Part shown: one piece after another, positions 1 to 64,000 of the stretch
How positions within the stretch are numbered: the first letter of the stretch is position 1
Layout of the letters: every line of letters starts with the position of its first letter
Position numbers and translations under genes: made by a program
Notes under the pieces: generated by a model
What the model was told of the DNA's origin: nothing
Seen by the model: only the letters and a program-made list of their open reading frames with translations
The model's database searches: none
Source of the DNA: Alphaproteobacteria bacterium
Lineage (GTDB): Bacteria; Pseudomonadota; Alphaproteobacteria; UBA6615
Direction of reading: 5' to 3'
NCBI GenBank assembly: GCA_021774575.1
Contig: JAJFIX010000037.1
Location: 124,001-188,000, forward strand
DNA: 64,000 nucleotides

Positions 1-954
1 GCCTTTTTGCGTCACCACGTGGATCAGCACCGGGCCGTCTTGGCGCGCGTCCCGGATATTGCGCAGGATCGGCAGCATGTGCTCGATATTATGTCCGTCG
101 ACCGGGCCAATATAGAAAAAGCCCATTTCCTCGAACAATGTGCCACCGGTAATGACGCCTCTTGCATGTTCCTCAACCCGGCGGGCGACGGCTTCAAATC
201 CCTTGGGAAATTTGCGCGCAACTTTTAGCGCGACCCTGCGCAAGGATTGGTATGATTGCGACGAAAGAAGACGCGACAGATAGGCACTCATCGCGCCGAC
301 CGGCGGTGCAATCGCCATATCATTGTCATTTAAAATGACGATCAGTCGACTGTCCATGGCGCCGGCATTATTCATTGCCTCGTAGGCCATGCCCGCGCTC
401 ATCGAACCATCACCGATAACGCAGATCACATTGCGGTCGGGGCCTTCGTCCCGGGCCCGCGAGAGATCCCGTGCGACCGACATGCCAAGGCCAGCGGAAA
501 TTGATGTTGCGGCGTGGGCCGTGCCGAACGGATCATATTCGCTCTCATCGCGCTTGGTGAAACCAGATAATCCACCTTCCTGGCGCAAGGTGCGGATGCG
601 ATCACGTCGATTGGTCAAAATCTTATGCGGGTAGGCTTGATGGCCGACATCCCAAATCAGCCGATCTTCCGGCGTATTGAAAACGTGATGCAGGGCAACC
701 GTCAGTTCCACGACACCCAGACCAGCACCGAGATGGCCACCGGTCCGCGATACGGCGCGGATCATTTCCTGGCGCACTTCGTCGGAAAGCTGCACCAATT
801 CCTCGGCGCTCAAATCTCTCATGTCTTCAGGAACGTTCACCTGATCAAGGAGCGGAGTTCCTCCAGCCTCATTCGTGATAGCTGCCGTCGACGTTGCCGC
901 TTTAGAAATTTTGGGGGTGTCTTTATTATCTTCCGCCATCTTTACGTCTTGCAT
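1..954 (-). CDS. dxs: 1-deoxy-D-xylulose-5-phosphate synthase (N-terminal part, cut by window start)
   Basis: Catalyses the first step of the MEP isoprenoid pathway: TPP-dependent condensation of pyruvate and glyceraldehyde-3-phosphate in the cytosol. The visible 318 codons carry the family's N-terminal landmarks: [14 protein letters not shown] with the catalytic His, [13 protein letters not shown], and the TPP-binding signature IGDGSMSAG followed by NNAG and [11 protein letters not shown]. The stop codon is outside the window. The start at 954 is chosen because AGGAG sits 6 bases upstream; a second in-frame ATG at 939 has no such site. The first about 30 residues are a low-complexity Ala/Thr extension relative to typical Dxs. 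It is the last visible gene of the ccm-xseB-ispA-dxs block, 190 bases after ispA, and xseB-ispA-dxs is a known conserved cluster. Confidence 0.95.
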
Positions 955-1144
955 GTTGGCTCCTGACCCGGACGGTTTAAATTCTGCGCTCTACCGACAT
1001 ATTGGATCACTTAAATGAGAGGGGGATTAGATCCTGTCGATCGAAAGGGCGAAGCAGCATTTTCCTCTGATTCGCGCTGTTGATATAGCCTATTTGGCAT
1101 GGGTATCAATATGAGGTTGTTAAGTTCCGCGTTGTTATCATTTG

Positions 1145-2044
1145 TTAGTTGCGTCGGTCCAGGACAAAGTCGGTAACTGTCTTTAGCAAATTTGCCGCTT
1201 CGCCGAAGGTTTCAAGGGCGCTGGAAGCCTCTTGTGACAATTTGCGCGCCTCGGCGCGGGCGCCATCGAGCCCCATCAGGCCGACCAACGTTCCTTTGCC
1301 ACGATCAGCATCCTTGCCAACCGCTTTGCCCATTTCCGCCGCACTTCCCTCGACATCAAGCAAATCATCTGTAATCTGAAAGATCAGGCCGAGGGCATGA
1401 CCAAACCGTTTCAACGCCTGCACCTGATCGACACCGGCGTCGGCAAGCAAGGGGCCAGCAATGCATGAAAACTCAATGAGAGCGCCGGTTTTTCGCTCTT
1501 GCAGGGCCAGAATGTCGGCTGCCTGGCTGAGCGGCTCCGCTTCGGCGGCCAGGTCGCGTATTTGGCCTCCAACCATACCATTGGCACCCGCTGCCTGGGC
1601 CAGAGCCGAAATGATCGCGGCGCGAACGCCGCCATCGGCGTGGGTCGCCGGGTCGGCAACAATTTCAAATGCCAGGGTCAACATGGCGTCACCGGCAAGA
1701 ATTGCCGTTGCCTCATCATAGGCGATATGAACAGTCGGCTGGCCCCGACGCAAATCGTCGTCATCCATTGCCGGAAGGTCGTCATGAACCAGCGAATAGC
1801 TGTGGATAAGTTCGATCGCCGCACCGACTCTGAGCGCGCCCTGGCGGTCCGCCCCGCATAACTCCGCACTCATCATGACCAGACCGGGGCGTAGGCGCTT
1901 ACCGCCGGCCATTACCGAGTGGCGCATCGCGCCCCAAAGGCGCTTATCCGCCGCGACGGCATCCGGGGTATCGGTAAGGATTTCGGCTAACAGCGCTTCG
2001 ACCGCCTCGGCGGACCGGGCCAGTTCAAGTTTAAAGTCAGACAT
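1145..2044 (-). CDS. ispA: Farnesyl diphosphate synthase (geranyltranstransferase)
   Basis: Short-chain trans-prenyltransferase that adds isopentenyl diphosphate to DMAPP/GPP, making FPP for quinones and undecaprenyl carriers. 299 residues, normal for IspA. The first Asp-rich motif is HDDLPAMDDDDLRRG (D88, D89, D94) and the second is ITDDLLD (about 225-229). GGKRLRP near residue 47-53 is the IPP-binding basic patch. The gene lies 39 bases after xseB and upstream of dxs, so two consecutive isoprenoid enzymes are probably co-transcribed. Product chain length is inferred from family resemblance and was not tested. Confidence 0.95.
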   Translation of the reverse strand: MSDFKLELARSAEAVEALLAEILTDTPDAVAADKRLWGAMRHSVMAGGKRLRPGLVMMSAELCGADRQGALRVGAAIELIHSYSLVHDDLPAMDDDDLRRGQPTVHIAYDEATAILAGDAMLTLAFEIVADPATHADGGVRAAIISALAQAAGANGMVGGQIRDLAAEAEPLSQAADILALQERKTGALIEFSCIAGPLLADAGVDQVQALKRFGHALGLIFQITDDLLDVEGSAAEMGKAVGKDADRGKGTLVGLMGLDGARAEARKLSQEASSALETFGEAANLLKTVTDFVLDRRN

Positions 2045-2083
2045 TTTTTTAAAGATCCGTTTGCAATGGCTCGTCGATCAAAA

Positions 2084-2362
2084 TCAGCCGGTCTCTTCGG
2101 GCCCAGCCTTTTCGGACAGCGCGGTAATGGCGCCGCCTGAATCCATGGATATTTTCTCTACCCTGGCTTTGGCTTCCTGCAATTTCAGCTCGCAATGGCG
2201 TTTTAGGTGGGCGCCGCGCTCATAGGCGCCAATGGCATTTTCCAGACTACCCTCGCCGGTCTCGAGCTGCCGGACAATTTCCTCCAATGATTCGAGGGCG
2301 GCCTCGAAATTCATTTCGGTGATATCGGAGGGAATTTCGGCCGCCGGTTTGCGCTCAGCCAT
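2084..2362 (-). CDS. xseB: Exodeoxyribonuclease VII small subunit
   Basis: Small subunit of the single-strand-specific exonuclease VII; it binds XseA helices. 92 residues. The core NFEAALESLEEIVRQLE, then GEGSLENAIGAYERG and a helical tail, is the XseB signature. The start ATG has GAGGT about 7 bases upstream. It lies between the HDAC-like gene (75-base gap) and ispA (39-base gap). The large subunit xseA is not in this window. Linkage to ispA and dxs is conserved in many proteobacteria. Confidence 0.93.
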   Translation of the reverse strand: MAERKPAAEIPSDITEMNFEAALESLEEIVRQLETGEGSLENAIGAYERGAHLKRHCELKLQEAKARVEKISMDSGGAITALSEKAGPEETG

Positions 2363-2437
2363 ATGCTCTACCTCTGTGGAGACGCGGAAATATTAGAGTC
2401 GGGTATAGGCCGTCCGCCAGCAGGTGACAATAGGCCT

Positions 2438-3391
2438 TTAGGCCCTCATCAATGCAGAAAGATGCGCATCGGCACTCTCCCCGAGGGCCGTTAAATGATA
2501 GCCACCTTCGAGGGTTGAAATAATCCGACCGTGGCACGTTTCGGCGGCGACGACACCGAGTATCGCTGTCGCCCATTCGAAATCCTCGGCATCGAATTCG
2601 AGCTGGGCCAGAGGATCGGCGCGATGGGCGTCGAATCCGGCCGAAACGAAGATAATATCGGGCTTGAAGGACCTCAAACGCGGCAAGATCTCCACCTCGA
2701 ATGCGGTACGAAAGGCGTTTGAGCCGGCTCCGGGCGGTAGCGGCGCATTGACGATATTGTCGCTAACCCCGGTTTCGTTTCTGCTGCCGGTCCCAGGATA
2801 GAGCGGCAGTTGATGGGTCGAAGCGAAAAAGAGGTTGGGATCATCCCAAAAAGCGGCCTGGGTGCCATTGCCGTGATGAACGTCGAAATCGACCACGGCG
2901 ACGCGCTCGATCGGATGCGCGATGCCGCTTTCCGGCCCCCATGCGGCGCGCGCATGAAAAGCGCCGATAGCCACATTGTTGAACAGGCAAAATCCCATTG
3001 ATTGGCTTGGTTCGGCATGGTGGCCTGGTGGGCGGACGACGCAAAATGCATTGCGATGACGGCCGGATACAACGTCGTCAGTGGCGCCGACCAGGGCGCC
3101 GGTGGCGCGAAGGGCGGCTTGCCCAGACCCCGGCGACAATATTGTGTCTGCATCCAGCCCTTGATAGCCCGTCACCGGCACGGCGGCGAGGGCCCGTTTC
3201 ACATAGTCGGTGCCATGGACCCGGGCAATTGGCGCGGTGTCGCCTAATGGCGCCTCGGTTCGAGTAAGGTCGGCAAAGCGCGGACCCGAAATTGCCTCCA
3301 GCACCGCCCGCAAGCGAGCGGGCGATTCAGGATGTTTTGGACCCGGATCGTGATCCTCGCATGCGGAGTGGGAATAAAGGACTGTTGTCAT
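2438..3391 (-). CDS. Histone deacetylase family protein (Zn-dependent amidohydrolase)
   Basis: 317-residue arginase/deacetylase-fold enzyme expected to remove acyl groups from lysine or from acetylated small amines such as polyamines. The motifs are intact: RPPGHHAEPSQSMGFCLFNN (catalytic His pair), VDFDVHHGNGTQ (Zn ligands Asp and His), SAGFDAHRADPLA (third Zn ligand Asp) and LEGGYH near the C-terminus. No signal peptide, so probably cytosolic. It begins 6 bases after the ccmI stop, so it is probably read through from the ccm operon and continues into xseB. The substrate cannot be deduced. Sequence type is closest to bacterial class II HDAC-like amidohydrolases (inference). Confidence 0.9.
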   Translation of the reverse strand: MTTVLYSHSACEDHDPGPKHPESPARLRAVLEAISGPRFADLTRTEAPLGDTAPIARVHGTDYVKRALAAVPVTGYQGLDADTILSPGSGQAALRATGALVGATDDVVSGRHRNAFCVVRPPGHHAEPSQSMGFCLFNNVAIGAFHARAAWGPESGIAHPIERVAVVDFDVHHGNGTQAAFWDDPNLFFASTHQLPLYPGTGSRNETGVSDNIVNAPLPPGAGSNAFRTAFEVEILPRLRSFKPDIIFVSAGFDAHRADPLAQLEFDAEDFEWATAILGVVAAETCHGRIISTLEGGYHLTALGESADAHLSALMRA

Positions 3392-3397
3392 GAGGGA

Positions 3398-4768
3398 TTA
3401 GGGCGTGCCGCCGATGGCGGCAATCGCTTGGGCGACCATCGGGCGAATTTCCGAATCTTGCGGCAGCAATTCAAGTAGCCGCCGCCAGTGGGCAAGTGCC
3501 GTTTGCCCGTCGACCTGGCGCGCCGCCATGATACCGGCATACCAAAGGGCGTCAGTATGGTCGGGGTCTTGGGCCAGCACGCGGTCAAGTATCGTGGCCA
3601 GCTGGTCGGGCAAGTCCGCTGGGCCTTGCGCCGCCTGAATGATGGCGGCGGCCCAACTCATTAAAAAGGGTATCGAAGTTTGGCGGGCGAGCCCATCGGC
3701 ACGGGCAAATGCGCGCGCCGCAAGGCCATGTTCGCCCAGCTCCATGCGTGACCGTGCCAGCTGCATCCAGCCGGCGAGATCATCTGGGTTTTCCTCAAGG
3801 CGGGCGGCCAAACGGTCGACCATTTGGTGGATTGTCGCCTGCCGGTCCTCCGGCGACATTTGGGAAATGGCGCTTTGGCCAAGGGCGCCACCGCGGGCAA
3901 TGGCGACCTCCGAGGGAATATAGGTGACCGGATCGGCGCCCAGGGACAGGGCGACGGCTTCGATGCGTTCGACCGTTTTATCTGTCCAAGGGTCTGCTGG
4001 ATCGAGTGAGGCGAGCAAGGTGGCCCACATGTCTAATGCGTCTTCGGGGTAACCGGCCTGTTGACGCGCGGCGGCCAAATAAAACCGGCCCCGCGTATTC
4101 GTCGGATCCAATGCGATAGTCGAGCGGAAAGCATCCAAGGCATCCTGGGTGACAAAGCCCTGGGAGAGAAAAAACAAGACTTCGCCATATAGGCCGGCGA
4201 TCGACGCGTCGTCGGGGGCCAGGTCTCGGGCGATGAACAAGGCATCCTTGGCCGGCGCGACCAAGCCGTTTTCAAGATAAAAGCGGGCAAGGTTCGTCCA
4301 AGCCTCAGCGCCGCCAGCATCGGCGGCTGTTTGTAGCTCGCCGAGCCGCTGCCGGTCAGATGGGGAAAGGTCATCGAGTGTCGGCATTTCGATTTGAGCC
4401 ATGGGTCGGCTCTCAAGATCGGGTCTGCCGCTGAAAAGATAGGTGGTGAAAGTAAGGAGTATGACCGGCAATATCACGGCGGCAGCAACCCAGGTGGGGC
4501 CTTTGCCTGAACGATCTGCACCGATTTGACCTTGGGAGTTTTCGGTTAAAATGCGCCGTTCAATTTCATGGCGGGCGGCGGCGGCTTCGGTCTTGGGAAT
4601 GGCGCCGGTCGCGGCATCGCGATCAAGTTCGGCCAATTGCGCCCGGTAGACGGCCAGCGCTGGGGAGGCTTGCGTGCTCTCAACGTCGGATCGACCCACC
4701 AGCGGCCAAATCAGAGCCATCAGCGCCGTGAGCAGTGCAATCACAAAGAGGATGAAAATAAAGCTCAC
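3398..4768 (-). CDS. ccmI: Cytochrome c biogenesis protein CcmI (apocytochrome chaperone)
   Basis: System I component that holds the C-terminus of apocytochrome c and presents it to CcmF/CcmH. 456 residues. Residues about 3-25 form one membrane helix and about 91-112 a second (WVAAAVILPVILLTFTTYLF). The loop between has the CcmI coiled-coil motif (VYRAQLAELDRDAATGAI, EIERRIL). The C-terminal periplasmic half is TPR-rich, with blocks around AEAWTNLARFYLENG, TRGRFYLAAARQQAG, LAGWMQLARSRMELG and HTDALWYAGIMAARQ. The start overlaps the ccmH stop by 4 bases (ATGA), implying coupling. Confidence 0.92.
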   Translation of the reverse strand: MSFIFILFVIALLTALMALIWPLVGRSDVESTQASPALAVYRAQLAELDRDAATGAIPKTEAAAARHEIERRILTENSQGQIGADRSGKGPTWVAAAVILPVILLTFTTYLFSGRPDLESRPMAQIEMPTLDDLSPSDRQRLGELQTAADAGGAEAWTNLARFYLENGLVAPAKDALFIARDLAPDDASIAGLYGEVLFFLSQGFVTQDALDAFRSTIALDPTNTRGRFYLAAARQQAGYPEDALDMWATLLASLDPADPWTDKTVERIEAVALSLGADPVTYIPSEVAIARGGALGQSAISQMSPEDRQATIHQMVDRLAARLEENPDDLAGWMQLARSRMELGEHGLAARAFARADGLARQTSIPFLMSWAAAIIQAAQGPADLPDQLATILDRVLAQDPDHTDALWYAGIMAARQVDGQTALAHWRRLLELLPQDSEIRPMVAQAIAAIGGTP

Positions 4769-5295
4769 GACAAGGTCTTTCCCATGGTTTCATTTGTGTC
4801 GTCGCTGGTGGGTGTCGCCGAAATAATGGCGTCGAGTCGTTTGGCATCAGCCGCCGAATGGCTGTTAGATCCGGCGCTCGATTTGGCCGATTGCACAAGT
4901 TTGCGGCGGGTCCGCACAATAACCAAAAAACCGACGAACAGCACCAGTATCGGGGGTCCCAACCAAAGTGGCAGGGTTGCCGCCTTGAACGGCGGTTGGA
5001 GCAAAACATAATCGCCATAGCGCGAGACCAGATAAGAAATTGCCTCATCGTCGCTATCCCCGGCGACCAATCTCTCGCGCACAATAAGGCGCATGTCCCG
5101 GGCAATTTCGGCGTTTGAATCGTCGATCGATTGATTTTGGCAAACCACACAGCGCAAATGTTTGGAGATAGATCGGGCACGGATTTCCAAAACCGGATCA
5201 TCGAGGATTTCGTCGGGGCCGATGGCCAGAACTGGTTGAGCCCAAGCGGTCATCATAATACCGATGAGGATTAGATGTTTTACTAAATATCTCAG
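4765..5295 (-). CDS. ccmH: Cytochrome c maturation thiol oxidoreductase CcmH (CTG start proposed)
   Basis: Periplasmic membrane-anchored protein that keeps the CXXCH cysteines of apocytochrome c reduced for heme ligation. The defining motif HLRCVVCQNQSIDDSN is intact (family form LRCxxCQN), followed by a helical region and one C-terminal membrane helix (LWLGPPILVLFVGFLVIV). The first ATG (5256) would leave only a stub leader (MMTAWAQPVLA) and has no ribosome site. Reading upstream in frame, a CTG at 5295 gives a full signal peptide (n-region RYLVKH, core LILIGIMMTAWA, cleavage near PVLA) and has GGAGG exactly 6 bases upstream. The CTG overlaps the ccmG TGA (CTGA). The CTG start is an inference; the gene identity is firm. 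Confidence 0.9.
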   Translation of the reverse strand: MRYLVKHLILIGIMMTAWAQPVLAIGPDEILDDPVLEIRARSISKHLRCVVCQNQSIDDSNAEIARDMRLIVRERLVAGDSDDEAISYLVSRYGDYVLLQPPFKAATLPLWLGPPILVLFVGFLVIVRTRRKLVQSAKSSAGSNSHSAADAKRLDAIISATPTSDDTNETMGKTLS

Positions 5296-5852
5296 GGTTC
5301 GCCTCCCTCGTCGGCAAGTTCCTGCAGGATAGGCACTATTTCTTGGGCGAGAATTTGCGGTGTTATTGGCCCCGAATGCTTGTGTCGGATGATGCCTTGG
5401 CGATCAATGATGAACGTCTCGGGCACGCCTGTTACGCCCCAGTCGAGACCGGCGCGGGCCTCTTGGTCGGTGCCGACCTTGGCGTATGGATTGCCGTGGC
5501 GAGCCAACCAGTCCAGCCCATCGGGCTCTGGGTCCCGGTAATTGATCCCCCACACCCGATAACCACGTCGCGTCAGTTCGGTGATTGCCGGATGTTCGGC
5601 CAGACAAGGGACGCACCAAGAGGCAAAAAAATTGACAACTGTCACATCCCCAACAAAATCCGGTGAAGAAATTCCGGCGATCCCCTCAAGTCCGACTAAT
5701 GAGGGGAGTTCGGTTGTTGGTGCTGGCCTGGAGAGCAGCGCCGATGGAATAATATCGCGGTTCCGGTCGGTTGATAGCAGCATGGTGAAGGCGATCGCCA
5801 ACAAGGCGACCAGCGCGACCGGCAACAAAAATATCAGGCGCGGCATTTTCAT
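5292..5852 (-). CDS. ccmG: Thiol:disulfide interchange protein CcmG/DsbE
   Basis: Membrane-anchored periplasmic thioredoxin-fold reductase that passes electrons to CcmH or apocytochrome c. 186 residues. Residues about 6-26 are an uncleaved anchor (LIFLLPVALVALLAIAFTMLL). The active site is NFFASWCVPCLAEHP (WCVPC, the usual CcmG CxxC with Pro). GINYRDP and GVTGVPETFIID with its cis-Pro loop are typical of DsbE. The acidic C-terminus (ELADEGGEP) is encoded by the segment that also supplies the ribosome site for ccmH. It lies 12 bases after the ccmF stop. Confidence 0.94.
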   Translation of the reverse strand: MKMPRLIFLLPVALVALLAIAFTMLLSTDRNRDIIPSALLSRPAPTTELPSLVGLEGIAGISSPDFVGDVTVVNFFASWCVPCLAEHPAITELTRRGYRVWGINYRDPEPDGLDWLARHGNPYAKVGTDQEARAGLDWGVTGVPETFIIDRQGIIRHKHSGPITPQILAQEIVPILQELADEGGEP

Positions 5853-5864
5853 GAAAAAAGCCTC

Positions 5865-7859
5865 CTATTCCGCCGGCTCGGCGAGCATGGCCGATTTGGA
5901 GCGACGCAAACGCGCTGGCAGACCGAGCCGGTACCGGCGGTCGCTCAACGAAACCAGGCCACCTAGCGCCATGGTCAGCGCGCCGAGCCATATCCAGGGC
6001 ACCAGCGGATTAATGAAGACACGGACGATCCAACCACCATTTTCATCGGGCTCACCCAGGGCGACATAAAGGTCGCGGAGCCAATTGGTATGGATCGCTG
6101 CTTCGGTCGTGTGGTTGCCGGCTGTCGGATAAAAGCGGCGTTCCGGCGACATCGTAAAGGCGGTAACGCCACCTTTCCTCACGATAATCGGCAATCGCTC
6201 ATAACTATAATTGGGCCCACGTCCTTCAACTGTCTCGCCGAAGGTGAGCGTATAAGGGCCAACGGTCATGGTTGTGTCTGGCGTTGCGACTTCGATGACC
6301 TCTTGGCGCCAAGCCGACGAGCCGATAATGCCGGCAATGACAATCGCTATGCCAAGATGGGCCAGCATCATCCCCGACGCCGCCCGTGGCAGGCCGGCAA
6401 GGCGGTTTAGGCTGCCGGCCGGGTTAGTGAATAATCCGATCCGTCCGGCCCATTCGCTAACCGCGCCCGTGGCAAGCCAGGCGGCAAGGCCGAAGGCAAA
6501 ATAGGCGAGGAGAGGTCCCTCGGGCCCGCGCCAATAAGTCAAAACAACCGTTGCGACGGCGACAATGGCAGCCGGTTTTAGACGTTCAAACGTCGCGCTC
6601 AGCCCGGCTCGTTTCCAGGAAAGATATGGACCCGCTGCCATCACCACGATCAGCGGCACCATAATCGGCACGAAGGTCGCGTTAAAATATGGCGGTCCAA
6701 CCGAGACGCGGCTTGCGCCATTGGTCATTAATTCGAGCCCGAGCGGATAAAAAGTTCCAAGGAACACAACCGAACAGGCCAATGCCAATATGACATTATT
6801 GAGCACCAGCCCACCTTCTCGGCTCACCGGCTGGAACAGGCCGCCCGACGCCATTACCGGTGCGCGCACGGCGTAAAGGGTAAAGGCGCCGCCCACCGTT
6901 AGACCGAGTATCCCCAATATAAAGACGCCCCGCGTCGGGTCGCTGGCAAAGGAATGAACGGATGTCAGGATGCCCGACCGCACAACAAAGGTGCCGAGGA
7001 TGGACAAGCTGAAGGCAAGGATCGCCAAAAATATTGTCCAGCTTTTCAGCGCGTCGCGTTTCTCGACAACGATTGCCGAATGCAGCAGCGCCGTGCCGAC
7101 CAGCCAAGGCATGAAGCTGGCGTTTTCAACCGGATCCCAAAACCACCAACCACCCCAGCCAAGTTCGTAATAGGCCCACCAGCTCCCAAGGGCGATACCG
7201 CCGGTCAAAAAGACCCAGGCGGCGAGGGTCCACGGACGAACCCAGCGGGCCCAGGCCGCGTCAATTTTGCCCTCGATAAGGGCCGCGACAGCAAAGGAAA
7301 ATGCCATCGAAAAACCGACATAGCCGAGATAAAGCAGCGGCGGGTGAAAGGCGAGGCCGGGGTCTTGCAGCAGTGGATTAAGTCCCCCCCCCGTTAGCGG
7401 CGGCGTGTCGAGCCGGAGGAAGGGGTTGGAGGTGAGGACGATGAAGGCAAGAAACGCCAAGCCGATCATGCCATGCACCGATAAAACCCGCGCCTTCAGG
7501 CTCATCGGTAGATTGCGCCCAAAGGCTGCGACCGCGCCGCCGAACAAGGCGAGAATGAACACCCATAGCAGCATTGAGCCTTCATGGTTTCCCCAGACGC
7601 CACTCACTTTGTAAAGCGTTGGCTTCAAAACATTGCTGTTTTTGGCAACCAATTCGACGGTGAAATCGGAGACAATAAAACTGTAGGTGAGAGCCCAATA
7701 GGCAATGGCAATCATTGCCAACTGAACAAGCGCCGCCGAGCTGGCAAGCCTCATCAGTCTCGGGTCACCCCGATAGGCGCCGATTAACGGCAGGCACGAT
7801 TGAGTGAGCGCAACGAACAGGGCTAAAATAAGCGCAAAATGGCCAAGCTCAGGGATCAC
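5865..7859 (-). CDS. ccmF: Heme lyase subunit CcmF
   Basis: Large integral-membrane protein that accepts heme from holo-CcmE and attaches it to apocytochrome c. 664 residues, normal for the family. It has many membrane helices and the tryptophan-rich heme-handling motif GWGGWWFWDPVENASFMPWL (about residues 230-250). Further family landmarks are VWGNHEGSMLLWVFILALFG, FHPPLLYLGYVGFS and RSGILTSVHSFASDP. The C-terminal periplasmic domain (TMTVGPYTLTF, PERRFYPTAG) ends with a last helix. The start overlaps the ccmE stop by 4 bases. Confidence 0.96.
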   Translation of the reverse strand: MIPELGHFALILALFVALTQSCLPLIGAYRGDPRLMRLASSAALVQLAMIAIAYWALTYSFIVSDFTVELVAKNSNVLKPTLYKVSGVWGNHEGSMLLWVFILALFGGAVAAFGRNLPMSLKARVLSVHGMIGLAFLAFIVLTSNPFLRLDTPPLTGGGLNPLLQDPGLAFHPPLLYLGYVGFSMAFSFAVAALIEGKIDAAWARWVRPWTLAAWVFLTGGIALGSWWAYYELGWGGWWFWDPVENASFMPWLVGTALLHSAIVVEKRDALKSWTIFLAILAFSLSILGTFVVRSGILTSVHSFASDPTRGVFILGILGLTVGGAFTLYAVRAPVMASGGLFQPVSREGGLVLNNVILALACSVVFLGTFYPLGLELMTNGASRVSVGPPYFNATFVPIMVPLIVVMAAGPYLSWKRAGLSATFERLKPAAIVAVATVVLTYWRGPEGPLLAYFAFGLAAWLATGAVSEWAGRIGLFTNPAGSLNRLAGLPRAASGMMLAHLGIAIVIAGIIGSSAWRQEVIEVATPDTTMTVGPYTLTFGETVEGRGPNYSYERLPIIVRKGGVTAFTMSPERRFYPTAGNHTTEAAIHTNWLRDLYVALGEPDENGGWIVRVFINPLVPWIWLGALTMALGGLVSLSDRRYRLGLPARLRRSKSAMLAEPAE

Positions 7860-8305
7860 GGCTGGGTCACCGGCGCAGCCTCCTGCCAGACACCCTGTTC
7901 TTTCAGCGCGTCGGCGACTTCTTTGGGCATATAGGTTTCGTCGTGCTTGGCCAAAACTTCGTGGGCGGCAAACACGCCCTGGGCATTCAAAGTGCCTTCG
8001 GCAATGACACCCTGACCTTCACGAAATAGATCTGGTAACATGCCATCAAAGCTAACGGTTATAGTCGCTTGGCGATCAGTGATGACGAATTGGGTGGTGG
8101 CCCCGTCCTGGGCAACACTCTCTTCTTCGACAATACCGCCAAGGCGAAAATTCACCCCTGTTGCGACGCCGCGTTCAGCAAGTTGCGTCGGGGTGTAGAA
8201 ATAGAGCAAACTTTCGTCCAGTGCGGTGACGACGAGAAAGGCTGCCGCAGCCAGAGCCGACAAGCCAAATAGGGCGAGGTAAAGGCGTTTGCGCTTTGGT
8301 TTCAT
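7856..8305 (-). CDS. ccmE: Periplasmic heme chaperone CcmE
   Basis: Binds heme covalently through a conserved His and carries it from CcmABCD to CcmF. 149 residues. KPKRKRLYLALFGLSALAAAAFLVV is a positively charged leader plus membrane anchor. The OB-fold core includes LGGIVEEESV and VTVSFDG-like strands (ITVSFDGMLPDLFREGQG). The motif AAHEVLAKHDETYMPKEV contains the heme-binding His and the conserved Tyr. It overlaps ccmD and ccmF by 4 bases each (ATGA), so all three are translationally coupled. Confidence 0.95.
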   Translation of the reverse strand: MKPKRKRLYLALFGLSALAAAAFLVVTALDESLLYFYTPTQLAERGVATGVNFRLGGIVEEESVAQDGATTQFVITDRQATITVSFDGMLPDLFREGQGVIAEGTLNAQGVFAAHEVLAKHDETYMPKEVADALKEQGVWQEAAPVTQP

Positions 8306-8535
8306 TGGGAGCTCTCTTCCGCGATTTTTTCCCCGTCCCCTGTACTGGCAGCATGTCGGGCACGGCGACGCGCCTCGACGGCGGGCTGTAATAGATCAAG
8401 CTGTCTTTTCGTCGCGCGCAGGCCGGCAACGCTCCAAACCGCTAATCCAATCAGGACCAACGCGACGATACCATAGGACGGCCAGATATAGACGGCGTAT
8501 CCGTCCATTTCCAAATAGGTGATCAGGGCTTCCAC
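8302..8535 (-). CDS. ccmD: Heme exporter accessory protein CcmD
   Basis: Small membrane protein that stabilises CcmABC with holo-CcmE and helps release CcmE. 77 residues with a single helix (SYGIVALVLIGLAVWSVAGL), followed by a basic cytoplasmic tail (RATKRQLDLLQPAVEARRRAR), which is the CcmD pattern. It is slightly longer than the usual 50-70 residues because of a Ser/Glu-rich C-terminal extension; an internal ATG (MDGYAVYIW) would give a more typical length. It lies between ccmC (15-base gap) and ccmE (overlap). Confidence 0.88.
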   Translation of the reverse strand: MEALITYLEMDGYAVYIWPSYGIVALVLIGLAVWSVAGLRATKRQLDLLQPAVEARRRARHAASTGDGEKIAEESSQ

Positions 8536-8550
8536 TATACCGCCTCCGGT

Positions 8551-9279
8551 TTAACCAGCTGCCTGGCTGAGCTGCAGGGCTTGAATTTTGCGCGCATTAA
8601 TTTCACTTTGAATGCGAATTAACAAGACCGACACAAAATAGGTGGTGAAGGCCAACGACATCAGCAATAGAGGCGTCAGCATCGACCCATCGATTGACGG
8701 TCCGTCGGCTCGAATGACGCTGGCGCCCTGATGCAGGGTATTCCACCAGTCTACGGAATATTTGATGATCGGCACATTGACGAAACCGACAATGGCGAGG
8801 ATGGCCGCCGCCTTGGCGCCGCGCTCCGGATTATCGTGGGCGTGGGTCAGCGCGATATGGCCGAGATAGAGAAAAAACAGAACCAGGACCGAGGTCAATC
8901 GCGCGTCCCATACCCACCATGTCCCCCAGCCTGGTTTGCCCCAAAGCGATCCGGTAACCAGGGTGACCAGGGTGAAACCGGCGCCAATTGGCGCCGCGGC
9001 TCGGGCGGCTAAATGGGCCAGGGGATGGCGCCAGATCAAGGCAACTAGGCTGGCGACAAACAAAAAGCTGTAAATCGACATGGACATCCAGGCCGAAGGC
9101 ACGTGGACATACATGATCCGCACCGATTGTCCGTGCTGATAGTCGGCCGGCGAATTAAACAACGCCAGATAAAGCCCCGAAATGAGCAACAGCGCGGTCA
9201 CGATATTGCTCCAGGGCAGCACCGCCCGGGCAATGCGCACGAACCGGTTTGGATTGGCAAATTTATGCAAATCGGCCAT
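8551..9279 (-). CDS. ccmC: Heme exporter protein CcmC
   Basis: Membrane protein that loads heme onto CcmE. 242 residues with about six helices. The heme-handling WWD-type motif is GTWWVWDARLTSVLVL (about residues 120-135). The conserved His segments are YVHVPSAWMSMSIYS and the VDWWNTLHQGASV loop. The C-terminus (IQSEINARKIQALQ) is cytosolic. It sits between ccmB (63-base gap) and ccmD. Confidence 0.96.
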   Translation of the reverse strand: MADLHKFANPNRFVRIARAVLPWSNIVTALLLISGLYLALFNSPADYQHGQSVRIMYVHVPSAWMSMSIYSFLFVASLVALIWRHPLAHLAARAAAPIGAGFTLVTLVTGSLWGKPGWGTWWVWDARLTSVLVLFFLYLGHIALTHAHDNPERGAKAAAILAIVGFVNVPIIKYSVDWWNTLHQGASVIRADGPSIDGSMLTPLLLMSLAFTTYFVSVLLIRIQSEINARKIQALQLSQAAG

Positions 9280-9342
9280 TGGAGGACCCCTTAATTCGTT
9301 TATGGCTTAGCATGGCTTTTGCCGTCTTTCCAGTGAACATAA

Positions 9343-10044
9343 CTATTCCAGCGCTTGGCGTACCGCCGCCGCCGTTGCCCATGGGGCAAGGGCGAGGGAG
9401 GCCAAAAGAAGTGCCGCGAGGATCATAATCGGTGTTTTCGCCGTTTCTCCAGAGCCAGAGATCGCCGCGTCGACCACCGCCGTTCCAAATATGAGCACTG
9501 GGACGTAGAGGGGCAAGACCAGAAGTGACAATAAGACCCCGCCGCGACGCGACCCCAAGGTAAGAGCCGACCCAATTGCGCCAACCAGGCTGAGTGTGGG
9601 AGTGCCAAGCATCAAGGCGAGGATCATTGGGCCAAAGGCGGCCGGTGGCAAATGGTAAAGCAATCCGAGTATGGGGGTGGCGACGAGTAGCGGCAGGCCG
9701 GTGGTTAGCCAATGGGCCGCGACCTTGGCGAGCACAAGAAATTCCATCGGCAGAGGTGTCAGAGCAAGGAGTTCCAGGCTGCCATCCTCATAGTCGGCGA
9801 GAAACAGGCGCTCGACACTGAGCAACACTGCGAGCAGGGCCGTTACCCAAATCACACCGGAGCCGATGCGCGTTAGGACGGCACTTTCCGGCCCGACCCC
9901 GAAGGGAAATAAAATCGCGGCGAGGACGAAAAATACCACCACCATGGCGCTGTCGCCACCGCTGGCCAGGCTAAGGCGCAGGTCTCTGCCAAGCAGGGCC
10001 AGCATTGGCGCAAAGGTACCGTTGCGGGTGGTTTGATTGGTCAC
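9343..10044 (-). CDS. ccmB: Heme exporter protein CcmB (ABC permease)
   Basis: Membrane subunit of the CcmAB transporter that powers release of holo-CcmE. 233 residues, about six helices. The N-terminal LLGRDLRLSLASGGDSAMVVVFFVLAA and the segment FLADYEDGSLELLALTPLPMEFLVLAK are characteristic of CcmB. The start overlaps the ccmA stop by 4 bases (ATGA). Ends with RQALE as in family members. Confidence 0.95.
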   Translation of the reverse strand: MTNQTTRNGTFAPMLALLGRDLRLSLASGGDSAMVVVFFVLAAILFPFGVGPESAVLTRIGSGVIWVTALLAVLLSVERLFLADYEDGSLELLALTPLPMEFLVLAKVAAHWLTTGLPLLVATPILGLLYHLPPAAFGPMILALMLGTPTLSLVGAIGSALTLGSRRGGVLLSLLVLPLYVPVLIFGTAVVDAAISGSGETAKTPIMILAALLLASLALAPWATAAAVRQALE

Positions 10045-10682
10045 GCGAGATCACCATATTCGGATCCGATCACCGGCGTTAGGCGAAGTTCGGTCGCCCG
10101 GTTTCCCAGCAAATCTTGATGGGTGGCGGCAATGACGATGCCGCCAGCGTCAAGATGCACGGCCATGATGTCTTCGATGAGCTCGCTGCCTTCGGCGTCA
10201 AGGGAAGTTACTGGTTCATCCATTAACCAAAGGGGGGATGGCACGGCAATCAGCCGGGCGAGATTGAGGCGTTTGCGCTGGCCCGCCGACATTAATTGGG
10301 CGGGAATATCGGCAAGGTGCAAAATACCAAACCGTTCCAGGGCTGCTAGAACATGGTCTTTTCCATGGCCATTGATGCGGGCCCAGAAGCTCAAATTCTG
10401 GGCGCCGGTAAGGGAGAGTTTCAGGGCATCAAGATGCCCGATATAGACCGATCTTGCCCCATGGGCGTCGCGATCAGATGAGATTGGAGTGCCGTCCCAG
10501 TTTATTGTCCCTGCTGCCGGAACCAAAAATCCGACCATCAACCGCAGCAGGCTGGATTTTCCGACTCCGTTGGGGCCGCGCAATAACAAGGCTTGGCCGG
10601 GCGAGGCGGCAAAGTTCACGCCCTCAAACACCAACCGTCCGCCCCGTATGCAGGTTAGATCGCGCCCCTCGAAACCGCTCAT
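10041..10682 (-). CDS. ccmA: Heme exporter ATPase CcmA
   Basis: Cytosolic ABC ATPase partner of CcmB; ATP hydrolysis drives release of heme-loaded CcmE. 213 residues. Walker A is LRGPNGVGKSSLLR, the ABC signature is the divergent LMSAGQRKRLNLARL (normal in CcmA) and Walker B is LWLMDEPVTSLD, followed by the switch His in AATHQD. It is the first gene of the nine-gene ccm operon. The nearest upstream gene ends 330 bases away, and that gap holds a structured element with a terminator, so ccmA probably has its own promoter or is controlled by read-through. Confidence 0.96.
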   Translation of the reverse strand: MSGFEGRDLTCIRGGRLVFEGVNFAASPGQALLLRGPNGVGKSSLLRLMVGFLVPAAGTINWDGTPISSDRDAHGARSVYIGHLDALKLSLTGAQNLSFWARINGHGKDHVLAALERFGILHLADIPAQLMSAGQRKRLNLARLIAVPSPLWLMDEPVTSLDAEGSELIEDIMAVHLDAGGIVIAATHQDLLGNRATELRLTPVIGSEYGDLA

Positions 10683-10779
10683 TTAACTGCGCTCATATTG
10701 TTCGGTAAATATAGGCTTTAGCCCGTCACAGGTGTAAAGGGAAACGGTTTCAGCAGCTATACTGGATATGCCCGACGGC

Positions 10780-10818
10780 AAAAGCCAAAACGGTCGCCAG
10801 TGGGGGCACCGGCGACCG
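10780..10818 (-). terminator. Strong Rho-independent terminator, minus strand
   Basis: On the minus strand the stem CGGTCGCCGGTG pairs fully (one G-U) with CACTGGCGACCG around a CCCC tetraloop, and is followed by TTTTGGCTTTT. The position is 98 bases before the ccmA start, so it ends whatever is transcribed from upstream, or attenuates entry into ccm. Confidence 0.65.
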
Positions 10819-10907
10819 TCGAGAGGCCTTTTCAACCCCAAAAGGGGTTGGCGGAGGCTGTTCCGAGACTTCCAATCTGGGGGCATGGGAAGTCCCAGTT
10901 GAGGAAC
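10780..10907 (-). ncRNA. Candidate small RNA or structured leader upstream of ccmA
   Basis: The 330-base gap between ccmA and the YeeE-like gene has no convincing ORF (a 67-codon frame at 10683-10886 shows no protein-like features) but is rich in hairpins. In minus-strand order these are GTTCC/GGAAC closing 10860-10907 around GACTTCC/GGAAGTC (10867-10894), then AACCCC-loop-GGGGTT (10834-10849), then a 12-bp terminator stem (10791-10818). Together this is a compact ~130-base transcript-sized unit. It could be a free-standing small RNA, the 3' end of the upstream operon, or an attenuator leader for ccm. I do not recognise it as 6S, SRP or tmRNA. Confidence 0.35.
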
Positions 10908-11012
10908 ATTAACCGGCGCATGTGGCGGTAATACGGTCCAAATATGGCGAAATTATGATTTTTTCCCGTCGGTCGATAGTCTATTTATTTCAATTAATAA
11001 CAATTAGTTGTG

Positions 11013-11471
11013 CTAAGTTTTTAATCTATTTATTGACTTCGTTTGGGCAAATTTTGTCAGTACTGTTCCGCATAACATTGCCGCAACAAAAATATAGATT
11101 TTCGGCTCCCCGAAGGCCAAGGCAGCGACGGCTGGGCCAACGCAAAGTCCAACCAATCCCCAACCGACCCCGAACAAAGCGGCACCGCCGAGCAGGGATC
11201 CATCGATATCCGATTTTGTCGGCAAGGCATAGGTGCCGCCAAGGGCCGGTCCTTTTCCGCTTGCTCTGCCACTGCGCGCCGGCCTGAAGGCGAAGAAGGT
11301 GACCAGAAGGGCGCCACCAAAGGTCAAGGCCAAGCTTGGGTCCCAATGTCCGGCAAAATCAAAGAAATCCAATACTTTTTGCGGATTGGTCACCTGCGAT
11401 ACGGCAAGACCGGCGCCGAACAAAAGCCCGGCACCGAGAGCCACAAGCTGACGAAATGCGTTTTTTCCCAT
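11013..11471 (-). CDS. YeeE/YedE-family membrane protein (second half-protein)
   Basis: 152-residue membrane protein with about four helices (LVALGAGLLFGAGLAVSQV, ALTFGGALLVTFFAF, LLGGAALFGVGWGLVGLC, IYIFVAAMLCGTVL) and the short motif GLCVGPAV. It corresponds to the C-terminal half of YeeE/YedE-type transporters, which take up thiosulfate or related sulfur species in characterised members. It forms a tandem pair with the next upstream gene (17-base gap), a known split arrangement (PmpA/PmpB-like). The substrate here is inferred only. Its stop at 11013 is followed by a 200-base AT-rich then hairpin-rich gap. Confidence 0.8.
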   Translation of the reverse strand: MGKNAFRQLVALGAGLLFGAGLAVSQVTNPQKVLDFFDFAGHWDPSLALTFGGALLVTFFAFRPARSGRASGKGPALGGTYALPTKSDIDGSLLGGAALFGVGWGLVGLCVGPAVAALAFGEPKIYIFVAAMLCGTVLTKFAQTKSINRLKT

Positions 11472-11488
11472 CAGAGATACCCGTTATT

Positions 11489-11917
11489 TCAAGCCAAGAC
11501 ATGCCTGGTGACAAAGACTGTGAGTGCCGTGACGGTAAAAAATATTACCGTCGCGGCAATTGACCGTCCGGAAAATCGCGCAATGCCGCAGACGCCATGG
11601 CCACTCGTGCAGCCACCGCCAAGCCGGGTACCGATGCCAGTGATCAACCCACCCAATATGAGCACCGGCAGGCCAGCCTCAATAACCACTGGGGCGCCAC
11701 CGGTCGTGAGCCCGTAGCCGGCCGCACCCAAAATCAGCCCGCCAAGAAAAGTCAGACGCCATCCAGTATCGCCGTTCCCACTTTCCCATGGTGGCAATAG
11801 GCTGGATAGAATTCCGCTGATGCCGGCGATACGGCCGTTGAGGCGCAGCAAAAGTGCCGCCGAGACGCCGATCATCAAGCCGCCGATGAGTGACGATATG
11901 GGGGTGAAATTCTCCAT
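11489..11917 (-). CDS. YeeE/YedE-family membrane protein (first half-protein)
   Basis: 142-residue membrane protein carrying the family's cysteine motif GGGCTSGHGVCGIAR, where cysteines contact the sulfur substrate in characterised YeeE. Hydrophobic stretches lie at about 9-27, 56-75, 80-98 and 118-138. It pairs with the downstream gene to give a full transporter-like unit. Neighbouring upstream is a dithiol oxidoreductase, which suggests a small thiol/sulfur-handling operon (inference). Confidence 0.82.
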   Translation of the reverse strand: MENFTPISSLIGGLMIGVSAALLLRLNGRIAGISGILSSLLPPWESGNGDTGWRLTFLGGLILGAAGYGLTTGGAPVVIEAGLPVLILGGLITGIGTRLGGGCTSGHGVCGIARFSGRSIAATVIFFTVTALTVFVTRHVLA

Positions 11918-11932
11918 TAGTGGCCGATCTTT

Positions 11933-12559
11933 CTAGAGGTTTTCCTCTATCCAACTGGCCAATGGCGCCTCTAGGGCTTCCAACGGCTGGTAGCCGAGGG
12001 TGAGTGCCGAAACTTGATCATCCTTGCGCACCAATACAGAGGGAAATCCGCGAATGCCTATTTGCGCCGACCAGGCGAAATCCTGCATGGTTTCATCGAT
12101 CGTTTCCGGGTCTTCGTAGAGCTTGATGAATTCGTCGCGGTCGACATCAAATTTCACCGCTTCGTCGGCATATGTTTCGACCGGCTCGGGGGCGTGGTTG
12201 TTGAGATAGAAATTGCTCTGGATGGCACCAAAAAAGGCGAAAAGCTGTTTGGGATCTAGTTTACGCATGACGACAACGGCGCGGCAGGCGCGTTCGGTGT
12301 CGTAAAGCCATCCTGTTTCATTGAGTATTTCCATGCCAAATTTCTGGCCGGTTCGCTCGGAGACATCGGTCCAATGCTCGCGCAGAAACCCGATGCGCTG
12401 ATCGTCAACCACATGTTCGGGCCCGACCCGAAGGCCGCCGACAACAATGCGCATATCTAGGCGATCTTTGTATTTTTCATGCAAGGTCTGAATGACCGGC
12501 GCAAAGCCGTAGCACCACGAGCACATCGGGTCGCCGATATAGATAAGTTCTGTTTCCAT
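11933..12559 (-). CDS. DsbA-family/FrnE-like thioredoxin-fold oxidoreductase
   Basis: 208-residue protein without signal peptide. The N-terminal strand ELIYIGDPMCSWCYGFAPVI contains the CxxC dithiol (CSWC). The helical insert and the late cis-Pro segment GIRGFPSVLVRKDDQ match the DsbA/HCCA-isomerase superfamily, subgroup FrnE-like. It is likely a cytosolic disulfide isomerase, reductase or glutathione-linked enzyme. It starts 31 bases after the TPR gene and ends 15 bases before the YeeE pair, so the four genes are probably one operon. Confidence 0.85.
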   Translation of the reverse strand: METELIYIGDPMCSWCYGFAPVIQTLHEKYKDRLDMRIVVGGLRVGPEHVVDDQRIGFLREHWTDVSERTGQKFGMEILNETGWLYDTERACRAVVVMRKLDPKQLFAFFGAIQSNFYLNNHAPEPVETYADEAVKFDVDRDEFIKLYEDPETIDETMQDFAWSAQIGIRGFPSVLVRKDDQVSALTLGYQPLEALEAPLASWIEENL

Positions 12560-12590
12560 GAATTTTTATCCTGTTTTGCGTTTTTGGCCG

Positions 12591-13988
12591 TTAGGTCTGT
12601 AATTGGGTTAGGTAATGCTCGACCTGCTCGGCTTGGTCTTGGTTGCCGACCTCGGCAAATAGATTGCGGGCGTGGGTGAAGCTTTCCAGGGCGGCTGCGA
12701 CATTGCCCATATTGTGATAGACAAGGCCTAGATTGCCGTACTGATTGGCCATACCTTCCCGGCTGCCCAGTTCTTCGTTGATGGTCAGGGCGCGCCGGTG
12801 GCAAGATTCCGCAGCATTCCATTCCTGACGGTATTGGTGAATTACGCCAATATAACCGTAATCGGCCGCAACGCTGGTGCGCGCGCCTCGCTTTTCATTA
12901 ATCGTCAAAGCCTGGCGGTGACATTGCTCGGCCTGATCCAGATCGCCTTTGGCCTGCAATATCAGCCCGAGATTGCTGTACGACGTTGCTGTACCGACGG
13001 GCCGGGCGAGTTCCTCGTTGAGCTGCAGGGATTTCCGGTAGCTGTCTTCGGCGCCGGCAAGATCGTCTTTACTCTCTAAGATGAGCCCTAAATTGACCAG
13101 AGAGTCCGCCATCGCCTCCTTGCGTCCAAGCTCTTCGGCCAGCGACAGGGCTCGCCTGTGCAAGGCTTCGGCTTTTTCCAGATCGCCACGTCCGTCATAC
13201 AAAAACCCCAGATTTGTATAATCGCGGATCATTGCGTCGCGATCATTCAACACTTCATTGAGGGAAAGGGACTCGATAAATCTATCGGCGGCATCGTCCA
13301 GTTTTTCCAAAATGCGGTAGATCAGTCCCAAATTGCTGGCCGCCGTGGCGCAAGCTGAAGGGTTTTCCGCCGACGAAACCAATGAAAGGACTTTTGTAAA
13401 GACCTCGGCCGCTTCTTCAAGTTGCCCATTGCGCCGATAAAGCAGACCGACACGGTTCCATCCGTCGGGCTCGGTCGGGTCTATTGCTGCGGCTTCTCTA
13501 TAGGCGGCCATGGATGCGTTGGGGTCACGGATAGAGGCGATCGCCCCCAAATGTCGCGCCATCCATCCGGCATAGGCGTTATTGCCCTCATTACGGGCGA
13601 TATCCATATGCGATTTTAGGATCATTTCGGCGGGTTTGGTGTCGCCTCGACGCAACGCGTCCAGGGATGCCAACACGCGCTGGCGGTCACCGCCGGTACG
13701 CGCTTGTTCCTGTAGCCAATCAACCGCGTAGGCGAAATGGGCTCGTTCGGCGGCAAAATCAACGGCGGCGTGGTATTCATCGGCGGCCGCGCCGACATAT
13801 TGGGCCAGCATATATTGGACAAGATCGCCATAATCAGCGGCGCTAATTGTCTGCTTCGGGCCGTGCCGTGATCGGGTGAACATAATCAATGCGGTCAGAA
13901 CAAGAAAAACCGTGCTGAGACCCGTGACCGTGGCCCAGAAAATAAAAGACGTCAGCGCCGCCTGTAGGAATATCCAGACCTCGCTCAT
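12591..13988 (-). CDS. Membrane-anchored tetratricopeptide repeat protein
   Basis: 465 residues. Residues about 8-35 form a membrane anchor (LQAALTSFIFWATVTGLSTV and LVLTALIMF). From about residue 170 to the end there are at least seven tandem 40-residue TPRs with the core A-x-x-Y-x-N-L-G-L-I-x-x-x-x-G-D-L-x-x-A-E, as in kinesin-light-chain or LGN/Rapsyn repeats. Such arrays bind peptides or proteins; no enzymatic domain is present. The function is not recognised. The gene heads the minus-strand operon with the FrnE-like and YeeE-like genes and is divergent from dapA across a 287-base gap that presumably holds both promoters. Confidence 0.8.
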   Translation of the reverse strand: MSEVWIFLQAALTSFIFWATVTGLSTVFLVLTALIMFTRSRHGPKQTISAADYGDLVQYMLAQYVGAAADEYHAAVDFAAERAHFAYAVDWLQEQARTGGDRQRVLASLDALRRGDTKPAEMILKSHMDIARNEGNNAYAGWMARHLGAIASIRDPNASMAAYREAAAIDPTEPDGWNRVGLLYRRNGQLEEAAEVFTKVLSLVSSAENPSACATAASNLGLIYRILEKLDDAADRFIESLSLNEVLNDRDAMIRDYTNLGFLYDGRGDLEKAEALHRRALSLAEELGRKEAMADSLVNLGLILESKDDLAGAEDSYRKSLQLNEELARPVGTATSYSNLGLILQAKGDLDQAEQCHRQALTINEKRGARTSVAADYGYIGVIHQYRQEWNAAESCHRRALTINEELGSREGMANQYGNLGLVYHNMGNVAAALESFTHARNLFAEVGNQDQAEQVEHYLTQLQT

Positions 13989-14275
13989 ATCGGCATTAAA
14001 CTCACATGTATTAGACGGCTGGTCTGGCGCCGAGTTTCAGGCGCGTTTTCTCCGCCGGGGATGAATAGATATTGAGATTGGCACATTTTCTGATTTTTAC
14101 GCGATGCGACAACCAAGTACAATGTTGGATTTACATGCGGCATGGCCCTAATCTAGCGGGCCCGAAGCAGCTCGGGACTTGGCAATTCCCAATTGGCGGG
14201 TTATGGGTTTGCCGCGCCTGCTTTAATACTGTCTAGATACCGTCGCGCGGGACAGGCCATACGGATTAGAAAACC

Positions 14276-15151
14276 ATGTTTACTGGATCGTTTACCGCCC
14301 TCATCACGCCGTTTTCAGGTGAAAACCTAGATGAAAATGCGTTTCAAGAATTTGTCGAATGGCAAATTGGCGAAGGAACCAACGGGTTGGTTCCCGTTGG
14401 TACAACCGGAGAGTCGCCGACCCTCAGTCACGCAGAGCATGAGCGGGTCATCGATTTATGTCTGGAAGTTGCGGCCGGGCGCGTGCCGGTTATTGCCGGG
14501 GCGGGGTCTAATGCCACCGCCGAGGCGATATCCCTTGCCGCCCATGCAAAAACCGCCGGTGCCGATGCAGCCCTGTTGGTCACGCCTTATTATAACAAGC
14601 CGAACCAGGCCGGTCTTTACGCCCATTACAAGGAAGTGGCCGATGCGGTCGATATCCCGATCATCGTCTATATCGTGCCGAGTAGAACCAATGTCGATGT
14701 CTCGGTTGAGACGATGGCCCGGCTAGCGGCGGACTGTCCCAATATTGTTGGGGTCAAGGATGCCACCGCCGAGTTGACACGGCCGCTGGCGCTGCGCCGG
14801 TCGATTGGGGCTGACTTTAATTTGCTGTCGGGCGAGGACGCGACAATTGTCTCTTTTCTCGCCAATGGCGGGCATGGTTGCATCTCGGTGACGTCGAATG
14901 TGGCGCCGCGTTTATGTGCCGACCTGCACGCGGCATGGTCTGTCGGCGATGCGGCGGGCGCTGCTGCGATCAACGACAAACTCTTTCCGCTGCATGAGGC
15001 GTTGTTTCTTGAGCCAAGCCCCCAAGGAGTCAAATATGCGGCATCCTTGCTCGGCAAATCGGCGCCGAATGTCCGCCTTCCGCTCGTTGAATTGACGCCG
15101 AGCGCCAAGGCCGAGATCGAACAGGCGATGCGCTTTGCCGATTTGATCTAA
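14276..15151 (+). CDS. dapA: 4-hydroxy-tetrahydrodipicolinate synthase
   Basis: Condenses pyruvate with aspartate semialdehyde in lysine and meso-diaminopimelate synthesis. 291 residues. It begins with the canonical MFTGSFTALITPF. PVGTTGESPTL holds the active-site Thr pair, YYNKPNQAGLYAH and YIVPSRTNVDV contain the catalytic Tyr (usually YNVPxRT; here I replaces N), and GVKDATAEL has the Schiff-base Lys. GEDATIVSFLANGGHGCISVTSN completes the barrel. smpB follows after 25 bases, so the two are likely co-transcribed. Confidence 0.96.
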   Translation: MFTGSFTALITPFSGENLDENAFQEFVEWQIGEGTNGLVPVGTTGESPTLSHAEHERVIDLCLEVAAGRVPVIAGAGSNATAEAISLAAHAKTAGADAALLVTPYYNKPNQAGLYAHYKEVADAVDIPIIVYIVPSRTNVDVSVETMARLAADCPNIVGVKDATAELTRPLALRRSIGADFNLLSGEDATIVSFLANGGHGCISVTSNVAPRLCADLHAAWSVGDAAGAAAINDKLFPLHEALFLEPSPQGVKYAASLLGKSAPNVRLPLVELTPSAKAEIEQAMRFADLI

Positions 15152-15176
15152 GGACGATTTGATCTAAGGACTGGGC

Positions 15177-15662
15177 ATGAGCAGTAAAGACATTCCAGCT
15201 GGCGCCGAAGGCGGTACCGTTGTTGCGCGCAACCGAAAAGCGCGCCATGATTTTTTCATCGACTCGACGCTGGAAGCCGGTATCGTCTTGCAGGGCAGCG
15301 AGGTGAAATCATTGCGCCTGGGCAAGGGAACCCTGTCCGATGCATGGGCCGGGGACAAGGCTGGGGAGTTATGGCTCTTTAACTCCCACATTCCAATTTA
15401 TGAGGCGGCGAATCGCTTCAACCATGAACCCAAGCGGGCGCGAAAACTGCTGGTTAAAGCGCGCGAGATGAATAAATTGCTCGCCGCCGTGCAGCGGAAC
15501 GGCGCAACCTTGGTGCCGCTTTCGGTCTATTTTAACGCCAAAGGTAGGGCGAAAATCGAGCTGGGTATTGCCAAAGGCAAGCGCAAATACGACAAACGCC
15601 AGACCCAAAAAGAACGCGACTGGGGTCGTCAAAAAGCCCGTGTTCTGCGCGACCGGGGATAA
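15177..15662 (+). CDS. smpB: SsrA-binding protein SmpB
   Basis: RNA-binding partner of tmRNA in trans-translation rescue of stalled ribosomes. 161 residues. VARNRKARHDFFIDSTLEAGIVLQG, then EVKSLRLGKG and AKGKRKYDKRQTQKERDW, are diagnostic; the basic C-terminal tail is the part that enters the mRNA channel. The initiating ATG is GAGCAT-proximal, with weak ribosome-site match (AAGGACTGGGC). The ssrA gene itself is not seen in this window. The stop is 11 bases from the convergent uracil-DNA glycosylase stop. Confidence 0.96.
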   Translation: MSSKDIPAGAEGGTVVARNRKARHDFFIDSTLEAGIVLQGSEVKSLRLGKGTLSDAWAGDKAGELWLFNSHIPIYEAANRFNHEPKRARKLLVKAREMNKLLAAVQRNGATLVPLSVYFNAKGRAKIELGIAKGKRKYDKRQTQKERDWGRQKARVLRDRG

Positions 15663-15673
15663 TCGGCAAAATC

Positions 15674-16318
15674 TTAGGCGTTGGCGAGCTCTGCTCGAAT
15701 GGTCGAAAACACGTCTTCAAACATCGCTGTCGTCAGGCGCCCTGTATTGGTGTTGTAGCGCGAGCAATGATAACTGTCGACGAGACGCAGGCCGGGAACA
15801 GGGTGATGCACGGCGTTATGGCCGAAAGGATGGAGCGATTTTCGCACCTTCAGGGTCGACAGAACGGCGCCATGGGCTAGGCCACCGAGGGCGAGAATTG
15901 TATGTAAATTACCCATTGCGTCGATTTCGTCGACTAAAAAAGGGCGGCAGGCCGTGGCCTCTGGGCCGGTCGGCTTGTTTTGCGGCGGCACGCACCTTAC
16001 TGCATTGGCAATCCGGCAGTCGATGAGAGCCAATCCGTCACCGGGATCGGCGGCATAGCGTCCCTCGGCAAAATCAAATTTGAGCAATGTCGCATAAAGA
16101 AGGTCGCCCGCATAATCGCCGGTAAACGGCCGTCCGGTCTTATTGGCGCCATTTAATCCCGGCGCCAACCCGACGATGAGCAAGCGGGACTTAATGTCGC
16201 CAAAGCTAGGCACTGGCGCATTGAAATGGCCGGGCAGAGTGCGGCGTTTTTCGTCACGAAACGCCTTCAGCCGAGGGCACAAAGTGCAGTCGCGATCAGG
16301 AAAATTGACCACACTCAC
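15674..16318 (-). CDS. Family-5-like uracil-DNA glycosylase with Fe-S cysteines
   Basis: 214-residue base-excision repair glycosylase. Motif 1 GLAPGLNGANKTGRPFTGDYAG fits family 5 (UdgB) better than family 4, as it lacks the family 4 Glu. Motif 2 is SYHCSRYNTNTGRLT where family 5 has HPS-x-x-NT; the Pro is Cys here. Four cysteines (CTLC near residues 11-14, then VRCVPP and TACRPF) can hold the [4Fe-4S] cluster of these families. It may remove uracil, hypoxanthine or other deaminated bases. It lies 21 bases downstream of the NYN-domain gene. Confidence 0.85.
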   Translation of the reverse strand: MSVVNFPDRDCTLCPRLKAFRDEKRRTLPGHFNAPVPSFGDIKSRLLIVGLAPGLNGANKTGRPFTGDYAGDLLYATLLKFDFAEGRYAADPGDGLALIDCRIANAVRCVPPQNKPTGPEATACRPFLVDEIDAMGNLHTILALGGLAHGAVLSTLKVRKSLHPFGHNAVHHPVPGLRLVDSYHCSRYNTNTGRLTTAMFEDVFSTIRAELANA

Positions 16319-16339
16319 CTTCGGCGCCGATGAATGGAG

Positions 16340-16957
16340 CTATTCGCCAGCCTGGTATAATTCGGCCTCGTCGTCGCCGTCTTCATAATCATCATAGTCA
16401 TCGTCGTAATCGTCGTTCTGCGGCCGATTTGTACGAGCGCGCTCAATTTCTACTTTGAAATCCTTCAGGTCGATAAAATCATCGGCCTGGCGGCGAATTT
16501 CATCGGCGGCCATTGGTGGGTTGGTACGCACCGTCGATACGACGGTCACCCGGGGGCCGCGCCGCTGCACCGCCTCGATGGCGCGCCGGAAGCCGCCATC
16601 GCCGGAAAATAGAACGACGTGATCAAGCCTGTCGGAAAGCTCAAGCATATCAACGGATAATTCAACATTCGTTGAATTGCGGATACGCCGACGCCCCGAA
16701 GGGTCGGTGGATTCCTTGGCGGGCTTGGTGACCAACGTATAGCCGTTATAATCGAGCCAATCGACAAGGGGACGAATAGGTGAGTATTCCTGATCTTCGA
16801 TCAGCACGGTGTAATAGTAGGCGCGCACCAGTTGGGTCTTGTCTTTGAATAGCTGCAGGAGCTTTTTATAATCGATATCAAAGTCAAGGTTGCGGGCGGC
16901 ACCATATAGATTCGCACCATCAATGAAGATGGCGGTACGTTCTTGCGGGTAAAACAT
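16340..16957 (-). CDS. LabA/DUF88-type NYN-domain protein
   Basis: 205 residues. The NYN/PIN-like nuclease fold shows FIDGANLYGAARNL (first Asp), VELSVDMLEL and LFSGDGGFRRAIEAVQRRG (later Asp residues), i.e. the acidic metal site of LabA-type proteins. Members are thought to act on RNA, but specific substrates are mostly unknown. The extreme C-terminus is very acidic (DYDDDYDDYEDGDDEAE), encoded by a GAT/GAC-rich tract. It is divergent from folK across 142 bases. This location beside folK and rpoZ recurs in related alphaproteobacteria (from memory). Confidence 0.85.
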   Translation of the reverse strand: MFYPQERTAIFIDGANLYGAARNLDFDIDYKKLLQLFKDKTQLVRAYYYTVLIEDQEYSPIRPLVDWLDYNGYTLVTKPAKESTDPSGRRRIRNSTNVELSVDMLELSDRLDHVVLFSGDGGFRRAIEAVQRRGPRVTVVSTVRTNPPMAADEIRRQADDFIDLKDFKVEIERARTNRPQNDDYDDDYDDYEDGDDEAELYQAGE

Positions 16958-17099
16958 GAAATGTTCCGTCTGCCTGGGCTAAGTGATTTTGAAATAGGAA
17001 TATCTAAGAGTGTTGTTAATCGGTCGAAGCCGACTAATCTAGTCCCTAATTAGGTAGTTTTGCCTGAAATTGCTATACATTTATAGAGAGTTTGGGGCA

Positions 17100-17612
17100 A
17101 TGATCCTAATCGGTATTGGGGCTAATTTGACTAGCGCTACGGCGGGGTCGCCCTATGCGACGTGTAAGGCGGCACTCGCGGAGCTTGCAGCCGGGCCGTC
17201 GACGATTACTATTAAGGCATGTTCACCTTGGTTTAGGTCTTCGCCAGTACCTGTTTCTGATCAGCCATGGTTTGTCAATGCCGTGGTTGAACTGGCGACA
17301 GCGCTGGACCCGCCGACTTTACTCGCGCGCCTGCATGAGGTGGAGGACGTATTCGGTCGGCATCGATCCGTTCGGAATGGCGCGCGGGTCCTCGATCTTG
17401 ATTTGTTGGCATATGACGATTTGATTTTGCCGGTGGGGCCCGGGCCCGGGCCGCAATTGCCCCATCCGCGCCTTCACGAACGGGCCTTTGTGCTCATCCC
17501 GCTGAACGATTTGGCCCCCGATTGGCGCCATCCCATCCTCGGCTCGACGGCGGTCGAAATGATGGCGGAAATTTCAACCGATCAACTTGTCGAACGGTTG
17601 AGCGATAACTAG
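17100..17612 (+). CDS. folK: 2-amino-4-hydroxy-6-hydroxymethyldihydropteridine pyrophosphokinase
   Basis: Transfers pyrophosphate from ATP to the pterin in folate synthesis. ILIGIGANL, the loop [11 protein letters not shown] and SPWFRSSPV fit the family. [31 protein letters not shown] (two metal-binding Asp) and [21 protein letters not shown] are the HPPK signature. The ATG at 17100 is preferred over one 30 bases upstream because homologues begin at this beta strand and a GGGG tract precedes it. 170 residues. A possible promoter (TTGCCT near 17060, TATAGA near 17082) would give a very short leader. Confidence 0.93.
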
Positions 17613-17701
17613 CCGCCAAAAAGGCTTGGCTGTGGCCGAACAATCACATATATAGAGCCGCGCCCACATATTTAATTGTACTGGAATGGGAGACTGGCTC
17701 T

Positions 17702-18100
17702 ATGGCCCGCGTCACCGTTGAAGATTGTATCGAAAAGATTCCCAACCGGTTCAAACTGGTAATGGTCGCCGCCCAACGTGCGCGTCATATCGTCAGCGGT
17801 GTACCGTTGACCCTCGACCGTGATAACGACAAAAACCCCGTTGTCGCCCTGCGCGAAATTGCCGAAGAAACGATCGATATTGATACCGTCGAACAATCGA
17901 TGATCCAAGGGTTGCAGAAGCACGGTGAGCAGGACGATCCTGAAGACGAGGACGATATTCAAGACCTTATTGCCTCCGAACAGGCTGTCGCCGGGGTTGA
18001 TGCCGAGGCGGTGGGCGGTATGCCGGAAATGAATTTCAAAGATGCCGTTGATCTGGCCGAAGAAGCGGCGCCGGTCGAAGACGATACACCGGAGGCTTAA
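17702..18100 (+). CDS. rpoZ: DNA-directed RNA polymerase omega subunit
   Basis: Assembly and ppGpp-responsive subunit of RNA polymerase. 132 residues. [29 protein letters not shown] is the conserved N-terminal core, followed by [12 protein letters not shown]. The C-terminal half is an acidic alphaproteobacterial extension ([11 protein letters not shown]-type). The ribosome site GGGAG lies about 9 bases before the ATG. It lies immediately before rsh, linking the ppGpp target and its synthase, a common arrangement. Confidence 0.95.
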
Positions 18101-18112
18101 GGCGACGCATCG

Positions 18113-18142
18113 CCGACACAGTCGGCGTGTCGGGGCTTTTGC
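18113..18142 (+). terminator. Probable Rho-independent terminator after rpoZ
   Basis: CCGACAC pairs with GTGTCGG (7 bp, 18113-18119 with 18127-18133), and an alternative CGCCGAC/GTCGGCG hairpin occupies 18111-18127. GGCTTTTG follows. The T-tract is short, so termination may be partial before rsh. Confidence 0.4.
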
Positions 18143-18199
18143 ATTGGTCCGCCCTCGGACGGTATAGTTTAGCTGCATGACTTGGAGAGTGCGGCGCCG

Positions 18200-20344
18200 G
18201 TGATTAGACAATTTGAACTCGTTGAAAAGGTAAAGGCCTATGATCCGTCGGCGGACGCCGACGTGCTCAATCGTGCCTACGTCTTTGCCATGCAAGCCCA
18301 TGGGGCTCAGACCAGAGCGAGTGGCGACCCCTATTTTTCGCACCCGCTAGAAGTCGCTGGCATATTGAGCAATTTTCGGCTCGATAGTGCCTCAATCGCA
18401 ACTGCATTGCTCCACGACACCTTGGAGGATACCGACGCCACTCTGCCACAATTGAAGAAAATGTTTGGCAGCGATATTGCCGACTTGGTCGATGGCGTGA
18501 CCAAGCTCAGTCAGCTCGAATTGCAATCAGACAAGACCAAGCAGGCGGAAAATTTCCGCAAATTATTGCTGGCGATGAGCCGCGATATTCGGGTGCTTTT
18601 GGTCAAGCTGGCTGATCGCCTGCATAATATGCGGACATTGGGTCACATTAAGTCCGCCGAGCGGCGAGCCCGAATCGCCCGCGAAACAATGGAAATTTAT
18701 GCGCCGCTGGCCGAGCGTATCGGGATGCAACAGTTCAAAGACGAACTCGAAGATCTCGCCTTTGCCGAACTCAATCCCGATGCTTGGTCGGGGGTCATAC
18801 GCCGCTTGGCATTTCTTCATGAGCGGGGCGAGGGGGTGGTCGACCGGGTCATGTCGCGGCTGGAGAAAGATTTGCTGGACGGCGGGGTCACGGCAATTCT
18901 GTCCGGTCGGGAAAAGACGCCTTATTCGATTTGGCGCAAAATGCAGACCAAATCCGTTACTTTTGAAATGCTATCGGATGTTATGGCGTTTCGCGCCGTT
19001 GTCGATAATTTGGATGATTGCTATCAGGCACTGGGAATGATCCACGGGCGATATTCGGTCGTGCCGGGCCGGTTCAAAGACTATATTTCGACACCCAAGC
19101 CGAACGGCTATCAGTCGCTGCATACGTCGGTTCTGGGCCCCGAAGGACAGCGCATCGAATTGCAAATCCGCACCCGTGAAATGCATGAGATTGCTGAGCG
19201 GGGCGTTGCGGCTCACTGGCAATATAAAGAGCAAGGCTCGGCGCGGCCGGCTGAAGGCAAGCAGTATCGGTGGCTGCAGGAGCTTTTAGAAATTCTCGAA
19301 AGTACCGGCGAGCCGGATGAATTTCTCGAACATACGAAACTGGAAATGTTCCAGGATCAGGTTTTCTGCTTTACCCCCACCGGCGAAGTTTTGGGCTTTC
19401 CGCGCGGCGCGACGGTCATTGATTTCGCCTATGCCGTCCATTCCGAAGTTGGGGATCATTGCGTAGGTGCCAAGGTGAACGGCCGCATGGTGCCGCTACG
19501 CACCACTGTGGAAAATGGCGATCAAGTCGAGATTTTGACTTCCAAGGCGCAGACACCGTCGCCGGAATGGGAACAAATGATCGTCACCGGTAAGGCCCGG
19601 TCGCGGGTTCGCCGCTTTGTTCACCAAGAGCAACGGCGCCAATATATTGGTCTGGGAAAGGAAATTGTCGAAAAATCCTTTCGCCGGGAACATCGCGATT
19701 TTTCGCGAAAAATAGTGCGGTCGGTTGCCAAAGAATTTGGCGGGAGATCTGCCGATGATGTTTTCGCTAAAGTCGGCGAGGGATTATATGGCGGAACCGA
19801 TGTCGTTCACGCCATTTTTCCCGACCCCGACAAAGATGACGAGGACGTTAAAATCCCTAAGCCGCGCCGTCGCCGAGTAAATGGCAAAGGGGATGCGATT
19901 GAGATCAAAGGCCTGATTGCCGGGATGGCCATGCATTTGGCTAAATGCTGCTATCCGCTGCCCGGAGATCGCATTGTCGGTATTGTGACCACTGGCAAGG
20001 GTGTCACCATTCACACGATAGATTGCGATACGCTGCAAAACTTTGCTGATACGCCGGAGCGTTGGCTGGCCGTCGCCTGGAGCGCTCAAGATGATCCCTC
20101 GTCCAAGCAGGTGAGCCGATTACACGTCATTCTTAGCAATGAAGCCGGCAGTCTTGGCGATTTGGCGACGGTGATCGGGCGCCATGATAGTAATATTTCG
20201 AATCTCAAGATCACCCATCGCAATGTCGATTTTTTCGACCTCATTGTCGATATTGAGGTCAGTGGTGTAAGACATTTGACCGAGGTGATCGCCGCCCTGC
20301 GATCAACCCCGTCGGTCAGCCGGGTCGAACGCAGCAAGCATTAG
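18200..20344 (+). CDS. rsh: Bifunctional (p)ppGpp synthetase/hydrolase (RelA/SpoT homologue)
   Basis: Makes and degrades the stringent-response alarmone. The HD hydrolase domain is intact (FSHPLEVAGIL, ALLHDTLEDTDATL with the HD pair, DRLHNMRTL). The synthetase domain has RFKDYISTPKPNGYQSLHT, whose RxKD motif is the form seen in bifunctional enzymes. The TGS domain (VFCFTPTGEVLGFPRGATVIDFAYAVH) and a C-terminal ACT domain follow. The frame is open from a TTG at 18182, but the GTG at 18200 gives the usual MIRQFELVEKVKAYDP start, with GGAG 11 bases upstream. About 714 residues. Confidence 0.94.
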   Translation: MIRQFELVEKVKAYDPSADADVLNRAYVFAMQAHGAQTRASGDPYFSHPLEVAGILSNFRLDSASIATALLHDTLEDTDATLPQLKKMFGSDIADLVDGVTKLSQLELQSDKTKQAENFRKLLLAMSRDIRVLLVKLADRLHNMRTLGHIKSAERRARIARETMEIYAPLAERIGMQQFKDELEDLAFAELNPDAWSGVIRRLAFLHERGEGVVDRVMSRLEKDLLDGGVTAILSGREKTPYSIWRKMQTKSVTFEMLSDVMAFRAVVDNLDDCYQALGMIHGRYSVVPGRFKDYISTPKPNGYQSLHTSVLGPEGQRIELQIRTREMHEIAERGVAAHWQYKEQGSARPAEGKQYRWLQELLEILESTGEPDEFLEHTKLEMFQDQVFCFTPTGEVLGFPRGATVIDFAYAVHSEVGDHCVGAKVNGRMVPLRTTVENGDQVEILTSKAQTPSPEWEQMIVTGKARSRVRRFVHQEQRRQYIGLGKEIVEKSFRREHRDFSRKIVRSVAKEFGGRSADDVFAKVGEGLYGGTDVVHAIFPDPDKDDEDVKIPKPRRRRVNGKGDAIEIKGLIAGMAMHLAKCCYPLPGDRIVGIVTTGKGVTIHTIDCDTLQNFADTPERWLAVAWSAQDDPSSKQVSRLHVILSNEAGSLGDLATVIGRHDSNISNLKITHRNVDFFDLIVDIEVSGVRHLTEVIAALRSTPSVSRVERSKH

Positions 20345-20363
20345 AGCGAGATAGGAACACACG

Positions 20364-21140
20364 ATGACGGATCAAGTTACGGCCCGGCCATTACGTTTGG
20401 GCGTTAACGTCGATCACGTGGCAACAATTCGGAATGCACGGGGTGGCGGTCATCCTGACCCGGTGCGGGCCGCGCTGATGGCCGCCCATGCCGGGGCCGA
20501 TAGTATCGTCGCCCATCTACGCGAAGACCGCCGGCACATTTCCGACAACGATCTGGACCGGTTGATGGACCGGTTGGACGGATTACCTCTGACCCTGGAG
20601 ATGGCGGCGACCGAGGAGATGCTGGCAATCGCCCTGGGCCATAAACCTCATTCAGTATGCATTGTGCCCGAGCGACGCGAAGAACGGACCACCGAAGGCG
20701 GTCTGGATGCCGACGGCGGTCGAACCCATTTGCGGCCCTATGTTGACGCCCTAGGGGCCGCCGGTGTCAAAGTCTCGCTGTTTATTGAGCCGACTTCGGC
20801 CCAACTTGACGCCGCAAAATCCCTTGGTACGTCAGCAGTTGAATTGCACACTGGTCGCTATTGCGATGCGGCAACGGAGGCGGATCGCTTGACTGAACTG
20901 TCTCTGATAGAAGCTGCGTCACGTGACGGAGTGGCGATGGGGTTGGCTATTCATGCCGGTCACGGCTTGACTTATGAGACCGTGTCGCCGATTGCCTCAA
21001 TCGTTGAAATTGAGGAACTTAATATTGGTCATTTTTTGATTGGCGAGGCGATATATTCTGGCCTCGATAGCTCTATAAAACGCATGCGAGCATTGATGGA
21101 TCAGGCGCGAGCCGCCGCAACCGGTCAACTAACCGCCTAA
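20364..21140 (+). CDS. pdxJ: Pyridoxine 5'-phosphate synthase
   Basis: Closes the pyridoxine ring from 1-deoxyxylulose-5-phosphate and 3-amino-2-oxopropyl phosphate; its DXP substrate is the product of dxs in this window. 258 residues. LGVNVDHVATIRNARGG is the signature, with HLREDRRHI, CIVPERREERTTEGG, VELHTGRYC and IHAGHGL marking the active-site loops. It starts 19 bases after rsh. PLP made by this pathway is the cofactor of the three desulfurases encoded later (contextual inference). Confidence 0.96.
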   Translation: MTDQVTARPLRLGVNVDHVATIRNARGGGHPDPVRAALMAAHAGADSIVAHLREDRRHISDNDLDRLMDRLDGLPLTLEMAATEEMLAIALGHKPHSVCIVPERREERTTEGGLDADGGRTHLRPYVDALGAAGVKVSLFIEPTSAQLDAAKSLGTSAVELHTGRYCDAATEADRLTELSLIEAASRDGVAMGLAIHAGHGLTYETVSPIASIVEIEELNIGHFLIGEAIYSGLDSSIKRMRALMDQARAAATGQLTA

Positions 21141-21161
21141 TACAAGGGAGTGTCATCAGTC

Positions 21162-21560
21162 ATGATTTTGGGGCTGGGGAGCGATATTGTCGATATTCGC
21201 CGGGTTGCAAAGACCCTGGATCGGTTTGGCGAGCGGTTCACCAACCGGTGTTTTACCGATCTAGAGCGCAAAAAAAGCGACCGGCGACTCAACCGCGCCG
21301 AAAGTTATGCCCGCCGATATGCGGCCAAGGAAGCCTGTTCAAAGGCTCTGGGCACAGGCTTTCGTAGAGGCGTGTTTTGGCGGGATCTGGGGGTTGCAAA
21401 CTTGGCATCGGGTAAGCCGACCATGGTTTTGACCGGCGGCGCTGCCGAACGGTTGAAAGAGCTAATACCCGAAGGGATGACGGCCCAAATTGAGGTATCC
21501 CTGACCGATGAACCACCGCTAGCCCAAGCGATTGTCATAATCACAGCGGTTGCACCGTGA
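21162..21560 (+). CDS. acpS: Holo-[acyl-carrier-protein] synthase
   Basis: Transfers 4'-phosphopantetheine from CoA to [17 protein letters not shown] carries the Mg-binding Asp, [10 protein letters not shown] follows, and [21 protein letters not shown] is the conserved Glu/Lys helix. The reading frame is open from a GTG at 21150, but AAGGGAG (21144-21150) is correctly placed for the ATG at 21162, giving 132 residues. It forms a pair with pdxJ (21-base gap), a well-known conserved linkage. Confidence 0.95.
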
Positions 21561-21633
21561 TATCTCGACTTCACAAGCGGCCTTCTTTCTGAAATAAGGC
21601 AGGCCAGGAACGAGCCGATGGAGTTGGGTGGGT

Positions 21634-22383
21634 ATGTCGATTAAGAAATCTGGTGGAATGAAAGACACGGTCTGGACCTTTGTTTGGGCCATATTGATTG
21701 CGATTTTGGTGCGCACGGTCGCTTACGAGCCGTTTAATATTCCATCGAGCTCGATGGTGCCGACCTTGCTGGTCGGCGATTATCTCTTCGTTTCGAAATT
21801 CTCCTATGGCTATAGCCGTTATTCCCTGCCGTTTAGTCCGAATATATTTTCCGGACGCATTTTTGAAAGCCCGCCCGAGCGCGGTGATGTCATGGTTTTC
21901 AAAAAACCACCGCGCAACGAGGTGGATTTCATCAAGCGACTGATTGGGATGCCGGGCGATCGGGTGCAAATGCGTGCCGGGCGTCTTTATATCAACGACG
22001 AGTTGGTGCCGCGCGAACGTATCGAGGATTTCGAAGTGCAAGGGTTCGGTGGCGTGACACGGTCGGTGCCGCAATATATTGAGACGCTGCCGAACGGTGT
22101 CGAACACAAAATTATTGAAATTAGTGGCGACGTCGGCGCCCGCGACGATACGATCGAATTGATGGTGCCGCCGGGTCATTTCCTGATGATGGGAGATAAC
22201 CGCGATAATTCCGCCGACGGGCGGGGCGGAAATAGCGAGGGTCCGTGGTATGTGCCGGCGGAAAACTTGGTTGGGCAGGCAAAGTTCTTGTTTTTCTCAA
22301 CCGATGGCTCGGCCCGGCTATGGCAATTTTGGAAGTGGCCTGCTGCGACCCGATTTGCCCGGATTTTCGACGGCGTACATTGA
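21634..22383 (+). CDS. lepB: Signal peptidase I
   Basis: Membrane serine/lysine-dyad protease that cleaves Sec and Tat signal peptides. 249 residues. The N-terminal helix is TVWTFVWAILIAILVRTVA. The Ser motif is IPSSSMVPTLLVGDYLFVSKF, the Lys motif is RGDVMVFKKPPRNEVDFIKRLIGMPGDRV and the late box is GHFLMMGDNRDNSADGR. The ATG at 21634 is chosen (GGAG 10 bases upstream) over the GTG at 21628. The stop overlaps the proposed rnc start (TTGA). Confidence 0.95.
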   Translation: MSIKKSGGMKDTVWTFVWAILIAILVRTVAYEPFNIPSSSMVPTLLVGDYLFVSKFSYGYSRYSLPFSPNIFSGRIFESPPERGDVMVFKKPPRNEVDFIKRLIGMPGDRVQMRAGRLYINDELVPRERIEDFEVQGFGGVTRSVPQYIETLPNGVEHKIIEISGDVGARDDTIELMVPPGHFLMMGDNRDNSADGRGGNSEGPWYVPAENLVGQAKFLFFSTDGSARLWQFWKWPAATRFARIFDGVH

Positions 22384-23078
22384 CCGGGATAAACGAAACT
22401 ATTGAAATTCTGGCGGACCGCTTAGGCTATCGGTTCGCAAAACCCGAACTGCTCTTAGAAGCGTTGACCCATCAAAGTGTCGCCGATGCGACCGGGGGCG
22501 CACGCATGAGTTATGAGCGGTTGGAGTTCTTGGGAGACCGGGTTCTCGGGCTGGTCATTGCCGATTTGTTGGCGACAAAATACCCAGCCGATAGTGTCGG
22601 TGACTTGGCGCGCCGTCATGTTGATTTGGTGCGGGCCGAGGCGCTCACCAAAGTGGCCGACGATATTGAGATCGCACAATTTATTCAATTTACGCCCGGC
22701 GAGGAAAAATCCGGCGCACGGGCAAGTGCCTCAATTAAGGCCGATGTTGTGGAGGCGGTACTGGCCGCCCTTTTTCTCGACGGCGGGCTCGACGGCGCGC
22801 GGGCCTTTATTGTGCGGGCTTGGGCGCGGCTACTTGACGATCAAGATGCTCCGCCAAGCGATCCTAAAACCCAATTGCAGGAATGGTTGCAGGGGAGAGG
22901 CCGCGCCTTACCGGTTTACGCCGAAATTCGCCGCGATGGTCCCGACCACGCGCCGATCTTTACCATCGAGGTGCAGGTTGACGGCGATCTTTTTGAACAG
23001 GCCGAAGGCGCAAACAAGCGCGCGGCGGAAATGCAGGCGGCAATGGCAATGTTGACCCGCCTTAGTGGAGCGAGATGA
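22380..23078 (+). CDS. rnc: Ribonuclease III
   Basis: Double-strand-specific RNase for rRNA and mRNA processing. The catalytic domain has EALTHQSV and YERLEFLGDRVLGLVIAD (Glu/Asp cluster), later IKADVVEAVLAALFLDGG. The dsRNA-binding domain covers the last about 70 residues (DPKTQLQEWLQGRGRALPVY to AAEMQAAMAML). The frame is open upstream to 22245 inside lepB, but homologues begin near LTGINETIEILADRLGY. I therefore propose the TTG at 22380, which overlaps the lepB stop as TTGA. This gives 232 residues, the usual size. Confidence 0.93.
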   Translation: MTGINETIEILADRLGYRFAKPELLLEALTHQSVADATGGARMSYERLEFLGDRVLGLVIADLLATKYPADSVGDLARRHVDLVRAEALTKVADDIEIAQFIQFTPGEEKSGARASASIKADVVEAVLAALFLDGGLDGARAFIVRAWARLLDDQDAPPSDPKTQLQEWLQGRGRALPVYAEIRRDGPDHAPIFTIEVQVDGDLFEQAEGANKRAAEMQAAMAMLTRLSGAR

Positions 23079-24022
23079 TGGGAGAGGATAAAAAACACTG
23101 CGGCTTTGTGGCCCTGGTTGGCGCACCGAATGCCGGCAAGTCGACCCTGCTGAACGCCCATGTGGGTGCGCGGATATCTATCGTGACGCGCAAGGTTCAG
23201 ACGACACGCAGTCAAATTCGCGGCATTGCCATGGTCGATGAAACACAGCTGGTTTTCATCGATACGCCGGGAATATTTGCGCCCCGACGTCGTCTCGACC
23301 GGGCGATGGTTGATGCAGCGTGGGCCGGTGCGCGCGATGCCGATGTGGTCGTTGTCATCGTTGATGCACTGCGGGCCGTTGATCTGCGCGATAATGGTCG
23401 CGAGGATGAAAATGTCGCGCGTATCTTAAAAGGCCTGACCCAAGATCGCGAAGCCGGTCGAGTTGGCGGCAAAATCGTTCTCGCCCTCAATAAAATCGAT
23501 GCCATTCGGTCCGATCGACTGTTGTCATTGACCCAAAGCTTGAGCGAAAGTGGGCTCTTTGATCAGGTATTTATGGTTTCGGCCCTGAAGGGCGATGGGC
23601 TCATTGATTTGCAAACCTATCTTGTCGCCGCCGCGCCCGAAGGTGCCTGGCATTATAGTGAAGACCAGCTATCTGATTTGCCCCAGCGCCTAATTGCGGC
23701 CGAAGTAACACGCGAAAAAGCGTTTGAAAACATGCACCAAGAGATCCCTTATTCACTGGCTGTCGAAACTCAGAATTGGGAGGAGTATCGGAACGGCGAG
23801 GTGCGCATCGATCAGGTCATTCATATTGAAAAAGAGAGCCAAAAGGGCATGGTCGTCGGCAAGGGCGGGCAATCGATCAAACGCATCCGAGAACAAGCGC
23901 AGAGCGACTTATCTGAAATGTTTGAGCGAAAAGTACATCTCTTTGTTCAGGTTCGGGTGAGTAAACGGTGGGCCGATGATCCTGATCGTTTCCGCGAATG
24001 GGGTCTGAATTTCGACGCCTGA
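23075..24022 (+). CDS. era: GTPase Era
   Basis: Ribosome-assembly GTPase that binds the 3' end of 16S rRNA. 315 residues. G1 is GAPNAGKSTLLN, G2 the QTTRSQIRG loop, G3 DTPGIF and G4 LNKID. The KH domain (MVVGKGGQSIKRIREQAQ) is at the C-terminus. The start overlaps the rnc stop by 4 bases (ATGA), the conserved rnc-era coupling. Confidence 0.96.
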   Translation: MMGEDKKHCGFVALVGAPNAGKSTLLNAHVGARISIVTRKVQTTRSQIRGIAMVDETQLVFIDTPGIFAPRRRLDRAMVDAAWAGARDADVVVVIVDALRAVDLRDNGREDENVARILKGLTQDREAGRVGGKIVLALNKIDAIRSDRLLSLTQSLSESGLFDQVFMVSALKGDGLIDLQTYLVAAAPEGAWHYSEDQLSDLPQRLIAAEVTREKAFENMHQEIPYSLAVETQNWEEYRNGEVRIDQVIHIEKESQKGMVVGKGGQSIKRIREQAQSDLSEMFERKVHLFVQVRVSKRWADDPDRFREWGLNFDA

Positions 24023-24057
24023 ATTTTAATTTTTTCCCCAATGACGTAAAAGACCAA

Positions 24058-24792
24058 ATGGAATGGACCGGCGACGCGATTGTTCTGGCTGCCCGCAAGC
24101 ACGGCGAAAGGTCTGCCGTGGTGCAGTTGCTAACCCGCACCTATGGGCGTCATGCGGGACTGATGCGCGGCGCCACCGGCAAACGCAATCGAGGCGTTGC
24201 AGAGCCGGGAAACCTGGTCGCCGCAAGTTGGAAAGCGCGGCTGTCCGATCACCTTGGCATGCTGGCATTGGAGCCCATGCACCAAACGGCGGCGGGTCTG
24301 ATGGCCGCACCCCGCCGTTTGGCTGGACTTGCCTCGGCCTGTGCCATTGCCGAGATGGCATTGCCCGAGCGTGAACCCCATTCGGCTCTTTATGACGCGA
24401 CCTTGGCCCTGTTTTCGGTGATGGAGGATCATCCAGGCGAGGAGGCAATTTGGCCGGCTGCCTATGTGCGCTGGGAACTCGGTTTGCTGACTGAACTCGG
24501 GTTCGGGCTTGACCTTGATACTTGTGCGGCGACAGGGGTGAGAGACGATCTCATCTATGTCAGCCCACGCTCGGCCAGAGCCGTCTCGGCGGCCGCAGGC
24601 GAACCATTTAAAGATCGGTTGCTCCCGCTGCCGGGTTTTCTGATTGAACGGGGCCCTGCCGATGCCCAAGCCGTCACTGATGGCTTGGTATTGACCCGTT
24701 ATTTTTTGCAACGTCATGTTTTTGATGCAGTCAACAAGATGGTACCAGCCGCCCGCGATCGGCTGACCAACCTATTGGTTGACGACAAGTAG
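24058..24792 (+). CDS. recO: DNA repair protein RecO
   Basis: Loads RecA on SSB-coated single strands in the RecFOR pathway. MEWTGDAIVLAARKHGERSAVVQLLTRTYGRHAGL is the OB-fold start typical of alphaproteobacterial RecO. YVRWELGLLTELGFGLDLDTCAATG is the helical core segment; its lone Cys suggests that the Zn finger of some RecO proteins is incomplete. The ATG at 24058 is chosen over an upstream in-frame GTG at 23998 that overlaps era. 244 residues. Confidence 0.92.
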   Translation: MEWTGDAIVLAARKHGERSAVVQLLTRTYGRHAGLMRGATGKRNRGVAEPGNLVAASWKARLSDHLGMLALEPMHQTAAGLMAAPRRLAGLASACAIAEMALPEREPHSALYDATLALFSVMEDHPGEEAIWPAAYVRWELGLLTELGFGLDLDTCAATGVRDDLIYVSPRSARAVSAAAGEPFKDRLLPLPGFLIERGPADAQAVTDGLVLTRYFLQRHVFDAVNKMVPAARDRLTNLLVDDK

Positions 24793-24863
24793 CTGAACTT
24801 GAGAATCACTGATATTTACGCGCTTTATAGCGCTGCCTGGAACGTATTGAGGAAAACTGCCCG

Positions 24864-27107
24864 ATGAGTAAGAGGGTCGATAAAAATGCCGGGGATATTC
24901 AGCCGACGCCGTTGGCTGATGCCCTGAGCCGCCGCTACCTAAATTACGCGCTGTCGACAATCATGTCGCGGTCGCTGCCCGATGTGCGCGATGGCATGAA
25001 GCCGGTGCATCGGCGATTGCTTTTTTCGATGCGCCAGATGCGCCTCGACCCGGATCAGGGTTACAAAAAAAGTGCGCGGGTGGTCGGCGACGTTATTGGC
25101 CGCTTCCATCCCCATGGCGATCAGGCTGTTTACGACACGCTGGTCCGGCTGGCCCAGGATTTTTCCGTTCGCTTTCCCCTGGTTGACGGGCAGGGGAATT
25201 TCGGCAGCATCGATGGCGATAACGCAGCCGCCTTCCGCTATACCGAAGCGCGAATGACCGCTGTCGCCATGGCGCTGCTCGATGGCATCGACGACGACGC
25301 TGTCGATTTTCGTCCGACCTATGATGGCGAGGATGAAGAGCCAACCGTGCTTCCGGCCAATTTTCCCAATCTTTTGGCCAATGGGGCGTCGGGTATCGCG
25401 GTTGGCATGGCAACCAATATCCCCCCCCATAATGCCGGCGAAATCTGCGTCGCACTCGCGCATCTGCTCAAGACACCAAATGCCAGTATCGAAAAACTGG
25501 TCAGTTTGATGCCGGGTCCCGACTTACCCACCGGCGGCATATTGACGGAATCGCGTGAGAGCGTGGTCGAAGCCTACCGGACCGGCCGCGGATCCATGCG
25601 GATCCGGGCCCGCTGGGAAGTTGAGCAGCTGCCCCGCGGCCAGTATCAGATCACAGTCACAGAAATTCCCTACCAGGTGCAAAAATCGCGCCTGGTGGAA
25701 CGTATCGCCGAGCTCCTGTTGGCAAAAAAGCTCGTGCTGCTCGGCGATGTTCGTGATGAAAGTGCTGAAGACATACGCTTGGTTCTGGAGCCCCGGAACC
25801 GCAATGTCGAACCCGAGATACTAATGGAAAGCCTGTTCAAGCTGACCGATCTCGAGACCCGGATCGGTCTCAATATGAACGTCTTGGATGCCGATCAAAC
25901 ACCCCGAGTAATGTCGCTGCGCGAGGTGCTGCAGGCGTTCATTGACCATCGGCATGTGGTGTTGGAGCGCCGCGCCACATTCAGACTGGGCAAGATCGCC
26001 GACCGGCTGGAAATTCTCGGCGGTTATAAAATCGTCTACCTGCATCTCGACGAGGTGATCCGGATCGTTCGTGAAGAAGACGAACCTAAAGCCGTGCTCA
26101 TGTCGACTTGGGACCTCACCGAAAATCAGGCCGACGCGATCTTGAATATGCGTCTGCGTTCGTTGCGCAGGCTTGAAGAGATTGCCATTACCAAAGAAAT
26201 TGATGGGCTGGAGGCTGAACAAAAAGATTTGAAGGGGTTGTTGAAAAGCGACAAGCGGCGCGATGAGGCTTTGGCCGCAGAGTTTAAGGAAATCCGCGCC
26301 AAGTTTGGCGAGAAAACAGATCTAGGTCGCCGCCGGACCGAAATCGCCGATGCGCCGGTCGAAATTGATGTGCCCCTCGAGGCAACCATCGAACGCGAGC
26401 CGGTCACTGTTGTCTGTTCGGATAAAGGCTGGGTGCGGTCTTTGCGCGGCCATGGTTTGGAGACCGCCGACCTCAAATATAAAGAAGGCGACAAGCCCCG
26501 GTTTTTCATCGAGATGGAAACCACCGACAAGCTTTTGGTGTTCGCGACCAATGGGCGTTTCTATACGATCGGCGCCGATCGACTGCCCGGTGGGCGGGGG
26601 CATGGCGAGCCCCTGAAGCTGATGCTGGATATGGGCAATGATGTCGAAATTCTCACCCTCATGGTACACGCGGCCGGGGCTGTCATTTTAGTCGCCTCCG
26701 ATGATGGGCGGGGTTTCTTGATCTCCCAAGACGATTTGGTCGCGCAGACCAGGGGCGGGCGTCAAATCTTGAATGTTAAGGGTGATGTGGAGGCGCTGCG
26801 CGCTGTGCCCGCCGTCGGTGATCATATCGCGGTCATTGGTGAGAACAGGAAAATGCTGATTTTCCCCGTGGCCGAGCTGCCGACGATGGGGCGGGGCCGT
26901 GGCGTGCGTTTGCAAAACTACGCCCAGGGTGGACTGGCTGATGTGCGAATTTTCACCTTGAAAGAGGGACTCACGGTTAAAACCGGCGGCAAGTACCGGA
27001 CTTTTTCAGCCGACGACCTTAAAGACTGGATTGGCAAGCGGGCCCAGGCGGGCCGTCTGCCTCCGGTAGGTTTTCCGAGAACGAGCCGGTTCGGTGATTT
27101 AGATTAG
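24864..27107 (+). CDS. parC: DNA topoisomerase IV subunit A
   Basis: Breakage-rejoining subunit of the decatenating topoisomerase. 747 residues, shorter than most GyrA and typical of Par[28 protein letters not shown] begins the winged-helix domain, [22 protein letters not shown] is the quinolone-resistance region, and [11 protein letters not shown] holds the active-site Tyr. The C-terminal beta-pinwheel is degenerate relative to GyrA and lacks the GyrA box. A ribosome site (GAGG) lies about 11 bases upstream. It converges on glnE with a 9-base gap. Confidence 0.95.
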
Positions 27108-27116
27108 CCAATTGGA

Positions 27117-30071
27117 TTAGCCAATGAGCGAAGTGAAATGGCCGATAACCTGATTTCGGGTTTTGACCATGCGGACTTCTAGGTCGGCAAAACTTTTGGC
27201 GCCCGTCGCCTCGGTTAGTTTTGTTTGTAGCGCCTCGGGAATGGCCTCATCGTTGGCGGGCGACCCCGATAGGCAGAGGCGCAGCATGGCTTGCAACTGC
27301 CGCCACAACAAAACGGCTTCGACAAGCTCTGTTTGAGCATCGGTGGATATGATGCCGGCGCGACCGACTTTGGCGAAAACATCGATGCTCGACCCGGAGA
27401 TGATATCGGGGTTGTCGTGGGCGTGCACGAGTTGGAGAAACTGCGCGATAAATTCGCAGTCGATCAGCCCACCACGAACATGTTTGATCGACCACGGATT
27501 GGCCGTGTCATGCTCGGCTCCGATTCTCTCCCGCATTTCGTTGACGGCTGCGGCGATAACGGCTTTGTCCCGGGGTATGCAAAGAATGTCGCGTATGGTT
27601 TTTTCGAGCTTTGCCGTGAGGTCCGGCGATCCAAAAATGACCCGGGCTCGCGTCAGCGCCATATGCTCCCAAATCCAAGCATTTTCTTTCTGATATTTTT
27701 CAAACGAATGGGTGCTGACGGCAATCGGTCCGGCCTTGCCCGAGGGGCGTAGACGCAAATCCACTTCATAAAGCCGCCCGTCGCCCAGTGGGGCCGTCAG
27801 GGCCGTAACGATGCGCTGGCCATAGCGTTGGAAATAGACGCTCGGGCCTAATGGTTTGGGGCCGTCACTTTGCCCATCGGGGCTATCACCCGAAATATCA
27901 TATAAAAAGATAAGGTCGAGATCCGAGCTTTCGGTCATTTCCCGGCCACCAAGTTTTCCGAGGGCGAGAATGCCGAATTCCCCATGTGGTAAGTGCCCGT
28001 GCGCCTTCGAAAACTCCTGGGCGATACGAGGGGCAAGTGCGGCTACGGCGGTTTCGGCAACGTCGGACAGAGCCGCACCCGCTTCAATGATATCGATATA
28101 TTTTCCTAAATATTGAACACCGATTTGAAATTTTGCATCATTGGCCCAGCGGCGTGACAGGGTGAGCAGGTCTTCCGTATCGCGAGCCTGGATTAGGCGC
28201 TCTTCGAGTTCTGCCTCCATTTCGCCACGACCGGGAGGGTGGTCATGGAAATCGCCGGATAAAACGCCGTCTAATAGGAGTGGATTGCGACTAAGAGTTT
28301 GGGCGAGTTTGGGAGCCGCCCCCATAATCTCTGTCACCAAGTCGAGCAGGCTGGAATTGGCCTGTAGCATTGAAAAGAGTTGCACCCCCGCTGGCAGCCC
28401 TTCAAGAAACATATCAAAATGCCGCAATCCTTGGTCGGGTGCGATGCCTTTGGCAATTGCCGTCAAAAGGGGTGGGGTCAATTCGGTGAGAAGTTCGCGG
28501 GCCCGGGTCGAGCGCATCGCATTGTAGCGCCCCCGATGCCAGTTGCGGACAATTGTCGATGCTGTTTCGGGCTCACGAAAGCCGAGTTCTTTCAATGTTT
28601 GCAGTGTGTCGGGATGGTGATCTTCGCCGGTAAATGCCAGTGCGCCGCCGGCGCCCAATGGGGCGGAGTGCTCAAATAAACCGCCATAATGATCGGCGAC
28701 AATACGCATATGCGTTGCAAGACGGGTCCGAAAAGAAGCCTCGCCCATGCCAAGAAACGCGGCAAGTGCGGCGATACCGACGGCGTCCTTCGGTAATGTC
28801 TGGGTTTGCCGGTCATCGATCATCTGCAGTCGATGCTCAACCTGGCGCAAAAAACGATAGGCCGTTTTCATTTCATTGCTGGTTTCGGTGGATATCCTTC
28901 CCATTTGAGTAAGCGTTTCGAGGGCGTCGAGAGTTCTCGGTGACCGCGCCTCTGCCGATCGTCCGCCCCAAATGAGTTGCTGGGTCTGGGCGAAAAATTC
29001 AATTTCGCGAATGCCGCCTCGCCCGAGTTTGATGTTATGGCCTTCCAGATGGTCCGGTGCGGCAATGTCGGCGCCACCGCGCGTCGCCTCGATTTGGCGC
29101 TTGATCGACTGAATGTCGGCCAGGGCGGCAAAATCGAGATGTTTACGCCAGATGAAGGGACGCAAACTTTCGAGGAAGGCGGCGCCCACCGCAAGGTCGC
29201 CAGCGGCCGGGCGGGCCTTGATCATCGCCGCCCGTTCCCAGTTCTGGCCTTGGCTTTCGTAATATGTTTCTGCCGCCAACACCGACATCGCGAGCGGCGT
29301 GGACCCAGGGTCCGGGCGCAAGCGCAAATCTGTACGAAAGACATAGCCGTCGGCGGTTCGCTGATCGAGGATTTTGACCAAGTTTCTGGCCATTCGCACC
29401 ATGGTTTGCTGGAGCTTATCGGGGGAGGGGGTCCGTATTTGCTCATGATCGTAGAGGAGAATTAAATCAATATCACTGGAGTAATTAAGCTCGTTTGCCC
29501 CCAACTTGCCCATCGCGAGCACGACAAAGCCAGATCCGGTAGCTGGGTTTTCTTCGTCAATCAGGGTGAGGGTGCCTTTTTTTGCCGCGTCGCTCAGCAA
29601 ATAATTCACTGCCGCGCGAAGACACAAATCGGCAAATCGACTTAAACGCCGGGTGACCCCTTCGAGGGGCCAGTGGCCGGTGATATCGGCCAGGGCGATG
29701 GTCAGGGCCGCCTGCCGCTTTGCTCGGCGCAGGGTCGCCATAAATTCGTCTAGACCGTTCGTCGTGCTGGCGATTTCTTCCAAACCTTCCATCATTATTT
29801 CATAAGCAAGGTCGGGCCCGTCCTGAAGCAGCCGGGCGGCAAAGGCGAGGTCGGCTGTCAGACAGGCGGTCAAAAACGGGCTGTGATCAAAAATTGCATC
29901 CAATAAGGCTGAAATCTGCGGGGTATCCAGGGCCTTGTTGGCAAAATCAGCATTTTCAGAAGGTGGGGTCCGGGCAATTTTATCGCGCCAATGTGCGCGC
30001 CCAAGCTGGCGCCGGTCGGGGTCTCCCGGATTGGGTAGATTTTCGGGTGAAATAGTGGCGTAAAACATCAT
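27117..30071 (-). CDS. glnE: Bifunctional glutamine synthetase adenylyltransferase/deadenylase
   Basis: Adenylylates and deadenylylates glutamine synthetase in response to PII and glutamine. 984 residues, normal size. Two nucleotidyltransferase domains are present: one near residue 190 (GKLGANELNYSSDIDLILLYD-type, with Asp pair DID) and one near 715 (GKLGGREMTESSDLDLIFLYD-type, with DLD). Each is followed by an HxxY-like helical region. Both domains keep the catalytic Asp pair, so both activities should work. It is divergent from the YhdP-like gene across 138 bases. Confidence 0.95.
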   Translation of the reverse strand: MMFYATISPENLPNPGDPDRRQLGRAHWRDKIARTPPSENADFANKALDTPQISALLDAIFDHSPFLTACLTADLAFAARLLQDGPDLAYEIMMEGLEEIASTTNGLDEFMATLRRAKRQAALTIALADITGHWPLEGVTRRLSRFADLCLRAAVNYLLSDAAKKGTLTLIDEENPATGSGFVVLAMGKLGANELNYSSDIDLILLYDHEQIRTPSPDKLQQTMVRMARNLVKILDQRTADGYVFRTDLRLRPDPGSTPLAMSVLAAETYYESQGQNWERAAMIKARPAAGDLAVGAAFLESLRPFIWRKHLDFAALADIQSIKRQIEATRGGADIAAPDHLEGHNIKLGRGGIREIEFFAQTQQLIWGGRSAEARSPRTLDALETLTQMGRISTETSNEMKTAYRFLRQVEHRLQMIDDRQTQTLPKDAVGIAALAAFLGMGEASFRTRLATHMRIVADHYGGLFEHSAPLGAGGALAFTGEDHHPDTLQTLKELGFREPETASTIVRNWHRGRYNAMRSTRARELLTELTPPLLTAIAKGIAPDQGLRHFDMFLEGLPAGVQLFSMLQANSSLLDLVTEIMGAAPKLAQTLSRNPLLLDGVLSGDFHDHPPGRGEMEAELEERLIQARDTEDLLTLSRRWANDAKFQIGVQYLGKYIDIIEAGAALSDVAETAVAALAPRIAQEFSKAHGHLPHGEFGILALGKLGGREMTESSDLDLIFLYDISGDSPDGQSDGPKPLGPSVYFQRYGQRIVTALTAPLGDGRLYEVDLRLRPSGKAGPIAVSTHSFEKYQKENAWIWEHMALTRARVIFGSPDLTAKLEKTIRDILCIPRDKAVIAAAVNEMRERIGAEHDTANPWSIKHVRGGLIDCEFIAQFLQLVHAHDNPDIISGSSIDVFAKVGRAGIISTDAQTELVEAVLLWRQLQAMLRLCLSGSPANDEAIPEALQTKLTEATGAKSFADLEVRMVKTRNQVIGHFTSLIG

Positions 30072-30209
30072 ATCTATGGCTATAGTGCCTCAAAGGGCGG
30101 TGCGGGGTGAACTTGTTTCGCGCCGAACATGTCGGGCGGAAGGTTGAATAACCTCCGACAAGCGATTCTGGCACATTTGATTTTAGATTGCTGATCTGGT
30201 TTTGGGGTT

Positions 30210-33200
30210 TTGTTTGAGTCCTGCCCCGATATCTTGAGTGATTTAGGTTTATCGAGAAATATTGAATTGTGGTTTTGGGTGACTAAGCGAACGAAGCGCA
30301 TTATCGGCATCGGGTTTTTGGGCAGTTTGGGTCTGATTATTCTGAGCGTTGCCGCTTTGGTTTTCCTGCTTATGCGCGGGCCGATTGAGGTTGGCTATCT
30401 CAATGACTTTGCGGCAAATGCCATATCCGACGCACTTGGGCATGAGGGCGACGGTGTTGCCGTGTCCGTTGAAAATTCTGTCTTGGCATGGGATAGCGAC
30501 GGCGGTGGGATCGATTTTCGCGTGATAAATGTCGTTCTTATTGGCGCAAACGGCGAACGACTTTTCGATATACCCGAAGTTACCATCGGGGTGAGTGGCC
30601 GAGCTCTGCTCTCCTTCAAGCTCGCCCCGTCATCTCTGACGATGACGGGCGCGCGATTGCGTCTCTATCGGCGGCCAAATGGTGGATTTGATCTTGGTTT
30701 GGGCAGCTTTAGTGAAGTATCGAGCGATAAACCGGAGCTGCCGCTGCGCGATATCGCGCGCGAAATCCTCACTCCCGGCGGTCGCGGAGCGGCTAGGTTC
30801 CTAACTTCTTTGTCGATAACTGATTCAAAACTCGAATATCAAGATCCGGATCGCGGTTCGGTTTTTACTGCCGATGAAGCCGATATCTCGTTTTCGCGCG
30901 TTAATGGTGGATTGGCCGCAACGGCTTCGCTGAAACTTGTCTCAGGTGACATTAGCTCGCAACTTGAACTGACGGGACGCATGAACGCCGGCGATGATCA
31001 GGTTGAATTTGTTCTTTCATTCGTCGATTTGCCACCGCTTCTGCTCGGACGAATTGAGCCCGCCTTGGCAATCTTTGACAGGCTGCATGTTCCCCTGACC
31101 GGACTTCTAAAGGCTCGGGTCTCTCCGAATACATCCATCGCGTCTATTGAATATGAGGTTCAAGGAGGCGCCGGGTGGATCAACGCGCCCGACCCACAAG
31201 AAGAACCGTTGACCGTCGCCTTCGTCGAATTGCGCGGCCGGATAGAAAACCAATTCAGTTTATTTCTAATCGATGATTTTCATTTCAATTTGGACGGGCC
31301 GACCATCGACCTAACTGGCCTGGTCGATATGGCCAGTGGTGCGGCAAAAGCTCAAGTTGATATAGAAGCGTCGGAAATTGACGTTGAAGAGATCGTTAAA
31401 TTTCTTCCGGCGACCGACGAGCCGTCAATATCACGCTGGTTTAAGGAACATCTGATCAGTGGCAGCCTCGACAGTCTCGAGGTCGATTTGGCGATGGCGA
31501 TCCCGCTGGATGGCGACCCCATTGCGTTAGAGTCCATGTCTGGAAATTTTGAATTTTCGGATGTGCGCGGCCGCTATATCAAAGGCATGGACCCGGTGAA
31601 CGAGGTCAGTGGATTTGGTGTCATGGCCGATTTGGCTATGCGGGTTGAATCGACCCACGGGCGGTTTGAAGGAACCGAAATCTCCATTGATCGAAGTGTT
31701 TTCGAAATTACTGATTTTAGTGTGCCCGAGCTCAAAGCAACTCTCGAAGGCGAGTTTTCTGGGCCTGTTGGCCACGCTTTCCGAGTCATTAACCAGCCTC
31801 CGTTAAGCCTGATGTCCAAACTCAATATTGACCCAGCAGCGTCGTCGGGCGAGGCCGTGACGGACATTCATCTCATCATCCCGATGCGAGGTCAGGTTGG
31901 GCTTGGTTTCTTGCAATATAGTTCAGAATCCACTCTTTCAGAATTTGCGCTTGCCGACGAGACATTTGGGCGTCCCCTCGCCGATGGCGAATTAGTGCTG
32001 ACGGTTTCCCGGGAAGATATGACGGCGACCGGCACTATGGATTATGGCGGCATACCGGTTACGGTCGACTGGATACGCCTCTTTGGAACGGGACGGGAGT
32101 TTCAGTCGCGCTATGTTTTTACCGGTCGATTGGGCGCTCAGGAGCGCCAATTACTTGGTATGCAATTTGCCCCTTATCTCACCGGCCCTATCGATTTTAG
32201 TCTAGCCTTTTCCAAACCGGAAAATGGTGATGGGCAGGGCACGGCGACCCTCGATTTTTCGGAAACAGGATTGAGCCTGGCGACGATTGGGTTTGAGAAA
32301 GGGCCGGGCATTGCTGGGGCCAGCAGCTTTGATTTTTCTTTAAGCGAAAATGGTGAGGTTACCGTTTCTCGCCTCGACCTCCTTGCTGGCGCGTTATCGG
32401 CCGCGGGCAATATGTCTTTAAACGCGAAAGACCCGCATTTTCTGCCTATGCGAATAACTCTTGATCGCCTGGAGCATGACCAAACATCCGTCAACGGCAG
32501 TCTCGATATTAGTCAGGGACCGCAAGGTAATTCATCGGTGGTGCTACGGGTTCAAGGAGAGAGCCTGGATTTGCGGCGCGCGGTTTCGGGGGTGCTGGGG
32601 GTCGAAGGTGGCGGTATCGGTCTGCCGATGCGGCTCGTCGTTGGGGATCCGCAGCCGGTGAATAATGTTCTGATTTCCGATACAGCGACGTTGCATAACC
32701 TCATTGCGGTGGCCGAACATAATGGAATTGTCTGGAGCAATGTCAATGCGGTTGGCGCGCTTTCGGGTCAATCTCAAATGCGAATTGAACTCAAAGATCA
32801 AGGCGAGGTGCGGTTATTATCGTTGACCGCCGAAAATGCTGGCGATGCGCTGAGGGCGGTAAATTGGTTTGACACAATTTCCGGGGGCAGCATGGATGTC
32901 ACGGCGATCTTGCCCAATCCGCCAACCCAGGAAGCGATTGTCGGGCAAGTTACAATCGAGGATTTTTCGCTGATTGATGCGCCGCAAATGGCGCGATTGT
33001 TGAGCCTTGTTTCGCTGAAAGGCATTACTGCTGGCCCGGGTGAAGAAATTGGCTTTGACGAGCTGAATATGGATTTTGAAGTGATCGGGGATAATGTCGA
33101 ATTTCCCGATATACGGGCCAGCGGTGCGCTGGCGATACAAGCCAGAGGCTTTATTAATCGATCCGAACGCATGGTTGATTTCAGTGGCGACGTGGCGCCG

Positions 33201-33458
33201 GGAACAATTATCAACTCGCTTATGGGATTGACCTCACTGCCAATTATCAACGAAATTGTCGGCGATTCGATCATCGCCGCAACGTTCCGCGCCACCGGTC
33301 CGGCCGACGATATAGAGATAACCGCCAATCCCCTTTCGATGCTCACCCCAGGTGGCGCACCGCGCCGGATTTTTGAGTTTATAACCGGGGGCGGAACATC
33401 CTTGCCTTCCGAAAGAGGCGGTATTCCCGAGCAGCAGCCGGTCCAGCCCGACCGCTGA
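30210..33458 (+). CDS. YhdP/AsmA-like protein of the DUF3971 type
   Basis: 1082 residues. A basic stretch (TKRTKR) and one helix (IIGIGFLGSLGLIILSVAALVFLLM) anchor a long periplasmic beta-rich region. The C-terminal part contains the AsmA2-like pattern (LTSLPIINEIVGDSIIAATFRATGPADDIEITANPLSMLTPG). Characterised relatives (YhdP, TamB, YdbH) form hydrophobic grooves that move phospholipids between membranes, so a role in outer-membrane lipid supply is likely. The start is uncertain: TTG 30210 has a GGGG tract upstream, while GTG 30279 directly precedes the basic anchor. No partner genes are linked. Confidence 0.82.
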   Translation: MFESCPDILSDLGLSRNIELWFWVTKRTKRIIGIGFLGSLGLIILSVAALVFLLMRGPIEVGYLNDFAANAISDALGHEGDGVAVSVENSVLAWDSDGGGIDFRVINVVLIGANGERLFDIPEVTIGVSGRALLSFKLAPSSLTMTGARLRLYRRPNGGFDLGLGSFSEVSSDKPELPLRDIAREILTPGGRGAARFLTSLSITDSKLEYQDPDRGSVFTADEADISFSRVNGGLAATASLKLVSGDISSQLELTGRMNAGDDQVEFVLSFVDLPPLLLGRIEPALAIFDRLHVPLTGLLKARVSPNTSIASIEYEVQGGAGWINAPDPQEEPLTVAFVELRGRIENQFSLFLIDDFHFNLDGPTIDLTGLVDMASGAAKAQVDIEASEIDVEEIVKFLPATDEPSISRWFKEHLISGSLDSLEVDLAMAIPLDGDPIALESMSGNFEFSDVRGRYIKGMDPVNEVSGFGVMADLAMRVESTHGRFEGTEISIDRSVFEITDFSVPELKATLEGEFSGPVGHAFRVINQPPLSLMSKLNIDPAASSGEAVTDIHLIIPMRGQVGLGFLQYSSESTLSEFALADETFGRPLADGELVLTVSREDMTATGTMDYGGIPVTVDWIRLFGTGREFQSRYVFTGRLGAQERQLLGMQFAPYLTGPIDFSLAFSKPENGDGQGTATLDFSETGLSLATIGFEKGPGIAGASSFDFSLSENGEVTVSRLDLLAGALSAAGNMSLNAKDPHFLPMRITLDRLEHDQTSVNGSLDISQGPQGNSSVVLRVQGESLDLRRAVSGVLGVEGGGIGLPMRLVVGDPQPVNNVLISDTATLHNLIAVAEHNGIVWSNVNAVGALSGQSQMRIELKDQGEVRLLSLTAENAGDALRAVNWFDTISGGSMDVTAILPNPPTQEAIVGQVTIEDFSLIDAPQMARLLSLVSLKGITAGPGEEIGFDELNMDFEVIGDNVEFPDIRASGALAIQARGFINRSERMVDFSGDVAPGTIINSLMGLTSLPIINEIVGDSIIAATFRATGPADDIEITANPLSMLTPGGAPRRIFEFITGGGTSLPSERGGIPEQQPVQPDR

Positions 33459-33609
33459 TCCATCGGCATTTTTACGCGGCTAACTCTCGGGTGGGAGGCG
33501 GACTTCAAGTTGACAGACTTGACGCTAGAAGCGACATTCTGAAAAGGCGGAAGAGACGAAATTTTTTTCTTACCCGCTTATTTCTAGTCCCAACCAGAGA
33601 GGTTCGACC

Positions 33610-33942
33610 ATGCCGCAGGCACTTAAATTCACCGCAAACCCGGCCACCCCGCGCCCTAAATCACTTCGTGGTTTCATGAATGGGTTTGGTTTGGCATCCA
33701 TTGCTTTTGTCGGGCTATTTTCTGGCACCGCTGTCGCCCAAGTACCGGTCATGCCCGAAGGGTGCTTTGTGACGACCTATCTGTCGTCGCCTAGTATCGA
33801 TAGTTTCCTCATTCGTCTTGCGGTTAACGGAACCGATATCGTGGCGTGCGCTGACTATCTGGAGCTGCAAGTCGTAGATAACAGGCTTGTCCTCAGCCGT
33901 GAGGGCTATAACCGGATGCTGGAAGTTGCGGGTGTTCGTTAA
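33610..33942 (+). CDS. Small secreted protein of unknown function
   Basis: 110 residues. A long basic N-region leads to a signal peptide (GFGLASIAFVGLFSGTAVAQ, cleavage expected after AVA), leaving a mature protein of about 67 residues with two cysteines (EGCF and VACAD). AGAGAGG lies about 7 bases before the ATG, supporting translation. I do not recognise a family. It is between the YhdP-like gene (151-base gap) and the convergent tyrS (12-base gap). The first about 20 residues may not be used if translation begins at the ATG nearer the signal peptide (MNGFGL). Confidence 0.6.
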   Translation: MPQALKFTANPATPRPKSLRGFMNGFGLASIAFVGLFSGTAVAQVPVMPEGCFVTTYLSSPSIDSFLIRLAVNGTDIVACADYLELQVVDNRLVLSREGYNRMLEVAGVR

Positions 33943-33954
33943 GGGCGTTTCAGC

Positions 33955-35253
33955 TTAAATTGGCCGAAGCAGTGCGTGGCGTTTTTTGCCAGCGGAGAGC
34001 TTAATGATGCCCTCGCTGTCGATATCCGCCACGCCCAAAACTGCTTTTTCATCTTTGAGCCCTAAGTCGTTTACGCGGGCGCCGCCGCCTTTGATGAGGC
34101 GGCGGGCTTCGCCGTTGGAGTTCGCTAGCCCGGCGGTGACGAAGGCTTCGAGGGCGCCAAGACCCGAATCGAGTTTGGCGCGTGGGATCTCGATCGTCGT
34201 CAACGCGTCGCCACTGCCACCTTGTTCAAAGGTCGCTTGCGCGGTTCCCGCCGCTTTGGCAGCTTCGTCCGCGCCATGACATAGGGACGTCGCTTCGTTG
34301 GCGAGAATTTTCTTTGCCTCGTTGATTTCGGCTCCTTCCATTGCGGCTATGCGGTCAATTTCGTCGAGGGGGAGCTCGGTAAATATTTTCAGGAATTTTC
34401 CGACATCTGCGTCGTCGGTATTGCGCCAAAATTGCCAATAATCGAACGGGCTGAGCCGCGTTGCTTTTAGCCAAATAGCGCCTTCGGCAGTCTTGCCCAT
34501 TTTGGCGCCCGACGCTGTGGTGATCAGCGGGCAAGTCAGTCCGTGCAACGGACCGGTGGCGTCTATCTTGTTTGTATCTTCGTCGAGAGCGGCAAGTCGG
34601 CGGCCGAGCTCAACCCCATTGACGATATTGCCCCACTGATCGGAGCCGCCCATCTGCAATAAACAGCCATGGCGCCGGTGCAGCTCAACAAAATCATAGG
34701 CCTGGAGGATCATGTAATTGAATTCCAGAAAACTCAGCGGCTGCTCGCGTTCGAGGCGAAGCTTTACGCTATCAAATCCGAGCATGCGATTGACTGAGAA
34801 ATGCCGACCATAGTCGCGCAGAAAGGTGACATATTCGAGCTGATCCAGCCAATCGGCATTATTGACCATGATCGCGTCGGTGGGGCCGTCCCCAAATTTC
34901 AGGTAATTGGAAAAGACGGTCTTTATGCTGTCGATATTTGCCTGGATTCCAACATCGTCGAGCAGGCGGCGCGAGGCATCTTTGCCCGAAGGATCGCCAA
35001 CCTTGGTTGTGCCGCCACCCATTAGCACAATCGGTTTATGTCCGGCGCGCTGCATATGGCGCAGCATCATAATCGACATGAGATTGCCAACATGCAGGCT
35101 ATCGGCCGTCGCGTCATAGCCGACATAGGCCGTGACGGTCGTCTCGGCAAATAAGGTGTCCAACGCGGCCAAATTAGTCGCCTGGTGAAAAAATCCGCGC
35201 GCCTCAATGGTGCGCAGGAAATCCGAACGTAATTCCGCGGTCGCTTGGGTCAT
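33955..35253 (-). CDS. tyrS: Tyrosyl-tRNA synthetase
   Basis: Class I synthetase charging tRNA-Tyr. 432 residues. [18 protein letters not shown] includes the HIGH-equivalent [18 protein letters not shown] is the Tyr-binding segment; the KMSKS-equivalent is [12 protein letters not shown]. The S4-like RNA-binding domain closes the protein ([19 protein letters not shown]). It is divergent from anmK across 134 bases. Confidence 0.96.
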
Positions 35254-35387
35254 GACATGTCAATCCAGTATGCTGCGCAGTATTCTGTATCTTGGCTCCG
35301 GCGTTTTCATACACCAGCGCCGCCATGATGTATAACCTCACAATGTCCATAGCTATCATATGAATTAGTTGCCGCCGGAATGATGCA

Positions 35388-36512
35388 ATGAACAATGGGG
35401 AAAATCGGCGAACGGAACCCGTCTTGGCGCTCGGCCTGATGTCGGGAACGTCGATGGATGGAATCGACGCCTGCCTGCTGGAAACCGATGGCGAATATAT
35501 CGTGCGAGCGGGCGAAAACCTGTTCAAGCCCTATGACGAGGGGGTTCGCGACCGCCTCAGGGCCGCTATTTCAGGCAAGTTTTCCGAAGATGAAAAGGCA
35601 GCTCTAGCGCGCAACCTGACCCTTGCCCACGCAAACTTGGTTGACGACCTACGCATTAAAGCGGGTTTGGCGCGGGGTGAAATTACCGTCGTCGGTTTTC
35701 ACGGCCACACGATTGAACACCAGCCAGCTCTCGGTCGACCGGGACAGGGGCGCTCGATACAGCTAGGTGACGGCGCCCTGCTCGCAGCGCAAACGGGTGT
35801 CGATGTTATTTGCGACTTCAGAAGTCGCGATGTTGTGGCGGGTGGGGAAGGGGCGCCGTTGGTGCCTATCTACCATGGAGCTCTTGCAGACGGTTTGGCA
35901 AAACCGGTTTGTGTTTTGAATATTGGCGGTGTTGCCAATGTCACCTGGATTGGCCTCGATCGATCGCTGGTTGCCTTCGATACCGGTCCAGGCAATGCGC
36001 TCATTGATGATTTTGTCAGGCGTCAAACTGGCAAAAACTACGACGATAATGGCCGGTTGGCGGCCGCTGGAGAGGTCGATGAGGTCCTTGTCGCCGCCAC
36101 GCTCGCGGGCCCATATTTCGCCCGGCCGGCGCCCAAATCCCTCGACCGAAATGATTTTTCCGACCTTTTGGCCGCGGTCGATCATTTGTCACCCGCCGAT
36201 GGTGCCGCGACCCTTACTGCCGTGACCGCGCGGGCGGTCGCAAAAGCAGCTGAGTTGCTGCCGTTGCCGCCGGAAATCTGGATTGTCACCGGTGGCGGGC
36301 GCCGAAATGAAACGATTATGACACAGCTCGCAGACCAGCTTGCAGCGCCGGTAAAGCCAACGGAGGCCCTTGGCTGGGACGGTGATATGCTTGAAGCCCA
36401 GGCTTTTGCCTATCTCGCTGTGCGATCTTTACGCAACCTGGCGATTACCTTTCCCGGCACGACCGGTGTTCCCCGGCCATTGACCGGGGCAACGTTTCAC
36501 CCGGCGGGGTGA
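35388..36512 (+). CDS. anmK: Anhydro-N-acetylmuramic acid kinase
   Basis: Converts 1,6-anhydroMurNAc from peptidoglycan turnover into MurNAc-6-phosphate in the cytosol. 374 residues. The N-terminal GLMSGTSMDGIDACLLE is diagnostic, with GFHGHTIEHQP, DFRSRDVVAGGEGAPLVP, VLNIGGVANVT, DTGPGNALIDDFV and VTGGGRRN giving the sugar-kinase-fold loops. No amgK, murU or nagZ neighbours are visible. Its 3' end overlaps the convergent hydrolase by 16 bases. Confidence 0.95.
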   Translation: MNNGENRRTEPVLALGLMSGTSMDGIDACLLETDGEYIVRAGENLFKPYDEGVRDRLRAAISGKFSEDEKAALARNLTLAHANLVDDLRIKAGLARGEITVVGFHGHTIEHQPALGRPGQGRSIQLGDGALLAAQTGVDVICDFRSRDVVAGGEGAPLVPIYHGALADGLAKPVCVLNIGGVANVTWIGLDRSLVAFDTGPGNALIDDFVRRQTGKNYDDNGRLAAAGEVDEVLVAATLAGPYFARPAPKSLDRNDFSDLLAAVDHLSPADGAATLTAVTARAVAKAAELLPLPPEIWIVTGGGRRNETIMTQLADQLAAPVKPTEALGWDGDMLEAQAFAYLAVRSLRNLAITFPGTTGVPRPLTGATFHPAG

Positions 36513-37138
36513 TCGTCGAGATAATTGGTCATGTTTTCTTCGATGACATCGAGCCGGTCTTGATAAAAATGATCGATACCTGGCTGTAGGCGGTAATCGA
36601 TCTTGATGCCTTTTTGCTTGGCAAGTTTCTCGACGAGAGTGCCGACCGAGTCGTGGGGGACGACCGTGTCCTGGTCCCCATGCAAGATCAGGCCCGAGGC
36701 CGGGCAGGGGGCGAGGAAACTGAAATCATAGAGATTTGCCGGTGGCGAAATCGAAATGAATCCCGAAATTTCGGGACGGCGCATCAAGAGCTGCATGCCG
36801 ATCCAAGCGCCAAAGGAAAAGCCTGTGACCCAACACGCTTTCGCGTTTGGATTGGTTGCCTGCAACCAGTCAAGGGCTGCTGCTGCATCCGATAACTCAC
36901 CTTCGCCTCGATCATAGGTCCCAAGGGATCGTCCGACCCCGCGAAAATTAAAGCGCAGGACCCCATAGTCGCGCTTGGTAAATGTCTGGTAGGCGGTATA
37001 GACCACCTTGTTGTTCATCGTGCCACCGTGCTGGGGGTGCGGGTGCAGAATGAGGGCAATCGGCGCGTCGGGAACTTTTCCCGGTTGGTAGCGGCCCTGC
37101 AGACGCCCTTCCGGGCCGTTAATAATGACTTCAGGCAT
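36497..37138 (-). CDS. Alpha/beta hydrolase (COG2945-like)
   Basis: 213-residue cytosolic hydrolase of unknown substrate. ALILHPHPQHGGTMNNKVV is the oxyanion-hole region of this subfamily. The nucleophile elbow is VTGFSFGAWIG (GxSxG), the acid is in ILHGDQDTVVP and the His in PGIDHFYQD, so the triad is complete. The frame is open upstream to 37216, but AAGGA sits about 8 bases before the ATG at 37138 and the longer version would run through the IscR-type operator. Homologues start with MPEVIINGPEGRLQ-like sequence. Confidence 0.86.
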   Translation of the reverse strand: MPEVIINGPEGRLQGRYQPGKVPDAPIALILHPHPQHGGTMNNKVVYTAYQTFTKRDYGVLRFNFRGVGRSLGTYDRGEGELSDAAAALDWLQATNPNAKACWVTGFSFGAWIGMQLLMRRPEISGFISISPPANLYDFSFLAPCPASGLILHGDQDTVVPHDSVGTLVEKLAKQKGIKIDYRLQPGIDHFYQDRLDVIEENMTNYLDDHPAG

Positions 37139-37217
37139 CGTGATTTCCTTAACGTCGGGATTAATCCGAGTGCTTAAGTCAGGCTTTTTTTTCAAAGCCT
37201 GCAACATTCTTGGCAAA

Positions 37218-37244
37218 ATACTTGACTAATGCACTCAGGTTTAT
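37218..37244 (+). promoter_or_regulatory. IscR-type operator upstream of cysE-iscR-suf
   Basis: ATACTTGACTAATGCACTCAGGTTTAT spans these bases: ATAC-TTGACT, a 5-base centre, then ACTCAGG. It resembles the type 1 IscR site, whose consensus has TTGACT and A(G/C)TC half-sites arranged this way. It lies 116 bases before cysE, the first gene of the operon that encodes IscR. Its TTGACT is also the best -35 box, so bound IscR would block RNA polymerase. The match is by eye to the remembered enterobacterial consensus; alphaproteobacterial IscR may prefer a variant. Confidence 0.6.
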
Positions 37245-37250
37245 TTAAGT
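37222..37250 (+). promoter_or_regulatory. Predicted sigma-70-like promoter of the cysE-iscR-suf operon
   Basis: -35 TTGACT (37222-37227), 17-base spacer and -10 TTTAAG (37245-37250, four of six matches). The -35 is embedded in the IscR-type operator, the arrangement known for autorepressed iscR promoters. The leader would be about 100 bases. Confidence 0.45.
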
Positions 37251-37359
37251 ACAAGGGACGAAGATGTTCTTTTAATTGCTCCCAGGAATGCAGGTTTTTG
37301 CGGATTTCCGTTTCAAGTGGGGGTGTATAGCACAACAAGGACCGTGATTTTCAAGCGCC

Positions 37360-38124
37360 ATGATTATTAAACGAATGATCGCAGATATAGATGCCTATTT
37401 GGATCGCGACCCGGCGGCGCGGTCGCGGCTAGAGGTATTGTTAACCCATTCCGGCCTGCATGCGGTCATTTGGCATCGATTGGCCCATTGGTTTTGGCGG
37501 CGCGGCCTGCGCATTCTTGGCCGCACCGTTGCGCTGTTTGGTCGCTGGCTGACCGGTATCGAGATACACCCTGAAGCGCAAATTGGTGCCCGGTTGGTTA
37601 TTGACCACGGTATGGGGGTGGTTATCGGCCAAACCGCTGAAATTGGTGACGACGTGACGCTTTATCACGGGGTCACTCTCGGCGGTATCGCGCCGTCAGT
37701 TGATAGCGACCAGCAACGCAATACCAAACGCCACCCGACGATCATGTCCGGGGCCATTGTTGGATCCGGCGCGCAAGTTTTGGGCCCGATTACCGTCGGC
37801 ATTAATGCCCGGGTCGGTGCCAATGCGGTGGTGGTAAAGGATGTGCAAGAGGGATGTACGGTGGTCGGTATCCCGGCCAAACCGGTACTGTCGGCGGCCT
37901 GCAAGGCGGACGAGTTTTCTGCCTATGGGACGCCAACCGATGATTTGCCCGATCCTGTGTCGCGTGCCATAGAAGGACTGCTCGGGGAAATAGGGGCCTT
38001 GCGGGCCCGACTTGAAGAGCTTGAGCGCGAAAATCAGGACTTGAGTGGACGCGGCATCGGCCTAGAAGACAGGGAATCGGCGCAAAACAATGTCGACCGA
38101 CCTGCCCCGAAAAGCACCGATTAG
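37360..38124 (+). CDS. cysE: Serine O-acetyltransferase
   Basis: Makes O-acetylserine, the precursor of cysteine. 254 residues. The N-terminal helices are of the short (EpsC-like) type. The left-handed beta-helix shows IEIHPEAQIGARLVIDHGMGVVIGQTAEIGDDVTLYHGVTLGG-type hexapeptide repeats with the catalytic His and Asp, then KRHPTI and VGIPAKPV. After the catalytic domain there is a coiled-coil-like Glu-rich tail (LGEIGALRARLEELEREN). It is the first gene behind the IscR-type operator, so cysteine synthesis is tied to Fe-S demand. Confidence 0.94.
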   Translation: MIIKRMIADIDAYLDRDPAARSRLEVLLTHSGLHAVIWHRLAHWFWRRGLRILGRTVALFGRWLTGIEIHPEAQIGARLVIDHGMGVVIGQTAEIGDDVTLYHGVTLGGIAPSVDSDQQRNTKRHPTIMSGAIVGSGAQVLGPITVGINARVGANAVVVKDVQEGCTVVGIPAKPVLSAACKADEFSAYGTPTDDLPDPVSRAIEGLLGEIGALRARLEELERENQDLSGRGIGLEDRESAQNNVDRPAPKSTD

Positions 38125-38162
38125 TAGGCCGTCATCAGGCTAATGCAGAGGAAGATAAAGCC

Positions 38163-38633
38163 ATGAAATTAAGTGCGCGGGGGCGTTACGCTGTGATGGC
38201 AATGGCCGATATCGGTGTTTATGGCGATCCAGGTGAGCCGGTGTCGTTGGCCGATATTTCGGCCAGACAGGAGATCTCCTTGTCTTACCTGGAGCAGCTT
38301 TTTGTTAAATTGCGACGCGCCGGCTTAGTCAAAAGTGTGCGCGGGCCCGGTGGCGGCTACACCCTCGGCCACGATGCGGCGGCGACAAGAATTGCCGATA
38401 TTATTGCTGCGGTTGATGAGAAAATTTCCGCGACACGATGCATGCCGGGGAAAAACTCGAGCTGTGTTTCCCAGTCGAGCCGCTGCCTAACTCATGATTT
38501 GTGGGAAGAACTTGGTAATCAGATCAAGCTTTATTTGAGCTCCGTGACCTTGGCCGATGTCTGCGAAGGCCGGGTCCTTGGGACCAGTGGCCTGGTTGGT
38601 CATCGGGATATGTCCCTGATGGCCGTCAACTAG
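38163..38633 (+). CDS. iscR: Fe-S cluster-responsive regulator IscR (Rrf2 family)
   Basis: 156-residue winged-helix repressor. MKLSARGRYAVMAMADIG is the Rrf2 start and SLADISARQEISLSYLEQLFVKLRRAGLVKSVRGPGGGYTL the DNA-binding wing. The cluster-binding region keeps three cysteines and His in CMPGKNSSC, then SSRC, then LTHDLW, as in IscR, so it should sense [2Fe-2S] occupancy. The ribosome site GAGGAAG is well placed. It is 38 bases after cysE and heads the SUF genes; it presumably represses its own operon through the site at 37218. Confidence 0.95.
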   Translation: MKLSARGRYAVMAMADIGVYGDPGEPVSLADISARQEISLSYLEQLFVKLRRAGLVKSVRGPGGGYTLGHDAAATRIADIIAAVDEKISATRCMPGKNSSCVSQSSRCLTHDLWEELGNQIKLYLSSVTLADVCEGRVLGTSGLVGHRDMSLMAVN

Positions 38634-38658
38634 ACCGAAAAAAAACGACGAGCCTGTT

Positions 38659-39771
38659 ATGACAGAACGCATCTATCTAGATTGGAATGCCAGCGCGCCA
38701 ATGCGCGGGCAAGTGATTGACGCGGTCGCATTGGCGATGGCCTCTCACGGCAATCCCTCGTCGGTGCATGGCGACGGGCGGCGCGCCCGTGCGGCTGTCG
38801 AAGACGCGCGCGAAGCTGTTGCGGCCTTGGTCGGGGCAAATCCTGCCAACGTAATTTTCACCAGCGGTGGGACCGAGGCAAATAATCAAGCGCTCGCTGG
38901 GCACCCAAATCACACTGTGCTCGCCAGCGGAATTGAACATGTCTCCATTCTCGAAGTGGCTGCAAATACGCCGCGCATTGCCTGCCTGCCCAATGGGGAA
39001 ATTGATCTCGACCAGTTCTCCGACCTGCTTGGGCGGGGCACCGGGGGCCGGCTCGTCGCCGTGATGCTGGCAAATAATGAGACCGGGGTTATTCAACCGG
39101 TCACCGAAATTGCCGCGCTGGCCCGTGATGCTGGAGCCTTATTTCATTGCGATACCGTGCAAGCTGCGGGTCGGATGGCGGTCGATATTGGGCTTATCGG
39201 TGCAGACAGTATCAGCCTCTCAGCTCATAAAATTGGTGGTCCGAAAGGGGTTGGGGCGCTGATCTTTAATGGCACCGCACCGCAACCGCTGCTCAGGGGC
39301 GGTGGCCAGGAGCGGAGCCGACGAGCCGGAACAGAAAATGTCGCCGGGATTGTCGGGTTTGGCGTGGCCGCACGCCTTGCCGCCAACTGGCGGGACGAAA
39401 TGAACTCCGTTGAGGTACTGCGCGATGAGCTGGAGCAGCGCCTGGCGGCGGCGGCCCCGGAAGTGGTTATTTATGGGCGAGACGCCCGAAGATTGGCCAA
39501 TACCAGTCTTGTCGGTTTGCCGGACATCGATGCAGGAACTCAATTGATGGCCCTGGATCTTGCTGGTATTTCGGTTAGCGCCGGATCCGCTTGCTCGAGT
39601 GGCAAGGTCGCATCCAGCCATGTGCTTGCCGCCATGGGAGTAGGGTCGGCAGCAGCCAATAATGCGATCCGGGTTTCCTTGGGACCGGAGACCTTGGCCG
39701 AAGACGTCAACCGATTTGTGGCCAGCTGGGCCCGGCTGCGCGATGGCGCCCGGGCTCCCGCGGCGGCGTAA
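38659..39771 (+). CDS. Cysteine desulfurase, NifS/IscS-like (first of three)
   Basis: 370-residue PLP enzyme removing sulfur from cysteine. YLDWNASAPM and HGNPSSVHGDGR are the group I N-terminus. [22 protein letters not shown] and SLSAHKIGGPKG (PLP Lys) follow, then the mobile loop SVSAGSACSSGKVASSHVL with the catalytic Cys. It is somewhat diverged from the next gene (for instance LDWNASAP against LDYQATTP), suggesting an old duplication. It lies 25 bases after iscR. Confidence 0.9.
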   Translation: MTERIYLDWNASAPMRGQVIDAVALAMASHGNPSSVHGDGRRARAAVEDAREAVAALVGANPANVIFTSGGTEANNQALAGHPNHTVLASGIEHVSILEVAANTPRIACLPNGEIDLDQFSDLLGRGTGGRLVAVMLANNETGVIQPVTEIAALARDAGALFHCDTVQAAGRMAVDIGLIGADSISLSAHKIGGPKGVGALIFNGTAPQPLLRGGGQERSRRAGTENVAGIVGFGVAARLAANWRDEMNSVEVLRDELEQRLAAAAPEVVIYGRDARRLANTSLVGLPDIDAGTQLMALDLAGISVSAGSACSSGKVASSHVLAAMGVGSAAANNAIRVSLGPETLAEDVNRFVASWARLRDGARAPAAA

Positions 39772-39786
39772 AGGGAAGTAAAGAGC

Positions 39787-40983
39787 ATGACTGAACAGCA
39801 AGGGCGGAGCGTCTATCTCGACTATCAGGCAACCACACCGGTCGATCCAAAGGTGCTCGCCAAGATGCTGCCTTTTTTCACCGGCAATTTTGCCAATCCC
39901 CACTCGGTGCAACACGGTCCGGGACGCCGGGCGGCGGACGCCGTTGAGACGGCGCGGGGTCAGGTCGCGGCGGCCATTGGCGCGCAAGATCGCGAGATCA
40001 TTTTTACCTCTGGTGCGACCGAGGCCAATAATCTGGCCATCAAGGGGGCGCTCAGATTTGCTCTTGAGCATGGCGAGCGTGACGCGATTGTCACCTTCGC
40101 CACCGAACATAAATGTGTGCTTGAGGCGACTGGCGATATGGAGGCCGAAGGCGCGCGCATGACCGTGCTGCCGGTCGGCGCCGACGGCCTCATCGATCTT
40201 GCTGGATTTGAAACGGCGCTGAGTGACGAAACGGCACTGGTTTCGGTGATGGCGGTCAATAATGAGACCGGTGTCATCCAGCCGTTGGCCGAAATAGGTG
40301 CGCTGTGTCGGGCGCGGGGCATCCTGTTTCACACCGATGCGGCGCAAGCAGCGGGCAAAATCGCCATCGATGTGGACGCAATGCAGATCGACTTATTGAG
40401 CTGTACCGCCCATAAAATGTATGGCCCGAAAGGCATTGGCGCACTTTATGTGCGCCGTAGACCGAGGGCCCGCCTGGCGCCGTTGTTTAGCGGCGGCGGG
40501 CAAGAGCGGGGTTTGCGCTCGGGCACATTGCCGGTGCCCCTCTGCGTTGGATTTGGCGCGGCGTGTGAGGTGTCGATTGAGGAAATGGAAGTTGAAGCAG
40601 AGCGGCTTGCCGAAATGAGAGCGCGATTGCTCGATGGTCTGACGGGGCGTCTTGGCGAGTTGAAAATAACCGGCACAATGGCCCATCGTTTTGCCGGCAA
40701 CCTTAACCTAGTTATTCCCGGTGTCGATGGCGGCGATCTTTTGGCCCGGTTGGAGGATGTCGCAATTTCCACCGGTTCGGCCTGCACTTCGGCCAGTCAG
40801 GCCCCATCATATGTTCTGACATCGATGGGGCTTTCTCCGACCCAAGCTAGCCAGTCGTTCCGGCTGTCGGTCGGTCGATTTACCACCCATGAAGATATTG
40901 ACTATGCCGTGTCGCGCCTATCTCAGGCAGCAGAAGATTTGCGCGCCGCTCCGCCCCTTCGGGCGGCTGGCGTTGGCGATTAA
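39787..40983 (+). CDS. iscS: Cysteine desulfurase IscS-like (second of three)
   Basis: 398 residues, group I desulfurase. [22 protein letters not shown] and [13 protein letters not shown] match IscS closely. [28 protein letters not shown] and [21 protein letters not shown] (PLP Lys) follow. The catalytic Cys is in [24 protein letters not shown]-type ribosome site upstream. IscS enzymes also feed tRNA thiolation, and mnmA lies 8 kb downstream. Start is 15 bases after the first desulfurase. Confidence 0.93.
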
Positions 40984-40997
40984 GGAAGATCCAGGAA

Positions 40998-42464
40998 ATG
41001 GCGAAAACGGAAACACTCGATCCACTCGATCAAGCGACCGACCAATATAAATATGGTTTTGTCACCGACATCGATGTCGAGTTGGCCCCCAAGGGGCTGA
41101 ACGAAGATATCATTAAGTTTATTTCGGCCAAAAAGAACGAGCCGGAGTGGCTGCTAGAGTGGCGGATGAAAGCATATCGTCACTGGTTGACTATGGATGA
41201 ACCGAATTGGCAAAAGCCCGCTTATGACGCGATAAACTATCAAGACAGCTATTACTACGCCGCGCCGAAAATGGCGGAGAAGCCAAAATCTCTCGATGAG
41301 GTTGATCCTATTCTGTTGGAAACCTATGAAAAGCTGGGCATTCCCTTACGCGAGCAAGAGGTGCTTGCAGGGGTTGAGGGTGCGGTCGGCGTTGCGGTTG
41401 ACGCGGTGTTTGACAGCGTCTCGGTTGCCACGACGTTCAAGGCAACATTGGAAAAACAGGGCGTTATTTTCTGCCCTATCTCAGAAGCCGTGGCCGAGCA
41501 TCCCGAACTGGTACGCAAATATCTGGGCTCGGTCGTTCCCTATACGGATAATTTTTTCGCCACACTCAATAGCGCGGTCTTTACCGATGGCTCCTTCGTT
41601 TATATCCCCAAGGGCGTGCGCTGCCCGATGGAGCTTTCGACATATTTCCGTATCAATCAGGAAAATACCGGCCAATTTGAGCGCACCCTGATCATCGCCG
41701 ATGAAGGTTCATATGTGAGCTACCTCGAAGGCTGTACCGCCCCCCAGCGCGACGAGCATCAACTTCATGCGGCGGTGGTTGAGCTGGTTTGCCTGGGCGA
41801 CGCGGAGGTTAAATATTCGACCGTGCAGAATTGGTATCCGGGCGACGCCGAGGGCAAGGGTGGTATCTATAATTTTGTTACCAAACGTGGGGCATGCCGA
41901 GGTGACTATTCGAAAATCTCCTGGACGCAGGTTGAAACGGGATCGGCGGTAACGTGGAAATACCCGAGCTGTATCTTGCAAGGTGATCATTCGGTTGGCG
42001 AATTTTACTCCGTCGCCATCACCAATAATTTGCAGCAGGCCGATACCGGCACGAAAATGATCCATTTGGGTCGAAACACAAAGAGCCGGATAATTTCGAA
42101 GGGGATTTCCGCCGGACGCGCCGATCAAACATATCGAGGATTGGTGCGGGTTGGTCCCAAAGCCTCGGGCGCGCGCAATTATACCCAATGCGATAGCCTG
42201 TTGATCGGCGATGAATGCGGCGCTCACACAATTCCCTATATCGAAACGGCAAATGATACGGCCCTTGTTGAGCACGAGGCGACGACCTCGAAAATCAGCG
42301 AAGATCAGCTTTTTTATTGTCGTCAGCGTGGCCTATCCGATGAAGAAGCCGTGGCGCTGATCGTCAATGGGTTTTGCCGCGAGGTTATGCAGGAACTCCC
42401 GATGGAATTTGCCGTAGAAGCGCAAAAACTCGTCGGCATCAGTTTAGAAGGAAGTGTTGGCTAA
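40998..42464 (+). CDS. sufB: Fe-S cluster assembly protein SufB
   Basis: Core scaffold subunit of SufBC2D, on which clusters are built from persulfide sulfur. 488 residues. [44 protein letters not shown] is the standard start. The beta-helix and C-terminal core include [47 protein letters not shown] and [20 protein letters not shown], as in all SufB. Its stop overlaps the sufC start by one base (TAATG). Confidence 0.97.
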
Positions 42465-43216
42465 TGGCTTTGTTAGACGTCAAGGATCTGCATGCGCGGA
42501 TTGCCGAAACGGATATTTTAAATGGGTTGAGTCTGTCGATCGGCCCCGGTGAGGTGCATGCGATCATGGGGCCCAACGGGTCGGGAAAAAGCACTCTTTC
42601 CTTCACCTTGGCCGGTCGCGACGGTTATGAAGTGACCAGCGGTTCAGCCGAACTTGACGGCACTGACCTGATCCAAATGAGTGTTGAGGAGCGGGCTCGG
42701 GCCGGGCTGTTTCTCGCCCTGCAATATCCCGTTGAAATTCCCGGCGTCACCGGCACATCATTTTTACGTACCGCCGTTAATGCCCATCGCAAACATCGGG
42801 GCGAAGACCCGATGGACGCCATGGATTTTGTGAAATTTATTCGGGCCAAGGCCACCGCGCTGGATATTAGCGACGACATGTTGAAGCGTCCGCTGAATGT
42901 CGGGTTTTCAGGCGGTGAGAAAAAACGATTTGAAGTTTTACAAATGACGGCTCTTGAGCCGCGCCTGGCGATCCTCGATGAAACCGATTCCGGACTGGAT
43001 ATCGATGCGATGAAAGTCGTTGCCGAGGGGGTCAATAATCTCCGCTCGCCGGAACGCGGGATGCTGGTAATCACCCATTATCAGCGCCTGCTTGATCATA
43101 TCGCGCCTGATTATGTTCATGTCATGGTTGCCGGTCGCATTGTCGAAACCGGTGGTGGCGAGCTCGTTGGCGAGCTCGAAAAGAACGGCTACGCCCGTTT
43201 CTTGGCGGCGGCATGA
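42464..43216 (+). CDS. sufC: Fe-S cluster assembly ATPase SufC
   Basis: ABC-type ATPase subunit of SufBC2D. 250 residues from the ATG at 42464. Walker A is GPNGSGKSTLSF, the signature FSGGEKKRFEVLQM and Walker B LAILDETDSGLDIDAMKVV. The switch His is in ITHYQRLLDHI. The open frame extends upstream into sufB, but the AAGGAAG ribosome site (8-14 bases before) and the overlapping stop favour this start. Confidence 0.97.
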   Translation: MALLDVKDLHARIAETDILNGLSLSIGPGEVHAIMGPNGSGKSTLSFTLAGRDGYEVTSGSAELDGTDLIQMSVEERARAGLFLALQYPVEIPGVTGTSFLRTAVNAHRKHRGEDPMDAMDFVKFIRAKATALDISDDMLKRPLNVGFSGGEKKRFEVLQMTALEPRLAILDETDSGLDIDAMKVVAEGVNNLRSPERGMLVITHYQRLLDHIAPDYVHVMVAGRIVETGGGELVGELEKNGYARFLAAA

Positions 43217-43223
43217 GGGTGCA

Positions 43224-44552
43224 ATGACGGCAAACGAAATATTTGGCGCGACGTTTAGTCCGCGCGGATCGTCGACGGTAGACGGTCCGCCTTGGCTAGC
43301 GAATTTGCGCCAATGTGCCCGGGAGCAGTTCGAAGCGACCGGACTGCCCCGGCGTAAAGTCGAAAATTGGCGCTACACGGATTTGACTGATCTTGGGGCG
43401 CAGGCCTGGGAGCCTGCCCAAGCCACATCGGCTCCGTCTGAACTGTCTGCAGAAATAGCTGGCACCGGTCCCCGGCTGACACTTTTTAACGGGCGTTTCG
43501 TGCCGCAATTATCCAATTTGGATGGTTTGAGTGACGGCGCGCGGTTGATGGGACTGGCGGACTGTTTGGCCGCCGAGCCCACGCTCATTGATCGGCATTT
43601 GGGCAAGCTCGCTGTGGGCGAGGCGATGCCGCTAGCGGCCTTGAATACGGCTTGGATTGACGATGGGGCGGTGTTGATCATTGCGCCGGGTGCAAAAATA
43701 GACCAGCGCCTGCATATTGTGTCGCTGGGTGATGGCGATCGTGCGGCGTTTCACCCTCGGCTATTAGTCGTTGCCGGCGATGGTTGTTCGGTAACTTTGG
43801 TTGAGCACCATTTGCCGGTTCAAGATCATGCCTATTTCTCTAATTCGGTAGCCGAGATATTTGTCGGTTCGGGGGCTCGGCTAGAGCATATTAAAATACA
43901 GGAGGAAGCCATGTCGGCGACCCATTTGGCCGCCGCCCATATTCGCCTCGATGATGAGGGGAGCTACGAAGGGTTCATCTTGCAAAAAGGCGCGCGTCTG
44001 GCCCGTCACGAGATTGCGGCCGAACTCGGCGCGGCGGCTGATTGTCGGGTCGCGGCGGCCTATCTCGGCAATGGCGATCAGCATTTGGATACGACGATCC
44101 GGATTGAGCATGTGCGTCCCGGCGCGACGTCACGCCAACATGTCAGGGGCGTCTTGACCGATCAAGCGAGGGGTGTTTTTCAAGGCAAAACTACCGTGCA
44201 TAAGGGCGCCCAGCAGACCGACGGGCAGCAAATGAGCCGCGCCTTGCTGCTCTCGCCCGAGGCACGTTTTAGTGCCAAGCCCGAGCTTGAAATATATGCC
44301 GACGATGTCAAGTGCGGCCACGGCGCGACAACCGGCGCCTTGTCTGAAGATGCGATGTTCTATTTAGAGGCGCGCGGTATCGATCGCGAGACAGCGCGGG
44401 CGCTCTTGATCGGCGCCTTTGTCGAAGAAGTCATCGCGGAAATTTCCGATGCGCCCTCGCGCACAGCCTTGCGGGCGCTGGTCGGAAAATGGTTGTTCGA
44501 TTTAACCGGCCATGACTGGTCAATCGACCTCGATGATGGAGACCTCGCGTGA
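43224..44552 (+). CDS. sufD: Fe-S cluster assembly protein SufD
   Basis: SufB paralogue that forms the SufBC2D scaffold and helps recruit iron. 442 residues. RRKVENWRYTDLTDL is the SufD N-terminal helix. The beta-helix core ends with SRQHVRGVLTDQARGVFQGKTTVHKGAQQTDGQQMSRALL-type sequence and YADDVKCGHGATTGALSEDAMFYLEARGI, which contains the conserved His. The ATG at 43224 is chosen because upstream frame sequence overlaps sufC. The stop overlaps the sufS GTG (GTGA). Confidence 0.95.
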   Translation: MTANEIFGATFSPRGSSTVDGPPWLANLRQCAREQFEATGLPRRKVENWRYTDLTDLGAQAWEPAQATSAPSELSAEIAGTGPRLTLFNGRFVPQLSNLDGLSDGARLMGLADCLAAEPTLIDRHLGKLAVGEAMPLAALNTAWIDDGAVLIIAPGAKIDQRLHIVSLGDGDRAAFHPRLLVVAGDGCSVTLVEHHLPVQDHAYFSNSVAEIFVGSGARLEHIKIQEEAMSATHLAAAHIRLDDEGSYEGFILQKGARLARHEIAAELGAAADCRVAAAYLGNGDQHLDTTIRIEHVRPGATSRQHVRGVLTDQARGVFQGKTTVHKGAQQTDGQQMSRALLLSPEARFSAKPELEIYADDVKCGHGATTGALSEDAMFYLEARGIDRETARALLIGAFVEEVIAEISDAPSRTALRALVGKWLFDLTGHDWSIDLDDGDLA

Positions 44553-45796
44553 CAGTCATGACAGCAACCAACGAACCTAAATTTGACGTCGACGCAGTGC
44601 GCAAGGATTTTCCGATCCTGTCGCGCCAAGTGCATGGCAAAAAGTTGGTTTTTCTCGATAGCGCCGCATCGGCGCAGAAACCCCGCCAGGTGATCGATAC
44701 CCTGCGCTCGGTCTATGAGGATGAATATGCCAATGTTCATCGCGGGGCCTATTTTCTGTCCGAGCAGGCGACCTCGCGCTATGAAGGCGCGCGCGAAAAA
44801 GTGCGGGAATTCATTGGTGCCGCCCATGCCCATGAGATCATTTTCACCCGCAACGCAACCGAGAGCATCAACCTTGTCGCAAGATCCTATGGAAAGGAAT
44901 TTCTGAAGGCGGGCGATGAGGTCATCATTTCAGAACTAGAACATCATTCCAATATTGTTCCCTGGCAAATGCTGCGCGACGAGATCGGCATCGTGCTCAA
45001 AACCACCCCGATCAGCGATGCGGGCGAGTTTCTGCTCGACGACTTTAAGGCCGTATTGTCGGACCGGACCAAGTTGGTCGCCCTTGCCCATATGTCGAAT
45101 GTGCTCGGAACAATCCTGCCAGTGCGCGAAATTATCGACCTCTCCCACGCGGCCGGGGCTAAAGTATTGCTTGATGGCTGCCAGTCGGTGGTCCACCAGC
45201 CGGTTGATATGGTCGGCCTTGGCTGCGATTTTTATGCATTTTCCGGGCATAAACTTTATGGGCCTTCGGGGATCGGCGTGCTCTATGGGCGCGAGGAATT
45301 GCTTGATGCGATGCCGCCATTTCTTGGGGGCGGCGATATGATTTCCAGCGTCACCTTGGAACAATCCAAATGGGCCAAGCTGCCGCACAAATTTGAAGCA
45401 GGTACACCGGCGATAGCGCCGACCATTGGGCTGGGCGCCGCACTCGATTATGTGAATGCCCTGGGGTTGGAAAATATCGGTGCTCATGAGGCCGAGCTGC
45501 TGGCCTATGCCAACCAGCAACTGGCGCAAATTCCCGGTCTGACCCTGATTGGTACGGCACCGGGCAAAGGCAGCGTGATTTCGTTCACCCTCGATTGCGC
45601 CCATCCCCACGATATCGCAACCATTGTCGATAGGTCGGGAGTAGCAGTGCGGGCCGGGCATCATTGCGCCCAACCGCTTATGCAGCGTTTCGGCATTCCG
45701 GCTGCGACAAGGGCTTCTTTCGGGCTTTACAATCGGCGCGATGAGGTCGATGCATTGGTTGACGCCCTGGGGCAGGTGCGGGAGATTTTTGGCTAA
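44549..45796 (+). CDS. sufS: SUF cysteine desulfurase SufS (third of three)
   Basis: Group II desulfurase of the SUF pathway. 415 residues. VRKDFPILSRQVHGKKLVFLDSAASAQKP is the start. FTRNATESINLVA, SELEHHSNIVPWQ, SGHKLYGPSGIGVLYG (PLP Lys) and RAGHHCAQPLMQRFG (catalytic Cys) are intact. The GTG start at 44549 has GGAG 6 bases upstream; an ATG 9 bases further is possible. It directly precedes sufU, its expected sulfur acceptor. Confidence 0.96.
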   Translation: MTVMTATNEPKFDVDAVRKDFPILSRQVHGKKLVFLDSAASAQKPRQVIDTLRSVYEDEYANVHRGAYFLSEQATSRYEGAREKVREFIGAAHAHEIIFTRNATESINLVARSYGKEFLKAGDEVIISELEHHSNIVPWQMLRDEIGIVLKTTPISDAGEFLLDDFKAVLSDRTKLVALAHMSNVLGTILPVREIIDLSHAAGAKVLLDGCQSVVHQPVDMVGLGCDFYAFSGHKLYGPSGIGVLYGREELLDAMPPFLGGGDMISSVTLEQSKWAKLPHKFEAGTPAIAPTIGLGAALDYVNALGLENIGAHEAELLAYANQQLAQIPGLTLIGTAPGKGSVISFTLDCAHPHDIATIVDRSGVAVRAGHHCAQPLMQRFGIPAATRASFGLYNRRDEVDALVDALGQVREIFG

Positions 45797-46260
45797 TGAG
45801 CAATGAGTTACGTGAGCTGTATCAAGAGGTTATTCTCGATCACGGGCGAACCCCGCGGAATTTCCGTGATCTCGAAAAGGCGACCGCGCAGGCGTTTGGT
45901 AACAATCCCCTCTGCGGCGATCAACTGACGGTCTACTTGGCGCTGGGCGCAGACCGCAAGGTGGAAGATGTCACATTCAAGGGCAATGGGTGTGCAATCT
46001 CGGTTGCCTCGGCCTCGCTCATGACCGAAGCCTTGAAGGGCAAGAGCGAGGGAGATGTTCGCGCTCTTTACAAAGCGTTTCACGCGATGTGCACTGGCGA
46101 GGAAACAGGACCTGCACCCGAGGGTGAGGATGACGCGCTTGAAAAGCTGCGGGTTCTTTCCGGTGTGGCCGAATATCCGACCCGGGTTAAATGCGCGACC
46201 CTCGCCTGGCATACAATGGCGGCGGCGCTCGATGGCGAACAGGAAGTGACGACCGAATGA
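45796..46260 (+). CDS. sufU: SufU-type sulfurtransferase/scaffold
   Basis: 154 residues. LYQEVILDHGRTPRNF is the SufU start. The Zn/sulfur ligands are all present: NPLCGDQLTVY (Cys and Asp), GNGCAISVASASLM (Cys) and RVKCATLAWHT (Cys). The insertion between the second and third cysteines (EETGPAPEGEDDALEKLRVL) is the SufU feature absent from IscU. It likely takes the persulfide from SufS and passes it to SufB. One-base overlap with sufS (TAATG). Confidence 0.93.
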   Translation: MSNELRELYQEVILDHGRTPRNFRDLEKATAQAFGNNPLCGDQLTVYLALGADRKVEDVTFKGNGCAISVASASLMTEALKGKSEGDVRALYKAFHAMCTGEETGPAPEGEDDALEKLRVLSGVAEYPTRVKCATLAWHTMAAALDGEQEVTTE

Positions 46261-46691
46261 GTAACGAGGAGGCGGAGTTGAACCAGTTTGGATTTGGCAC
46301 GATGCCGGGCGGCCTTGGCGGTTTCGGCGCGATGCCGGGCGAAGACATTATCGCCCATGCCGGTGATCCGATGCCCGAGGGCACGTCGACGGCAAGCGCC
46401 GAGGCGATGATCGAGGCGATGAAGACCGTCCATGACCCGGAAATTCCGGTAAATATTTACGATCTAGGGCTTATCTATCAATGCGATATGGCCGAGGATG
46501 GCACGGTCACGGTTGATATGTCGTTGACTGCGCCGGGCTGCCCAGTCGCCGGTATTCTGCCGCAACAGGTCGCCGATGCCCTGGCCGGGCTGGCCGGGGT
46601 CGGCGAGGTGACGGTGAGCATCGTCTGGGATCCACCCTGGACGACCGACCGGATGTCCGATGATGCCAAGCTGGCGCTTGATATTATGTAG
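46257..46691 (+). CDS. sufT: SUF accessory protein SufT (DUF59/MIP18-like)
   Basis: 144 residues from the ATG overlapping the sufU stop (ATGA). The C-terminal DUF59 domain has MIEAMKTVHDPEIPVNIYDLGLIYQCD and the Cys motif MSLTAPGCPVAGILPQQV, typical of SufT-like Fe-S maturation or carrier proteins. The N-terminal about 45 residues are Gly/Met/Pro-rich and look disordered (GTMPGGLGGFGAMPGED). The longer frame from 46191 is rejected since it overlaps sufU further without a ribosome site. Confidence 0.92.
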   Translation: MSNEEAELNQFGFGTMPGGLGGFGAMPGEDIIAHAGDPMPEGTSTASAEAMIEAMKTVHDPEIPVNIYDLGLIYQCDMAEDGTVTVDMSLTAPGCPVAGILPQQVADALAGLAGVGEVTVSIVWDPPWTTDRMSDDAKLALDIM

Positions 46692-46751
46692 GTTCGAGCC
46701 TAGTTCATGTAATATAGCTCTGTGAAACACGAAATAACGACCGAGAACAAT

Positions 46752-47087
46752 ATGCCGACGCCTGTATTAACCTTGACCGAAGCCGCTGCCGCGCGTGTCC
46801 GTGCGCTGGTGGATGATGGTGAAAAAGCGATCTCTGGCCTGCGTGTATCGCTGAGCGAGCAAGGTTGTTCGGGCATGTCCTATGTGGTCGATTATGCCGA
46901 AGGCCAACGTGGCTACGAAGAGGTGATCGAGGATAAGGGCGTTTGCATTTATATCGATCCGGCGGCGACGATGTTTCTGATCGGCTCGCAGATGGATTAT
47001 GAGGAAAGCCGTTTTCGCTCGGGCTTTACCTTCAATAATCCCAATGAAAAAGGCCGCTGCGGTTGCGGCGAATCCTTCCACGTCTGA
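46752..47087 (+). CDS. sufA: A-type Fe-S carrier (SufA/IscA/ErpA-like)
   Basis: HesB-fold carrier that moves clusters to target proteins. LTLTEAAAARVRALV is the start of the fold. The three cysteine ligands are in SEQGCSGMSYVVDYAE and in NEKGRCGCGESFHV. A GTG at 46722 would add ten residues but has no ribosome site; the ATG at 46752 gives 111 residues. It lies between sufT and the ferredoxin gene. Confidence 0.92.
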   Translation: MPTPVLTLTEAAAARVRALVDDGEKAISGLRVSLSEQGCSGMSYVVDYAEGQRGYEEVIEDKGVCIYIDPAATMFLIGSQMDYEESRFRSGFTFNNPNEKGRCGCGESFHV

Positions 47088-47110
47088 TCCCGTCCGGGGC
47101 CCAAAATTTC

Positions 47111-47443
47111 ATGCCAAAAGTTGTTTTCATCGACCCCAATGGTGTCGAACGTAATGTCGAGGCGCCGCTTGGAAAGTCGCTGATGGATGTCGCTATCGAT
47201 AATAATATTGATATGGAGGCGGCCTGCGAGGGCGCGCTTGCCTGCTCGACCTGCCATGTCATAGTTGATCAGGGTTGGTTTGGTAAGCTCGAAGCGCCCG
47301 ATGAAGATGAAGAGGATATGCTGGACTTGACCAGCAATCTCGCGCCGACCTCACGCCTTGCCTGCCAAATTACTATGACCGATGCGCTTGACGGGCTGGT
47401 CGTGCGCCTGCCGAGCAGGGTTGCCAACCTATTAAGGGTTTAG
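47111..47443 (+). CDS. fdx: [2Fe-2S] ferredoxin, ISC/adrenodoxin type
   Basis: 110-residue electron carrier. The cluster loop is CEGALACSTCHVIV (C-x5-C-x2-C), with the fourth Cys in RLACQIT. LEAPDEDEEDMLDL is the acidic interaction helix, and the C-terminus is short, as in vertebrate-type/Isc ferredoxins. It supplies electrons for cluster assembly. The ATG at 47111 is preferred over 47063, which overlaps sufA. It is the last plus-strand gene of the operon and converges on the NhaA-like gene with a 17-base gap. Confidence 0.94.
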   Translation: MPKVVFIDPNGVERNVEAPLGKSLMDVAIDNNIDMEAACEGALACSTCHVIVDQGWFGKLEAPDEDEEDMLDLTSNLAPTSRLACQITMTDALDGLVVRLPSRVANLLRV

Positions 47444-47460
47444 GCTGGCTGCTGTACAGA

Positions 47461-49008
47461 CTAAATAAGGCCCCGCAAATCCTCGACATCCAGGGTGCTG
47501 AGATCCGTATCCGGCCCGACGACGCCCGCCGGTGGCTGTGGCGCGACATCTTCATCAGAGTAATCCGGTGATCGCGGCGCTTCTGGCACGTGTGCGCTGG
47601 TGCGCAATGCGTTTACCGCCACCAGGGCAGTCGCGACAAACACCAGGAACAGCAGCAATTCGATGAAGTTATTGGCCGAATTCGATAGTCCTGAAAAATC
47701 GGTGTAGGTGACCAAAATGGCCAGGCTCGCACCGGCAATCGGCCCGGCGGTGAAAAGCACAATTTTTTCGGCCTGGGCGGACATTTGGGACTTCTGTCCT
47801 GCCAGAACCAAGAGTGCCATACCCGCTGAGGCAATCGACCCCATAAGAATACCAAGGCGTATCGATCCGATCATCTCGGGGGCAAGGCCGGCCATGCTGG
47901 AAAATGCCAGGCCTATTCCAAAGCTGGCGCCGGCCAGCAGTGATGCGGCATAAATATGGCGACCGCTGCTGCCAAACACATCATGGCCAAATCCGGAATT
48001 CGTTTGTCCCAGCCACAGGACAAATCGGGTCATGACCAAAGCGCCAATCTGTTTGCCAACAAACAATGAGGCTGCAACATAGAGGCTCATGGCAATTGGC
48101 AAGGCCAGCGGCAGCGCCGGTGTGGCGGTTTCCGTCATGGCAGAAAAATCGATGCCGCTATTAAAAAAGGCGATAAGCGGCACAAAAACCCATGACGCGG
48201 CCGGCAATAAGCGGCGGGTCAGTGCGCTACAGGCAGCGGGCGGCATGAAACCACCGGCAAGAACCCCGGCAAGCGCTCCGTGCACGCCGGTCCCTTGGAG
48301 GACCAGCCATAAGAGGGCGCCAACCGCCAGATAAGGCCAGCCATTGGCCAGGCCTCCAATTCGCATTGCCAGCAGTGCAATGACGCCGATTGAGAGACCG
48401 GCGACAGACGGTCCCGACAATAGATTGGCATAGACCACGGCAATCAGCCCGATGGCGGAGATCCCGGCAAAAATCGCGGTTTCTGCGCTAAACCGGCGAA
48501 ACTGATCGGTCGCCGCCGTCCCGGCGAGCATCAGTACCGCCATGATCACCGCGAGGTCGGTTCCCCCCATGGCGATCCAGCCGGTTTTCGGGTTGAGAAC
48601 TCCAGCCCGGCCCGCGGCGTCACCACCGATGATGCCCAGGGTGGCGTAGAGCAGTATTGCCGAGATGAGCAGGGCGCCCAGGGCAACCAGCGCCGGGGTG
48701 GCAAACCGGGCGATGCCGCGCGGTCTGTCTTGGTCGCCGTCATCCAGCTTCAGGCGCATGCCATAGACTAAAAACAATAAAAAGAGGCCGAGATCTGTGA
48801 CCAGGGCGGCGAATGTCTTGCTGCCCCCGACGGTTTCGTTGGCCAACGGCAGCGAGAAATCGTGCAGCCAATGGTAAAGCGCGCCCAAGGACGTATTGGC
48901 CATCAGCACGGCGACCAGCATGGCTGTTATCGCGAGGACGCCGCCGGTCGCGTCATAGCGGAATAGTGTTGCCAGGGTCAGCGCCGCACGGGGCTGTTGT
49001 TCCGTCAC
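47461..49008 (-). CDS. NhaA-family membrane protein lacking the aspartate pair
   Basis: About 515 residues in the NhaA fold, with roughly 12 hydrophobic segments and a C-terminal soluble tail (from about residue 465). The segment GGTDLAVIMAVLMLAG aligns with E. coli NhaA ATDIAFALGVL, so the D133 counterpart is kept (residue 151 here). Thirty residues later, where E. coli has D163-D164 (AIIDDLGAI), this protein reads AIFAGISAI: both aspartates are replaced. A Lys matching K300 is kept (GKQIGALV). The GTG at 49008 has GGAG 8 bases upstream and is chosen over an ATG at 49053. It may not be a normal 2H+/Na+ antiporter. Confidence 0.85.
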   Translation of the reverse strand: MTEQQPRAALTLATLFRYDATGGVLAITAMLVAVLMANTSLGALYHWLHDFSLPLANETVGGSKTFAALVTDLGLFLLFLVYGMRLKLDDGDQDRPRGIARFATPALVALGALLISAILLYATLGIIGGDAAGRAGVLNPKTGWIAMGGTDLAVIMAVLMLAGTAATDQFRRFSAETAIFAGISAIGLIAVVYANLLSGPSVAGLSIGVIALLAMRIGGLANGWPYLAVGALLWLVLQGTGVHGALAGVLAGGFMPPAACSALTRRLLPAASWVFVPLIAFFNSGIDFSAMTETATPALPLALPIAMSLYVAASLFVGKQIGALVMTRFVLWLGQTNSGFGHDVFGSSGRHIYAASLLAGASFGIGLAFSSMAGLAPEMIGSIRLGILMGSIASAGMALLVLAGQKSQMSAQAEKIVLFTAGPIAGASLAILVTYTDFSGLSNSANNFIELLLFLVFVATALVAVNALRTSAHVPEAPRSPDYSDEDVAPQPPAGVVGPDTDLSTLDVEDLRGLI

Positions 49009-49125
49009 TCTTTCGTCTCCTCGCGAAATGCATTTGGGCTGGGCCGCGACCATAACTCAGCATAGTTGTTCGCGCTAGTTTTGCTGGAGCTTGCACCAAA
49101 TGTCGCGAAGCCTATATTGCCGGGC

Positions 49126-50370
49126 ATGAGCATATCCGAGAAAAGTACCGGGGCGGACGCCATGGTCGATTTGGGCCCGAGCATGGATCTGTCAAAGCCG
49201 CCCAGCGAGACCCGCGTGGTCGCCGCCATGTCGGGGGGCGTCGACAGCTCGGTAGTGGCCGCATTGCTCGCCGAGGCCGGGTATGATGTTGTCGGCGTGA
49301 CCCTGCAGCTCTATGACTCTGGAGAGGCGGCTGCCGCAGCGACCCGAACCTGTTGCGCCGGCCAAGATATTTATGACGCCCGCCGGGTTGCCGATAGGCT
49401 CGATATTCCCCACTATGTGCTCGATTATGAGTCCCGGTTTCGCGAAGACGTCATCGACGATTTTGTCGATAGCTATGTGCGTGGCGAGACGCCGATCCCC
49501 TGTATTCGATGCAATCAAACCGTGAAATTCCGCGATCTTTTGGCCAAGGCCCGCGACCTCGGCGCCGACGCACTGGCAACCGGACATTATGTCCGCCGGG
49601 TGGTTGGCCCCGGTGGGGCAGGCGAGCTGCATGCCGGTGTGTCGCCGGAGCGCGACCAGAGTTATTTCCTCTTTGCCACCACCCACGATCAGCTCGACAT
49701 GCTGCGTTTTCCCCTCGGCGATATGGGCAAGGACGAGGTGCGCGCCCATGCCCGCCGATTTGGACTGCTCAATGCCGATAAACCCGACAGCCAGGATATC
49801 TGCTTTGTCCCCGATGGCGACTATGCGTCCCTGGTGACAAAGTTGCGTCCCGAGGCTGCGGTCCCCGGCGAAATCGTCGATCTGGACGGTCAGGTGCTCG
49901 GCAACCATCAAGGGATCGTGCATTTCACCATCGGCCAGCGCAAAGGGCTGGGGATCGGTGGCCGCCAGGGCGGCGCCGGAGACGCGCTTTATGTCGTGCG
50001 CCTCGATCCGCAAAACGCCAAGGTCATTGTCGGCCCACGGGCTGCCCTGGAGGTAACAGTTATTGAGGTCGAAAACGTCAACTGGCTGAGCGATGATATG
50101 TCTGCCTTGCCGAACGGCAAGTCGTCTGACACCTCGTCTGTTTGGCCAATGGAAATCGAGGCCCGGCTGCGGTCAACCCAGCGCCCCGGCCCGGCGCTGC
50201 TGACCCCGACCGCCGACGGTGGTGCACGACTGGAGATGTTGCAACCACAACTAGGCGTCGCCCCCGGCCAGGCGGCGGTGTTTTACCGGGACAGTCAGGT
50301 GCTTGGCGGCGGTTGGATCGGTAATACTGGAGTCTCTGCAAAAAACATCCGAGTCGCGTCAACGAAATGA
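49126..50370 (+). CDS. mnmA: tRNA-specific 2-thiouridylase MnmA
   Basis: Thiolates U34 of Glu, Gln and Lys tRNAs with sulfur originating from a cysteine desulfurase. The PP-loop [15 protein letters not shown] binds ATP, and [19 protein letters not shown] and [18 protein letters not shown] carry the cysteine sites. [34 protein letters not shown] and [14 protein letters not shown] follow. The start is uncertain: ATGs at 49126, 49162 and 49183 all precede the core, none with a strong ribosome site. The intervening DNA to the NhaA-like gene must hold divergent promoters. Confidence 0.94.
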
Positions 50371-50510
50371 TTTTTCATTAAGTTATTGATATCTAATAAA
50401 AAAACACGTTTTTTTCGTTTTTTCGACCGGTGAGATATTTTTGCCGATTTCTTGACCCGACTCGATGGTAAGGCGCGAAATCCCTCTCGATAAGATTGGG
50501 AGATCGTCGT

Positions 50511-51401
50511 TTGGCCGTAATGGGCGCGAAAACGTGTTCTTATTTCTGGGCGGTGCCGGTATTGGGCGCTGCTCTTGGGCTCGGCGCATCGACCAGCCCG
50601 GCACAATCGCAAACCTTGGCATCAATATCCCTGTCCGATCCCCTGTCCATTATTATCAGTGGCGTCAACATTGGCCCCAGCGCCGGCAACCCCGTCGCCG
50701 AGATTTTTCCAGCGGCGAGGATGGGCTTGATCGACGCCGTGTTCGCACCGGGCGATGCCAGTTCCAACCCGGCGAGCGCCGTCGCCCCAACCAACGGTCC
50801 ATTGCCGGCCCCCAGGCTAGCCTCTGAATTGACCGGATCCGCTGGCGCAGATATGGCGTCTCTCGGCGTTGAACTTAATCTCGGCTTGACCGATGACAGC
50901 GAGATTTATGCCGCCGCAACGTTCAGCTTCGCGCCCCGGCATATTTTTGAAACCCTAATCTTCGATCAATTCCAGCCGGGCCAAGGCGCGCTGGCGCAAT
51001 CGGCGCTGGGTGGGCAGCACAGCTATCGCTATGCCGATCAGCGCGAAGTCACCATTAGCGTCGGCGGCCGGAAATATCTGGGCGGGCAAGACGGTTTCAC
51101 CCATTACGTGACCGCCAGCGCCGCCGCGACTATCGGCGAAGGCGAGAGCGACGAGGGCGGCGGGCTTGATGTCGGCGCCTTAGGTTTCGGTAGCGCCATT
51201 TCCTTCCAAGTTTCTGGCGCCTACGGCATGCGCTACAACATGACCGAAAAGGTCTCGCTAGGCTTCGTCGCCGGCCTGGCCTACGAGAGCCCCCGCGAAG
51301 ACGAAGGCAAGCGCAACGTGATGGGCGAATACGAAGAAGCCAACCGCACTGGCACCTTCGACATCCCCCTGACCCTGGCCGTGCGCTTCAATCTAAATTA
51401 A
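50511..51401 (+). CDS. Exported, probably outer-membrane beta-barrel-like protein
   Basis: About 297 residues. A signal peptide (FWAVPVLGAALGLGASTSPAQSQ) is followed by alternating beta-type sequence rich in Gly, Ser and Asp (SLGVELNLGLTDDSEIYAAATFSF, HYVTASAAATIGEGESDEGG, FQVSGAYGMRYNMTEKVSLGFVAGLAYE). The end FDIPLTLAVRFNLN resembles a terminal strand, though without the usual aromatic last residue. I do not recognise a named family. Starts are ambiguous: TTG 50511 has GGGAG 8 bases upstream, and ATG 50520 lies three codons further. It is preceded by a 120-base A/T-tract region. Confidence 0.6.
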   Translation: MAVMGAKTCSYFWAVPVLGAALGLGASTSPAQSQTLASISLSDPLSIIISGVNIGPSAGNPVAEIFPAARMGLIDAVFAPGDASSNPASAVAPTNGPLPAPRLASELTGSAGADMASLGVELNLGLTDDSEIYAAATFSFAPRHIFETLIFDQFQPGQGALAQSALGGQHSYRYADQREVTISVGGRKYLGGQDGFTHYVTASAAATIGEGESDEGGGLDVGALGFGSAISFQVSGAYGMRYNMTEKVSLGFVAGLAYESPREDEGKRNVMGEYEEANRTGTFDIPLTLAVRFNLN

Positions 51402-51437
51402 CCGCCCGGCCGATACGCCACCCCGCAATTCCCCATC

Positions 51438-51468
51438 TTGACAACACCCCCCACCACAAGCCTATATG
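51438..51468 (+). promoter_or_regulatory. Predicted promoter of tRNA-Met
   Basis: A perfect -35 TTGACA (51438-51443) and a TATATG/CTATAT -10 around 51462-51468, with an 18-19 base spacer, followed by the tRNA 22 bases downstream. Confidence 0.55.
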
Positions 51469-51490
51469 CGCCCGAACAACCCAAGTTCGG

Positions 51491-51567
51491 GGCGGAGTAG
51501 CTCAGCTGGTTAGAGCAGCGGAATCATAATCCGCGTGTCGGGGGTTCGAGTCCCTCCTCCGCTACCA
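51491..51567 (+). tRNA. tRNA-Met (elongator type, anticodon CAT)
   Basis: A 77-base cloverleaf ending in encoded CCA. The acceptor GGCGGAG pairs with CTCCGCT (one G-U). The D-arm is GCTC..GAGC, the anticodon arm GCGGA-ATCATAA-TCCGC with CAT, and the T-arm GGGGG-TTCGAGT-CCCTC. A CAT anticodon can also be tRNA-Ile2 (lysidine-modified); the acceptor and loop sequence resemble alphaproteobacterial elongator Met tRNA. It marks the transition from core genome to the accessory region and is a likely integration site. Confidence 0.93.
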
Positions 51568-52113
51568 ATGATTTCAATGACTTACATGGTTTTGGCGGGG
51601 GCTAGCTTATCACCGGGTAAGCATAGGGTAAGCAGCGTGCATGCTTTCGTGAGAAGAGGCACATGACCTCCATGCGAAGTTATCTCCTCCTTAGAATCTG
51701 AGGGGTAGTGATCGTCCAAGCCGTCCGGCCCGTCCAAATGGTAGATTTTTCCGCCGCTTAGAGCTTGGCTTTGAACCGCCCATCACCGCCCATGCCGCAT
51801 AGTGGTTTTCGGAACTCTCGGACTTTCATAATAATTGACGATGCAACCTGGTAAGCGTGACCGGCCGAGAGGGCTGCGAAGTGGCTGATCGTCTGAAAAC
51901 TGGATCCCTTAGATTTCGTCAACCAAGTCAACCTAGATTGAAAACCGAAAAACGTGAGAACCGCCGCGCCCCCGCCACCCGTATACGCTGGGTGTCAGTA
52001 AGGACCCGCGACCACCAACCGGGAGCGGCGCTGATGTAGATGTTTTCTCGGAGTACCGCCGCTCAGGCTCATTCGTGGCAGCAACTGGAAAAAAAAATGA
52101 ATGTTCTGCCGGC
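51568..52113 (+). other. Gene-free junction after tRNA-Met
   Basis: 546 bases with no convincing ORF on either strand; frames of 60-98 codons here overlap each other and look random. It includes three GGTAAGC repeats (two exact GGGTAAGCA, see separate entry) and AT-rich stretches near 51825. The expected integrase gene next to the tRNA is absent; I see no recognisable remnant of one. Confidence 0.6.
51615..51634 (+). repeat. Direct repeat GGGTAAGCA x2, candidate attachment-site arm
   Basis: GGGTAAGCA occurs at 51615-51623 and at 51626-51634, separated by TA, and a related TGGTAAGCG at about 51849. They lie 50-60 bases past the tRNA 3' end, where tyrosine-recombinase arm or core sites often lie. 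Function is inferred from position only. Confidence 0.3.
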
Positions 52114-54354
52114 TCAACCGGAAGCAGGAGGTGGCACGATACGAATGAAACGGTCGCCGCTGTGGCCGCGATCGACCTCGAATCCAACGTCACGTAAGAG
52201 AGGCGATATGCGTTTGAACGCGGTTCCAAAAGCGTTCGGAGCCTGTGGCCAAGATCGGCTGTTGCTAGCGCGATCTGGAACGAAATCGGTTAGTTCTTGC
52301 CAAAGCTTGGCAGGCTGACCTTCAAAACCGTCTGGGTATTTTTCTTGAATGAACGCCTTTAGAGCGAGAGCAACTGGGTTGGTTTCGAGAGAAGCGTCGA
52401 CTGTGGTTCTCTGATTGGCAGCGTAAATGCTTAAGAACGATCCTGAATCAATGCCTAGTCCGGGTTCTGCTGCGGTCACCCATTTCGCGAAGTCGGCCAT
52501 TCTTGGTATTCGGTCAAGCTTGGTAGTGGGAAGGTGTCTCATGCCAGCGGAGACGCCGTTCAATAAAGCGCCCAAAATTGATGGTCTCGCAGCGTCAAAC
52601 TCTTCCATAAGCTCATCTTCAGGCCGTCGTGTATTGTCAGGAATAATTGGTAACTCGATTGGAAGCGCTCTCGACCCGAGGTCCGGGCGGCCGGTTAGAT
52701 CTGGGATGCCGTTCAGAATTACAGGTCGTTGGCCGTCGAAGATAAATTCATCGTTGTCAGTGTGCAGAGCGCGTGTTCCGAATCCACCACCCGTTGAGAG
52801 ACGGCAGAAGGCGTCTGACAGCCAGCCCGGCACCGTGCTCATGTTATCAAATGCTTGGATCCACGAATTGCTTGCTGAGATGATGAGGTCTCGTTCGTCT
52901 TTGGGCGTTGAGCGAATTGCAGCTTTGTTGGGGTCGACAAGGGATCGCAGTAAGCGTGAGGCTGTCGATTTTGCAGATCCTTGTTCCCCATGAAGCATTA
53001 GAATTGGAAACGGACCTCGATTTCGCAGCGCGGAAATCAGCCACGCCACAAGCAGTACAAAATCGCCATCTGTAGCTACGTTGATGAAACCGCGCAATTC
53101 CTCAATCATTCCTCCAGCTTCAGGTTCGGGGAGGGGCCGCGTATACTGAGTTCGTACGAACTTGACCGGTGGATCAACAATGGTCTGCCAACCATTTTTG
53201 GTGATTTCGATCACCTGCCATGCCGAGTTCGCTAGATCTAGGTACATTGCATTCCCCAATTCCCCAACCCGTCGCATCGGTTCGTGGCAAGGGCCTTCAA
53301 TAACAGCGATAGCCTCGAGTACCCGAATTCCGTCCTCAGTTGCTTGGCTGCTGACCGCACCTTGATGCTCTGCGTAGTAGCGTGCGGCTAGCCAGCGCTT
53401 GAATTCGCGCGACCGCAGTCCCCAATTCTCGCGGTGGCTCTTGATTGGTAACGTCGCGTAAGCATTGCCGTCCGGTGAATGCCATAGCTCGCATTCGTTT
53501 GCGAATTTCAGCAAGTTATCGCGGTGGGGAGGGCGCCGCTGTCGGCCGTCATTATCGGGTTTGCTCTGCTTAACTGAAGGGTCATTTGCCCCACTGCGGG
53601 GGTGTTCCTGACCACCGCTCTGGTTCGTTTGGAGACTTGGAACTGACACCGACGATATCAATTGGGCTTCGGCGCGTTTGGTATCCCAGCCGTCAGCCTC
53701 TGCATCCGCGATATCCCAACCTTCGTCAAATCCATCAGGTATCGTCACGATTTTCACCGAACGCGCCCCGACTCGGGTGGCTTCCTGAGCTACGTCGGAG
53801 GCATAAGTTAGTCCGGGTTTATCGGCATCCGGCCAAATGAGCACGTGCCGGCCGGCTAGCGGCCGCCAATCTGTTTTGGAAGCGGCTTTGGAGCCACCGG
53901 ACGACGTAACGACTACGTGGTCGGGGAGCAATCGCCTACCTGCATCCGCAGATTTTTCTCCCTCGACCACCAGAATTGTGGTGTTTGTGAGCGTGCTTAG
54001 CTCAGGCAAATTATAGAGGGGCCGCAATTTTGGCATTGCCAGCCACCGCCATTTTGTAGCGCCGGTTTCATTGTTTCGGCAGTAAGTGAGTGGCAGGACC
54101 TCTTTCCTATCGTCGGGTAAATCAAACCTGACAACATGCCCAAATAATAGATCTTCAGCGTTTCGATAGTCCCAAACAGATGAAGGCACGCCATATCGAA
54201 AGTGCGACACTGGTCGTTTCGGCGCGTTTGCGGGAATAGGGCATAAGGGTTGCCACGCTGAATCTTGCCCCTTTCCTCGGGCGAATTGTGAGGAATCAGT
54301 CATTCTGGATTTGTTTAATTGCAGCGGATTAAACATGGGGTTGCTTTCAGTCAC
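52114..54354 (-). CDS. Phage/satellite-type Toprim-helicase (primase-like) protein
   Basis: 746 residues. The N-terminal Toprim-like segment has TILVVEGEKSADAGRRLL and later VLIWPDADKPG. In the C-terminal half, ILMLHGEQGSAKSTASRLLR is a Walker A loop and a helicase-like core follows (WIQAFDNMSTVPGWLSDAFCRLSTGGGFGTR). Such proteins act as primase-helicases in prophages, satellites and integrative elements. It uses a GTG start overlapping the upstream stop by 8 bases (GTGACTGA). The C-terminal part (QLTDFVPDRASNSRSWPQAPNAFGTAFKRI-like) is a winged-helix type tail seen in this group. Confidence 0.78.
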   Translation of the reverse strand: MTESNPMFNPLQLNKSRMTDSSQFARGKGQDSAWQPLCPIPANAPKRPVSHFRYGVPSSVWDYRNAEDLLFGHVVRFDLPDDRKEVLPLTYCRNNETGATKWRWLAMPKLRPLYNLPELSTLTNTTILVVEGEKSADAGRRLLPDHVVVTSSGGSKAASKTDWRPLAGRHVLIWPDADKPGLTYASDVAQEATRVGARSVKIVTIPDGFDEGWDIADAEADGWDTKRAEAQLISSVSVPSLQTNQSGGQEHPRSGANDPSVKQSKPDNDGRQRRPPHRDNLLKFANECELWHSPDGNAYATLPIKSHRENWGLRSREFKRWLAARYYAEHQGAVSSQATEDGIRVLEAIAVIEGPCHEPMRRVGELGNAMYLDLANSAWQVIEITKNGWQTIVDPPVKFVRTQYTRPLPEPEAGGMIEELRGFINVATDGDFVLLVAWLISALRNRGPFPILMLHGEQGSAKSTASRLLRSLVDPNKAAIRSTPKDERDLIISASNSWIQAFDNMSTVPGWLSDAFCRLSTGGGFGTRALHTDNDEFIFDGQRPVILNGIPDLTGRPDLGSRALPIELPIIPDNTRRPEDELMEEFDAARPSILGALLNGVSAGMRHLPTTKLDRIPRMADFAKWVTAAEPGLGIDSGSFLSIYAANQRTTVDASLETNPVALALKAFIQEKYPDGFEGQPAKLWQELTDFVPDRASNSRSWPQAPNAFGTAFKRISPLLRDVGFEVDRGHSGDRFIRIVPPPASG

Positions 54355-54661
54355 CAGTTGCCACGCCCATCATTTTGGCAACTTCGCGTGCCGCATCACC
54401 TTGAGAAATATCCGCCAGGTATGCAGCCAGAGAAACTAAATCCCCACCAGCGTCACCTGTTGCAAAGTCAGCCCATTTTCCATTCAAAAGGTTGATCTTG
54501 AATGACCCGTAAGAACGATCGTAGCGGCGCGGGTTTCGCGCCACCCATTCGGTGCCTTCTTTATGCCCGTCCGGCAGCCACCGAGTGACTATTTCCTCGG
54601 CATTGATCAGCGCAATGCGGTTAATTCCATCGAAATCCAATAGGTATCGGCTACCTCGCAT
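54347..54661 (-). CDS. Small CHC2/primase-accessory-like protein
   Basis: 104 residues from the ATG at 54661 (an in-frame GTG at 54712 would give 121). YDRSYGSFKINLLNGKWADFATGDAGGDLVSLAAYLADISQGDAAREVAKMMG resembles the short N-terminal primase module that precedes Toprim-helicase genes in mobile elements, where the same GxWxDFATGxxGGD pattern is common. No zinc cysteines are present, so it is not a standard CHC2 finger. It overlaps both neighbours, implying coupling in the order AlpA-like, Cys/His protein, this protein, Toprim-helicase. Confidence 0.65.
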   Translation of the reverse strand: MRGSRYLLDFDGINRIALINAEEIVTRWLPDGHKEGTEWVARNPRRYDRSYGSFKINLLNGKWADFATGDAGGDLVSLAAYLADISQGDAAREVAKMMGVATGD

Positions 54662-54902
54662 AGTGACTCGATCTTCGGCTTCGAGGAACTTCTGCCTCGG
54701 AATTAACGTCACAGCAGGCTACCAAGATGTAGCCGGTTTTTGCGAACGGGCTGTTCTTTACGATACAATGCGCCGCCCGATTGCCGGCGATTCTTCCGTG
54801 GCGATGCATGCGGGCGCAGTGGAGGCACCAGAATACGAAGGATATCGAACCATCGTGGTGCCGAATTCGATAGGCGTCTATGGTCGGAATGGGAGCCAGC
54901 AT
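54651..54902 (-). CDS. Small Cys/His-rich protein of mobile-element type
   Basis: 83 residues from the ATG that overlaps the upstream stop as TGATG; the GTG one codon earlier is possible. The zinc-ribbon-like motif is FVFWCLHCARMHRHGRIAGNRAAHC (Cys, Cys, His, His, Cys), followed by NSPFAKTGYILVACCDV. The combination of FWCxxC, HxHG and HRAAHC is familiar from small hypothetical proteins of integrated elements. It probably binds metal and nucleic acid (inference). It overlaps the downstream gene by 11 bases. Confidence 0.65.
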   Translation of the reverse strand: MLAPIPTIDAYRIRHHDGSISFVFWCLHCARMHRHGRIAGNRAAHCIVKNSPFAKTGYILVACCDVNSEAEVPRSRRSSHYAR

Positions 54903-55159
54903 CACGCAACTCCACCGATAGCGTCGGCGCTCGTGCTACTGGTCGTGTTAGCATTGACCCATGAGACAAGATCGCGGCGACGATAGCGAATGGCTCGGCC
55001 AGCACGAACATATAAAGGCCCGCCACCTCGCTGACGCCAAGCCTGCAAGGTCCGCATTGAAAGACAGAGGAGGGAAGCGGCCTGTCCCTCAGTTAATAAA
55101 ATTTCAGGATCTTGATTCGAGATCGGCCCCGGACAAGCATCAATTGGTTTTGTAGGCAT
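54902..55159 (-). CDS. AlpA/excisionase-like helix-turn-helix regulator
   Basis: 85 residues. EILLTEGQAASLLCLSMRTLQAWRQRGGGPLYVRAGRAIRYRRRDLVSWVN is a MerR/HTH_17-type excisionase fold (helix-turn-helix plus wing). The Ser/Thr-rich tail follows. Proteins like this activate integrase or act as recombination directionality factors in satellites. It is the first gene of the four-gene minus-strand module. A palindrome upstream (55229-55240) could be its own operator. Confidence 0.75.
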   Translation of the reverse strand: MPTKPIDACPGPISNQDPEILLTEGQAASLLCLSMRTLQAWRQRGGGPLYVRAGRAIRYRRRDLVSWVNANTTSSTSADAIGGVA

Positions 55160-55228
55160 GGTTCTGCACCCATTTCAGTTTTTGCGACTGGGTGCGACCT
55201 TGGATGATTGAGTTTGTTGTAGGTAGAT

Positions 55229-55240
55229 GTGTAACTACAC
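55229..55240. promoter_or_regulatory. Palindrome GTGTA-AC-TACAC upstream of the AlpA-like gene
   Basis: A 12-base inverted repeat followed after 5 bases by TTTACACACG, giving two related half-sites (TACAC, TACACACG) in a low-GC intergenic stretch about 70-80 bases before the AlpA-like start. A regulator operator is the simplest reading. Confidence 0.35.
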
Positions 55241-55306
55241 AATTTTACACACGTGGTATTTTATTTTTTTAACCCACTTTGGGCACGGTCGTGAGGGTGG
55301 CATAAT

Positions 55307-56551
55307 TCAGGCCCTCAAGGCTTCTCGTTTGAACTTTTGCAAATAAGAGCGAACCGAAGTTTCGTTAATGTCCTCCTCTTTTGCAATTATTCTTGAAAGT
55401 TCAGAAATATTCTCCACTTCTGTAATTTCGATGCTTTCGTGTTCTAGGTAATACACGACGGTCGTCTTGACGGTCTTTCTCTCGCCCCTTTCCTTCGGCG
55501 ACACCCCACTCTCAATTATGTTCAATCTTTGGTCAATTCGACCCAAGTCGGTCATGAGGTGGTCATCATCGGTCAAGATGCCAAGCAAACCGTTTGCACT
55601 GTTGAAGTTAAGCCACCGATTACGGATTTCGACGTCCGTATAGACTGTAGTCCACTCGACTGGGCGACCCAATGGGCCACCAAATTTCCTTTGGTAAATA
55701 ATTCCGCGATCAAAATTGAATCGTAGGCAATTGATTTTGAAGAAATTAGTGGCAATTTCCTTGATCTCTGGCGCGGCGACTTCATCACGCACTTGGCGCC
55801 CTATTGGTATTGTTCCATAGCCGAGTGCCACGCAAAATACCGATATTGCCCTAAGAAAACGATCCAAAGTGGCAAAATCCCAGTGTTCGGTAGCTCCCAG
55901 ATCAATGTTTGTTGCTATTTCTTCGTCTCTCTTGAATTCAGTTAGATCTCCGGCAACTTGGCCAATATGGTCGTATTTCTTAACTCGTATTATTTCACCA
56001 TTCTCGTAGAGTGCGTTTGTTCTTAAAAAGAAACGATTCCCATCGACCTCGTCGGCGGCCCATTTCTTAAATTCAAATTGTTCGTCTAGTCTGACAGGTT
56101 TGTATCGGGAGCTCTCGGCGTCTCGAGATCCATCAAATATCAAGCCCGGTTTTTTCAAGAAACTGCCGGATCCCTCCTTAATATAATTTAGGGTTTCGAG
56201 GCCGTGATCGCCATTCTGGCAATAGAGCGCCGTTGGTATTGGGTATGTCGCGTCAACTTCGTTATCGAATACAAAGTCACGGGCTCCCCCGAAATAGTCT
56301 GTATCGTTCAGTCCTTCGTTTAGATAGGCATCGAAAACATCTCCAAGGCGACCGCCTTCATGGTAGGGACGCTCATTCGAGCCAAAAATATGGGAGCTAA
56401 ATTCTTGTACAATATGGGCAATGCCTGCCCTTATTTTCTCATCAAGCACCGTGCGCATCCCAAAGAAACAATCGGTACCGAATTCTAGCGAGTCGAAGGT
56501 TAAGGAATTCGATAATAACGAATCAGCACCACCGCCCAGCACGTCTCGCAT
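55307..56551 (-). CDS. Unrecognised 414-residue protein
   Basis: I do not recognise a family. The protein is rich in Phe/Asp/Asn and has no signal peptide or clear membrane helix. The middle (TEHWDFATLDRFLRAISVFCVALGYG) contains a hydrophobic helix-like stretch, and RFNFDRGIIYQRKFGGPLGRPVEWTTVYTDVEIRNRW is a distinctive basic/aromatic block. The C-terminal about 50 residues (HESIEITEVENISELSRIIAKEEDINETSVRSYLQKFKREAL) resemble a helix-turn-helix. Codon use is AT-rich compared with the core. It lies 264 bases downstream of the WD40-NTPase gene, same strand. Confidence 0.55.
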   Translation of the reverse strand: MRDVLGGGADSLLSNSLTFDSLEFGTDCFFGMRTVLDEKIRAGIAHIVQEFSSHIFGSNERPYHEGGRLGDVFDAYLNEGLNDTDYFGGARDFVFDNEVDATYPIPTALYCQNGDHGLETLNYIKEGSGSFLKKPGLIFDGSRDAESSRYKPVRLDEQFEFKKWAADEVDGNRFFLRTNALYENGEIIRVKKYDHIGQVAGDLTEFKRDEEIATNIDLGATEHWDFATLDRFLRAISVFCVALGYGTIPIGRQVRDEVAAPEIKEIATNFFKINCLRFNFDRGIIYQRKFGGPLGRPVEWTTVYTDVEIRNRWLNFNSANGLLGILTDDDHLMTDLGRIDQRLNIIESGVSPKERGERKTVKTTVVYYLEHESIEITEVENISELSRIIAKEEDINETSVRSYLQKFKREALRA

Positions 56552-56815
56552 ACCATGAGAATTGCCCTGGCGATGGATGGCGCACAGTCAGAGGGGCTCT
56601 ACGATTTGCGCGTCTTCACTGGCAGCCCGCTTGTTGTAGCTGCTAATCAGTATACTCCTCCGAAGGTGATGTGATTGAGGACAGGGTGGATGGGAATAAG
56701 TTCGGGCAAACTACAGTTTTGGAGTTCAATTCTACTCAACGCAATTTTCCACTGAGCAATTCAATACTAGTTCGACAATCTTCTCGAATGGCTCATTCGG
56801 CAGGTTTATCGGTGT

Positions 56816-59800
56816 TCAATCGGGTCCAGTATCAAAAATCCTAAGCGCGCGTGCTATTCCAGAACTTGGAGATGATGCCAATATATCGGACTTCAGGTCT
56901 GCAAATTGCTTTTGCTTCCCCAAGAATTGAATCCGGTACGCGGCGAGAACTTCTGCGACTGGGTCGTACGCAAACTGCAGTTGTCGATTGATCCGGTTTT
57001 GCTGAACCAACCCACAGGATATTAGCATTTCGACAATTTTTGCGGGCTCCACGAGTTTGTCGTTATTGGCATTCATGAATTTTACTTCATCCGCCTCTTT
57101 GACCATGACCCCACGTAGATAGCCACTTTCGATTTCACGCGGCACCCAGTTGTCTCTAACAGACTCGAATGCTGCTATGGACGAAGCCCGCACCATATCT
57201 TCTCCGTTTAGATCGACTCGTTCGAAGCGCAACCCTTCAACATACCGCAATACTAAATCTGTGATGGACTCAGACATTGTGTTGCCATCTATCGCTTGCT
57301 CGATTGCAAAACGAACAAATAGTGGACTTAGGTTTTGCTCCGCTTCAACGAATGGGGCTATTTTATTAAGGACTTCTGCCTGGTCGGGCTCTTGCACATA
57401 CGCCGTCACATATAATGGTATTTGTTTGGCCTCCAGCACGGAGACTCTAACATGATCGAAACTCTCCCAAATCTGCCCAATTGGTCGAGGGTGCCGCGCC
57501 GTTACAATAAGCGATTTTATCATTTGCTTGCTGACGGCAGTGCCGATCTGACTTTCGGCATCGGCGGTGGCACGCTCACTCAAGGAATCTATGATGGGGA
57601 TCAACAGTCCCCTTGAGGTGAGTAATTTCAGCATTCCTTCAGACGGGGTTCGTCCATTGATGGTCAATAGGCCAGCCAAATGTGAAAACAACGATACGCC
57701 CCAATCTTCGTCAATTAAAATGGGGACGACTTGGGCTTGAGGCCGCTCATAGGCTCTCGATGCCATCTGAAAGGCTAGTGCACTCTTGCCAGCACCACCC
57801 ACAGCATCGATCCAGACGAGACCTCCATGTGCTTCGAAGGCCTCAATATCATTCCTGTTTCCAATTTCACAATACTTCTGGCGCTCTTTAACCGGTCCTC
57901 GGTTGGCGAAACTGTCACGATAGATTTGTTTTCGATTGCTACGTAACCACGCCTTGAGTGGGCGGGCTGTTGAACCCAGGTAACCGTAAATCAGCAATAT
58001 GTTCACCAGCAGCTTCCACGGGGGCATCTTTGGCGCACCGACCTTCGGCATTGCCCAAAAGGTAAGCTTGCTGGGCACGAAGATCCAACATCCAATGGCA
58101 ACGAAAAAGACCAAAGACCAAACCAATGCTGGCCAGATAATGGGTTTCATCCAACCTAGTTCGTTGTAGATCTTGTGGGCGACCTCATATCCAGTTTTTA
58201 TGGATATAAGAACGCGCTCATCGAATGTCCATTTGTCCATGAGCAATTGACGAACCCGTTCAAATTCGATGAGGGGTACTGCACCTACATGCCGCTCTTC
58301 GAAGCCGTGATCATTGATAGCGCGAACCTGACGGCGCAAACCATCGGTCGGAGCCATCACACCTTCCGGTGTCACCACAACTATGCCGTGGTCTTGAAAA
58401 AAAACGTCGGCGATACTTTCGAGTTTTTTGGATAATATTGCCAGTCGATCATTGCATAATATCCAAAGGGTATTGGGGGAAAGGAAAGTAATTTCGCCCG
58501 GTTCGCCGCAAACTTGTTTAACAGCCAATTCGCCCTTGCCCGGTTCCCACAGGCGCACCGTGCCATCTTCGCCGCCGGATACAATCTGGGAGCCATTGGG
58601 GGAGAACGCAACGCTGAGCACCCTGCCGTCATGACCGGTGAACGGGTTTGTGGCCGGTGTTCCGTTGAGTTCCCACAGCCGCACCGTGCCATCTTCGCTG
58701 CCGGAGACAATCTGGGAGCCATCGGGGGAGAATGCAACGCTCCTCACCCAGCCGTAATGACCGGTGAACGGATCGGCGGCCGGTATTCCATTGAGGTCCC
58801 ACAGCCGCACTGTGCCATCTTGGCCGCCGGATACAATCTGGGAGCCATTGGGGGAGAACGCAACACTCCTCACACTGGCGTCATGGCCGGTAAATGGATC
58901 TGCGGCCGGCGTTCCGTTGAGTTCCCACAGCCGCACCGTACCATCGCTGCCGCCGGAGACAATCTGGGAGCCATTGGGGGAGAACGCAACGCTGAGCACC
59001 GCGCCGTCATGACCGGTGAACGGATCGGGTGCCGGTGTTCCGTCGAGCTGCCACAGCCGCACTGTGCCATCGCTGCCGCCGGAAACATTTTGGGAGCCAT
59101 CAGGCGAGAATGCAACGCTGAGCACCCTGCCGTCATGACCGGTGAGTGGTTCGGCAGCCGGTGTTCCGTTGAGCGCCCACAGTCGCACCGTACCATCGTC
59201 GCCGCCGGAGATAATCTGGGAGCCGTCGGGGGAGGACGCAACGCTGAGCACCCTGCCGTCATGGCCGCTGAACGGATCGGCGGCCGGTGTTCCTTTGAAT
59301 TCCCACAGCCGCACCGTACCATCGTCGCCGCCGGAGACAATCTGGGAGCCATCGGGGGAGAATGCAACGCTCTTAACCCAGTCGTCATGACCTTTGAACG
59401 GATCTGTGGCCGGTTTTCCGTCGAGTTCCCACAGCCGCACTGTACCATCGCTGCCGCCGGAAACAATTTGGGAGCCATCAGGGGAGAATGCAACGCTGAG
59501 CACCCAGTTGCCATGACCGGTGAACGGATCGGTGGCCGGTGTTCCGTTGAGTTCCCACAGCCGCACAGTGCCATCGAACCCGCCGGAAACAATCTGGGAG
59601 CCATCGGGGGAGAACGAAACGCTAAGCACCGAGCGGTCATGACCTGTGAACGGATCGGCGGCCGGTGTTCCGTTGAGTTCCCACAGCCGCACCGTGCCAT
59701 CTTCGCTGCCGGATACAATCTGGGAGCCATTGGGGGAGAACGCAACGCTGCGTACCGCGCCGTCATGACCGGTGAACGGATTGGGTGCCGGTGTTCCGTC

Positions 59801-61189
59801 GAGCTGCCACAACCGCACCGTACCATCGCTGCCGCCGGAAACAATCTGGGAACCATCAGGGGAGAATGCAACGCTGAGAACCCTGCCGTCATGACCGGTG
59901 AGCGGATCGGCGGCCGGTGTTCCGTTGAGATCCCACAGCCGCACCGTACCATCGTCGCCGCCGGAGACAATCTGGGAGCCATCGGGGGAGAATGCAACGC
60001 TGTACACCGTGCGGTAATGACCGGTGAACGGATCGGCGGCCGATGTTCCGTTGAGTTCCCACAACCGCACTGTACCATCGAATCCGCCGGATACAATTTG
60101 GGAGCCATCGGGGGAGAACGCAACGCCGAGCACGCTGCCGTCATGACTGGTGAACGGATCGGTGGCCGGTGTTCCGCTGAGCTCCCAGAACCGCACCGTG
60201 CCATCGCCGCCGCCGGAGACAATTTGGGAGCCGTCGGGGGAGAACGCAACGGTGAGCACCCAGTCGTCATGAGCAGTGAACGGATCGGTGACCGGTGTTC
60301 CGTTGAGTGTCCACAGCCGCACCGTGCCATCTTCGCCGCTGGAGACAATCTGGGAGCCATCAGGGGAGAACCCAACGCTGAGCACCGCGCCGTCATGACC
60401 TTTGAACGGATAGGATGCCGGTGTTCCGTTGAGTTCCCACAGCCGCACCGTGCCATCTTGGCCGCCGGAGACAATCTGGGAGCCATCGGGGGAGAACGCA
60501 ACGCTGAGCACCCAGTCGTCATGAGCAGTGAACGGATCGGTGACCGGTGTTCCGTTGAGTTCCCACAGTCGCACCGTGCCATCTTGGCCGCCGGAGACAA
60601 TCTGCGAGCCATCGGGGGAGAACCCAACGCTGAGCACGGCGCCGTCATGACCTTTGAACGGATCGGGTGCCGGTGTTCCGTTCAATTCCCACAGGCGCAC
60701 CGTGCCATCGAACCCGCCGGAAACAATTTGGGAGCCGTTGGGGGAGAACGCAATGCTGGTCACCCAGTCGTCATGACCGGTGAACGGATCGGCGGCCGGT
60801 GTTCCGTTGAGTTCCCACAGTCGCACCGTGCCATCTTGGCCGCCGGAGACAATTTGGGAGCCATCAGGGGAGAAAACGGCTGTTGCTGCAGCAGCAAAAA
60901 ATTCCGAAATTCTTATTGGTTTGTCCAAATCCGATATATCGAAAACATCAATTCGGCCAGATCGATTGACAACAAGGAGCCGTTCCGTTTCTCTCGGGGC
61001 GTAGGCGACTACTACTGGTTCAAGATCTGTAAGCTCAATTTGTGGTACATAGTGAGTTTCGGCGCTAGCTGATGTCATGCCAACAATTAGATGGATGACG
61101 GATAACGCAATCGTTAACCCAAAACAAAACGTGGAAGTGATGATATTCGGCACCGCAATTATGCCTTCACCGCGGGTGCTTCTTGCCAT
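56816..61189 (-). CDS. Exported WD40-repeat protein with membrane segment and NACHT-like NTPase domain
   Basis: 1457 residues. Order: a signal/anchor helix (about 10-38, then ASA-ET), one degenerate blade (about 55-95), 19 nearly identical 42-residue WD40 repeats (about 104-890, FSPDGSQIVSGG-x-DGTVRLWELNG), another degenerate blade, a membrane helix (1016-1038) with a second hydrophobic segment (1058-1073), then a P-loop domain. Walker A is GGAGKS (1131-1136), a Walker B-like LLIPIIDSLSE is at 1195-1205 and a sensor-like VTARHP follows, i.e. a NACHT/STAND-type NTPase. The domain order (sensor first, NTPase last) is the reverse of usual STAND proteins. AGAGG lies 9 bases before the ATG. Confidence 0.85.
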   Translation of the reverse strand: MARSTRGEGIIAVPNIITSTFCFGLTIALSVIHLIVGMTSASAETHYVPQIELTDLEPVVVAYAPRETERLLVVNRSGRIDVFDISDLDKPIRISEFFAAAATAVFSPDGSQIVSGGQDGTVRLWELNGTPAADPFTGHDDWVTSIAFSPNGSQIVSGGFDGTVRLWELNGTPAPDPFKGHDGAVLSVGFSPDGSQIVSGGQDGTVRLWELNGTPVTDPFTAHDDWVLSVAFSPDGSQIVSGGQDGTVRLWELNGTPASYPFKGHDGAVLSVGFSPDGSQIVSSGEDGTVRLWTLNGTPVTDPFTAHDDWVLTVAFSPDGSQIVSGGGDGTVRFWELSGTPATDPFTSHDGSVLGVAFSPDGSQIVSGGFDGTVRLWELNGTSAADPFTGHYRTVYSVAFSPDGSQIVSGGDDGTVRLWDLNGTPAADPLTGHDGRVLSVAFSPDGSQIVSGGSDGTVRLWQLDGTPAPNPFTGHDGAVRSVAFSPNGSQIVSGSEDGTVRLWELNGTPAADPFTGHDRSVLSVSFSPDGSQIVSGGFDGTVRLWELNGTPATDPFTGHGNWVLSVAFSPDGSQIVSGGSDGTVRLWELDGKPATDPFKGHDDWVKSVAFSPDGSQIVSGGDDGTVRLWEFKGTPAADPFSGHDGRVLSVASSPDGSQIISGGDDGTVRLWALNGTPAAEPLTGHDGRVLSVAFSPDGSQNVSGGSDGTVRLWQLDGTPAPDPFTGHDGAVLSVAFSPNGSQIVSGGSDGTVRLWELNGTPAADPFTGHDASVRSVAFSPNGSQIVSGGQDGTVRLWDLNGIPAADPFTGHYGWVRSVAFSPDGSQIVSGSEDGTVRLWELNGTPATNPFTGHDGRVLSVAFSPNGSQIVSGGEDGTVRLWEPGKGELAVKQVCGEPGEITFLSPNTLWILCNDRLAILSKKLESIADVFFQDHGIVVVTPEGVMAPTDGLRRQVRAINDHGFEERHVGAVPLIEFERVRQLLMDKWTFDERVLISIKTGYEVAHKIYNELGWMKPIIWPALVWSLVFFVAIGCWIFVPSKLTFWAMPKVGAPKMPPWKLLVNILLIYGYLGSTARPLKAWLRSNRKQIYRDSFANRGPVKERQKYCEIGNRNDIEAFEAHGGLVWIDAVGGAGKSALAFQMASRAYERPQAQVVPILIDEDWGVSLFSHLAGLLTINGRTPSEGMLKLLTSRGLLIPIIDSLSERATADAESQIGTAVSKQMIKSLIVTARHPRPIGQIWESFDHVRVSVLEAKQIPLYVTAYVQEPDQAEVLNKIAPFVEAEQNLSPLFVRFAIEQAIDGNTMSESITDLVLRYVEGLRFERVDLNGEDMVRASSIAAFESVRDNWVPREIESGYLRGVMVKEADEVKFMNANNDKLVEPAKIVEMLISCGLVQQNRINRQLQFAYDPVAEVLAAYRIQFLGKQKQFADLKSDILASSPSSGIARALRIFDTGPD
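58519..60880 (-). repeat. 19 tandem 126-base repeats encoding WD40 blades
   Basis: Each unit is 126 bases (42 codons) and units are largely identical at nucleotide level, with variation concentrated at a few codons after GH and in SGG-x-DG. The high identity leaves long stop-free frames on both strands across the block. Copy number changes by unequal crossover or replication slippage are expected. Confidence 0.9.
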
Positions 61190-61831
61190 TTACTTATTTC
61201 CTCTCCGTCAACGGTATGTGCGCAATCTATTCAAAGGAAATTCTGACGACTGAAACAGTTTGCGCCTGGCATCGTCGAAGGCGAAAATATACAGCGCGTT
61301 GCTACGTTTATCACTAGGCCCGGCCAGCCATTGTGAGCACTGCGAACGAATCAAAAGTGTTGCTCAATTATTGATTAACTTTACCCTACCATTCCAGGTC
61401 GTCTCACCTCCACACGCCAACGTGATTTTTGCTTTTTACAAGGTTGATGGTAGCAATATATAATCTATACGGGTTATCCGATCAACGTGGATGCCTCGGA
61501 ACATACGGTATGGCAGAGCTTTTGCTGGCTGCGTAATTCGCCGTTCTGTGGAGTGCATTGAGCGGATGCGGTGCAACTAGCTACATCATTTATAGGGGGT
61601 TAGGCCGACAAGCTGGGCGCGATCAGTGATGATTTCCGGAATTATTACATGCAGCTAAAGAACATATGCCACTGCGCAAGAAACACGACAAAGGTTGCTG
61701 ATATTTTGGCCAGGGTAGTTACATATATCTTCTGCTGCCAATTAACACACACACTCAAACGCAGCGTTTTCAGCTGATGAGAGTCAATGTCAAAATGCCT
61801 GTTATGCGAGCAGGTCCTGCAAGGGGGAGGC
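61190..61831. other. Divergent intergenic region of the WD40-NTPase/patatin pair
   Basis: 642 bases of low-GC DNA with no credible gene (a 67-codon frame at 61260 looks random). It contains the promoters of both divergent genes; the best plus-strand promoter is listed separately. I see no clear operator palindrome. Confidence 0.55.
61435..61464 (+). promoter_or_regulatory. Near-consensus sigma-70 promoter facing the patatin gene
   Basis: TTTACA (61435-61440, five of six) and a perfect TATAAT (61459-61464) with an 18-base spacer. Predicted start is near 61471, about 360 bases before the patatin ATG, so either a long leader or a separate short RNA is made. Confidence 0.45.
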
Positions 61832-63469
61832 ATGACAAGATCATTCGATTTGGGTTTAACCATGGCGGGTGCGATATCGGCGGGCGCCTACACCGGCGGT
61901 GTTCTCGATTTCCTCATCCAAGCGCTTGACTCATATTATGAGGCCAAGTTGACTGGCGACTGGGCTGGACTGGATCATGATATCAATTTGCGGGTGTTCA
62001 GCGGGGCCTCCGCCGGTGCAATGACTTCAGCCATCGCGGCAATACAGCTGGCCAGCGATACCGAACCCGTGCTCGACGTCAATAATCCGCCGGCGGCGGA
62101 GAAAAATCGGCTCTTCGACGCTTGGGTCGAGAAAATCGATATCGATCCCCTGCTGGACGATCAGGATCTCAGAGGGGAGCGGGCAGCTGTCCGGTCGGTG
62201 CTCGATTCGACTAGGCTCGAACAAATCTCGCTTGAGTCACTTAAAACCCATGTTAGCACTCAGCGTCGGCCCTGGGTTTCCGACAACTTGGGTCTTTACC
62301 TCACTGTGACAAATCTGCGCGGCGTGCCCCATGCGTTCGAGCTCTATAGTGACAAGGCGTCGCTTTATGGAATGTCGAAGCATAAGGACGTTATGCGGTT
62401 TACAGTATCTGGCGGCGAGGCGGCCGACGACTTCATCGCCCTCGACCCGAGCAATGCGCCGAATGGAAACTGGCCCCAACTAGCTACCGCTGCACTGGCC
62501 AGCGGTGCATTTCCTGTCGGTCTGAGGGCCCAGACTCTCGAGCGTGATTATCGCGATTATTATGGCCAGCCCAGGTTACGTGATCCGGCGCCGGCTTTTG
62601 GAAACCAGAAGCAACCATACAGCTTTCTTTGCGTCGATGGTGGCCTGATGGACAATGAACCCCTGGAGCTTGCACGTCGCCACCTTGCCCAAGCTAGTGG
62701 CGGCCAAAATCCTCGCGATGGGCACAAAGCGAACCGTGCGGTCGTGATGATCGACCCCTTTCCCAATTTGGTGGAGTTCGACACCGACTACCATGCTGAC
62801 GACCGGCTATTGCGAATTCTTCAGCCGATATTCGGTGCCCTCGTCAATCAGGCTCGATTCAAGCCGGAGGAGTTGGATTTGGCCGAGGACGACGAAATTC
62901 ATTCTCGTTATGTAATCTCGCCGAGCCGGTACGTAGGCGAGCAGCAGGTCGAGCCAGCGATCGCGTCAGCTGTCCTTGGTGGGTTTGGCGGGTTTCTTCA
63001 CAAATCATTCCGGCAACACGATTTTCACCTTGGACGCATGAACTGCCAACGTTTCTTGGAACGCCACTTTACATTGCCCGCATCGAACCCCTTGTTCGGT
63101 GATCCAGGAGAGGCGACGATCAATGAGTGGTGCTTGAAGGACAAGAACGATATCCCAATTCTCGGCAAAGAGTGGGCAGGCGAACGTCGGCGACTGCCAA
63201 TTATTCCACTGGCAGGGAGCGCCAAGTTGTCGATCGAAAGTATCGACCCTCCTTCGGCTGACCAGGTCGACCTTAAAGCTTTAGAAAAGCGGATTGCAGC
63301 GCGTATTCGGCGCGTCGCCAATCTCTTAGTCGACACCGATTTGCAAGGTATTATCAATGGCCGCCTGAAACGATCCATGGTGAAAACATTTTTGTTGCCA
63401 AATATTTCGCGACAACTTGCCGGTCGGGCGAATAAATGGATCGCATCGGAACTGAAAAAACTGAGTTAG
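61832..63469 (+). CDS. Patatin-like phospholipase
   Basis: 545 residues. The patatin landmarks are the Gly-rich oxyanion loop (GAISAGAYTGG, about 13-23), the nucleophile elbow FSGASAGAM with Ser60, and the catalytic Asp in FLCVDGGLMDNEP (Asp269). LYLTVTNLRGVPHAFELY and ALASGAFPVGL are typical of the fold. The protein is about twice the size of minimal patatins; residues about 290-545 hold no recognised domain. The frame opens at 61787, but AAGGGGGAGG directly precedes the ATG at 61832. It is divergent from the WD40-NTPase gene and likely attacks phospholipids when triggered (inference). Confidence 0.85.
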   Translation: MTRSFDLGLTMAGAISAGAYTGGVLDFLIQALDSYYEAKLTGDWAGLDHDINLRVFSGASAGAMTSAIAAIQLASDTEPVLDVNNPPAAEKNRLFDAWVEKIDIDPLLDDQDLRGERAAVRSVLDSTRLEQISLESLKTHVSTQRRPWVSDNLGLYLTVTNLRGVPHAFELYSDKASLYGMSKHKDVMRFTVSGGEAADDFIALDPSNAPNGNWPQLATAALASGAFPVGLRAQTLERDYRDYYGQPRLRDPAPAFGNQKQPYSFLCVDGGLMDNEPLELARRHLAQASGGQNPRDGHKANRAVVMIDPFPNLVEFDTDYHADDRLLRILQPIFGALVNQARFKPEELDLAEDDEIHSRYVISPSRYVGEQQVEPAIASAVLGGFGGFLHKSFRQHDFHLGRMNCQRFLERHFTLPASNPLFGDPGEATINEWCLKDKNDIPILGKEWAGERRRLPIIPLAGSAKLSIESIDPPSADQVDLKALEKRIAARIRRVANLLVDTDLQGIINGRLKRSMVKTFLLPNISRQLAGRANKWIASELKKLS

Positions 63470-63697
63470 CTGAGTCCACTGATGTGTCCCGCGCTAGCAA
63501 CCATAAAATGGTGAAGGATGTCTTCTAATGGACAAATTGCTCTTCTTAACTATTTTTGAGAGTGAAGAAGAGATAAAAACAATTGGTGGTTCGGGCTGCC
63601 AAACAGATACATTCGTAATTGTTGGCTTCCCCACGCTTCTTTTGTCATAATCACAGAGTTCAATCTCTGGCACATACGATCTCTGCAAGGATTCAAA

Positions 63698-64000
63698 ATG
63701 ACTCGGCTAACCGTCGTGGATCTCTTTAGCGGCTGTGGTGGCGTTACCGCGGCATTGGGAATGCAAGGTTTTGAGGTTCTCGCTGCTATTGATAATGACC
63801 CGCTTTCTGGCATGACCTATCGACGTAACAATAAGGGTGTCCATCTTTATGTAAACGATATCCGCGAGATTGATCCTAAAACTATACTAACTGATCAATT
63901 GGACAGCGCGAGTGTAGATCTTCTTGTTGTTTGCTCACCTTGCCAACCATTTAGTAACCAGAACAAGAACAGAAAAGGTGACACTCGAGCTAACCTTGTT
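63698..64000 (+). CDS. Cytosine-C5 DNA methyltransferase (N-terminal part, cut by window end)
   Basis: The first 101 codons are visible. Motif I is VVDLFSGCGGVTAALG and motif IV is VCSPCQPFS, with the catalytic Cys. An IDNDPLS segment (motif II region) lies between. AAGG sits 7 bases before the ATG. It is 229 bases after the patatin stop. It could be part of a restriction-modification system or an orphan enzyme; the neighbouring sequence is not available. Confidence 0.9.
   Translation, partial: MTRLTVVDLFSGCGGVTAALGMQGFEVLAAIDNDPLSGMTYRRNNKGVHLYVNDIREIDPKTILTDQLDSASVDLLVVCSPCQPFSNQNKNRKGDTRANLV

Follow-up and report, generated by a model that had tools for sequence, protein, structure and literature searches.

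The window (the whole 64,000-nucleotide stretch of DNA that was analyzed) carries on its forward strand an Fe-S cluster assembly operon with intergenic gaps of no more than 38 bp from cysE through sufU. The first gene, cysE (37360..38124), encodes a serine O-acetyltransferase (TIGR01172, 221.3 bits; cut-off 210.65). It is followed by the gene for an IscR-type regulator of the Rrf2 family (38163..38633; above the TIGR00738 cut-off), by genes for a NifS/IscS-like cysteine desulfurase (38659..39771; best match TIGR03402, below cut-off) and a cysteine desulfurase of the IscS subfamily (39787..40983; best match PRK14012, below cut-off), and by sufB (40998..42464; above cut-off), sufC (42464..43216; TIGR01978, 349.3 bits), sufD (43218..44552; TIGR01981, 268.5 bits), sufS (44549..45796; TIGR01979, 590.1 bits), and a gene for a SufU-like scaffold or sulfur transfer protein (45796..46260; TIGR01994, 148 bits); the starts of sufC and sufD are approximate. 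A divergent alpha/beta hydrolase-like gene (36497..37138, reverse strand) lies upstream, and between it and cysE are two IscR-like palindromes, box 1 (37218..37242) and box 2 (37162..37186), both given here as read on the forward strand.

In the organism's own genome (assembly 97 per cent complete), the cysE product is the sole match above the TIGR01172 cut-off, and it appears to be the only convincing serine acetyltransferase. Because cysE is also the first gene of the operon, the proposal of the initial annotation that cysteine supply shares the control of cluster assembly is well supported, with the role of IscR in that control deduced from the sequence. TIGR02010 is the best equivalog of the Rrf2 protein, at a score below its cut-off (176.6 vs 207.55 bits), and we therefore label the regulator IscR-type on the basis of other features. 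Its cluster ligands, C93-C101-C108-H111, are invariant among ten relatives, and the same C3H pattern is found in 135 of 138 IscR proteins. Its residues S41, Y42, E44, Q45, and R60 are the equivalents of the DNA-recognition residues S40, Y41, E43, Q44, and R59 of Escherichia coli (PMC11475020); the E44-Q45 pair, too, has its equivalent in 135 of the 138 proteins.

A longer upstream reading of the hydrolase gene had been considered unlikely, with the operator as proof. The conclusion stands and the proof does not: the longer reading starts at a TTG at 37216, outside box 1, and since the two do not overlap, box 1 has no bearing on it. The short start is right because MPEVI (37138) is the one start that relatives conserve, with unrelated extensions upstream of it. 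Across the class, 136 of 141 loci have this gene upstream of the operon in divergent orientation. On the other side of the intergenic region, the start of cysE (37344-37370) seems to be a 16-bp tandem duplicate (GTGATTTTCAAGCGCC / ATGATTATTAAACGAA). The copy beside a Shine-Dalgarno-like AAGG (37337-37340) carries an 8-codon open reading frame with a GTG start (MIFKRHDY) that extends across the ATG of cysE at 37360; only one start is present in relatives.

Box 1 (ATACTTGACTAATGCACTCAGGTTT, 25 bp) agrees with the E. coli type 1 IscR consensus ATASYYGACTRWWWYAGTCRRSTAT (PMC3899308) at 22 of 25 positions, with 3 mismatches, and contains exactly, at 37218-37239, the pattern ATACTTGACT-N5-ACTCAGG that the initial annotation had compared to a type 1 site. 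When the whole 3.5 Mb assembly was searched with the consensus at up to 3 mismatches, box 1 was the only place matched (on both strands, as expected of a palindrome), and a reversed-pattern control likewise gave one match per strand. The scan with an alphaproteobacterial matrix that had been suggested as a check gives 27.4 bits for box 1 (matrix derived from orthologous promoters of relatives, with the window left out of training), against a maximum of 18.4 bits in 7 Mb of Markov-random sequence. Given the unique genome match and this difference in scores, the box stands far above chance. Its half-sites have TT and CT at positions 5-6, and the TT, in the half-site ATACTTGACT, is present in 139 of 141 loci. 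Another feature of type 1 sites is a position over the promoter of an iscR-containing Fe-S assembly operon, and box 1 is so placed. The resemblance noted earlier is thus borne out by the consensus match, by the footprint in relatives, by the register that it has in common with a footprinted site of Pseudomonas aeruginosa, by the conserved ligand and recognition residues of the regulator, and by the lack of a rival type 1 match elsewhere in the genome, and sequence comparison confirms box 1 as a genuine predicted type 1 IscR operator, ordinary in kind and informative for its placement before cysE. IscR very probably binds it. Elsewhere in the same genome, 84 loose core matches were found vs 41 in controls, and none of the subset rescored with the matrix exceeded 10.7 bits; we therefore claim no further type 1 IscR target.

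Box 1 is conserved upstream of the operon in 91 of 97 scorable related loci, mostly from named Rhodospirillales and other Alphaproteobacteria. All scorable relatives of the family have ATACTTGAC(C/T), then the mirrored right half, and then, after two bases, TATAT. In loci that lack cysE, box 1 directly precedes iscR, and it therefore tracks the 5' end of the operon and no particular gene. We also scanned 385 genomes of the class, by sequence alone, for a pattern made of the box and the −10 element, and found matches in 89 of them, compared to 4 matches for the pattern read backward. Among 86 class-wide matches that were inspected, 82 precede either cysE-iscR (60) or iscR (22); one precedes a cysteine desulfurase gene and three precede something else. 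A looser pattern, CTTGAYNNNNNNRSTMRG, was uninformative in the class-wide scan and the box-plus-minus-10 pattern was used in its place.

As the initial annotation had stated, a −35-like hexamer (TTGACT, 37222..37227, forward strand) is located inside box 1. Its TTGA(C/T) is invariant in relatives, which have TATAT about 17 bp downstream as the −10 element, starting two bases past box 1. Aligned to these sequences, the window reads TTAAGT (or TTTAAG, with a 16-bp spacer) at 37244..37250, from which we predict a transcription start near 37257. Nearly all relatives have a far stronger −10 in TATAT, and as a consequence the promoter of the window may depend more on an activator. A generic sigma-70 scan of the region did not list the cysE-iscR-suf promoter; in that scan, promoter-like and terminator-like matches were no commoner than in shuffled sequence, and no Rfam match was found in 37100-38200.

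In its general arrangement, the promoter is like that of E. coli iscR, in which a 25-bp palindrome overlaps the −35 of an autoregulated Fe-S operon (PMC3899308). It differs in that cysE comes first, the operon combines isc and suf genes, and the right half of box 1 has ACTC where E. coli has AGTC. A close known counterpart of the box itself is the DNase I-footprinted site B of Pseudomonas aeruginosa, ATAGTTGACCTAATTACTCGGATAA (PMC6599224), which is in the same 25-bp register, has nearly the sequence of the relatives and a similar position on its promoter, and matches the E. coli type 1 consensus at 76 per cent. Site B also carries the ACTCGG right half, covering the base at which the window departs from E. 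coli.

Box 2 (TAATCCGAGTGCTTAAGTCAGGCTT) was missed in the initial annotation and came up as an unexpected secondary match in the matrix scan of the window. It is a weaker IscR-like palindrome, with its dyad 56 bp upstream of that of box 1. When 92 loci were searched at any offset, the only cluster of box 2 matches was at −55 to −57. These loci were enlarged with class-wide loci, picked without reference to box 2, and made non-redundant by upstream similarity, giving a set of 141. In this set, the untrained E. coli consensus (at least 16 of 25 positions) matches 22 loci at exactly −56, vs a median of 0 per offset, and a trained box 2 matrix matches 61 loci at −55 to −57, where 200 palindromes scrambled at constant composition match a mean of 1.6 and a maximum of 16. 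Above-average scores also occur at offsets of ±13 and +28, because the half-sites overlap themselves and the TATAT of the −10 resembles the end of a box.

Loci without box 2 at −56 often have it at −65 to −68 or −76 to −80, and a few have it near −98. These shifted offsets were outside the training of the matrix; subtracting multiples of 10.5 from −56 gives 27 of the 30 matches to within 2 bp (p = 5.5e-8), and a period of about 10.5 bp fits best. Only 83 of the 141 loci have a detected box 2 at such phased positions, and its match to the IscR consensus is weaker than that of box 1. No description of a phased second box was found in the literature searched, and as far as that literature goes, a helix-phased box 2 appears to be undescribed.

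The half-sites of the two boxes suggest which protein may bind them. Besides the nearly universal TT in the left half of box 1, the right half has CC in 104 of the 141 loci, and box 2 mostly has CC on both sides; the majority of loci are thus TT/CC at box 1 and CC/CC at box 2, and the window is TT/CT and CC/CT. Read 5' to 3', the left half of box 1 is ATACTTGACC, with a TTGAC that is forced by the −35, the right half, free of this constraint, has the consensus ATGCCCGACT, and each half of box 2 has the consensus ATACCCGACT. The unconstrained half of box 1 and the two halves of box 2 have the consensus ATnCCCGACT in common, and the simplest reading is therefore that the same protein acts at both boxes. 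On this evidence, we consider it probable, with some reserve, that IscR binds box 2. In E. coli, CC in both halves is said to favor type 2 binding (suf, ydiU, hya; PMC8561392); box 2 is CC/CC in most loci, and CC/CT in the window itself. However, known type 2 sites are found at or close to the −35 and have it embedded, whereas box 2 lies farther upstream, by about 50 bp, and is type 1-like in other respects: compared by eye to the type 2 consensus AWARCCCYTSnGTTTGMnGKKKTKWA, it more closely resembles type 1 at positions other than the CC ones.

Taken as a whole, an autoregulated cysE-iscR-iscS-sufBCDSU promoter, repressed from box 1 and with box 2 as a probable second IscR site, is a likely model. 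With Fe-S clusters plentiful, [2Fe-2S]-IscR on box 1 would exclude RNA polymerase, and its occupancy of the box would lower both cluster assembly and, through cysE, the cysteine supply for it. With clusters scarce, IscR would lose its cluster and leave box 1, and the operon would be expressed. IscR at box 2 may then assist the polymerase; its cooperation in repression is less likely.

We propose activation from box 2 because of its CC/CC half-sites and because of its position. The predicted center of the box is about −83, or −93.5 or −104.5 in relatives with a shifted box, relative to the predicted start at 37257. These predicted distances would agree with the spacings of class I activators such as CRP, which are centered at helical-turn intervals upstream of −60 and depend on the C-terminal domain of the RNA polymerase alpha subunit. 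CC half-sites are reported to allow binding of both apo- and holo-IscR, and TT to be tolerated only by holo-IscR, with E43 of IscR discriminating between TT and CC (PMC8561392). That IscR itself activates from box 2 is offered tentatively, as a possibility short of probable. A full dual switch, in which holo-IscR represses at the TT/CC box 1 and, after cluster loss, IscR on the CC/CC box 2 activates, appears somewhat doubtful. A related case is the P2 promoter of Rhodobacter sphaeroides with its Iron-Rhodo-box, where IscR controls isc-suf, repression by holo-IscR and some activation by apo-IscR have been reported, and the divergent putative hydrolase gene RSP_0444 also adjoins the promoter (PMC4618611, PMC6956336). 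Its IscR, however, has a single cysteine and a 19-bp box, in contrast to the C3H ligand set found here.

It is possible, though somewhat unlikely, that IscR acts on box 1 only and that a different regulator, either a further protein of the Rrf2 family or an unnamed activator, occupies box 2. The genome encodes three other Rrf2 proteins that could bind box 2, and CC-to-CT changes at the two boxes show no significant covariation (p = 0.52), which would also suit two separate proteins. The isc-suf operon of Caulobacter crescentus bears on this question: like the operon here it is alphaproteobacterial, it is repressed by IscR there, and an element between −110 and −49 is needed for extra induction at low iron, which persists without IscR and without dependence of the operon on Fur or OxyR (PMC11475020). 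At least in Caulobacter, the upstream activator is therefore not IscR. The Caulobacter element fits an activating element at the place of box 2, and the operon differs from that in the window in beginning with iscR, in having no cysE, and in the independence of its upstream activation from IscR. However, the half-site consensus of box 2 equals that of the half of box 1 free of the −35, and both boxes are 25-bp palindromes with the same ends, as expected if IscR binds both.

With IscR at both boxes, the main functional alternative to activation is cooperative repression, in which box 2 is an auxiliary site and IscR dimers bound at both boxes act together or form a DNA loop, which would tighten repression. 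Helical phasing would suit protein-protein contact across the DNA, and the iscR promoter of P. aeruginosa, which also has a second upstream site, needs both adjacent type 1 sites, A and B, for full repression (PMC6599224). Yet in P. aeruginosa the two sites follow each other directly, at a distance of 25 bp, whereas the boxes here are 56 bp apart and shift by whole helical turns between lineages, and a 56-bp loop would be costly. The predicted centers of box 2 coincide with class I activator positions, and CC/CC half-sites predict binding of apo-IscR too, when repression would be unwanted. We therefore regard an auxiliary repressor site as unlikely.

A role for box 2 at the divergent hydrolase gene, and not at cysE-iscR-suf, is very unlikely: the box lies between box 1 and the start of this nearly always divergent gene, but its distance to that start varies (sd 20.6 bp), whereas its distance to box 1 is either fixed (sd 0.64 bp, within the group at −55 to −57 and so by selection) or shifted by whole turns. 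It is least probable, to the point of being barely tenable, that the conserved sequence is merely a strong sigma-70 promoter and no regulator site, because, although the most invariant bases of box 1 are the TTGAC of the −35 and TATAT follows at promoter spacing, the mirrored right half (A/G)(G/C)TC(G/A)G is kept in the spacer, a stretch whose sequence does not matter to a promoter, the outer ATA...AT ends are likewise kept, the box as a whole agrees in register with a known 25-bp IscR palindrome, and box 2, without a promoter function, has the same half-sites.

Under the preferred reading, with IscR repressing from box 1 and probably also bound at box 2, one Fe-S-sensing repressor would set sulfur supply and cluster assembly together, and cluster assembly uses up cysteine. 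The distribution of box 1 suggests that this joint control of cysE and cluster assembly extends across much of the class. With box 2, an otherwise standard negative-feedback promoter would become a device with two sites, serving either activation or cooperative repression, and the box makes a candidate for the upstream activating element reported at the Caulobacter isc-suf promoter. If the dual switch were true, cysE-iscR-suf would be driven above the merely derepressed level, and a push-pull coupling of cysteine synthesis to cluster demand would be widespread in alphaproteobacteria.

Several further repeats are found around the boxes. In the window, an inverted repeat (CAGGCTTTTTTTTCAAAGCCTG, 37180-37201) is located between the boxes and runs into the end of box 2. 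At the same place, inverted repeats of unrelated sequence occur in some relatives, for example GGAATCGG...CCGATTCC in locus L012. In a few loci, such as L084 and L058, an extra IscR-like box (in L084, ATACCCGACTAAATTACTCGGAATT) is situated 28-30 bp downstream of box 1, near the predicted start.
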